Assembly: GCA_947447625.1 (NCBI GenBank)
Contig: CANFKS010000038.1
Coordinates: forward strand, 1-36,533
Reading direction: 5' to 3'
DNA: 36,533 bases
From: Rhodospirillales bacterium
Lineage (GTDB): Bacteria; Pseudomonadota; Alphaproteobacteria; Acetobacterales; Acetobacteraceae
Below the pieces are notes generated by a model. It worked only from the letters and a program-made list of their open reading frames with translations, made no database searches and was not told the DNA's origin. A program made the translations under genes and the position numbers. Every line of letters begins with the position of its first letter. The stretch's first letter is position 1. Positions 1 through 36,533 of the stretch are shown here, in pieces.

Positions 1-1
1 C

Positions 2-397
2 AACTTCACTTCCCTGAACTCGATTGCTTCGAACGGCGCCCTGGGCTCGGCCACCAGCCCGGCCGCCTTCTCGCAGCAATCTGGTCCGACGAACACGGCG
101 GTTTCGGGCTTTAACGCGGCGAACGCGATTGGTGCCAACACCACGTTCAGCAATCCGTCGAACGTGGCAGATGTCTGGTCGAGCGCCGGTGCGGGCGGCT
201 CGGCGACGAGCACTGGCTTGACTCAGGTTGCGGCTCTGAACGTGAACGCCATCACCGGCGGCACCGCCGCCGGCACGGGCATCACCGGCAACGCGACCCA
301 GACCTCGACCGGCCGCAGTTCGACGATCTCGAACATGGCGCTTGCTACTGCCATGGACAACTTCCCGAACTCGGTTTCGCCCAACGGTCTTTCCTAG
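2..397 (+). CDS. Partial Ala/Asn/Thr/Ser-rich protein, ends at an amber codon
   Basis: The frame is already open at the left edge, so the N-terminus lies outside the window. About 131 residues are visible. They are rich in Ala, Asn, Ser, Thr and Gly, with no Cys and almost no charged residues, which is typical of secreted beta-strand-rich or surface structural proteins. No catalytic motif or known domain is recognised. The frame ends at TAG (395-397). The same frame then stays open to 634 with the same composition, so this stop may be a recent nonsense mutation, a readthrough site or a sequencing error. A GTG at 164 lies in frame but is unlikely to be the start, because coding character extends upstream of it. 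The function is unknown. Confidence 0.55.
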   Translation, partial: NFTSLNSIASNGALGSATSPAAFSQQSGPTNTAVSGFNAANAIGANTTFSNPSNVADVWSSAGAGGSATSTGLTQVAALNVNAITGGTAAGTGITGNATQTSTGRSSTISNMALATAMDNFPNSVSPNGLS

Positions 398-634
398 TCC
401 GGCAGCGTGATGAGCGGCAACGCCACCATGCTGAACACCGCGCAATCGGCCGCGCAGAGCCTGAACACCCTGTCGCTGGCCGGTGCTAATAACGGCATTC
501 TGAATCAGGCGACCTTTGGTGCAACCAACCAGACGACGGGCAACAAGATCGCCACGACGTCTCAGGCCGGTTATGCCGCAACCACCGGTGCGCAACTCGC
601 CACCAACGCCGTCAACGTGATCAGCGCCCACTGA
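398..634 (+). pseudogene. In-frame continuation of the preceding protein after the amber codon
   Basis: Immediately after the TAG at 395-397 the same reading frame continues for 78 codons to TGA (632-634). Composition is unchanged: Ala, Asn, Thr and Ser rich, with phrases such as NTLSLAGANNG and TTGAQLATNAVNVISAH. An ATG at 407 could restart translation, but no Shine-Dalgarno sequence precedes it. The simplest reading is that this is the native C-terminus of the upstream protein, now separated by a single-codon nonsense change. It could also be expressed at a low level by readthrough or restart. No domain is recognised. Confidence 0.5.
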
Positions 635-654
635 TCAACCACGACGGCAGGCCA

Positions 655-752
655 GAGCCGGATGATTTTTGGCCGAATTGTCGAAAAGCCTGAGTCAGGC
701 GATCAAACAAAGAGTGAGAGCAGGATGCCTGCGCCGATCTGAAGGCATCCTC
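655..752 (-). repeat. Dispersed hairpin repeat, copy 1 (inverted orientation)
   Basis: Read on the minus strand, this segment matches the repeats at 2354-2452 and 3805-3903: a hairpin built on AGGATGCCT/AGGCATCCT (722-730 with 743-751), then a conserved stretch containing CTCTTTGTTTGATCGCCTGA, ending with CCAAAAATCATCCGGCTC. It is the most diverged of the three copies; its second hairpin is degraded. It lies between the partial protein and the 3' end of the ligase gene. The intergenic position and paired stems suggest a REP/MITE-like non-coding element, possibly also acting as a terminator. Confidence 0.75.
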
Positions 753-809
753 AAGCAGAAGAATTTTGCCTGACCTGCCGGTCCACGAGCGACATCCGGC
801 TCCTGGGCT

Positions 810-2201
810 TCAATGCGCCAACTGCGGCAACTCCGATCTGACCGGGCGGAGTTTGCCGGCTTCCGTGCGGGGGATGCGGTCGCAAGAGGACAGTTCGATC
901 TCGAAGTTGCTGCCGAAAGCGGCGCGCATAACGGCGTGGATCTTGGCTGAGTCCGCGCTGCTGAACGACGGGCCGACCGCGAGGAGGACCTCGATGCGGT
1001 GCAGGCTTTTTTGGACAACCTGAAATTCCTTGATTGCCCTGATGTTCGCAACCGCCGTTTGATCAAAAAAGAAACGTTGCCGACGGCCATCGGGATGGAC
1101 CAGGGTGTCGATCGTCCGCCCGGCAATGCGCGCCAGCAGGGGCAGTCCGCGGCCGCAGGGACAGGCTTCGGCGCATTCGGCTTCATCGCCCAATGCGTAG
1201 CGTAGCAAAGGGGTGGCGAAATTGTGCAGCGGCGTGACGACCACGCGGCCGCATGCGCCGGGCGCAGCGGGGTTTGCGTCCGCATCAAGGATTTCCACGA
1301 GGCAGGTTTCCGACTGGACATGAAGCGCCGCAGAGGTGGGGCATTGCAGGGCGATGTAGCCGGTCTCCGCCGCGCTGTAATTGCTGACGATGCGCACGCC
1401 GAGCGTGGCGTGGCAAAGCTCGCGCAAAGCGTCATCGACAGTTTCGCTGCGCGTCCAGACCGCGCGCAGGCCGGGAAAGCTGATCCCGCGGTCCCGGCAG
1501 TGCCAGAGAATCAGCCGCAGGGTCGAGGGGAGCGTATAGATGTAGCGGGGCGCATGGCGGAGGATGAAATCCACGTGGGCGTCGGCCGGCAGGATCAGAT
1601 CGATCATGTGGAGCGGGCCGGTTGTCCAGATAAGGCTCTGGATTCCGCCCCAGTGCGGCATGCTCATGCCCTTGCGAGTGGAGGCAGCCTGTCGCATGGC
1701 TGTCGACATGGCGCTGAACGGTGGCGTGATCATGACCATCGTGCCGGTTGTATCTTCCCGATGCCACAACTCCTCGCGGAGTTGGATCGCCTCAAACATC
1801 AGGTTGGTGAACTCGGATTTATGGATGCGGACGGGGATGCCGGTGGAGCCGCCGGATGCTTTTTCGCCGGAGCGGCCGTGTGAGCGTGGTATCGTGGCGG
1901 CGTTGAGGTGATCCCCGGCGGACTGGACGTCATGGCGGGAGAGAACCGGGATACGGGCCCATGCGTCCCAGGTCAGAGGCATGCCCGGTTCGAGACCGGC
2001 CGCGCGCAGGCGCTCGGCGTAGAAGGGGATGGTGCGCATCGCAAAATCGATGAGCCTGTCCAATTGCCGCAATTGGTTCGCACGCATCCGCTCGGCAGAC
2101 CACCACTGGCTTTTGCTGAGGTGATGCTGCAGGGCCATCAGCGTCGCGGGGCGCCCGGTCAGGATGGGAGGCCATACGTGCTGCTCGATGGAAGACCGCA
2201 T
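810..2201 (-). CDS. Phenylacetate-CoA ligase (PaaK)-like adenylate-forming enzyme
   Basis: This is a 463-residue member of the phenylacetate-CoA ligase/CapK branch of the ANL superfamily, which activates carboxylates as acyl-adenylates. The phosphate-binding loop is SGGSTGIPV at residues 117-124. The adenine/acyl region is SNYSAAETG at about 273-281, and the C-terminal part carries the RIPRTEAGKLRPV motif that ends with the family's catalytic-type Lys. The length is close to that of PaaK (about 430-440). The true carboxylate cannot be told from sequence. No paa catabolic genes are adjacent, so an orphan role in modifying a surface polymer or lipid (CapK-like) is as likely as aromatic degradation. 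The ATG at 2201 is preceded by a weak purine stretch (ACGAAAG), and a second Met at residue 22 is a possible start. Hairpin repeats flank both ends. Confidence 0.8.
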   Translation of the reverse strand: MRSSIEQHVWPPILTGRPATLMALQHHLSKSQWWSAERMRANQLRQLDRLIDFAMRTIPFYAERLRAAGLEPGMPLTWDAWARIPVLSRHDVQSAGDHLNAATIPRSHGRSGEKASGGSTGIPVRIHKSEFTNLMFEAIQLREELWHREDTTGTMVMITPPFSAMSTAMRQAASTRKGMSMPHWGGIQSLIWTTGPLHMIDLILPADAHVDFILRHAPRYIYTLPSTLRLILWHCRDRGISFPGLRAVWTRSETVDDALRELCHATLGVRIVSNYSAAETGYIALQCPTSAALHVQSETCLVEILDADANPAAPGACGRVVVTPLHNFATPLLRYALGDEAECAEACPCGRGLPLLARIAGRTIDTLVHPDGRRQRFFFDQTAVANIRAIKEFQVVQKSLHRIEVLLAVGPSFSSADSAKIHAVMRAAFGSNFEIELSSCDRIPRTEAGKLRPVRSELPQLAH

Positions 2202-2224
2202 CTTTCGTTTCCGATTCGAGGGTT

Positions 2225-2275
2225 ATACCGAAACCCTGTGATCGCTGCTCTTCCGCGATCACAGGGTTTCGGTAT
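2225..2275. repeat. Perfect 21-bp inverted repeat (hairpin)
   Basis: The arms 2225-2245 and 2255-2275 are exact reverse complements (ATACCGAAACCCTGTGATCGC and its partner), separated by a 9-nt loop. It lies 24 bp upstream of the ligase start codon, so it could fall in that gene's 5' untranslated region or be part of the mobile hairpin cluster that continues to 2452. No T-run follows either arm, so a classic rho-independent terminator is not supported. Confidence 0.8.
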
Positions 2276-2315
2276 GCGCGCCGGGTTGGTGGGCGGCGGC
2301 GCGCGGAAAAAAAGA

Positions 2316-2354
2316 CTCATACCAAGGGTCGCGCTTTGCGAGCCTTGGTATGAG
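2316..2354. repeat. 12-bp inverted repeat with small inner stem
   Basis: The arms CTCATACCAAGG (2316-2327) and CCTTGGTATGAG (2343-2354) pair perfectly. A short inner pairing, TCGC with GCGA (2329-2332 and 2338-2341), extends the hairpin. It abuts the dispersed repeat copy that starts at 2354, so the gap 2225-2452 is a run of consecutive hairpins. Confidence 0.7.
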
Positions 2355-2452
2355 AGCGGGATGCCTTCTGATAGGCGAAGGCATCCCGCTCTAACTCTTT
2401 GTTTGATCGCCTGATTCAGATTTTTGGTGATTCCACCAAAAATCATCCGGCT
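2354..2452 (+). repeat. Dispersed hairpin repeat, copy 2
   Basis: This copy has two stem-loops. Stem one pairs 2354-2368 with 2377-2391 (15 bp, GAGCGGGATGCCTTC, 8-nt loop). Stem two pairs 2420-2429 with 2434-2443 (10 bp, ATTTTTGGTG, 4-nt loop). They are joined by CTAACTCTTTGTTTGATCGC. Both stems and the joiner are shared with the copy at 3805-3903, and most of the joiner is shared with the inverted copy at 655-752. No transposase is nearby, so the element is non-autonomous or non-mobile. Confidence 0.85.
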
Positions 2453-2495
2453 CAAGCGTATCATCCGACTGGTTTATGAGGGGGGGGGAGCCGCG

Positions 2496-2912
2496 TTATC
2501 GTTTTGCGATCCATCCGGACGCGGCAGCGGCCGCGGCTGCGGAGAGGCCGCTCAGGATCGTGCCCCAAACCATGTCGATGACCGTCAGTGACCACGGCCA
2601 GTGCGACAATGTGGCCTGGTTGGTCAGGTCGTAGGTCGCATAAGCAACCAGGCCGAACACGGCGCCGCGCCAGAGGGATGATCGCCAGGATGCCATCGTC
2701 TCGTTGGGACGGATCGCGAGTGCGGTGAGGCCGATTGCATAGATCAGGTAGAACAGGAGGGCCGCCGACAAATCCGGGCTCGGGGCGAGATGTGCCGCCA
2801 GGGCTGGACGGTAGAGCGCTTCGGTGGTGCTCAACAGCCAGGGCACATCGAGCGCCAAAAGGCAGACCAGTGCGATGGCGGCAGTGCGCCCGAAGTGCAG
2901 CGCCTGTGTCAT
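2496..2912 (-). CDS. DUF2177 family inner-membrane protein
   Basis: The product is 138 residues with about four hydrophobic segments (roughly residues 10-29, 50-67, 81-98 and 118-134). Family hallmarks include ALLFYLIYAIGL, the conserved GLVAYATYDLTNQATL stretch near residues 87-102, and DMVWGTILSG near the end. The length matches DUF2177, whose function is unknown. The start is taken at the ATG (2910-2912), which overlaps the TGA of the upstream DUF6134 gene as ATGA. The pair is therefore probably cotranscribed and translationally coupled. An open frame continues upstream of this ATG but is only an out-of-frame overlap with the neighbour. A run of nine G lies just after the stop (2480-2488). 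Confidence 0.85.
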   Translation of the reverse strand: MTQALHFGRTAAIALVCLLALDVPWLLSTTEALYRPALAAHLAPSPDLSAALLFYLIYAIGLTALAIRPNETMASWRSSLWRGAVFGLVAYATYDLTNQATLSHWPWSLTVIDMVWGTILSGLSAAAAAAASGWIAKR

Positions 2913-3571
2913 TGCAGCCGATAGGACAAGGTCCTGCTCCCTTTCACTGTGGCGTCCAGGCCGATCCAAGCGCCTTGTGCCGAATACCACACTTCGATCG
3001 GCTGTGCCGCGCCAAGGATCCGCCAGGAGCGGGCGCTGACTGCCGCACCTTGCACCTGGACCGCGCCCGTGCGGCCGGCGATGATCTGGACGGCTTCGAT
3101 CTCGCCGGTCTGTGGGTTGAGCAGACGGGTCTGAGTGAGCAAATTGGGGTTCCAGTAGGCGAAATCCATCATGCAGCCGGACACGGTCAGTTCGGATTCG
3201 CCGGATCCGTCGCGGCGGCGGATCACGCGGGTTGCGGTGGCTGAAGCGGTTGCGGACACGGAGGTCTTCTCGCCGTCGTCGTCGGTTTGGGCGGAGAGAT
3301 TGTCGAGGCAGGCATCCTGCCAGCGCGACGTCACCTCGTGGCGATAGCGGTAGAGCGTCAGACCGAGGAATTTTACGGCGAAATCCGCGTGTCCCCGCAT
3401 GGCGAGGGACGGCCCGGCTTGGCGAAGGTCGAACCGGTGGGTGCCGATCAGGTCGCCATCCAGGCTGACCGCAAAATTCCATGACCGGACGATCTCGCTC
3501 GGCTGCGCCCTGGCGGGGACCGCGGCGAGCAGCAGGGCTAGCAGGGTCAGAACGCGGCTGTGCTGCATCAT
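2909..3571 (-). CDS. DUF6134 family exported protein
   Basis: The product is 220 residues. It begins with a clear Sec signal peptide: MMQHSR, a hydrophobic core LTLLALLLAAVP, and cleavage likely after ARA-Q near residue 22. The mature part opens with SWNFAVSLDGDLIGTHRFDL, the typical DUF6134 entry motif, followed by a beta-rich domain of about 190 residues with one Cys pair candidate (C88, C133). The role is unknown; periplasmic or outer-membrane-facing location is inferred from the signal. The start is placed at the first of two tandem ATG codons because it begins the signal peptide. Longer in-frame starts would bury it. The stop overlaps the DUF2177 start. Confidence 0.82.
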   Translation of the reverse strand: MMQHSRVLTLLALLLAAVPARAQPSEIVRSWNFAVSLDGDLIGTHRFDLRQAGPSLAMRGHADFAVKFLGLTLYRYRHEVTSRWQDACLDNLSAQTDDDGEKTSVSATASATATRVIRRRDGSGESELTVSGCMMDFAYWNPNLLTQTRLLNPQTGEIEAVQIIAGRTGAVQVQGAAVSARSWRILGAAQPIEVWYSAQGAWIGLDATVKGSRTLSYRLQ

Positions 3572-3642
3572 CGGTGCTGCGGTCCGTTGGGTGTGGCATG
3601 CGCGATCCACAGCCGCGATGTGTGTTCGGTCTCGGTTTTCAT
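3568..3642 (-). CDS. Possible 24-codon leader ORF upstream of DUF6134
   Basis: An ATG at 3640-3642 opens a 24-codon frame (MKTETEHTSRLWIAHATPNG, then PQHR) whose TGA overlaps the tandem ATGs of the DUF6134 gene. That layout would allow translational coupling. There is no convincing Shine-Dalgarno sequence ahead of it and no recognised family, so it could be chance. Confidence is low. Confidence 0.2.
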   Translation of the reverse strand: MKTETEHTSRLWIAHATPNGPQHR

Positions 3643-3804
3643 GGTTTTTTACGTGTGATCGGTGGTGTTGGATCACAAGGGCCATGCTTGGGGTTGCAGA
3701 TGGCGGACACGCGTCAAGACCGAGTTGCTGGAACGGGCTTGTCGTCGAAACGCAGCAGGAGGCGGAGAGCGCGCCATACCTGCCGAGGCTCGCCGAGGGG
3801 GCTG
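3643..3804. other. Intergenic stretch, likely promoter side of the DUF6134-DUF2177 pair
   Basis: Together with the leader ORF and the third hairpin repeat, this fills the 329-bp gap between the DUF6134 start and the aldolase stop. No convincing coding frame is seen. Transcription of the DUF pair should start here, but no clear -35/-10 pair is recognised. Confidence 0.35.
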
Positions 3805-3903
3805 GAGCGGGATACCTTCTGATAGGCGAAGGCATCCCGCTCTCACTCCTTGTTTGAGGGCCTGATAATTTTTGGCGATTTCACCAAAAATTATCAGGCT
3901 TTA
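3805..3903 (+). repeat. Dispersed hairpin repeat, copy 3
   Basis: Stem one pairs 3805-3819 with 3828-3842; it has a single mismatch against the perfect stem of copy 2. Stem two pairs 3861-3875 with 3884-3898 (15 bp, CCTGATAATTTTTGG). The second stem ends directly next to the TAA of the minus-strand aldolase gene (3901-3903), and the aldolase transcript would read TTTTTGG into it. It may therefore act as that gene's terminator. Orientation and joiner sequence match copy 2. Confidence 0.85.
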
Positions 3904-4650
3904 GCGCTGGATTGCGGCCAGAGCGTTCTGCATCCCGGTCGTCGCCCAGGGGGTCCAGGGCATGGTGAAGAACTTGAAGCCCTTCTGGACGAAGAAGTTC
4001 GCCTCGATCTCGGGCGGGATGAAATACATCCCCGCAGCGATATTGTGCTTGGCGGCAGTTGCGGCGATCTTGTCGAGCGCGTTCTGGTAGATGGCGCAGC
4101 TGTAGTCGAGCGGGACGCCGAGTTCAATCGACAGGTCGGACGGGCCGATCAGCAGGACGTCGACGCCGGGAACCGAGGCGATGGCGTCAAGATTGTCGAG
4201 AGACTGGTTGGTCTCGATCATCGGGGCGATGACGAGGCCGTCGTTCACGGTGTCCATGTAGTCGCGGTATGATTTGAACTCGCCCCATTCGCCGCGCATG
4301 CCGGCGTTGCTGCGGGTGCCGGCGGGGTAGTAGCGGCAGGCGCTGACCACGGCCTCGGCCTGGGCGCGGGTGTTGACCATGGGAACCACGATGCCGCGGG
4401 CGCCGCCGTCGAGGGCGAAGCAGATCTGGTCGGCCTGGTTGGCGCTGACGCGCACCATCGGCACCGTCGTCTTGCCGCGCATCGCCTGCATCGCGGGCTG
4501 CAGTTGCTTGATTTCATAGGGGGAATGCTGGGTGTCGAACAGCAGGAAATCGAACCCGGCATCAGCCAGGAACGTGACATCGGCGTTTGGTGTGCCTGCC
4601 GTTCCGACGACGGTTTTGCCTGACTTGATGGCGTTTTTGAAGGCGTTCAT
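3901..4650 (-). CDS. HpcH/HpaI aldolase family protein
   Basis: This 249-residue class II (metal-dependent) aldolase of the HpcH/HpaI/citrate-lyase-beta family cleaves or forms 2-keto-acid aldol products by a TIM-barrel mechanism. Key residues sit where expected. H42 (in DTQHS) is the base, R67 (MVRV) binds the carboxylate, and E146 (MIET) and D172 (GPSDLS) are metal ligands; each is three positions before its E. coli HpcH counterpart. LDGGARGIVVPMV at 80-92 is the family signature. The exact substrate is unknown, and no homoprotocatechuate genes are present. The start ATG has a good Shine-Dalgarno region (GAGGAAACGAGG) upstream. It is divergent from the epimerase gene, which may share its pathway. 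A hairpin repeat follows the stop. Confidence 0.88.
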   Translation of the reverse strand: MNAFKNAIKSGKTVVGTAGTPNADVTFLADAGFDFLLFDTQHSPYEIKQLQPAMQAMRGKTTVPMVRVSANQADQICFALDGGARGIVVPMVNTRAQAEAVVSACRYYPAGTRSNAGMRGEWGEFKSYRDYMDTVNDGLVIAPMIETNQSLDNLDAIASVPGVDVLLIGPSDLSIELGVPLDYSCAIYQNALDKIAATAAKHNIAAGMYFIPPEIEANFFVQKGFKFFTMPWTPWATTGMQNALAAIQR

Positions 4651-4960
4651 ATGACCTCGTTTCCTCTCACGTTAGCTCCAGCGCCCGTTCGACCAATCGG
4701 TGTTCGACCAACCGGCGGCGGCGGGCGCGTCGGCGGCGCAGTATCGCACATTGGCGGTGTGGCGCAGCCCATGATTTGTCTTGACAGTCCCGCCAAAGGC
4801 AATCGGGTGTCGGGGGTGAGGCCCGCGTGCGCGATGGGGGCGCGGTTGGATGTTGTGCGTGGCGCCGTCGCGTGCTTCTTCGGGGGCGAGACCAGGGACC
4901 GGGCGTGACTGTCGGGGCCGGTCGGTTTGTGTTGGACATTGCCAAAGGATTGGAACTGAC

Positions 4961-5962
4961 ATGGCACCACAGCCTCAAAGACTCACAGTGACCCGCCGGG
5001 CATGGCCGCTTGGGCAGCCGTTTCCGATGCCGGATGGAGAGCGGACGACGGCTGATGTCATTCTCGCCGAAGTGTTCGACGGCAATGCGCGGGGGCGGGG
5101 CGAATGCGTGCCGCTGCGGCGGTTCGGCGAGAGCGCAGACAGTGTTGTCGCAGCGCTGGAGGCCATGAAAGGCGCAGTCTTCTCGGGCCTCAGCCGCGAT
5201 ACATTGCAGGACGCGATGCCGCCCGGTGCGGCGCGCAGCGCACTCGACTGCGCGTTTTGGGATATCGATGCCAAGCGCACCTATTGCAGCGTCGCGGAAT
5301 TGGCTGGGCTTGGCGCGCAGCGGCCGGTTGCGACGTCGTTCACGATTGCGTGCGACACGCCGGATGCCATGGCGGCGCAGGCGGCGGCCCATCGTGCCTG
5401 GCCGCTGCTCACGGTGAAGCTGGGGGGCACCGGCGATATCGAACGGGTGCGTGCGGTGCGCAGCGCGGCGCCGGTGTCGCGACTGATCGTCGATGCCAAT
5501 GAAAGCTGGACCGAGGCGCAGCTTCGCGCGTTCATGCCGGTTCTTGCCGATTTACGGGTCGAACTGATCGAGCAGCCGCTGCCTGCGGATGCCGATGACG
5601 CGCTGGCGGGGCTGGAGCATCTGATCCCGCTCTGCGCCGATGAATCGTGCCGCGCGCTTGCGGATCTCGACCGGCTCGGCGGAAAATACGAGGCGATCAC
5701 GATCAAGCTCGACAAGGTGGGCGGGCTGACAGCGGCGCTCGCCTTGGCGGCGGAGGCGAAGCGGCGCGGTTTTCGGGTCATGATCGGCGGCGTGATCGGC
5801 ACGTCCCTCGGGATTGCGCCGGCGCTGCTGGTGGCAGAGCAGGCCGATCTCGCCGATCTCGACGGGCCGCTGCATCTGGCGATCGACCGCAATGCGGGTC
5901 TTCGCTTCGAGGGCGGCCTGATCCAACCTGCTGATCCAAACCTCTGGGGCGGTCGCGGGTAG
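4961..5962 (+). CDS. Enolase-superfamily epimerase (L-Ala-D/L-Glu epimerase / DgcA type)
   Basis: The product is 333 residues, in the muconate-lactonizing subgroup of the enolase superfamily, closest in motif pattern to dipeptide epimerases and N-acyl-Glu racemases. The barrel residues are visible: K153 (TVKLGG), metal ligands D178 (VDANESW), E204 (LIEQPLP) and D227 (ADESC), and K249 on the opposite face (IKLDKVGGL). The first Lys of the usual KxK is Thr here; the second, catalytic Lys is kept. The enzyme would move a proton at the alpha-carbon of an amino-acid or dipeptide substrate. The start is placed at ATG 4961, with AAGGA 11 bases upstream; upstream in-frame sequence has no family similarity. 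Its neighbours are an aldolase and an MFS transporter. Confidence 0.85.
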   Translation: MAPQPQRLTVTRRAWPLGQPFPMPDGERTTADVILAEVFDGNARGRGECVPLRRFGESADSVVAALEAMKGAVFSGLSRDTLQDAMPPGAARSALDCAFWDIDAKRTYCSVAELAGLGAQRPVATSFTIACDTPDAMAAQAAAHRAWPLLTVKLGGTGDIERVRAVRSAAPVSRLIVDANESWTEAQLRAFMPVLADLRVELIEQPLPADADDALAGLEHLIPLCADESCRALADLDRLGGKYEAITIKLDKVGGLTAALALAAEAKRRGFRVMIGGVIGTSLGIAPALLVAEQADLADLDGPLHLAIDRNAGLRFEGGLIQPADPNLWGGRG

Positions 5963-5997
5963 CCAACCGAGAACAGGCGATGCGATGGGGTTGGCTA
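5960..5997. terminator. Possible bidirectional terminator hairpin between convergent genes
   Basis: TAGCCAACC (5960-5968) pairs perfectly with GGTTGGCTA (5989-5997) across a 20-nt loop. It lies in the 58-bp gap between the convergent epimerase and MFS genes. There is no T-run on either side, so termination is inferred from position only. Confidence 0.35.
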
Positions 5998-6020
5998 TCC
6001 GTCAGGCGGGTGCAGGCGGG

Positions 6021-7289
6021 TTAGCCGGTCTGTTTTTGCGCCCGCATCTCGTCGCTGGGCCTGCTGTCGGCAACCTGGGCGTAGATGGAGACCGCCACCA
6101 CCAGAACGACGCACATCACGCCGAACAGGGTTCGATACGCCATCTCCGGGCGGCTGCCATCGGCCAGCGGGCTGAAGGCGCCAAGGATGAGGCCCGAGAC
6201 GCTCTGCATACAGGCCACGCCGAGCATGACGCTGGTGTTCAAGGTCGACATCCCCCGCCCGATCAGGTGGTCCGGAAAAATCGTCCGCCCGTGCGCCATG
6301 ATCATGGTGCTGGAGGGGCTGACGAAGCCGATGGCGAGCATGGCGCCGATCGCGAGCCACAGCGGCGGAGCATCCAGCACAGCGAGCGTGGCAAGCACCG
6401 TGGCGACCGCGACAGTGCCGGCGACGGCGATCCATTTGCGCGTATCCAGCACCCGATCGAGCGGCCCGATCACCAGCATGCCGCATTGATAGGCGACAAC
6501 CGCGGCCAACAGAACCGTGCCGGAGGCGACCGCGGAGAGCCCATGCACCTCGCGCAGATAGGGCCCGCCCCAGAGGCCCTGGACGGTAAAGGTGCAGGCA
6601 TAGTTGCAGAAATTCAACACGAGGATATAGGGCAAGGAGGGGCTGGCCAGCGCCTGACCCAGGCCGCGCAGCATGTCGCGCGGTGACTCGGCCTTGCGTG
6701 CCAGAAAGGGATGACCCGGCGGCGCGTCGCGCACGACCAGCCAGACCGCGACGGTTGCCGCGGCGGTAAAGGCTACCACGCCCCCAAAAATAGCGCGCCA
6801 GCCGATGTGCTCGGTGCCCCAGGCCAGCGGTGTGGTTGCCGCCAAATTGCCGAGCAGGCCGACTGACAGAACCATCGAGGTCAAGGTGGCGAAGCGGTCC
6901 GCTGGGAACCAGCGTGAAATCACCACCATGCTCCCGATCAGCATCACGCCGAACCCGGCACCCAGCAGCACCCGCCCGGCAAGCAGAGTTGGCCAGTCCG
7001 GGGCGAGGGTGAACACCGCACCGCCAAGCGTGGCAAGTACCAGCATGCCGGTCACGGTCTTGCGGGGTCCATATCGATCGAAGAGAAAGCCGCAGGGAAT
7101 TTGCATCGCCGCGAAGCCGAAAAAGAACGCGCCCGTCAGCGCCCCCAGCGCCTCTGGCCCGATCTTGAGGTCGCGCATCAGATCGAGGCCGATGGTGACA
7201 TTGGCGGCGCGGAAGAAGTGGCTGGCGACATAGGCGGTGGCGAGCGTGGCCACGATCACCAGGCCCTGCCTGAGATGGGTGTGAGCCAT
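6021..7289 (-). CDS. MFS transporter, 12 transmembrane helices
   Basis: The product is 422 residues with the layout of a major facilitator: an N-terminal six-helix bundle, a cytoplasmic loop with charged residues (near PPGHPFLARKAESPRD), and a C-terminal six-helix bundle. The loop 2-3 signature appears as GFLFDRYGPRKTV, and a GLDLM/RAANVTIGLDL start resembles sugar-acid/anion and amino-acid-type permeases. The substrate cannot be named. Linkage to an epimerase, an aldolase and a DHDPS remnant suggests a small organic acid or amino-acid derivative. The ATG at 7287-7289 has a strong GGGAGGAG Shine-Dalgarno sequence about 10 bases upstream. An open frame runs further upstream but lacks membrane character. 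Confidence 0.88.
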   Translation of the reverse strand: MAHTHLRQGLVIVATLATAYVASHFFRAANVTIGLDLMRDLKIGPEALGALTGAFFFGFAAMQIPCGFLFDRYGPRKTVTGMLVLATLGGAVFTLAPDWPTLLAGRVLLGAGFGVMLIGSMVVISRWFPADRFATLTSMVLSVGLLGNLAATTPLAWGTEHIGWRAIFGGVVAFTAAATVAVWLVVRDAPPGHPFLARKAESPRDMLRGLGQALASPSLPYILVLNFCNYACTFTVQGLWGGPYLREVHGLSAVASGTVLLAAVVAYQCGMLVIGPLDRVLDTRKWIAVAGTVAVATVLATLAVLDAPPLWLAIGAMLAIGFVSPSSTMIMAHGRTIFPDHLIGRGMSTLNTSVMLGVACMQSVSGLILGAFSPLADGSRPEMAYRTLFGVMCVVLVVAVSIYAQVADSRPSDEMRAQKQTG

Positions 7290-7429
7290 GATGGTTGATC
7301 TCCTCCCGGCAGCATTGCGCCGGTGCGGCGCAACTATCCTGGGAGTCCTCCGACAAACGGCCACCCTTGCTGTCACGGACGGAGGATAGCCAACAAACCG
7401 GGTGTTCTGCAAAGCGGATAGGGCGGGAT

Positions 7430-7582
7430 GGCGCCGTTGTCTTCAGCAACGCCAATCCCGCGGGCGCCAATCCCGCGGGCGCCAAGACCGATCAGCCAAT
7501 CGATCATGCTCGCAAACGCGTCCTCCATGATCTCGCCGGCCGGCAAAAAGGGGGTGACGATCGCGGGGATGAAACCGCCCAC
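7430..7582 (-). pseudogene. N-terminal remnant of a dihydrodipicolinate synthase (DapA) family gene
   Basis: Read on the minus strand, this stretch encodes GGFIPAIVTPFLPAGEIMED, then DWLIGLGARGI and VAEDNGA. That is the first barrel strand and helix of DHDPS/N-acetylneuraminate-lyase family enzymes, which usually run P-A-(I/V)-V-T-P-F and later reach G-x-x-G-(E/D). The match stops after about 50 residues; the rest of the roughly 300-residue enzyme, including the Schiff-base Lys, is absent. A 15-bp in-frame tandem duplication (7451-7465 and 7466-7480) inserts an extra GARGI-like block. It lies upstream of the MFS gene on the same strand, so it was probably part of the same catabolic operon before decay. 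Confidence 0.6.
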
Positions 7583-7691
7583 GCCGGTATGATCGAGTGT
7601 CGCCGTGGGACGCTTCTCGGTTCTTCTTGCTTGCTCAGATGTCGCCGGGCGCGCGCGGCTTGTCGAGTGAGGCGCGCAATACGGCGGGAGA

Positions 7692-8441
7692 CTATTCCGG
7701 GGCGTCGACCAAAGGATCGGGTTTGGCAAAGCCTGCCAACGCGGCAGGGTCCTTGATTTCGATAAGCGCCCCGCGCGAGTGGACACCATGGATGGCCAGG
7801 CTGGCGAGCGCGCGGGAGAGGTTTTCCGGGGTCATGCCGAGGCGGGCGGCCAGGACGCGCTTCTCTATATCGAGATCGACATAGCCGGGCGTGCCCTGTA
7901 GCGCGGACTGGGTGATGAGCCAATTGGCCAGACGCTCGGCGCCGGTGCGGAGTTTCTGGTTTTTCAGAGCCTTGATCGCCTGGCGGTAGCCGCGCGCGAG
8001 TTCGGCGACGATCATGCGCATGAAGCCGGCATCCTGTGCCATCCAGTGGCGGACGCGTTCGGCCGGGATCATCAGGATGCGGGCGCGGGTCAGTGTGCGG
8101 GCGGATTGCAGATAGATCTGGTCGGACAGCACGGCAGCAAGAATGAAAGCGCCGACGGGGCGGATGAACTCCATCGTGGTCTCGCGTCCGCCGCTGCCGG
8201 CGTAGAGTTCGACGGTGCCTTCGATCACCACGTGCAGGAAGTCAGCCGGATCGCGTTCGCGGATCAGGGTGACGCCGGGGGGGAAGAACTGAAGATAGCC
8301 GGCGGCAATGAGGTCGGCGAAGGTGGCTTCGGCAATGCCGTCAAACAGGCGCAGGCCGCGCAGCGCGGCAGTGTCTTCGGCACGAATCGGCGCTCTCCCT
8401 TTGGATTGGGCGATGCTCGCGGAGTAATTGACAAATGTCAA
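7692..8441 (-). CDS. Crp/Fnr-family transcriptional regulator, likely of the nitrate operon
   Basis: The product is 249 residues: a cyclic-nucleotide-binding-fold sensor (about 28-130), a dimerisation helix (about 130-165), and a winged helix-turn-helix (about 168-232). The recognition helix reads TPENLSRAL; E206, S209 and R210 match the E-xx-SR pattern by which FNR reads TTGAT half-sites. There is no cysteine, so it cannot carry the Fe-S cluster of classical FNR. A heme- or ligand-sensing Dnr/NarR-like type is more likely. It is divergent from narK, with a TTGAT-N4-ATCAA box between them. The only plausible start in this frame is TTG at 8441; no ATG or GTG is suitably placed and no Shine-Dalgarno sequence is clear. 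A second palindrome covers that TTG. Confidence 0.85.
   Translation of the reverse strand: MTFVNYSASIAQSKGRAPIRAEDTAALRGLRLFDGIAEATFADLIAAGYLQFFPPGVTLIRERDPADFLHVVIEGTVELYAGSGGRETTMEFIRPVGAFILAAVLSDQIYLQSARTLTRARILMIPAERVRHWMAQDAGFMRMIVAELARGYRQAIKALKNQKLRTGAERLANWLITQSALQGTPGYVDLDIEKRVLAARLGMTPENLSRALASLAIHGVHSRGALIEIKDPAALAGFAKPDPLVDAPE
8428..8441. promoter_or_regulatory. FNR/FixK-like palindrome over the regulator start codon
   Basis: TTGAC-AAAT-GTCAA is a perfect 5+4+5 palindrome of the Crp/Fnr class. Its minus-strand TTG is the proposed start codon of the regulator. Bound protein would block transcription or initiation of the regulator's own message, so autoregulation is a reasonable inference. 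Confidence 0.5.
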
Positions 8442-8540
8442 ACACGCGATTGAATTATAGTAATAACGTAAATTAAAATTTTAAATCGACGATATTAATA
8501 ATATAGCCGTAAAAATATCTGGATGATTTGCAGTATTATA

Positions 8541-8554
8541 TTGATCTGGATCAA
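8541..8554. promoter_or_regulatory. Perfect FNR-type box upstream of narK
   Basis: TTGATCTGGATCAA matches the consensus TTGAT-N4-ATCAA exactly. It lies in an AT-rich divergent intergenic region, with its centre at 8547.5. A TAGTTT hexamer at 8576-8581 would be a -10 element for a start near 8589, which places the box at -41.5, the class II activation position. This predicts low-oxygen or nitrogen-oxide activation of the nar operon. Confidence 0.8.
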
Positions 8555-8575
8555 ATACCCAATCTTGGCGACGCC

Positions 8576-8581
8576 TAGTTT
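8576..8581 (+). promoter_or_regulatory. Candidate -10 element of the nar operon promoter
   Basis: TAGTTT lies 21 bases after the FNR-type box and about 58 bases before the narK ATG. No good -35 is needed if the FNR-type regulator binds at -41.5. The assignment rests on spacing alone. Confidence 0.4.
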
Positions 8582-8638
8582 CCGGCCCGGGCGGTGCCGT
8601 GCGCGGCCGTGCCCGTTGCATCTCGCTGGAGCCAAGTC

Positions 8639-11413
8639 ATGAGCGACGTCGCCGCCATTCGATCCGTGGACAGACCCGAAGGCCAGCGCATGGCGCTCGG
8701 CATGAGCACCACCGCGTTCACCGTCTGCTTCGCGGTATGGACGATTTTTTCGATCATCGGCATTCGCATTCGCCAGGAACTCGGACTGACGCAAACCGAA
8801 TTCGGGTTGCTGGTCGGCACACCGATCCTGACGGGTTCGATCATCCGTGTGGCGCTGGGGATATGGACGGACCAGTACGGCGGACGGCGGGTCTTCACGA
8901 TCACGATGCTGGCCGCGGCCGTGGCAACATTCCTGCTGGCCTATGCCCACACCTATCTGATGACGCTGGTCGCAGCACTCGGCGTGGGCATTGCGGGCGG
9001 CTCGTTCGCGGTTGGCGTGGCCTATGTCTCGCGCTGGTATCCGGCTGAAAAGCAGGGTACGGCGCTGGGCATATTCGGAGCCGGCAATGTTGGCGCGGCG
9101 GTGACGAAGTTCTTTGCGCCGTTGGTCATGGTGGCGCTCGGCTGGCAGGCGGTGGCGCAGGTATGGGCCGGCGCCCTGGTGGTCATGGCGGTGGTGTTCT
9201 TCATCACCACTAAGGACGATCCGGTGCTGGCGGCACGGCGCTCGTCGGGCGAGAAGCCGAAATCGGCCTGGCTAGAACTGGAGCCGCTGGCCAATGTGCA
9301 GGTTTGGCGGTTCGCGCTTTACTACTTCTTCGTGTTCGGCGCCTTCGTCGCGCTGTCGCTGTGGTTGCCGCAGTACATGATGTCGGTCTACGGGCTCGAC
9401 GTTCGCTCGGCCGGAATGATCGCGGCGTTCTTTTCGGTGCCGGCGAGCCTGCTGCGCGCCTATGGCGGGCATCTCTCCGATGTGTACGGCGCGCGCCGGG
9501 TGCTGTGGTGGACGTTCGCGGTGTCCATCGTGGCGACCTTTCTGCTGTCGTATCCGCCGACGGACTACATCGTCACCGGGATCACCGGGACATACGCCTT
9601 CCACATGGAGATGGGGGTGGTGGGCTTCGTCGTGACCCTGTTCGTGCTCGGCTTCTTCATGGCCCTGGGCAAGGCGGCAGTCTACAAACACATCCCGGTC
9701 TACTATCCCGGCAATGTCGGCTCGGTCGGGGGGCTCGTCGGCATGATCGGCGGGCTGGGCGGCTTCGTGTTGCCGATCCTGTTCGGCGCGCTGAATGACC
9801 TGACGGGGCTGTGGACGTCGTGCTTCATGGCGCTCTTCCTGGTCGTTTTCGTCTCGATGGTCTGGATGTCGGTCTCGATCCGCCAGATGGAGCGCGCGGC
9901 GGTGGGCGAGATGCTCGCCACGCTGCCGCAGTTGCCGGAAATGCAGGGGATGCCGATTCCCAAGGCCGCAGCCGGCCGGTCCGGCGCTGGTGCAACCGCG
10001 ACGGGCGGCGCCGACGCGACCTCCAAGAGCGGCGCGGTGCTGACGGATTGGCGGCCCGAGGATGCCGGGTTCTGGGCAAGCACCGGCAAGGTCGTTGCGC
10101 GGCGCAACCTGTGGCTCTCGATCCCGTCGCTGCTGCTGTCATTCGCGATCTGGCAGGTGTGGTCGGTGGTGGTGGCGAAGCTGCCGCTGGTGGGGTTTAC
10201 GTTCACGAATGACGCGTTGTTCTGGCTCGCGGCGCTGCCTGGGCTGACCGGGGCGTCTTTGCGGATCTTCTACTCCTTCATGGTGCCGATTTTCGGCGGC
10301 CGGCTGTGGACGACGGTGACGACCTGGTCGTTGCTGATCCCTGCGGTCGGCATCGGCTATGCGGTGCAGAACCCGTCGACCCCTTATGTGGTACTGCTCA
10401 TCCTGGCGCTGCTGTGCGGCTTCGGCGGCGGCAATTTCGCCTCTTCGATGGCGAATATCTCGTTCTTCTTCCCCAGGGCGGAGAAGGGCAATGCGCTGGC
10501 CCTGAATGCCGGGCTCGGCAATCTCGGCGTGAGCGTGGTGCAGTTCGTGGTGCCGCTGGCGATCACGGCGGGCGTGTTCGGCTGGATCGGCGGGCCGCCA
10601 GAGGTGGTGAAGGCGGGGATGGCTCCGCTGTGGCTGCAGAATGCGGGCTTCGTGTTTGTTCCCTTCATCGTCATCGCCGCCTTTGCCAACTGGTTCGGGA
10701 TGCATGACATCGCCTCGGCCAAGGCTTCGTTCGCGGAACAATCGGTGATTTTCAAGCGCAAGCACAATTGGATCATGTGCTGGCTCTACACCGGCACGTT
10801 CGGCTCCTTCATCGGCTACTCCGCCGGCTTTCCGCTGTTGGCAAAAATTTTGTTCCCGGATGTGGATGCGTTGCAACTCGCCTTCATCGGGCCGCTGGTG
10901 GGCGCCCTCTCGCGTTCCGGCACCGGCTGGGTGTCGGACAGGTTCGGCGGTGCGCGCGTGACGTTCTGGGTGTTCTGGCTGATGCTGCTCGGCGTCGGCG
11001 GCGTTTTGTGGTCGATCTCGATGCACGCGCAGCCCTGGGCGTTCGGGGCCTTTTTTGGCGCCTTCCTGGTGCTGTTCTTTGCCACCGGCGTGGGCAACGC
11101 CTCCACCTTCCAGATGATCCCTGCGATCATGCGCATCGAAATCGCGCGACTGATGCCGGGTGCCTCGCCTGACCAGGCGCGGCTCCAGGCAGAGCGGGAG
11201 AGTGCGGCCATCACCGGCTTTACCTCGGCGATCGCAGCGTTCGGCGCCTTCTTCATCCCCAAGGGCTACGGCACCTCGATCCATCTCACCGACGGACCGG
11301 AGGCGGCGCTGTGGGCCTTTGGGATCTTCTACGTCACCTGCATTGCCATCACCTGGGCGGTCTACAGCCGCCGCGGCGGGATGCTGCATGCCATCGAGCG
11401 CCAGGCGCGCTGA
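8639..11413 (+). CDS. narK: Fused NarK1-NarK2 nitrate/nitrite transporter
   Basis: The product is 924 residues and is two complete 12-helix MFS nitrate transporters in one chain, as in the Paracoccus-type NarK fusion. Domain 1 (about 20-435) carries GSIIRVALGIWTDQYGGRR and the nitrate signature GAGNVGAAVTKFFAPLV at about 147-163. A Gly/Ala/Thr-rich linker (about 441-475) leads to domain 2 (about 485-915), with GLTGASLRIFYSF, GFGGGNFASSMANISFFFP near 593 and GLGNLGVSVVQFVVPL near 625-640. NarK1-type domains do proton-linked nitrate uptake and NarK2-type domains do nitrate/nitrite exchange. The ATG at 8639 has GGAG seven bases upstream; a GTG at 8594 is in frame but has no such support. narG follows after 12 bases. 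Confidence 0.93.
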   Translation: MSDVAAIRSVDRPEGQRMALGMSTTAFTVCFAVWTIFSIIGIRIRQELGLTQTEFGLLVGTPILTGSIIRVALGIWTDQYGGRRVFTITMLAAAVATFLLAYAHTYLMTLVAALGVGIAGGSFAVGVAYVSRWYPAEKQGTALGIFGAGNVGAAVTKFFAPLVMVALGWQAVAQVWAGALVVMAVVFFITTKDDPVLAARRSSGEKPKSAWLELEPLANVQVWRFALYYFFVFGAFVALSLWLPQYMMSVYGLDVRSAGMIAAFFSVPASLLRAYGGHLSDVYGARRVLWWTFAVSIVATFLLSYPPTDYIVTGITGTYAFHMEMGVVGFVVTLFVLGFFMALGKAAVYKHIPVYYPGNVGSVGGLVGMIGGLGGFVLPILFGALNDLTGLWTSCFMALFLVVFVSMVWMSVSIRQMERAAVGEMLATLPQLPEMQGMPIPKAAAGRSGAGATATGGADATSKSGAVLTDWRPEDAGFWASTGKVVARRNLWLSIPSLLLSFAIWQVWSVVVAKLPLVGFTFTNDALFWLAALPGLTGASLRIFYSFMVPIFGGRLWTTVTTWSLLIPAVGIGYAVQNPSTPYVVLLILALLCGFGGGNFASSMANISFFFPRAEKGNALALNAGLGNLGVSVVQFVVPLAITAGVFGWIGGPPEVVKAGMAPLWLQNAGFVFVPFIVIAAFANWFGMHDIASAKASFAEQSVIFKRKHNWIMCWLYTGTFGSFIGYSAGFPLLAKILFPDVDALQLAFIGPLVGALSRSGTGWVSDRFGGARVTFWVFWLMLLGVGGVLWSISMHAQPWAFGAFFGAFLVLFFATGVGNASTFQMIPAIMRIEIARLMPGASPDQARLQAERESAAITGFTSAIAAFGAFFIPKGYGTSIHLTDGPEAALWAFGIFYVTCIAITWAVYSRRGGMLHAIERQAR

Positions 11414-11425
11414 GGGAAAATCGAC

Positions 11426-14400
11426 ATGTCACATTTCCTGGACCGACTGACCTTCTTTCGCCGCAAGGCCGAACCCTTCTCGGATGGCCACGGCATCACC
11501 ACCGAGGAGAGCCGCGCCTGGGAAGATGGCTACCGCCAGCGCTGGCAGCACGACAAGATCGTGCGCTCCACCCATGGCGTGAACTGCACCGGTTCGTGCT
11601 CGTGGAAGATCTACGTCAAAGGCGGCATTGTCACGTGGGAGACGCAGCAGACCGACTACCCGCGGACCCGGCCCGACCTGCCCAACCATGAGCCGCGCGG
11701 CTGTGCGCGCGGCGCCTCGTATTCGTGGTATCTCTATTCCGGGGCGCGGGTGAAGTATCCGCTCATCCGGGCACGGCTGCTGAAGCTATGGCGCGCGGCG
11801 CGCGTGGTGATGACGCCGGTGGCGGCCTGGGCTTCCATCGTTCAGGACAAGGCCAAGCGCGATTCCTACACCACCATTCGCGGCCATGGCGGCTTCGTGA
11901 GGGCGCAATGGGACGAGGTGAACGAAATCATCGCCGCCGCCAACGCCTACACCGCGAAAACCTGGGGGCCGGACCGGGTGATCGGGTTCTCGCCGATCCC
12001 CGCGATGTCGATGGTCTCCTACGCCGCCGGTTCGCGCTATCTCAGTCTGATGGGCGGCGTCTGCATGTCGTTCTATGACTGGTACTGCGATCTGCCGCCG
12101 GCGAGCCCGCAGACATGGGGTGAGCAGACCGATGTGCCGGAAAGTGCGGATTGGTACAATGCCGGCTACATCATCATCTGGGGCTCCAATGTGCCGCAAA
12201 CCCGCACCCCGGATGCGCATTTCTACACCGAGGCCCGTTACAAGGGCACCAAGTCGGCTGTCGTGAGCCCCGACTACGCCGAGGCCACCAAGTTCGCCGA
12301 CATCTGGCTCGCGCCGCAGCAGGGCACGGATGCCGCGCTGGCGATGGCGATGGGTCATGTCATCCTGCGCGAATTTCATCTTGCGCGCGAGGTGCCGTAT
12401 TTCAAGGACTACGCCAAGCGCTACTCCGACATGCCGTTCCTGGTGCGGCTGGTGGAGCGCGATGGGCGGCTGGTGCCGGAGCGGCTGCTGCGCGCGTCCG
12501 AACTGCCGGGCGCGCTGGGCGAGACAAACAACACCGAATGGAAGACGGTGGCATTCGACGAGACCTCGGGCGCGCTGGTCGCGCCGCTGGGCTCGGTCGG
12601 CTATCGCTGGGGCGAGCAGGGCAAGTGGAACCTTGAAACCAAGGATGGCCAGGGGGCGGACGTCGATCTGCGGCTCAGCCTGGCCGGCGAGGGAGCGGAC
12701 TATGCCGATGTCGATTTCCCCTATTTCGGCGGGCGTGCGTCCGAACATTTCGTGGCAACTCAGCATGGCGAGGTGTTGACCCGCACGCTGCCGGTGCGGC
12801 GGATTGCCCTGGCAGGCGGCGCCAGCGTGACGGTGGCGACGGTGTATGACCTGATGATGGCGAATTACGGGCTCGATCGCGGCTTCGGCGGCGCGCATGT
12901 CGCACAATCCTATGACGACGACACGCCGTTCACCCCGGCCTGGGCGGAGCGGGTCACGGGCGTCAAGCGCGGCGCCATCATCCAGGTCGCCCGCGAATTC
13001 GCCGCCAACGCCGAGGCCACCAACGGGCGCTCGATGATCATCATCGGGGCGGCGATGAACCATTGGTATCACATGGACATGAACTACCGCGGGGTGATCA
13101 ACCTGCTGGTGTTCTGCGGCGCCATCGGCCAGTCCGGCGGCGGCTGGGCGCATTATGTGGGTCAGGAGAAGCTGCGGCCGCAAACCGGCTGGCAGCCGCT
13201 TGCCTTCGGGCTCGACTGGTCGCGCCCGCCGCGCCAGGTGAACGGCACCTCGTTCTGGTATGCCCATTCCGACCAGTGGCGCTACGAAACCCTGACCGCC
13301 AGCGAAATCCTCTCGCCGCTGGCGCCCGAGGGGGACTGGGACCAGTCGATGATCGACTACAACGCCCGCGCCGAGCGCATGGGCTGGCTGCCCTCGGCCC
13401 CGCAATTGAAGCAGAACCCGCTCGGCATCGCCGCCGCCGCGCGCAAGGCCGGGATGGAGCCCAAGGATTATGTCGCCCAGGGCCTCACCGACGGGACACT
13501 CGACATGTCTTGCCACGACCCCGACGCCCCCGAGAACTGGCCGCGCAATCTCTTTGTCTGGCGCTCGAACCTGCTGGGCTCGTCGGGTAAAGGACACGAA
13601 TATTTCCTGAAGCACCTGCTCGGCACGACCCATGGTCTGAAGGGCAAGGACCTTGGCGCCGAGGGGGCGCGGCGCAGCAAGGAGGTCAAGTGGCATGAGG
13701 AGGCGCCGCAGGGGAAACTCGACCTGCTCGTGACCCTCGATTTCCGCATGTCCACCACCTGTGTCTACTCCGACATCGTGCTGCCCACCGCGACGTGGTA
13801 CGAAAAGAACGACCTCAATACCTCGGACATGCACCCGTTCATCCACCCCCTGAGTGCCGCGGTAGACCCGGCGTGGGAGGCGCGGTCGGACTGGGATATC
13901 TACAAGGGCCTGGCCAAGACATTCTCTGAGATCGCGCCCGAGGTGCTGGGGATCGAAGAGGACGTCGTGCTGACGCCGATCCTGCACGACACCCCCGGCG
14001 AGATCGCCCAGGCGCTGGATGTGAAGGACTGGAAGCGCGGCGAGACCGCCGCGATCCCGGGCAAGACCATGCCCTCGGTGGCGGTTGTGACGCGCGACTA
14101 CCCCAACCTCTACGCCAAATTCACCGCCCTCGGCCCGCTGCTCGATACGCTCGGCAACGGCGGCAAGGGCATCGCATGGAACACCCAGCACGAGGTCAAG
14201 GCGCTGGCTGATCTCAACGGCACCCGCACCGGCGGTGTGGCGGACGGGCGGCCCAGGATCGAAACCGACATCGATGCCACCGAGGTCATCCTCATGCTCG
14301 CACCCGAAACCAATGGCGAGGTTGCGGTAAAGGCGTGGGAGGCGCTGTCCAAGGCCACCGGGCGCGAGCACGCCCATCTGGCGCGCTCGAAGGAGGACGA

Positions 14401-15166
14401 GAAGATCCGCTTCCGCGACATCCAGGCCCAACCCCGCAAAATCATCTCCTCGCCGACCTGGTCGGGGATCGAGAGCGAAAAGGTCTGCTACACCGCCGGC
14501 TGGACCAACGTGCACGAATTGATCCCGTGGCGGACCCTCACCGGGCGCCAGCAACTCTACCAGGACCATCTGTGGATGCGCGCCTTCGGCGAGGCGCTGG
14601 TCACCTGGAAGCCGCCGGTCGATCTCAAGACGATCGGGGCCGCCCTCGGCTCGGCACCCAACGGCAATGCCGAGATCGTGCTGAACTTCATCACCCCGCA
14701 TCAGAAATGGGGCATCCACTCCACCTATTCCGACAACCTGCTGATGCTGACCCTCAATCGCGGCGGCCCCGTGGTCTGGGTGTCTGAAACCGACGCGCGA
14801 CGGGCCGGCCTGGTCGACAATGACTGGGTGGAAGTCTTCAACACCAACGGGGCGCTCACCGCGCGCGTGGTGGTCTCCCAGCGCGTCAATCCCGGAATGA
14901 TGATGATGTATCACGCTCAGGAGAAGATCGTGAACACGCCGGGCTCCGAGATCACCGGGCACCGCGGCGGCATCCACAACTCCGTCACCCGCACGGTGCT
15001 GAAACCGACCCACATGATCGGTGGCTACGCGCAGCAATCCTACGGGTTCAACTACTACGGCACCGTCGGCTCCAACCGCGACGAGTTCGTGGTGCTGCGC
15101 AAGATGGCGAAAGTGGATTGGCTTGAAGGACCCCTCGAACCCGTCAAAGGGAGTGTCGTGGCATGA
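11426..15166 (+). CDS. narG: Respiratory nitrate reductase alpha subunit
   Basis: The product is 1246 residues, the usual length for NarG, the molybdenum bis-MGD catalytic subunit that reduces nitrate to nitrite on the cytoplasmic face of the inner membrane. The FS0 [4Fe-4S] ligands are H50, C54, C58 and C93 (HGVNCTGSC and RGCARG), the same pattern as E. coli NarG. The Mo ligand Asp falls at D222 within YDWYCDLPPASP. Further family blocks such as MNHWYHMDMNYR and STTCVYSDIVLPTATWYEK are intact. The start ATG follows GAGGGAAA, which overlaps the narK stop. The 3' end overlaps narH as ATGA, which indicates translational coupling. Confidence 0.98.
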   Translation: MSHFLDRLTFFRRKAEPFSDGHGITTEESRAWEDGYRQRWQHDKIVRSTHGVNCTGSCSWKIYVKGGIVTWETQQTDYPRTRPDLPNHEPRGCARGASYSWYLYSGARVKYPLIRARLLKLWRAARVVMTPVAAWASIVQDKAKRDSYTTIRGHGGFVRAQWDEVNEIIAAANAYTAKTWGPDRVIGFSPIPAMSMVSYAAGSRYLSLMGGVCMSFYDWYCDLPPASPQTWGEQTDVPESADWYNAGYIIIWGSNVPQTRTPDAHFYTEARYKGTKSAVVSPDYAEATKFADIWLAPQQGTDAALAMAMGHVILREFHLAREVPYFKDYAKRYSDMPFLVRLVERDGRLVPERLLRASELPGALGETNNTEWKTVAFDETSGALVAPLGSVGYRWGEQGKWNLETKDGQGADVDLRLSLAGEGADYADVDFPYFGGRASEHFVATQHGEVLTRTLPVRRIALAGGASVTVATVYDLMMANYGLDRGFGGAHVAQSYDDDTPFTPAWAERVTGVKRGAIIQVAREFAANAEATNGRSMIIIGAAMNHWYHMDMNYRGVINLLVFCGAIGQSGGGWAHYVGQEKLRPQTGWQPLAFGLDWSRPPRQVNGTSFWYAHSDQWRYETLTASEILSPLAPEGDWDQSMIDYNARAERMGWLPSAPQLKQNPLGIAAAARKAGMEPKDYVAQGLTDGTLDMSCHDPDAPENWPRNLFVWRSNLLGSSGKGHEYFLKHLLGTTHGLKGKDLGAEGARRSKEVKWHEEAPQGKLDLLVTLDFRMSTTCVYSDIVLPTATWYEKNDLNTSDMHPFIHPLSAAVDPAWEARSDWDIYKGLAKTFSEIAPEVLGIEEDVVLTPILHDTPGEIAQALDVKDWKRGETAAIPGKTMPSVAVVTRDYPNLYAKFTALGPLLDTLGNGGKGIAWNTQHEVKALADLNGTRTGGVADGRPRIETDIDATEVILMLAPETNGEVAVKAWEALSKATGREHAHLARSKEDEKIRFRDIQAQPRKIISSPTWSGIESEKVCYTAGWTNVHELIPWRTLTGRQQLYQDHLWMRAFGEALVTWKPPVDLKTIGAALGSAPNGNAEIVLNFITPHQKWGIHSTYSDNLLMLTLNRGGPVVWVSETDARRAGLVDNDWVEVFNTNGALTARVVVSQRVNPGMMMMYHAQEKIVNTPGSEITGHRGGIHNSVTRTVLKPTHMIGGYAQQSYGFNYYGTVGSNRDEFVVLRKMAKVDWLEGPLEPVKGSVVA

Positions 15167-16683
15167 AAATCCGTGCGCAGATCGCCATGGTACTCAATCT
15201 CGACAAGTGCATCGGCTGCCACACCTGCTCCGTCACCTGCAAGAATGTCTGGACGACGCGCGAGGGCGTTGAATACGCCTGGTTCAACAACGTCGAGACC
15301 AAGCCCGGCGTCGGCTATCCCAAGGAGTGGGAGAACCAGCGCAAGTGGAACGGCGGCTGGAAGCGCAATTCCAAAGGCGCGCTCGAACCCCGTATCGGGG
15401 CGAAATGGCGGGTCCTGGCCAATATCTTCGCCAACCCCGACCTGCCCGAGATCGACGACTACTACGAGCCCTTCACCTTCGATCATCCCCATTTGCAGAC
15501 GGCACCCGAAAGCCGCGCCTTCCCCACCGCGCGCCCGCGCTCGGCCATCACCGGGGAGCGGATGGAGAAAATCGAGTGGGGGCCGAACTGGGAGGAAATC
15601 CTCGGCGGCGAATTCGCCAAGCGCTCCAAGGACGCGAATTTCGAGAAAATACAGAAGCAGATGTACGGCGAGTTCGAGAACACCTTCATGATGTATCTGC
15701 CGCGCCTGTGCGAACACTGCCTCAACCCGACCTGTGCCGCGGTGTGCCCGTCGGGCGCAATCTACAAGCGCGAGGAGGATGGCATTGTCCTGATCGACCA
15801 GGACAAGTGCCGCGGCTGGCGGATGTGCGTGTCGGGCTGCCCATACAAAAAGATCTACTACAACTGGTCGTCAGGGAAATCGGAGAAATGCATCTTCTGC
15901 TATCCGCGCATCGAAAGCGGGCAGCCGACGGTGTGCTCGGAAACCTGCGTCGGCCGCATCCGCTATCTTGGCGTGCTGCTGTATGACGCCGATCGCGTCG
16001 CCGCCGCCGCCGGTGCGGACGAGAAGGATCTGTATCAGGCCCAGCTCGATCTGTTCTTGAATCCAAACGACCCCGCCGTGATCGCTCAGGCCCGCGCCGA
16101 TGGCGTGTCCGACGCCTGGCTCGATGCAGCGCGGAATTCACCGGTGTGGAAGATGGCGATGGAGTGGAAGATCGCCTTTCCGCTCCATCCGGAATACCGC
16201 ACGTTGCCGATGGTTTGGTATGTGCCGCCGCTGTCGCCGATCCAGAACGCGGCGGCTGCCGGCGCGGTGTCGATGAAGAACGGCATGCCCGATGTGTCCT
16301 CGCTGCGGATCCCGCTGAAGTATCTCGCCAATCTGCTCACCGCGGGTGACGAGGCGCCGGTGCAGCTGGCGCTGGAGCGGATGCTGGCAATGCGGGCCTA
16401 TATGCGGGCCAAGTCAATCGAGGGCCGCATCGACACGGCGATCGCCACCGAGGTCGGCCTGCAGGGCGCGACGATCGAGGACATGTACAAATATCTCGCT
16501 CTTGCCAACTACGAGGATCGCTTCGTGATCCCGACCGCCCATCGCGAATGGAGCGAGGATACGCAGGCCATGCGCGGTGGATGTGGCTTCACCTTCGGCA
16601 ATGGCTGCGCCGGCGGCGAAACCACCAACCTGTTCGCCACCCGCACCGCGGGCAAGGCGAAGACCCCGATGGAGGTGATGTGA
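15163..16683 (+). CDS. narH: Respiratory nitrate reductase beta subunit
   Basis: The product is 506 residues and is the electron-transfer subunit with four Fe-S clusters. The first Cys cluster is C16, C19, C22 and C26 (CIGCHTCSVTC). Later clusters are CEHCLNPTCAAVCP, CRGWRMCVSGCP and CIFCYPRIESGQPTVCSETC. Trp in the third group (CRGW) replaces a Cys, as expected for the [3Fe-4S] centre of NarH. Electrons pass from NarI hemes through these clusters to NarG. The ATG overlaps the narG stop, and the TGA shares its last base with the narJ ATG (TGATG). Confidence 0.98.
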   Translation: MKIRAQIAMVLNLDKCIGCHTCSVTCKNVWTTREGVEYAWFNNVETKPGVGYPKEWENQRKWNGGWKRNSKGALEPRIGAKWRVLANIFANPDLPEIDDYYEPFTFDHPHLQTAPESRAFPTARPRSAITGERMEKIEWGPNWEEILGGEFAKRSKDANFEKIQKQMYGEFENTFMMYLPRLCEHCLNPTCAAVCPSGAIYKREEDGIVLIDQDKCRGWRMCVSGCPYKKIYYNWSSGKSEKCIFCYPRIESGQPTVCSETCVGRIRYLGVLLYDADRVAAAAGADEKDLYQAQLDLFLNPNDPAVIAQARADGVSDAWLDAARNSPVWKMAMEWKIAFPLHPEYRTLPMVWYVPPLSPIQNAAAAGAVSMKNGMPDVSSLRIPLKYLANLLTAGDEAPVQLALERMLAMRAYMRAKSIEGRIDTAIATEVGLQGATIEDMYKYLALANYEDRFVIPTAHREWSEDTQAMRGGCGFTFGNGCAGGETTNLFATRTAGKAKTPMEVM

Positions 16684-17357
16684 TGCGCGTTCTCAAGGCG
16701 CTTTCGGCCCTGCTCTGCTATCCGAGCCAGGACCTGCGCGATGCCATGGGCGAGATCACCCTGCTGCTGACGACGGGCCCCGGCCTCAATGCGGCCAGCA
16801 TCGCCGCGCTCGAGCCGCTGACGACGGCGCTGGCGATACAGGACCCGTTCGATCTCCAGGCCGCCTATGTCGATCTGTTCGACCGCGGACGGCGGCTGTC
16901 GCTGCATCTGTTCGAGCATGTGCATGGCGAAAGCCGCGACCGGGGTCAGGCAATGGTCGATCTTGCGCAGGTCTATGAGCGCGGCGGGCTGCTTCTGCAG
17001 GCCGGAGAATTGCCGGACTATCTGCCGACATTCCTTGAATTCGCCTCGACCCGTCCGGATGGCGAGGCGCTGGGGCTGCTTGGTGAGATCGTGCCGATCC
17101 TGACCGCGATGCACGAGGGCACCGCTGCCCGTGCGCCCACTTATGCCGCAGTGTTCGCCGCCATCCTGCTGATCGCCGGCCACACAGCGGCTTTTGTGCC
17201 GCTGCAAGCGCCGGTTGACGATCTCGCTTCTCTCGATGCGGCCTGGGAGGAGACCACGGTGCAGTTCGGGCCGGGCGAAGATATTGCGGGCTGTGGCCCT
17301 GATCGTCTGCGTCACCGTCTGCGGGCCGCCGGACGGGACGCGCGGGTCGCGGTTTAA
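16683..17357 (+). CDS. narJ: Nitrate reductase assembly chaperone NarJ
   Basis: The product is 224 residues of the NarJ/TorD-like chaperone family, needed for molybdenum cofactor insertion into NarG and for membrane docking; it is not part of the final enzyme. The signature LSLHLFEHVHGESRDRG lies at about residues 72-88, and the N-terminal LLCYPSQDL motif is typical. The start is set at the ATG that overlaps the narH stop (16681-16685). Upstream in-frame sequence is only a shifted reading of narH. A 14-bp gap with a strong Shine-Dalgarno sequence separates it from narI. Confidence 0.95.
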   Translation: MRVLKALSALLCYPSQDLRDAMGEITLLLTTGPGLNAASIAALEPLTTALAIQDPFDLQAAYVDLFDRGRRLSLHLFEHVHGESRDRGQAMVDLAQVYERGGLLLQAGELPDYLPTFLEFASTRPDGEALGLLGEIVPILTAMHEGTAARAPTYAAVFAAILLIAGHTAAFVPLQAPVDDLASLDAAWEETTVQFGPGEDIAGCGPDRLRHRLRAAGRDARVAV

Positions 17358-17371
17358 GGGAGGAGCATCAC

Positions 17372-18088
17372 ATGATCCGTTCGCTCGGTAGCGTTTTGTT
17401 CGGCTGGTATCCGTACATCGCATTCGCTGTGTTTTTGCTGGGGTCGCTGATCCGGTTTGACCGCGAGCAATACACCTGGAAAAGCGGCTCCTCGCAGTTG
17501 TTGCGTCGCACGCAACTGAGTTGGGGTTCGAATTTGTTCCATGTCGGCATTCTCGTGATCTTTGCCGGCCATTGCGTCGGGCTGCTGACGCCGATCTGGC
17601 TGTTCGATGCGCTCGGCGTTTCGCATGGGTTCAAGCAGGGGCTGGCAATCGTGGCCGGCGGTGTGGCCGGGGTGGCGTGCTTCATCGGCATCGCGTTGTT
17701 GGCGCACCGGCGGTTGTTCGATGCCCGGGTCCGCGCGACGTCGAGCTTCGGCGACACGGCGATCCTGCTGTTGCTGTGGGTGCAGTTGACGCTCGGGCTG
17801 TTCACCATCCCGGTTTCCCTGCACCACATGGATGGTGGGGAGATGCTCAAGTTCATGGCCTGGGCGCAGGGGATCATCACCCTCGATCCATCGGCCGCAG
17901 CCCTGCTGGAGGATGTGGCCCTGGTGTTCAAGCTGCATGTGTTCGTCGGGCTGACGATGGTTCTGGTGTTCCCCTTCACCCGGCTGGTGCATGTGTGGAG
18001 CGCGCCGGTTTGGTATCTCGGCCGGCGCGGCTACCAGGTGGTGCGGGCACGACCGCGCACGCCCCCGGCGCGGGGGGCGGCACCATGA
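17372..18088 (+). CDS. narI: Respiratory nitrate reductase gamma subunit (cytochrome b)
   Basis: The product is 238 residues with five transmembrane helices. It oxidises quinol and passes electrons through two b-type hemes to NarH. The heme ligands are H57 and H67 (FHVGILVIFAGH) plus H189 and H207 (FKLHVFVGL and RLVHVW), one to two positions after the E. coli residues 56, 66, 187 and 205. The FGWYPYIA N-terminus is characteristic. The ATG at 17372 has GGGAGGAG nine bases upstream, one of the better ribosome-binding sites of the operon. The stop overlaps the prolyl isomerase start (ATGA). Confidence 0.97.
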   Translation: MIRSLGSVLFGWYPYIAFAVFLLGSLIRFDREQYTWKSGSSQLLRRTQLSWGSNLFHVGILVIFAGHCVGLLTPIWLFDALGVSHGFKQGLAIVAGGVAGVACFIGIALLAHRRLFDARVRATSSFGDTAILLLLWVQLTLGLFTIPVSLHHMDGGEMLKFMAWAQGIITLDPSAAALLEDVALVFKLHVFVGLTMVLVFPFTRLVHVWSAPVWYLGRRGYQVVRARPRTPPARGAAP

Positions 18089-19077
18089 GCCGCATCACCA
18101 TCGACCGGCGCGGGTACGCGCCGGTCAGCACCGATTTGCTGGTCAATGGCGCGCGGCTGACGCGCCAGGACATCGCGGCCGAAGTGGCGAACTTTCCTGC
18201 TGCCACCGTGGCGGAAAGCTGGAAGGCGGCGGAGCGAGCGATGATCCTGCGCCTTGCGCTGCGCCAGCGTGCGGCGCGGCTCGGGATTGTTGCGGCGCCA
18301 CTGGCCGATGCCGACGGGCGGCTGGAGACCGACGAGGACGCAACATTGCGGGCGCTGCTCGATCGGGAGGTGCCGGTTGCCGTGCCGGTGGAGGCCGAAA
18401 TCGCGGCATACCACGCGGCGCATCCGGACCTGTTCAAGGCACCCGATTTGTTCGATGCCAGCCACATCCTGTTCGCGGCTCCGGCCGATGACGAGGCCCG
18501 CCGTGGCGAGGCCCGGCGCAAGGCGGCGGCGGCGGTGGCATTGCTCGCGCGCGAGCCGGACCGGTTTGCAGCGCTGGCCATTGTGCTGTCGGCCTGCACC
18601 TCGGCCCCGCAGGGCGGCGCGCTCGGCCAGATCAGCAGCGGCGAGACGGCGCCGGAATTCGATGCGGCGCTGCACCTGATGGCGCCGGGCGAAATTTCGG
18701 CGCCGGTGGAAACCCGGTTCGGCGTGCACGTGATCGCGTTGTCGCGGCGCGTGACGGGCGCGGTGCTGCCGCTCGTGCTGGCGCGCACCGCTATCGTGCG
18801 CCGGCTGTCCGCCCGTGCCGCCCGCACGGCGACTGCGGCCTATCTCCAGCAGGTTATGGCCGCGGCAGAGGTTAGCCCGGCGCCGCCGCTGGTGGAGACG
18901 CCGGAGGCACCGCGGATCAAGGCATTCATCGAGGGCGCGGACGAGCAACGCTGGCTCAAGGTGATCGGGGCGATGAACCGAGCAGCAGATCCGTCAGCCG
19001 CGGCCGTTGCGGTCATGCTGGCGGAGCCTGCCGAACACGTGCACGCCCATTCACATCCGCATTCTCACGGGCACTGA
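18085..19077 (+). CDS. Parvulin-type peptidyl-prolyl isomerase of the nar operon
   Basis: The product is 330 residues. An N-terminal helical region (about 1-120) is followed by a parvulin/rotamase domain (about 124-222) with FDASHILFA and GGALGQISSGETAPEFDAAL, then PGEISAPVETRFGVHVIAL. No signal peptide or membrane segment is seen, so it should be cytoplasmic, where NarGH mature; NifM-like folding help for the reductase is an inference. The C-terminus is unusual: HVHAHSHPHSHGH, seven His in the last 13 residues, suggesting metal binding. The start ATG overlaps the narI stop, and two bases separate its stop from the mog start, so it is embedded in the operon. Confidence 0.88.
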   Translation: MSRITIDRRGYAPVSTDLLVNGARLTRQDIAAEVANFPAATVAESWKAAERAMILRLALRQRAARLGIVAAPLADADGRLETDEDATLRALLDREVPVAVPVEAEIAAYHAAHPDLFKAPDLFDASHILFAAPADDEARRGEARRKAAAAVALLAREPDRFAALAIVLSACTSAPQGGALGQISSGETAPEFDAALHLMAPGEISAPVETRFGVHVIALSRRVTGAVLPLVLARTAIVRRLSARAARTATAAYLQQVMAAAEVSPAPPLVETPEAPRIKAFIEGADEQRWLKVIGAMNRAADPSAAAVAVMLAEPAEHVHAHSHPHSHGH

Positions 19078-19079
19078 AG

Positions 19080-19601
19080 ATGGTTCGCATCGGTATCCTC
19101 ACCGTCTCCGACCGTGCCGCACGCGGCGACTATGCCGATCTTGGCGGACCCGCCATCGCCGACTGGCTCGGGCGCGCCATCATCTCGCCGTGGGAGCCGG
19201 TGCGGCGGATCGTCCCCGATGGCGTACAGAACGTGCGCGCCGCGCTGCTCGCGCTGTGTGACGAGGACAAGGTCGACCTGCTGCTCACCACAGGCGGCAC
19301 CGGCCCCTCGCCGCGCGACTGCACGCCGGAGGCGACGGAGGCGGTGGTCGAGCGGCTGATGCCCGGATTCGGCGAGGAAATGCGCCGTGCCAGCCTGTGC
19401 TGTGTGCCGACGGCGATCCTGTCGCGCCAGGTCGCGGGGCTGCGCGGCAGGTGCCTCATCGTCAACATGCCGGGCAAGCCCGCGGCGGTGGCGACCTGCC
19501 TGAATGCGATTTTCGCCGCGGTGCCGTATTGCCTGGATCTTGCGGGCGCCGGACGGATCGAAACCGACCCGTCCGTCATCGTGGCATTCCGTCCCAAATG
19601 A
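19080..19601 (+). CDS. mog: Molybdopterin adenylyltransferase (Mog/MoaB family)
   Basis: The product is 173 residues of the MogA/MoaB fold. It activates molybdopterin by adenylation so that molybdate can be inserted, supplying the cofactor for NarG. The TTGGTGPSPRD motif (residues 70-80) and the NMPGKPAA motif (129-136) form the molybdopterin site; LTVSDRAARGDYAD at the N-terminus is also diagnostic. MoaB and Mog are hard to separate by sequence, so the symbol is provisional. The start lies two bases after the prolyl isomerase stop, and the stop overlaps the nnrS start (ATGA). Confidence 0.9.
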   Translation: MVRIGILTVSDRAARGDYADLGGPAIADWLGRAIISPWEPVRRIVPDGVQNVRAALLALCDEDKVDLLLTTGGTGPSPRDCTPEATEAVVERLMPGFGEEMRRASLCCVPTAILSRQVAGLRGRCLIVNMPGKPAAVATCLNAIFAAVPYCLDLAGAGRIETDPSVIVAFRPK

Positions 19602-20770
19602 GCCGTGCGGGAAAAGCAGGACCGGTGCTGCCGAGGCCCGTGCTGCTGAGCTTGGGTGCGCGGCCGTTCTTCGTGCTGGCGGGGCTGTGGGCGGTTGCCG
19701 CGGTTGCGCTGTGGCCGTTGGTGCTGGGCGGCAGGCTGCTGCTGCCCAGCGGCTTCGCGCCGGTGGAATGGCATGCGCACGAGCTGATTTTTGGCTACAC
19801 CGGTGCCGCCATGGCCGGCTTCGTGTTGACCGCGGTGGCGAACTGGACCGGACGGCCGCCGGTTGCGGGCGGACGGTTGCTGGTGCTGGTGCTGTTGTGG
19901 CTGGCGGGACGGCTGGCGGTCGCGGGCTCGGACCTGCTGGTGGGGATCGGCTTTGTCGCGCTCGGGTTTCCGGCGCTGCTCGCGGTGTTCGTGGGTCACG
20001 AGATCGAGGCCTCCGGCACTGTGCGCAACCGCAAGGTGGCGGCGCTGCTGGCGGTGTTCGCGCTGGTGGATGTCGTGTTTCATCTGTCGGTGTGGTTCGG
20101 CTGGGACAGCCGCTTCGCCGCGCGCGGCGGGATCGCCGTGCTGGTGATGCTGATCCTGCTGATCGGTGGCCGGGTGACGCCGGCATTCACCAGCAACTGG
20201 CTGAACCGCCACATGATCGCCAGGACAATCCCAGAATTTGGGCAGGGCGACAGGGTGGCCATGGGCCTCGCCATCGCTGCCCTGGTGGGCTGGGTCGGGT
20301 GGCCGGACCGGGCGTTCCTGGCGGGCCTGGATTTTGCTGCCGGGATCGGCGTGCTGTGGCGGGTATCGCGCTGGCAAGGCTGGACGATCCGGCGCGATGC
20401 GCTGCTCGGCATCCTTCATCTCGGCACGCTGATGGCGGGTTGCGGCTTCCTCGCCGCCGCCGGTCATGCCGCCTTCCCCGCTGCGGTGCCGGCGGCGATG
20501 ACGGTGCATGTCTGGGCGATCGGCGCGATCGGGGTGATGACGCTGGCGATGATGACGCGCGCGACGCTTGGCCATACCGGAGGGTTGCTGCTGGCGGACC
20601 GGGCTACGACGGCGGCCTATCTCTTTCTGCTGCTCGCGCTCGCTGCCCGCATCGCCATGACGCTGCGGCCTGACAGCACGGGGCTGTTTCCCCTCGCGGC
20701 GGCGGCTTGGTGCGCCGGGTTCGCGCTATTCGTGGTCCGCTATGCGCCCCGCCTGATCAGCCGGGGCTAA
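19598..20770 (+). CDS. nnrS: NnrS family heme/copper membrane protein
   Basis: The product is 390 residues with about 12 predicted membrane segments. NnrS proteins are linked to nitric oxide stress and denitrification and bind heme and copper. Conserved blocks are visible: RPFFVLAGLWA at about 22-32, EWHAHELIFGY at 57-67, GGRVTPAFTSNWL near 189-201, and MTRATLGHTG near 320. The start ATG overlaps the mog stop, so it closes the nar transcription unit. The role inferred here is protection from NO formed from nitrite during nitrate respiration. No nitrite or NO reductase gene is in the window. Confidence 0.92.
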   Translation: MSRAGKAGPVLPRPVLLSLGARPFFVLAGLWAVAAVALWPLVLGGRLLLPSGFAPVEWHAHELIFGYTGAAMAGFVLTAVANWTGRPPVAGGRLLVLVLLWLAGRLAVAGSDLLVGIGFVALGFPALLAVFVGHEIEASGTVRNRKVAALLAVFALVDVVFHLSVWFGWDSRFAARGGIAVLVMLILLIGGRVTPAFTSNWLNRHMIARTIPEFGQGDRVAMGLAIAALVGWVGWPDRAFLAGLDFAAGIGVLWRVSRWQGWTIRRDALLGILHLGTLMAGCGFLAAAGHAAFPAAVPAAMTVHVWAIGAIGVMTLAMMTRATLGHTGGLLLADRATTAAYLFLLLALAARIAMTLRPDSTGLFPLAAAAWCAGFALFVVRYAPRLISRG

Positions 20771-21136
20771 AAAGGCACTTCTCCTGCGGCCGTTGTGGCT
20801 GTTCGATCTCGGAAATTGGCAGTTCTTACGCGTGATACATAAGTAATTGTTCATAGTTATTAAAAAAAAAGTAAAAAAGACAATCGGGGAAAATTGCATT
20901 AATTCATCTTTTTATATTAATATCATGCCATAAGAAAAAATTATGCGTTGACGGCTTCGATATTAGAGTCAATTATTTTTTGATCGTAAGATTTTTTTAT
21001 TAATACGTTTTGGTCGTTGATGGTATGTGTTATTTTGGCGCGTTGATGAACCACCAGCCATGTCAGCCCTCCATCGTCGAGGGCGGGGAAGCGCGAGCGA
21101 ACGACACGGTTGGTCTGGCCGCTTGATGTTGCACCC
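20771..21136. other. AT-rich intergenic region upstream of the glycosyltransferase
   Basis: This 366-bp gap contains a block at about 20840-21010 that is strikingly AT-rich (A9 run, TTTTTTATTAATA, ATTATTTTTTG) in an otherwise GC-rich window. TTGACG at 20948-20953 with AATTAT at 20971-20976 (17-bp spacing) could be a sigma-70-like promoter for the downstream pair. No hairpin terminator for the nar operon is obvious and no coding frame with family similarity is seen. The base composition could reflect acquired DNA or a nucleoid-protein-bound control region. Confidence 0.45.
20948..20976 (+). promoter_or_regulatory. Candidate promoter for the heptosyltransferase-giant repeat operon
   Basis: TTGACG and AATTAT are spaced by 17 bases within the AT-rich block, about 160 bases before the glycosyltransferase ATG. 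The -10 is a weak match, so this is a candidate only. Confidence 0.3.
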
Positions 21137-22414
21137 ATGACGATGGCCGAGACGAAGCCCTCGATGGGTCTTGGCTTGCCGTCGAGCTATCCCCCCGTCG
21201 CAATGCTGCCGACCCAGGTCGGCCCTTCCGGTGTGCGATACGACTTCAACACGGGTTGCCGGGTCACCCTCCCCATCAGAGAGAGCGGTGTGTGGCGCGT
21301 GGTCATGCGGGACCTCGATACCAACAACATCCTTTTTGATCACGAGACGCAAGGTGCCGAGGTGAACTCGACCAAGCGCTGGTTCGTGCGCTTCGCACTC
21401 GATGTTTGGGAGATCGATGGGGCTACAAAATCGCTGGTCCTGTCACATCAGTTTGACCCCACAGGCCACGTCCTGCTCGTGATGTTCCCGATCGGGACCT
21501 TGGGCGACACCATCGCCTGGTTCTCTTACGTTGCCCGCTTCGCCCGCAAACACGCGGGCGCCAAGGTGATCTGCGCCTTGGCTGATCGCATGATCCCCCT
21601 CCTGGCGGCCAATTACCCTGAACTCGAACTGGTCACCCATGACGACATCGCGACGCGCAGCCTCGCGGAAACCGCATACGCCACTTACTATCTCGGTTTG
21701 TTCTTCGATGACGCGGCCCTGAACTGGCAACCGACCGACTTCCGGTTTGTCGGCTTACACCGGACGGCCGGCTATATTTTAGGTGTCGATCCAACGGAAG
21801 AGGCCCCGCGACTTGTACCCAGCGAGGCGACACGGCCAATCGCCGAGCCCTATGTCGTGATCGCGGTCCAGAGCAGCAGCGGCGCCAAATACTGGAACAA
21901 CCCCGACGGCTGGCGGGCGGTGATCGCCCTGCTGCGTACTCATGGATACCGGGTCGTCTGTATCGATCAAAAGCCCGTCCACGGCACCGGGATGATGTGG
22001 ACCCATATTCCCCATGGCTGCGAGGATGAAACCGGCGACCGCCCCCTCGCGGAGCGGGCCCGCTGGCTCCAACATGCCGATTTCTTCATTGGCCTCTCCA
22101 GCGGCCTCGCCTGGCTTGCCTGGGCTGCCGGTTGCCCGGTCGTGCTGATCAGCGGCTTTACCCACCCCTCCAACGAGTTCGACACGCCGCACCGGGTCAT
22201 CAACTGGCACACCTGCAATTCCTGCTGGAACGACCCGACCGAGCGTTTCGATCACCATGACTTCTTCTGGTGCCCCCGCCATGCCAACACGCCGCGCCAA
22301 TTTGAATGCACGCGGCTGATAACGGCAGAACAAGTCTGTGCTGCGATTGCGGCCGTGCCGGGTTTTCGCACCCTTGTTGAGGGTCAAGACGCAGGCGAGG
22401 TGGCCGCGGCGTGA
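21137..22414 (+). CDS. Autotransporter strand-loop-strand O-heptosyltransferase (TibC/Aah family)
   Basis: The product is 425 residues and resembles the bacterial autotransporter heptosyltransferases, which transfer ADP-heptose to serines of beta-solenoid repeats in the cytoplasm before export. The N-terminal block (LPTQVGPSGVRYDFNTGCRV, then the WRVVMRDLDTNNILFDHE region) and FPIGTLGDTIAWFSY at about 117-131 are family hallmarks. The GT-B C-terminal half has SSSGAKYWNNPDGWRAV and FFIGLSSGLAWLAWA. Four cysteines, C360, C363, C379 and C391, match the iron-finger arrangement described for TibC. ATG 21137 is chosen; 21143 or a TTG at 21110 are alternatives, and no strong Shine-Dalgarno sequence is seen. 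It overlaps the giant repeat gene as GTGA, so that protein is the obvious substrate. Confidence 0.92.
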   Translation: MTMAETKPSMGLGLPSSYPPVAMLPTQVGPSGVRYDFNTGCRVTLPIRESGVWRVVMRDLDTNNILFDHETQGAEVNSTKRWFVRFALDVWEIDGATKSLVLSHQFDPTGHVLLVMFPIGTLGDTIAWFSYVARFARKHAGAKVICALADRMIPLLAANYPELELVTHDDIATRSLAETAYATYYLGLFFDDAALNWQPTDFRFVGLHRTAGYILGVDPTEEAPRLVPSEATRPIAEPYVVIAVQSSSGAKYWNNPDGWRAVIALLRTHGYRVVCIDQKPVHGTGMMWTHIPHGCEDETGDRPLAERARWLQHADFFIGLSSGLAWLAWAAGCPVVLISGFTHPSNEFDTPHRVINWHTCNSCWNDPTERFDHHDFFWCPRHANTPRQFECTRLITAEQVCAAIAAVPGFRTLVEGQDAGEVAAA

Positions 22415-25400
22415 CCATCACGATCGTCCAAAGCAACACGAGCGGTTCTCTGGTCGGTGCTGGCGTTGTTTTGGCGGTGACGCCAGGCAATTTGGATGTT
22501 GGCGCGCGGGTCTCCTCGGGCGGTATTTTGACTGTCTATTCCGGCGGTTCGACCAGTGCCACGGTGGTGAGCGGCGGCGGCATCTTTGTGGTGAGCAGCG
22601 GCGGCAGTGATGCCGCCACGACGGTTTTTGCGGGTGGCACGGCGCAGGTGCAATCCGGCGGCATTGCCAGTGCATTGTCGGTCAGCAGTGGCGGAACCCT
22701 CTTTGCAGGCGGCGGCAGTGTCGCTGGGCTGACGCTGGCCTCCGGCGCAATGGAGGTCATTGGCAGCGGCGTTGCCTCAAATGGCGCCATGGTCAACGCC
22801 GGGGTGACGTTGCGGGTCTCCTCGGGGGGCAGTGCCACGTCTGCGACAGTGTCCAGTGGGGGCACATTGGACATAGTTGGGGGCGGTTATGCCTCGGGGA
22901 CTACGCTCCAGAGTGGCGCTACGGAGATCGTCTCCTCAGGCATTGTCTGGACTGGCGGCACGATCAGTGCGGGCGTGACGGCGGTAGCAAAAGCACTTGC
23001 AGTCGTGAACTCGATGAGCGTTTTGTCTGCCGGATTGCTGGTTGTCAGTTCGGCTGGCTCGGCGGTCTCAGCGATGATTTCGGGCGGCGGCACGGTCCTG
23101 GTGAGCGCGGGCGGCACGACGAGCAACGGCGTTGTCTCATCGGGTGGCACTGCGATTGTGCTCTCTGGAGCGATCGCCAGCAACGGAACCATCAACGCCT
23201 TCGGCCAGTTGTCCATCGGCTCCGGTGGCCGTGCGGCGAGTGCGGTGCTGTCCGGCGGCACGGCGCTGGTCCTGTCAGGCGGCACTGCAAGTGCCACCGT
23301 GGTGAGCGCAGGCGGCACGATTCAGATCAACGCCGGCGGGACTGCCCTGAGTGCCACGATCATGTCTGCGGGTATCGCCGCGCTGCTGGCTGGTGGATCC
23401 GCCACCGCACTGACCATCAGCGCGGGCGCGAGTGTGCAGATTGCGGGCATCGCGACCACCATCGTTGTGTCGAGCGGTGGTGCCGTGGCGGTCACCTCGG
23501 GCGGCGTGGCGAGCGGCGTGGTGGTGAGCAGCGCGGGAGGCCTGGTTGTCTCCGCGGCCGGCGTGGCAAGCAGCGTGGTTGTGAGCAGCGCGGGAAGCCT
23601 TTTCGTGTCCTCGGGCGGCGTGGCGAGCGGCGTGGTGGTGAGCAGCGCGGCAAGCTTGGTTGTGTCCTCCGGTGGTCGCGCAGTCGCGACGAACATTTCG
23701 CTTGGTGGCACGCAATCCGTCGCGTCAGGCGCCTTTGCCAGCACGACAATTGTGAGCAGTGGCGGCACCCTCTTCGCTGCGGGAGGGGCGATCACCGGGC
23801 TGGTCCTGTCTGCGGGTGCCTCTGAGGTTTTGGCGTCCGGTGTCACGTCGAGCGGTGCCACGGTCGCGTCAGGCGTGTCGCTCATCCTGTCCAGCGGCGC
23901 GGTGGCGAGCGGCGCGACGGTGCTGTCAGGGGGCGTGCTGCGGGTCAGTGCGGGAGGCGCGGCCTCTGCTGGCCTAGCCTCGAGCGGCGGCAACTGGACG
24001 ATTGCTTCGGGCGGGCTGTGGCAAGGGGGCACCGCGCTGGCCGGCGCGACGGTGACGATCTCCTCGGGCGGGTCGGTCATCGCCGCGGTGCTTTCAAGCG
24101 GTGTGCTCGCAACCGTCTCCAGCGGCGCCTTGGTCAGCGGCGGCACGGTGGCGAGTGGCGCGCGGATCACGGCACTTTCGGCGGGGGTGACGAGTAACGT
24201 GCTCCTGGTTGGCGGGGGTGTGGAGGCGCTGAGTTCCGGTTCCATCGCCAATGCGACGGAGATGTCGAGCGGCGCGACCATGTTGATCAACAGCGCCGGC
24301 GTGGCAACGAGTGCGATCGTATCCAGCGGCGCCACGATCGTGACGAGTACGGGCGGCACGACCCTCTCCGCGACTGTGGCGAGCGGCGGAAGCCTGAATG
24401 TGGGCTATGGCGGAACCGCGACGAGTGCGACGATTTCGAGCGGCGGCACGATCTTTCTCAATCAAAGCTCGACCGCCTCTTCGGTCCTGACCGCGCTGAC
24501 CCTGCTGCCTGGCGCCGTCGAGGTGTTCAATACCGGCGTCGTATCGAGCGGCATCGTCGTGTCCTCCGGGGCAGTGGTCATCGGCATGACCGGAGCCACC
24601 CTGTCCGCTCTGACGGTCAGCAGCGGCGGCACAGTCATCAACAGAGGCGCCAGCTTTGCTGGCTTCGTCTATTCGAGCGGTGGGACGCTGGTTCACTCGG
24701 CCTTCACGTTTGCTGCAGCCTATTCGGGTGGCCAGGGCTTGGCGCTGGCCGGTGGAGCCATTGCCAGCACGACCATCATCAGCAGCGGTGGGAGCCTGTT
24801 CGTGTGGTCTGGTGGCACGCTGATTTCGGGCAGCGTGCAGAGCGGCGGGATCGTCACCGTCAGCAGCGGCGGATCGCTGGTTTCCAACACCATCTCGACC
24901 GGTGCGAGCGTCACGCTCAGCAATGGCGGCGTGTTGATTTCGGGTACGCTGGCGTCCGGCGCGGCGATAACCCTGTCCTCCGGTGCGGTCGTCTCAGGCG
25001 CAACCCTGGCAATCGGCGAGACGCTTGCGGTGGGCGCGGGCGTCACTGCACGAGCCTTGATTCAACTCAGTGCGGCGACCGTCACGGTGACGGCAGGCGG
25101 TATGGTTTCTGGCAATGTGCTCAGCAGCGGCGGCAGTCTTGTGGTTGGCTCGGGTGGCACGGCGCTGTCGAACACGGTCAACTCCGCTGGCGTAGAACGG
25201 ATCTCCTCCGCGGGATATGACTCGGGCACCGCGGTACTCTCGGGCGGATCGCTCGTCGTGTATGCTGCAGGTGGCGGCTCCGCAATCACCTTTGCTTCGG
25301 GCGCTGTCGGAGTTGTCTCCTCGGGGGGCAGCCTTGTTTCTGCCGTGTTGAGCTCTGCCGCGGTCCTCACGATCAATTCGGGGGGCATTGATTCTGCGCT

Positions 25401-28400
25401 GGGGATTCAAGCGTCTGGCACTGCAATCATTGCCTCGGGCGGCACCGAGCTGGCACCGCTGGTGTCTCTCGGTGGCGTGATTTCCGCAAATCCCGGCGCG
25501 ACATTGTCGGGTGCGACGGTGCTGGCCGGTGGATCCTTGGTGCTCAGTTCGGGTGTCACGGTTGCTGGTCTGGTGGTCGCCAAAGGCGGCACGGAGATCA
25601 TCCTTGGAGCGACGTTCCAATCCAGTGGCGGCGTGGTTGCGGGCGGGGTTCTGGCAGTCAGTTCGGGCGCAACGGCCTCAGCCTTCACCATCAGCAGTGG
25701 CGCGACGGCGGTTGCCTATTCTGGTGGTGCGATCAGTGGCCAGATCGCATCGTCCGGCGCGACGATCCTGGTCAGCAGCGGGGGGTTTCAGCGCGGCGGC
25801 GTGAACTATGCCGGAAGCGTCGAGAAGATTTTGGTTGGAGGCTGGGCAAGCAACACCAACCTATCAAGCGGATCGACGGAAATTATCAGCAGTGGCGCAT
25901 CGACCAAATCGGTCAATGTGAGTTCTGGTGGCTCCCTTATCATCAGCAGCGCCGGCACCGGGAGTGCCACGCAGATATATTTGGGTGGAACGGTCTTTAC
26001 GTCCAGCAGCGGCATTGGAACGGCGCAAAACATCTACAGCGGCGGCAGTCTGATTGTGCTGTACGGAGGCTCCGAACTGGCCCCCACCGCCATCGCCGGA
26101 GGGAACGTCATCGTCTCTTCGGGTGGCATTTTGAGTGGCTTGAGCGTTTCTTCTGGCGCTAACCTCACCATCAGCGCCGGTGCGGTCATCAGCGCCTTGA
26201 CCATTTCCAGCGGCGCCGTGCAGTCCCTCACCTCCGGTGTGAGGGTGATCCAGGGCATTGTATCGGCTGGCGGCACGATGGTGGTCGGTTCGGGCGCCAG
26301 CCTGCTTTCGGCGCTGGGGTCGGGCGGCACGCTGTTTATCGCTTCGTCGGGGTTGCTGAGCAGCGCCACCATGGCGACTTCCGGTGGGACGGCCCTGGTG
26401 AGTGGCGGCGGCACCGCTGTGGCCGTCGTGGTGTCGAGCGGCGCGCTGGTGAGCGTGCGCGCGCAGGGTTTGCTCAGCGGCGCCACAGCGGCGTCGGGCG
26501 GCGTGCTGGATTTGATGTCGGGCGGCACGATGTCGGCTGCGGTGATGATCGCCGGCGGTTCGGTTGTCATTGAATCCGGCGGGACGCAGAACGGCGCGAC
26601 CTTGAGCTCCGGTGGCGCGCTCCTGGTCAGCGGCGGCGGCACGACAATCGCGCTGGCCGTCTCGAGCGGCGGGGTCTATGCGGTTGTCTCCGGTGCCGTG
26701 CTCAGCACCTTGGCGCTGAGCAGTGGTGGCACCGTCACGGTTCTCTCCGGCGGTGTCGTGAGTGGAGCCACGCACCTCTCGGGCGGCTTGTTGTCGGTTG
26801 GAGCAGGTGGAACCGAGATCGGTGATCTGCTGTCGAGCGGCGCGAGCCAGACGCTGTCATCGGGTGCTTCGGCTTTGTCGACCGTGGTCAGTGCGGGCGG
26901 CATCCAGACGGTCTCGTCGGGTGCGGTGGTCATTTCGACAGTGATCAGTTCGGGCGGCACTGAAATTGTGCTCTCGGGTGCTGTGATCAGCGCCGCCACG
27001 GTGAGTTCCGCCGGGGTGCTCACCGTGAGTTCCGGTGGTTCGATGCTCAGCACCCTCATCTCGAGCGGCGCGACGTTGACTTTATTGGCCGGCGCGGTGG
27101 CGAGCGGCGCCACGATCATTGCCGGTGGCTCCGTGTTCGTGAGTTCGGGCGCCACCTTCAACGGGGCGCTGAATTCGCTGGGCGTGCTGACGATCTCGAG
27201 CGGCGGCGTGGCCCAGAACGACACGCTGTTCGGCGTGAGCAACACCGTTCTTGCGGGTGGGTCCCTGGTCAGTGGTGTCCTTTCGGGCGGCAGCTTGGTC
27301 GTTTCGGGGCTCGTCTCGGGCCTCATTCTCTCGGGCGGCAAGTTGGATGTGCGCAGCGCCGGCACGGTGATTGCAGCGATGATGTCGTCGGGCGCCTCCT
27401 ATATTGGGTTGAGCGGTGCTGTGGTGAGCGGACTCACCGTCAGCAGCGGCGCGACCGTGACCGTCAGCACCGGACAGACCTTCTCCAACGTTTCGATCCT
27501 CAGCGGCGGCACAGAAATCCTCTCCTCCGGCAGTGTGGTGTCCACAGGGGCTACGGTTGGTGTCGGGGCAGTGTTTGCGGTTTCAAGCGGTTCGACGCTG
27601 GTTTCTGCGACCGTTTCGAGCGGCGGCACTGTGGTGATGAGCGCAGCGTCGCTCGCCACCGGATTGTCGTTGATGAGCGGTGCGACACAGATTGGCCGCG
27701 GCGCAAATTTGGGTACTGGCGGCACGATCAGCGCTGCCCAGACCATCGTTTTGTCTGCTGGCGCGACGATTTCAACATTGACCGTCGCGAGCGGTGCCGC
27801 TCTGCTTGTCAGCGCGACCGGAACGGCGACATCGGCCGCCGTCTCGTCGGGGGGCACGATGGTGGTCACCACCGCCGGTGTCGCTGCGTCTGCCACGCTG
27901 GGCTCTGGCGGTACGGTTTTGGTCAGCTCCGGCGGGACTGCTGCGGCTTTGGGGTTGGCCGGTGGGCTTGAGATTGTCAGCGCAGGCGGCATCGCGAGCG
28001 GCGGGACCGTGAGCGGGGGCAGCCTGGTGGTGAATTCGGCAGGCACCGCCAGCGCGGTGACTGTGGCTTTGCTCGGACAAATCCAAGTGAGTTCCGGTGG
28101 CCTGGCACTCAGTGGGTCCATTGGGTCCGGCGGTGTGGTCCGGGTTCTGCCCGGCGGCACCGGCAGCGCGCTGATTGTGAGCAGCGGAGGGACCTACCTT
28201 CTGAGCGGCACCGGAAATGCGGGTGGCACGGTGTTGTCCGGCGGCACTGAGATGATCGTTTCAGGCGCTACGGGCTTTTGGACGATCGTCAGTGCCGGCG
28301 GTTCTCTCGTTGTTTCGAGCGGGGCAATCTATTATCCGACGGGCATCGTCACGAGCGATACGATCGTGTCCAGCGGTGCGACACTTATCGCGCAGACCTC

Positions 28401-31400
28401 TGCTGTGACTTCAGCTATCGTCAATAGTGGTGTTACTTTATGGGTCAATAATACTAGCGCGAATGGGGTTGCAATCGCGGCAACTGTGTTGTCCGGCGGG
28501 TCGATGCGCGTGAGTTCGGGTGGTTCCGCGACTGCCCCGATTTTCTCCGGTGGCAGTGCGACGGTGCTTTCTGGCGGCTTGTTGAGCGGTGGTAGCCTCA
28601 GCGCTGGTCTTGTTGTGATCAGCTCCGCTGGCATCGTGAGCGGCCTGACTGTGAGCGCCTCTGGGCGGATCCTGGTCAGTTCCGGGGGCAGCGCCGTTGC
28701 GGCCGTGCTGTCGGGCGGCACGGCGACGCTCTCGGCGGGAGGCACCGGCAATGGCCTCGTCGTCAGCAGCGGCGGATCGCTGCTGATGAGTTCGGGCGGT
28801 TTTGCCAGCGGCGGCACGGTGTTGTCGGGCGGGACGGCATTTGTCCTCGCCGGTGGCACCGGCAGTGGGCAGGTCATCAGCAGTGGTGGGTTGCTGGCAA
28901 TAAGTTCAGGGGGGGTGGCCAGCGGGATCATGGTGTCGTCCGCCGGCACGGCCAGCATCCTCGCCGGCGGCAGTGGCGTGGGGCTTGTGGTCAGCACGGG
29001 TGGGGCGGTGGTGATCGGTTCGGCCGGTATTGCCAGTGGTGGAACAGTGCTGGCAGGGGGAATTGCCAGCATCCTGTCCGGCGGCGTGGCCTCAGCCACA
29101 ATGATCAGTGCGAGCGGCACTCTGGTCGTCAGCGCCGGCGCCACGATGAGTGCTGCCGTGGTGAGCAGCCAGGGGACCATCACCGTTCAATCCGGCGCAA
29201 CGCTGCTGGGCGGATCCGTGATTTCAACCGGGCTTGTGGCGGTTTCGTCCGGCGCGGTGGTCAGCGGACTGACCGAAAGCAGTGGCGGGACGATTGCGCT
29301 GTTGCAGGGCGCATCGGCAAGCGGCGGAACCGTTTCGAGTGGCGGTGTGGTTATCGTCTCGTCGAGCGCGGTATTGAGCGGTGGAACATCCCTCAGCGGC
29401 GGGACGATCCTGTTGTCGGGTGGCGTGCTCAGCGGAGTCGTGCTGTCCTCGGGGGCGATCGAGAGCCTCGCTTCGGGCACAAGCTATAGCGGTCTTTCCG
29501 TGAGTTCCGGGGCTATCCTGAATGTCCTCAGCGGAGCCGTGGCCAGCGGTGCCACCTTGGTATCCGGGGCCTCGCTGGTGGTCAATTCCGGGGCGAGCGT
29601 CGCCAACACATCGATTTCCGGGGGTGCGCTGGTCGTGTCGAGCGGCGCCGTGTTCTCGGCGGGAACGATGGCAGGTTTGACTTTTACGCCCCTGGTCGGC
29701 GCGGCTTTCAACAGCCTGACGGTCTTGTCTGGTGGCAGCCTGGTGGTGGGGTCCGGGGTCACGGCATCGGCGGCTCTGCTGTCGAGCGGCGGGACCGCGC
29801 TGGTTTCATCGGCTGGCACCGCCAATGCCACGACGGTCTATCGGGGGGGCGTCCTGTTCGTCAGCAGCGGGGGCATGGCATTGAGTGCCGGGGTGTCGAG
29901 CGGGGGCACGCTGACGGCGATCTCCGGCGCAACGGTGAGCGGTTCGACGGTGTCCAGCGGTGGCACGTTGTTGGTCAATTCCTCGCCGGTGCTGAGCGGT
30001 GTGACCTTCCTGCCCGGCAGTGTTGAGGCATTTACCAGCGGCGTCGTCTCCAGCGGTGCGACGGTACAATCGGGCTATGCCTTTGCGGCGATGATATCGG
30101 CCAACCTCAGCAATGCCGTTGTCAGCAGCGGCGGGACGATGATTGCTGCGGGTGGAACGCTCACCGGCTTGATCCTGAGCAGCGGCGCGACGGAAATCCT
30201 GGCCGGTATTGCCTCCGCGGCGATTGCTGTGGCGGCGGGGTTGACTTATGTCGCGGGCGCCGGCGCTGGCATCACTACGGCCATTGTTTCCAGTGGTGGC
30301 CTCCTCATTGTCCAATCCGGTGGTTCGGCACTTTTGGGCTCGCTGCAGTCGGGCGGCCAGATGATCATCAGCGGCGGAACCGCCAGCGGGATGACGGTGT
30401 CCAACGGGGCGTTGGTGCAGGTCTTAAGCGGCGGCACGATGAGTGCCCTGACGGTCGCCAGCGGCGCGACCGTGCTGGTGCTGAGCGGTGGAACGATCCG
30501 CGGCGGCACGATGGCCTCTGGCGGGAACCTCGTTTTGTCCGCCGGCGCGATCGCCTCGGGATTCGCGACGAGTGGCTTGGCATTGACCGTCAGTTCGGGC
30601 GCAACCGTCTCGGCCGTCACCGTCTCCAGCGGTGGGCAGATGAGTGTGGCGTCCGGTGGATCAGTTGTCGCTGGTAGTGTCCTATCCGGCGCAACTTTGA
30701 CCGTGAACTCAGGGGCAACGGCGAGTGGTGTAACGATTGCAAGCGCAGCAACGCTCACCGTTGTAGCCGGCGCCACGTTATTGGCTGGCAGTGTCGCAAC
30801 CACGTTGGCGGTCAGCTCTGGTGTGACAATCAGTGGTGTCACGATGCTGGCGTCCGGCACGCAGACCCTGCTTTCCGGCGGGACCGCCAGCGGCTCCATC
30901 TTGACCGCAGGCACGATGGTGGTCTCCTCCGGCGGTTCCGCTGTTGGTGCCAAAATCCTGGGCCTTGGCGTGGAGAGCGTGCTGCCCGGCGGCCTGGACA
31001 GCGGTGGGACTGTGAGTTCCGGCGGGACGCTGCTGGTGAGTTCCGGTGGGATGGCGAGCGGGAATACGATTTCCTCGGGCGGCACCGCGATCGCCCTTGC
31101 TGGCGGGCTGATCGGCAGTGCCGGTATCGTCAGCGCTGGCACCATGCTGGTGTCCTCCGGGGGGACGGTCAGTGGCTTGACGATGGGCGCCGGCGGGGTG
31201 CTGACGGTTTTGAGCGGTGGCACGGTGAACGTCGTCTCGGGGGGCAGTCTCATCGGCGGCACCGTGTCTGGCGGTGTAGAGACCATCGCCGCGGGCGCCA
31301 TGGTGAGTGGCGCGGCGATCAGTGCCGGGGCGACGGTAGCGGTCAGTTCAGGTGCGACGGCAAGTGGGCTGCTGCTTTACAGCGGCGGCACTGTGGCGGT

Positions 31401-34400
31401 GGCGGCGGGGGCGATTTACCAAGGCGGGACGATTGGCAGTGCTGCGACATTCGCAGTCAGTTCCGGGGTGGTGATCAGCGGTGTCACCCATCTCGGCGGC
31501 AGCACGGAGACCGTTCTGTCCGGCGGAACCGCGAGTGGCTCAATTTTGAGCAGTGGTGGCACCGTGCAACTCTCCGCTGGGGGCTCCAGCATCAGTGCGG
31601 TGGTCTTGTCGCTGGGGCAGCAGCTTGTCCTCTCCGGCGGCGTTGAGACCGGCACGGTGGTGAGCTCAGCAGGGACCCTGACGGTGAGCTCGGGGGGCTC
31701 AAGCCTTGCCGGTGTGATTTCGTCCGGCGGTCGGGCATTTGTCATGTCCGGGGGGCTGATGAGCAGCGCCACCGTGATCAGCGGCGGCGGTCTGGGCGTC
31801 CTCGCCGGGGGCACGGTGAGCGGCTTGACGATGAGCGCTTTGGATTCGACCTATCTTGTCATCTCCAGCGGCGCCACCGTCAGCATCGTTGCGGGCGGCA
31901 GTGTCTTCGGCGGGACAGTCTCGTCCGGTGGTGTCGAGACCATCGCGTCCGGTGCTGTGCTGACCAATGGCGTGATCAGGGTCGGCGGAACGGTGAGTGT
32001 CAGTTCCGGGGCAACCGCGAGTGGGCTTCTTTTGTCCAGCGGCGGCACGATCGTGGCGGCGGCGGGAGCGATTTATCAGGGCGGCACGATCAGCGCTGGT
32101 GCGATGCTTGCGGTCAACTCCGGCGTGACGCTGAGCAACGTGACCTTCCTCGGCACCGGAACGATTGGGTCGGGCGCAATCGTCAGCGGCTCGATCCTGA
32201 GCACCGGTGGGACCGTTCAACTCTCTGCTGGTGGCTCCAGCTTCAACGCGCTTGTCCGAAACCTCGGGCGGGAACTCGTGAGTTCTGGCGGGTTTGAAAC
32301 CGGCGCCATGGTGAGCGCCGGCGGTACGCTGCTGGTGAATTTCGGCGGGACGGCCAATTCGAATACTGTGTCATTGGGCGGCTCGGCGATTGTGCTCTCG
32401 GGTGGTCTGATCACGAGCGTCGCTGTCGCCAGTGGTGGGTCCCTGATCGCCTCGGCCGGGGGGACGATCGGTGGCGCGGTGGTGTCCAGCGGTGGGTCGC
32501 TGGTGCTCTCCTCGGTTGCGAGCATCAGCGGCCTGGTGCTGTTGTCGGGGGCGAAAGAGGTCTTTTTCTCTGGGGTCGTGTCCAGCGGGGCTTCGGTCGC
32601 GGGCGGCGTTGGTTTGGTGGTTTCCTCCGGTGCGGTTGTCTCGGCAGCCAGTATTGGTTCGGGGGGCTCCGTCACGATTGTCTCGGGCGGGTCGGCTGCG
32701 TCCATCGGCATTGCCTCTGCCGGCACGATGACGGTCGCGGCCGGCGGCATCGTGACGGCCCTGAATGTCACCTCTGCCGGCACTGTTATGCTGAGCGGCA
32801 CCGCGTCGGGCGGGCTGGTGTCCAATGGCGGGTCTCTGGTGATTTCTGCCGGCGCCACGGGGTCTCAAATCACGGTCTCCAGCGGGGGCAGCCTGGTTGA
32901 TGGTGGCCAACTGATCAGTGCGACCGTGAGCAGCGGGGGCGCTTTGGTGCTGTCTTCGGGGGGCACGACCAGCGCAACGACGCTGATACGGGGTTCGCAA
33001 ACCGTACTGTCCTCGGGCTTTGCCAGCGGCACGCTCGTACAGCTCGGTGCTGCGCTGGTGATCAGCACCGGCGGGACCGTGAGCGCTGCGGTCATCGCCG
33101 TGGGCGGGGCGCAGACCATCAGTGCCGGCGGCACTGGCAGCGGCGGCACTGTCTCGGGTGGCGCGGTTGTTATCAGTGCGGCTGGTACGGCCCTGAGCGA
33201 CACCATCATGTCAGGCGGTGTTGAAACTGTTTCATCCGGCGGGACGGCCGTCTCGGCAGTGGCGTCCGCAGGCGGCACGCTGATGGTGAGTAGCGGCGGT
33301 AGCATCCTGAGCGGCAACGCGCTCAGCGGTGGCAGCTTCATCGCCCGTGCGGGCGGCACAGTGAGCGCGCTGTCGGTCAGTGGTGGCGGTGTGCTCGTGG
33401 TGAGTTCGGGCGGCAGCGCCAATGCAGCCATCGTTTTGAGCAGCGGGCTGGCGTTGGTGTCGTCCGGAGGGCTTGCGAGCGCGACAAAGGTGAGTGCTGG
33501 CGCGACGCTGACGCTGCTCGCGGGCGGCACGACGAGTGCTGCGGTCGTTTCAAGTGGGGGAGTGGAGATTGTTTCCTCCGGCGGAGCAGCCAGCGCAACC
33601 ACGGTGCAGGCGGGTGGAACCCTAAAGTATAGTGCTGGAGCTATCGTCAGTGGCCTCGTATTGGCGAGCGGGGCAACAGAGGTCCTGGCCAGTGGGGCGG
33701 TGCTCAATAGTTTTACTGTTGTATCCGGTGCGGTGCTGGTGGTGAGTTCGGGGGCGACCGCGAATACGATCACTGTGGCCAGTGGTGGTAGTATCATCGC
33801 ATCGGGCGGCGTAATTTCTGGACTTGTGATCGCCGCCGGTGGGCGTGAGATACTGGCGAGTGGTATCGTATCGAGCGGTGCGACTATTCCTGCGGGCGCG
33901 ATGTTTATGGTGATGTCCGGCGCTTCGTCGCTGTCGGCGGTGATCTTGAGCGGCGGCAGCGAAGTGGTGTCCTCCGGTGGTATCGCCAGCGCGACGTCGG
34001 TCAAGAGCGGCGGGACCCTGTTTGCCTCCGGTGGTGTCGTTGCCGCTCTGGTGCTCTCCAGCGGTGCCTCCGCCATCATCGCCTCGGGCCTGACATCCAG
34101 CGGCGCCGTGGTGTCTTCGGGCGCGAGGCTGGTGGTGGCTTCTGGGGCGACGGTGCTTGCGCCCCTCATCGCCTCCGGCGGCGTGCTGATTGTGAGTTCG
34201 GGCGGCACCACAGTTTCTGCGGTGATATCGAGCGGGGGCATCGAATATGTTTCGGCTGGCGCTTTTGCCACGAGCACGACTGTCCTGAGTGGGGGGGTGA
34301 TCGGCAAGACGGGCACTGCAAGCGGGCTGGTTCTGTCGAGCGGTGCCAGTGTCCTGCTCAACGCGGGCGCGAGCTATATCAACGTGGCTTCGGGCGTGAC

Positions 34401-36533
34401 TGTGGCGCTCGCATCCGGGGGCAGTATCACTGGCTTTGTCGCGAGCGGCGGCCGTCTGGTGATCAGTTCCGGTGCGACTGCGGGGGTTGTTGTTTCGGCT
34501 GGTGCTGTGCAGATCGTGCTTTCGAGAGGCGTGACCTATGGCGCGATCGGTGCTGGTGCCACCTCGCTGATCAGCTCCGGAGGGACCGCGTCGAGCCATG
34601 TGCTGAGTTCCGGCGGGACCGAAATTGTCTCCTCGGGCGGTTACACGTCTGGCGCCGTGGTTTCAGGCGGACAATTGATCATCAATGCGGGAGGCACCGG
34701 CTCAAGCCTGGTTCTTCCCCTGACGAGTGCCGGGACGATAACGGTCAATTCGGGAGGGACCGCGAACACCATCGCCACATCCGGCGGTATTTTCGTCAAC
34801 AATGGAGGGTCTGTCAGCAATTTATCGTTAACTTACTATCTTGTCACAAGCGCTTATAACGCTTCGCTCGGTATCTATCAGTATACAACAAGATATTACG
34901 CTGGAGCCGGCGAAAGATTCGGTGGCGGTGTGGTTGTGAGCGGGGCAACCATTGGAAACCTCAGTGCTTTCGGCGGCACTTCTGGCGCTTTGTTCGTCAA
35001 TTTGACCGTCGCGGCCGGTGGCACGCTGTGGAATAATGGCGCATCTTTCGTTGGCTTGACGGTTGCTGCTGGCGGAACAGAGTTCATCGGCAGCGGCAGC
35101 ACCGCGATCCGTCCGGCGAGCGGCGATCCTGCCGCCATTCTCATCGTGCTCAGCGGGGGCACACTCAAGACGGCGGCCTCCAACCAATCCGGCGTCACGC
35201 TGAACAGCGGCGGCTCGGAGGTTATCCTGGCCGGCACGACCTTGCTGGGCGCGGGTATCAGGTCGGGTGGCATTCTGGTCGCAGCCTCCGGCGCGACCGC
35301 TTCGGCGACGTTGCTGAGTGCTGGCGGCGCCTTGCTGGTTTCCTCCGGTGGCACAAGTATTTCCGGCGCCGTCCTGTCCGGCGGGACCGAGGTGGTTTTA
35401 TCCGGGGCACTGGCCAGTGGCCTGGTTGTCTCGGCCGGGGGCTCGGTGGTGGCCGCGGGTGGCTCGCTGGTCGGGCTCGTGATGGCCAGCGGCGCCATCT
35501 ACGGGATGGCCGGCACCTTCGTTTCAAGCGGATTGGTGGTCTCCAGCGGCGCAAAAGTGGCTCTGACATATGGCGCCACCACCGTCAGCGGCACCGTCAG
35601 CTCCGCTGGATCCCTGACCATCGGCGCCGGCGGTGTTGATCTTGCGGGGGTGGTGAGTTCTGGTGGTTCGGAGGTCCTGTCCGCGGGAGGCTACGCCAGC
35701 GGCGTCATCGTGCTGAGCGGTGGCGTTTTCGCGCAGTTTGGCGGGACCATCTCGGGGATGACGCTCTCGAGCGGCGCCACCGAGTTGATCGGTGCCGGGT
35801 ATGTGGCCAGAGCGGCGGTCTTCTCCGGCGGCCAGACCCTCGCGGTCAACGGAACAACCAGCAATGCAGTGATCAGCAGTGGCGGGACACTGCGGATCAA
35901 TTCCGGCGGCAAGGATGTTTCGGCTTCGATCTTGTCGGGTGGCGTGCTCGTTGTGTCCTCCGGCGGCACTGCCACTGCACCAACCGTGAGTAGCGGGGGA
36001 ACGGTCCAGTTTGCCCGCGGCGCCGTGACCCTCGCCGTTCTGCTCAGCGGGTCTACCGAAATCCTCAGCAGCGGCGCGGTTCAGAGTGCTGCTGTCGTGG
36101 GCGCTGGGGTGGTCGATATTGTCAGTGCCGGGGCCACAGCAAAGGCCGTTACCGTGAGCAGCGGCGGTACGATCATGGCCGCTGGAGGTGTCATCAGCAG
36201 CCTTGTCTTGAATGGTGGCGGCGTCGAAATCGTCGCAGCCGGCATTACTTTGACGAGCCCCCAGGCGATCGGGAGTGGTGCGATTTTGATGGTGTCTGGC
36301 GTGACCAGCGCCGCGACGATTGGCAATGGTGGCTTGATGGTGCTTGCATCGGGCGGCGTGGATCGGTCGGCGAAGATCAATTCTGGGGGCACCCAGATGG
36401 TGTCCGCCGGGGGCGTCGTGAGCGCGGCCGTGATCAGCAGCGGTGCCACGCTCGTCCTCTCGTCCGGCGGCTCGGTCTCGAGTTTGACCTTCGCGGCCGG
36501 CGCGACCGAAGTGCTGGCCAGCGGTGTGACTTC
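22411..36533 (+). CDS. Giant strand-loop-strand (AIDA-type) repeat protein, 3' end beyond window
   Basis: From GTG 22411 the frame reads without a stop to the window edge, at least 4,707 codons. The start overlaps the heptosyltransferase stop (GTGA) and has GAGGTGG (22397-22403) as Shine-Dalgarno sequence. The whole chain is made of imperfect repeats of about 19 residues patterned like VVSSGGTxxVxSGGxA, the strand-loop-strand units of AIDA-I/TibA passengers that stack as a beta-solenoid. At 19 residues each, this is roughly 240 units (estimate). Ser, Gly, Thr, Ala and Val dominate; I saw no cysteine and only about eight Trp. The repeat serines are the expected heptosylation sites. The N-terminus (MTIVQSNTSGSLVGAG) lacks a Sec signal peptide, so type V secretion is not demonstrated. 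A C-terminal beta-barrel, type I signal or Hint-type domain may lie downstream. A surface or secreted adhesin or matrix role is inferred. Confidence 0.93.
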   Translation, partial: MTITIVQSNTSGSLVGAGVVLAVTPGNLDVGARVSSGGILTVYSGGSTSATVVSGGGIFVVSSGGSDAATTVFAGGTAQVQSGGIASALSVSSGGTLFAGGGSVAGLTLASGAMEVIGSGVASNGAMVNAGVTLRVSSGGSATSATVSSGGTLDIVGGGYASGTTLQSGATEIVSSGIVWTGGTISAGVTAVAKALAVVNSMSVLSAGLLVVSSAGSAVSAMISGGGTVLVSAGGTTSNGVVSSGGTAIVLSGAIASNGTINAFGQLSIGSGGRAASAVLSGGTALVLSGGTASATVVSAGGTIQINAGGTALSATIMSAGIAALLAGGSATALTISAGASVQIAGIATTIVVSSGGAVAVTSGGVASGVVVSSAGGLVVSAAGVASSVVVSSAGSLFVSSGGVASGVVVSSAASLVVSSGGRAVATNISLGGTQSVASGAFASTTIVSSGGTLFAAGGAITGLVLSAGASEVLASGVTSSGATVASGVSLILSSGAVASGATVLSGGVLRVSAGGAASAGLASSGGNWTIASGGLWQGGTALAGATVTISSGGSVIAAVLSSGVLATVSSGALVSGGTVASGARITALSAGVTSNVLLVGGGVEALSSGSIANATEMSSGATMLINSAGVATSAIVSSGATIVTSTGGTTLSATVASGGSLNVGYGGTATSATISSGGTIFLNQSSTASSVLTALTLLPGAVEVFNTGVVSSGIVVSSGAVVIGMTGATLSALTVSSGGTVINRGASFAGFVYSSGGTLVHSAFTFAAAYSGGQGLALAGGAIASTTIISSGGSLFVWSGGTLISGSVQSGGIVTVSSGGSLVSNTISTGASVTLSNGGVLISGTLASGAAITLSSGAVVSGATLAIGETLAVGAGVTARALIQLSAATVTVTAGGMVSGNVLSSGGSLVVGSGGTALSNTVNSAGVERISSAGYDSGTAVLSGGSLVVYAAGGGSAITFASGAVGVVSSGGSLVSAVLSSAAVLTINSGGIDSALGIQASGTAIIASGGTELAPLVSLGGVISANPGATLSGATVLAGGSLVLSSGVTVAGLVVAKGGTEIILGATFQSSGGVVAGGVLAVSSGATASAFTISSGATAVAYSGGAISGQIASSGATILVSSGGFQRGGVNYAGSVEKILVGGWASNTNLSSGSTEIISSGASTKSVNVSSGGSLIISSAGTGSATQIYLGGTVFTSSSGIGTAQNIYSGGSLIVLYGGSELAPTAIAGGNVIVSSGGILSGLSVSSGANLTISAGAVISALTISSGAVQSLTSGVRVIQGIVSAGGTMVVGSGASLLSALGSGGTLFIASSGLLSSATMATSGGTALVSGGGTAVAVVVSSGALVSVRAQGLLSGATAASGGVLDLMSGGTMSAAVMIAGGSVVIESGGTQNGATLSSGGALLVSGGGTTIALAVSSGGVYAVVSGAVLSTLALSSGGTVTVLSGGVVSGATHLSGGLLSVGAGGTEIGDLLSSGASQTLSSGASALSTVVSAGGIQTVSSGAVVISTVISSGGTEIVLSGAVISAATVSSAGVLTVSSGGSMLSTLISSGATLTLLAGAVASGATIIAGGSVFVSSGATFNGALNSLGVLTISSGGVAQNDTLFGVSNTVLAGGSLVSGVLSGGSLVVSGLVSGLILSGGKLDVRSAGTVIAAMMSSGASYIGLSGAVVSGLTVSSGATVTVSTGQTFSNVSILSGGTEILSSGSVVSTGATVGVGAVFAVSSGSTLVSATVSSGGTVVMSAASLATGLSLMSGATQIGRGANLGTGGTISAAQTIVLSAGATISTLTVASGAALLVSATGTATSAAVSSGGTMVVTTAGVAASATLGSGGTVLVSSGGTAAALGLAGGLEIVSAGGIASGGTVSGGSLVVNSAGTASAVTVALLGQIQVSSGGLALSGSIGSGGVVRVLPGGTGSALIVSSGGTYLLSGTGNAGGTVLSGGTEMIVSGATGFWTIVSAGGSLVVSSGAIYYPTGIVTSDTIVSSGATLIAQTSAVTSAIVNSGVTLWVNNTSANGVAIAATVLSGGSMRVSSGGSATAPIFSGGSATVLSGGLLSGGSLSAGLVVISSAGIVSGLTVSASGRILVSSGGSAVAAVLSGGTATLSAGGTGNGLVVSSGGSLLMSSGGFASGGTVLSGGTAFVLAGGTGSGQVISSGGLLAISSGGVASGIMVSSAGTASILAGGSGVGLVVSTGGAVVIGSAGIASGGTVLAGGIASILSGGVASATMISASGTLVVSAGATMSAAVVSSQGTITVQSGATLLGGSVISTGLVAVSSGAVVSGLTESSGGTIALLQGASASGGTVSSGGVVIVSSSAVLSGGTSLSGGTILLSGGVLSGVVLSSGAIESLASGTSYSGLSVSSGAILNVLSGAVASGATLVSGASLVVNSGASVANTSISGGALVVSSGAVFSAGTMAGLTFTPLVGAAFNSLTVLSGGSLVVGSGVTASAALLSSGGTALVSSAGTANATTVYRGGVLFVSSGGMALSAGVSSGGTLTAISGATVSGSTVSSGGTLLVNSSPVLSGVTFLPGSVEAFTSGVVSSGATVQSGYAFAAMISANLSNAVVSSGGTMIAAGGTLTGLILSSGATEILAGIASAAIAVAAGLTYVAGAGAGITTAIVSSGGLLIVQSGGSALLGSLQSGGQMIISGGTASGMTVSNGALVQVLSGGTMSALTVASGATVLVLSGGTIRGGTMASGGNLVLSAGAIASGFATSGLALTVSSGATVSAVTVSSGGQMSVASGGSVVAGSVLSGATLTVNSGATASGVTIASAATLTVVAGATLLAGSVATTLAVSSGVTISGVTMLASGTQTLLSGGTASGSILTAGTMVVSSGGSAVGAKILGLGVESVLPGGLDSGGTVSSGGTLLVSSGGMASGNTISSGGTAIALAGGLIGSAGIVSAGTMLVSSGGTVSGLTMGAGGVLTVLSGGTVNVVSGGSLIGGTVSGGVETIAAGAMVSGAAISAGATVAVSSGATASGLLLYSGGTVAVAAGAIYQGGTIGSAATFAVSSGVVISGVTHLGGSTETVLSGGTASGSILSSGGTVQLSAGGSSISAVVLSLGQQLVLSGGVETGTVVSSAGTLTVSSGGSSLAGVISSGGRAFVMSGGLMSSATVISGGGLGVLAGGTVSGLTMSALDSTYLVISSGATVSIVAGGSVFGGTVSSGGVETIASGAVLTNGVIRVGGTVSVSSGATASGLLLSSGGTIVAAAGAIYQGGTISAGAMLAVNSGVTLSNVTFLGTGTIGSGAIVSGSILSTGGTVQLSAGGSSFNALVRNLGRELVSSGGFETGAMVSAGGTLLVNFGGTANSNTVSLGGSAIVLSGGLITSVAVASGGSLIASAGGTIGGAVVSSGGSLVLSSVASISGLVLLSGAKEVFFSGVVSSGASVAGGVGLVVSSGAVVSAASIGSGGSVTIVSGGSAASIGIASAGTMTVAAGGIVTALNVTSAGTVMLSGTASGGLVSNGGSLVISAGATGSQITVSSGGSLVDGGQLISATVSSGGALVLSSGGTTSATTLIRGSQTVLSSGFASGTLVQLGAALVISTGGTVSAAVIAVGGAQTISAGGTGSGGTVSGGAVVISAAGTALSDTIMSGGVETVSSGGTAVSAVASAGGTLMVSSGGSILSGNALSGGSFIARAGGTVSALSVSGGGVLVVSSGGSANAAIVLSSGLALVSSGGLASATKVSAGATLTLLAGGTTSAAVVSSGGVEIVSSGGAASATTVQAGGTLKYSAGAIVSGLVLASGATEVLASGAVLNSFTVVSGAVLVVSSGATANTITVASGGSIIASGGVISGLVIAAGGREILASGIVSSGATIPAGAMFMVMSGASSLSAVILSGGSEVVSSGGIASATSVKSGGTLFASGGVVAALVLSSGASAIIASGLTSSGAVVSSGARLVVASGATVLAPLIASGGVLIVSSGGTTVSAVISSGGIEYVSAGAFATSTTVLSGGVIGKTGTASGLVLSSGASVLLNAGASYINVASGVTVALASGGSITGFVASGGRLVISSGATAGVVVSAGAVQIVLSRGVTYGAIGAGATSLISSGGTASSHVLSSGGTEIVSSGGYTSGAVVSGGQLIINAGGTGSSLVLPLTSAGTITVNSGGTANTIATSGGIFVNNGGSVSNLSLTYYLVTSAYNASLGIYQYTTRYYAGAGERFGGGVVVSGATIGNLSAFGGTSGALFVNLTVAAGGTLWNNGASFVGLTVAAGGTEFIGSGSTAIRPASGDPAAILIVLSGGTLKTAASNQSGVTLNSGGSEVILAGTTLLGAGIRSGGILVAASGATASATLLSAGGALLVSSGGTSISGAVLSGGTEVVLSGALASGLVVSAGGSVVAAGGSLVGLVMASGAIYGMAGTFVSSGLVVSSGAKVALTYGATTVSGTVSSAGSLTIGAGGVDLAGVVSSGGSEVLSAGGYASGVIVLSGGVFAQFGGTISGMTLSSGATELIGAGYVARAAVFSGGQTLAVNGTTSNAVISSGGTLRINSGGKDVSASILSGGVLVVSSGGTATAPTVSSGGTVQFARGAVTLAVLLSGSTEILSSGAVQSAAVVGAGVVDIVSAGATAKAVTVSSGGTIMAAGGVISSLVLNGGGVEIVAAGITLTSPQAIGSGAILMVSGVTSAATIGNGGLMVLASGGVDRSAKINSGGTQMVSAGGVVSAAVISSGATLVLSSGGSVSSLTFAAGATEVLASGVT
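23506..23676 (+). repeat. Three near-identical 57-bp (19-residue) tandem units
   Basis: Units at 23506-23562, 23563-23619 and 23620-23676 each encode VAS-(G/S)-VVVSSA-x-x-L-x-VS and share long identical DNA stretches. Elsewhere in the array units agree at the protein level but differ in codons, so these three mark a recent expansion and fix the unit length at 19 residues. Confidence 0.8.
31200..32390 (+). repeat. Segmental duplication of about 657 bp within the repeat array
   Basis: The segment from about 31200 to 31740 resembles the one from about 31857 to 32390 in register. GGVETIA lies at 31270 and 31927, ATASGLLL and AGAIYQGGTI occur at the same 657-bp offset, and TVQLSAGGSS occurs at 31561 and 32212 (offset 651, a two-codon indel). 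Both copies keep the order of the atypical units, so a block of roughly 34 units' length was duplicated rather than single units. Confidence 0.7.
34810..34926 (+). other. Non-repetitive Tyr-rich island inside the giant repeat protein
   Basis: In the giant frame this stretch reads SNLSLTYYLVTSAYNASLG, then IYQYTTRYYAGAGERF. It has eight Tyr in about 30 residues where the array otherwise has almost none, no SSGG motif, and clearly more A+T in its codons (TTA, TAT, AAT, ACA). It separates two stretches of regular repeats and could be a loop, an inserted mini-domain or a junction between two ancestral arrays. Confidence 0.6.

Follow-up and report, generated by a model that had tools for sequence, protein, structure and literature searches.

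The window, a stretch of DNA of 36,533 bases that makes up the whole of contig C38 in a draft genome of 197 contigs, ends in a pair of overlapping genes. With a probability of roughly 0.65, we read this pair as an operon that encodes a TibC-type heptosyltransferase together with the protein it modifies, a giant beta-helical rod outside the cell, which would be exported by a non-autotransporter route and would probably end in a Hint domain. The repeats and the enzyme are of already known kinds, and what is unusual is the length of the giant. The features of the pair, with positions in the window, are the following:

21110 to 22414, plus strand: TibC/Aah-type autotransporter strand-loop-strand O-heptosyltransferase (BAHT), 434 aa; TTG start as listed, with an ATG 9 codons downstream
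22411 to 22414, plus strand: start/stop overlap GTGA that joins the enzyme and giant genes, as read from the sequence
22411 to 36533, plus strand: giant strand-loop-strand (SLS) repeat protein gene with a GTG start; at least 4,707 aa and 424 kDa so far, C-terminus beyond the contig end
22411 to 23550, plus strand: residues 1-380 of the giant, the leaderless N-terminus, modelled as a regular beta-helix (AlphaFold2 pLDDT 89.1, pTM 0.80)

An earlier note on this DNA had claimed that no stop interrupts the frame from GTG 22411 to base 36533, giving at least 4,707 codons. Reading the plus strand confirmed this: the ORF at 22411 to 36531 starts with GTG, spans 4,707 codons and is open at its 3' end. 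Since base 36533 is the end of the contig, this number is a minimum, and the assembly breaks off within the gene. At the base composition of the giant's frame, a stop-free run of this length has a chance probability of about 10^-52, and the remaining forward frames over the same region contain 229 and 32 stops. GC content at the three codon positions is 58/64/74% and stays steady over the length of the gene. A chance origin of the open frame is excluded, and the giant is a real gene whose repeats and partner enzyme are of known kinds and whose size is extreme.

Tandem arrays detected by TRF in the giant's DNA are few and short. The repeat copies have diverged at the DNA level, so that expansion of the array through misassembly is not indicated. 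The last 300 bases of the contig are unique within the assembly, and we therefore rejected repeated sequence as the cause of the contig break. Contig C104 was also rejected as the missing end, as it does not overlap C38 and holds a separate, complete pair of genes. When the rest of the array was sought across the assembly (TIGR04415 to E 1; the giant's last 527 residues to E 10), matches were found only on C38 and C104, plus a marginal TIGR04415 match on C141 (E 0.4) in a frame of 50 aa.

The giant consists of 20% Gly, 18% Ser, 14% Ala and 13% Val, and contains no Cys. Its repeat period is 19 residues, with a glycine autocorrelation of 0.46 at lag 19 and 0.34 at lag 38. After division of the protein into ten segments, period 19 ranked top in eight and second after 38 in the other two. 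The profile search for the AIDA/strand-loop-strand family that the earlier note had proposed placed both models above their cut-offs. TIGR04415 matched with 606 bits (E 3.6e-187, cut-off 30) in 28 stretches, and PF16168, the AIDA repeat, with 163 bits (E 1.9e-48, cut-off 27). Among the TIGR04415 matches listed in the genome, about 106 of 129 fall in the giant frame, between 22438 and 36471. With scores above the curated cut-offs and a 19-residue period, the giant belongs to the SLS/AIDA repeat family.

A 19-mer HMM built from the giant found 234 units covering 80% of the residues; as it derives from the giant's own sequence, this is a measure of coverage and not independent evidence. Units scoring above 3 numbered 145 in the giant compared to 0 or 1 in shuffled sequence. 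Some turns of the array have diverged, and a few stretches are less regular, such as the one near residues 4102-4201. The earlier description of all of the protein as strand-loop-strand repeats of about 19 residues is thus right about the period and about repeats running nearly throughout, and slightly overstated in the word "all".

An AlphaFold2 model was made for residues 1-380 only, with an alignment composed of eleven further segments of the giant itself. The strand pattern in the model recurs about every 19 residues. Its best structural match is 4q1q, a TibC-glycosylated fragment of TibA (Z 34.3, rmsd 1.4 Å, 269 residues aligned), followed by Ag43 entries at Z 29.6-30.3 and then by other beta-helices near Z 21. 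Matches of the giant in the PDB by sequence are likewise TibA and Ag43. We predict with confidence that the N-terminal 380 residues form a beta-helix as in TibA and Ag43. For the giant as a whole, we predict a stiff beta-helical rod of about 250 turns, or small repeats. The rise of a beta-helix is usually about 0.48 nm per turn, and on this figure the assembled part would form a rod roughly 100-120 nm long.

The product of the upstream gene scores 598 bits against TIGR04414 (cut-off 200) and contains TibC_1st and Glyco_transf_9 domains. Against the TibC structure 4rap it scores 403 bits, with 53% identity over 371 aligned positions. In TibC, activity is lost or greatly reduced when Asp-110, Arg-286, Trp-305, Lys-230 or Cys-339/342/358/370 is mutated (PMC4358343). 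Compared with TibC, the enzyme keeps the catalytic base D133, K260, R316 and W335, and the iron-finger cysteines C369, C372, C388 and C400. Three of the four named sugar-binding residues are the same as in TibC, while the fourth, TibC Thr-226, is a Ser. Judged by its score, catalytic Asp, sugar-binding residues and four-Cys iron finger, the upstream gene product is a BAHT. The earlier proposal that the giant is paired with its own heptosyltransferase holds, considering this similarity and the GTGA overlap that places the enzyme gene directly upstream.

The sequences of the pair suggest that the giant is likely heptosylated by its partner. An HldE-type kinase domain scores above cut-off in the genome, consistent with a supply of ADP-heptose. 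Of the two ADP-heptose epimers, TibC takes mainly the D,D form while Aah takes both (PMC4358343). At the position that governs this stereoselectivity, the enzyme has Ser330, where Aah has Ser-294 and TibC has Pro-300. By analogy with Aah, the enzyme may therefore accept both epimers. The evidence speaks well for a giant beta-helix that carries heptose, and we infer the heptosylation itself. The enzyme family occurs in one of the four other genomes of the genus that were searched. The closest named heptosyltransferase (L066) has 68% identity, and no SLS frame was detected in the 10 kb downstream of it; it is possibly an orphan enzyme or has an undetected partner. The named hits of the enzyme point to Acetobacteraceae as the probable family of the genome.

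E. coli TibA has about 989 residues and AIDA-I about 1,286. Compared to these, the giant has at least 4,707 residues, lacks a signal peptide and has no barrel in the part that precedes the contig end, beyond which its C-terminus lies. TibC-TibA and Aah-AIDA-I share with the pair the enzyme family, including the catalytic and iron-finger residues, as well as repeats of 19 residues, a beta-helix and organization in one operon (PMC4358343, PMC3835316). Closer to home, SLS pairs with Hint domains in Acetobacteraceae (Acetobacter oryzoeni, Gluconobacter plasmids and C104) have the same gene order, enzyme and repeats. Their SLS proteins measure 807-1,154 aa, however, and the giant, with its end unseen, is at least four times longer.

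We surveyed AIDA-repeat frames for size in partial genome samples in which part of the candidates was scored. An AIDA match at E 1e-5 was present in 26 of 150 sampled genomes of the family, where the longest open frame apart from the giant had 3,512 aa. Two further samples comprised 385 and 398 genomes; one of them yielded an AIDA-repeat frame of 3,518 aa as its longest besides the giant, and the second held nothing close to that length. Like the giant, these two long SLS genes, in G127 (3,512 aa) and G822 (3,518 aa), are AIDA-repeat frames several thousand residues long; they are shorter than the giant, and the C-terminal region in G127 is of another kind. The giant is the longest open frame among the AIDA-repeat matches in the sampled genomes, a claim limited to the longest seen here because the samples were partial and the candidates scored in part. 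Some bacterial surface proteins of other kinds are longer, with up to 8,000 residues in Apilactobacillus kunkeei (PMC12863079). The one-contig genome G127 carries seven SLS genes in two regions (L098, L099 and L100), of 894 to about 3,512 aa and with similar C-terminal regions of about 400 residues. Elsewhere, an SLS frame of 2,569 aa (L101) also runs off the end of its contig, which means that such genes may appear shorter in draft assemblies than they are.

Having no room for a leader, the giant differs from an autotransporter passenger at its very start. A stop lies 11 codons ahead of GTG 22411, none of the 10 codons in between is a start, and by eye the N-terminus is without a basic n-region. 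As the sequence reads, a Sec signal peptide ahead of the repeats cannot be encoded. The autotransporter barrel PF03797 had no match in the assembled genome, in which the giant's own C-terminus is missing. The second enzyme and SLS pair of the genome, on C104, encodes a 1,154-aa repeat protein that is likewise leaderless at its start and has Hint_2 at its C-terminus. On these three grounds, a reading of the giant as an AIDA-I/TibA-like autotransporter passenger, the kind of protein with which the earlier note compares it, is not supported. Near this sister pair lies the gene of a 783-aa protein with RTX calcium-binding repeats (L010, 475-2826).

Hint_2 was also the most frequent ending of related proteins, found in 11 of the 21 C-termini scanned; PF03797 barrels and RTX repeats were found in three each. 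Plasmids of Acetobacter oryzoeni and Gluconobacter carry the gene of a Hint-ended protein 4-5 bases downstream of the enzyme gene. Two of these plasmid partners were scanned, and TIGR04415 was over the cut-off in one and at the cut-off in the other. By analogy with the sister locus and these acetic-acid-bacterial homologues, the giant's unassembled C-terminus most likely carries a Hint domain, of the self-cleaving type, rather than a barrel. The two Hint_2 genes of the assembly were rejected as the missing end itself, as both belong to different frames, neither of which is interrupted by the end of a contig. Type I secretion adaptors (HlyD) are present in the genome. No export genes adjoin the giant locus, where the upstream neighbour is a nitrate-reductase operon. 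Our literature search found nothing on TibC-type enzymes with Hint-domain partners.

Under our preferred reading, translation of the enzyme would directly precede that of the giant. In the cytoplasm, the enzyme would add heptose from ADP-heptose to Ser/Thr in the loops of the strand-loop-strand turns. The leaderless giant would then be exported without an N-terminal Sec signal, with type I secretion as a first guess, and the glycosylated rod would remain at the surface or in the matrix. A role in adhesion, aggregation or biofilm is proposed, the former two because of the E. coli relatives (PMC3835316). More tentatively, at slightly less than even odds, the giant may stand at the far end of a branch outside the autotransporters. 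In this branch, a leaderless giant beta-helix would be glycosylated by a TibC-type enzyme, export would take another route and a self-cleaving Hint domain would provide release or anchoring, uncoupling heptosylation from type V secretion.

It is improbable that the giant is instead a classical self-associating autotransporter adhesin of the AIDA-I/TibA/Ag43 type, with a giant passenger and a C-terminal beta-barrel lost at the contig edge. The NCBIfam models auto_AIDA-I and auto_Ag43 do match the repeats, below their own cut-offs, Burkholderiales homologues (L077, L080) pair the same enzyme with SLS proteins, and the C-termini that yielded three barrels include Burkholderiales homologues. The impossible signal peptide, the barrel-free assembly and the Hint_2 end of the sister protein all argue against it. 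A leaderless rod that is secreted by type I, lacks any Hint domain and has an RTX-like or other signal at its C-terminus is unlikely too, if less so. It would fit the non-Hint C-terminal region shared by the SLS proteins of G127, the RTX endings among the scanned C-termini, the HlyD adaptors and the RTX protein adjoining the sister locus, but Hint_2 is the ending of both the sister protein in this genome and the named Acetobacteraceae partners.

As improbable as the autotransporter adhesin is a decaying or unexpressed array, or an assembly chimera of several SLS genes. The assembly is a draft, a contig end cuts the SLS frame of L101 as well, and of the four other genomes of the genus searched, one had the enzyme family. 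However, the 4,707 codons contain zero stops with steady codon-position GC, the partner's catalytic residues are intact, there are no near-identical DNA copies to drive a chimera, and the last 300 bases are unique in the assembly.

TibC-type heptosylation has been described for autotransporters (PMC4358343, PMC3835316). If the enzyme indeed acts on a leaderless and very long substrate, its ring could handle proteins much longer than TibA and work with another export route. One would then have to ask how an enzyme of ring shape acts on some 250 turns.

Upstream of the enzyme and giant pair lies a narK-narGHJI operon with a PPIC-type rotamase gene and nnrS. A gap of 340 bases with 61% A+T separates this nitrate-reductase region from the pair, and nothing suggests a link between the region and the rod. 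At 2-634, a Gly/Ala/Ser/Asn-rich frame runs in from the start of the window; a TAG (395-397) interrupts it, and past this codon the same frame stays open until a stop near 634. This is possibly a pseudogene or a sequence error. Ahead of narGHJI, two MFS transporters, the second NarK-type, are encoded in a single frame of 939 aa (8594-11413).
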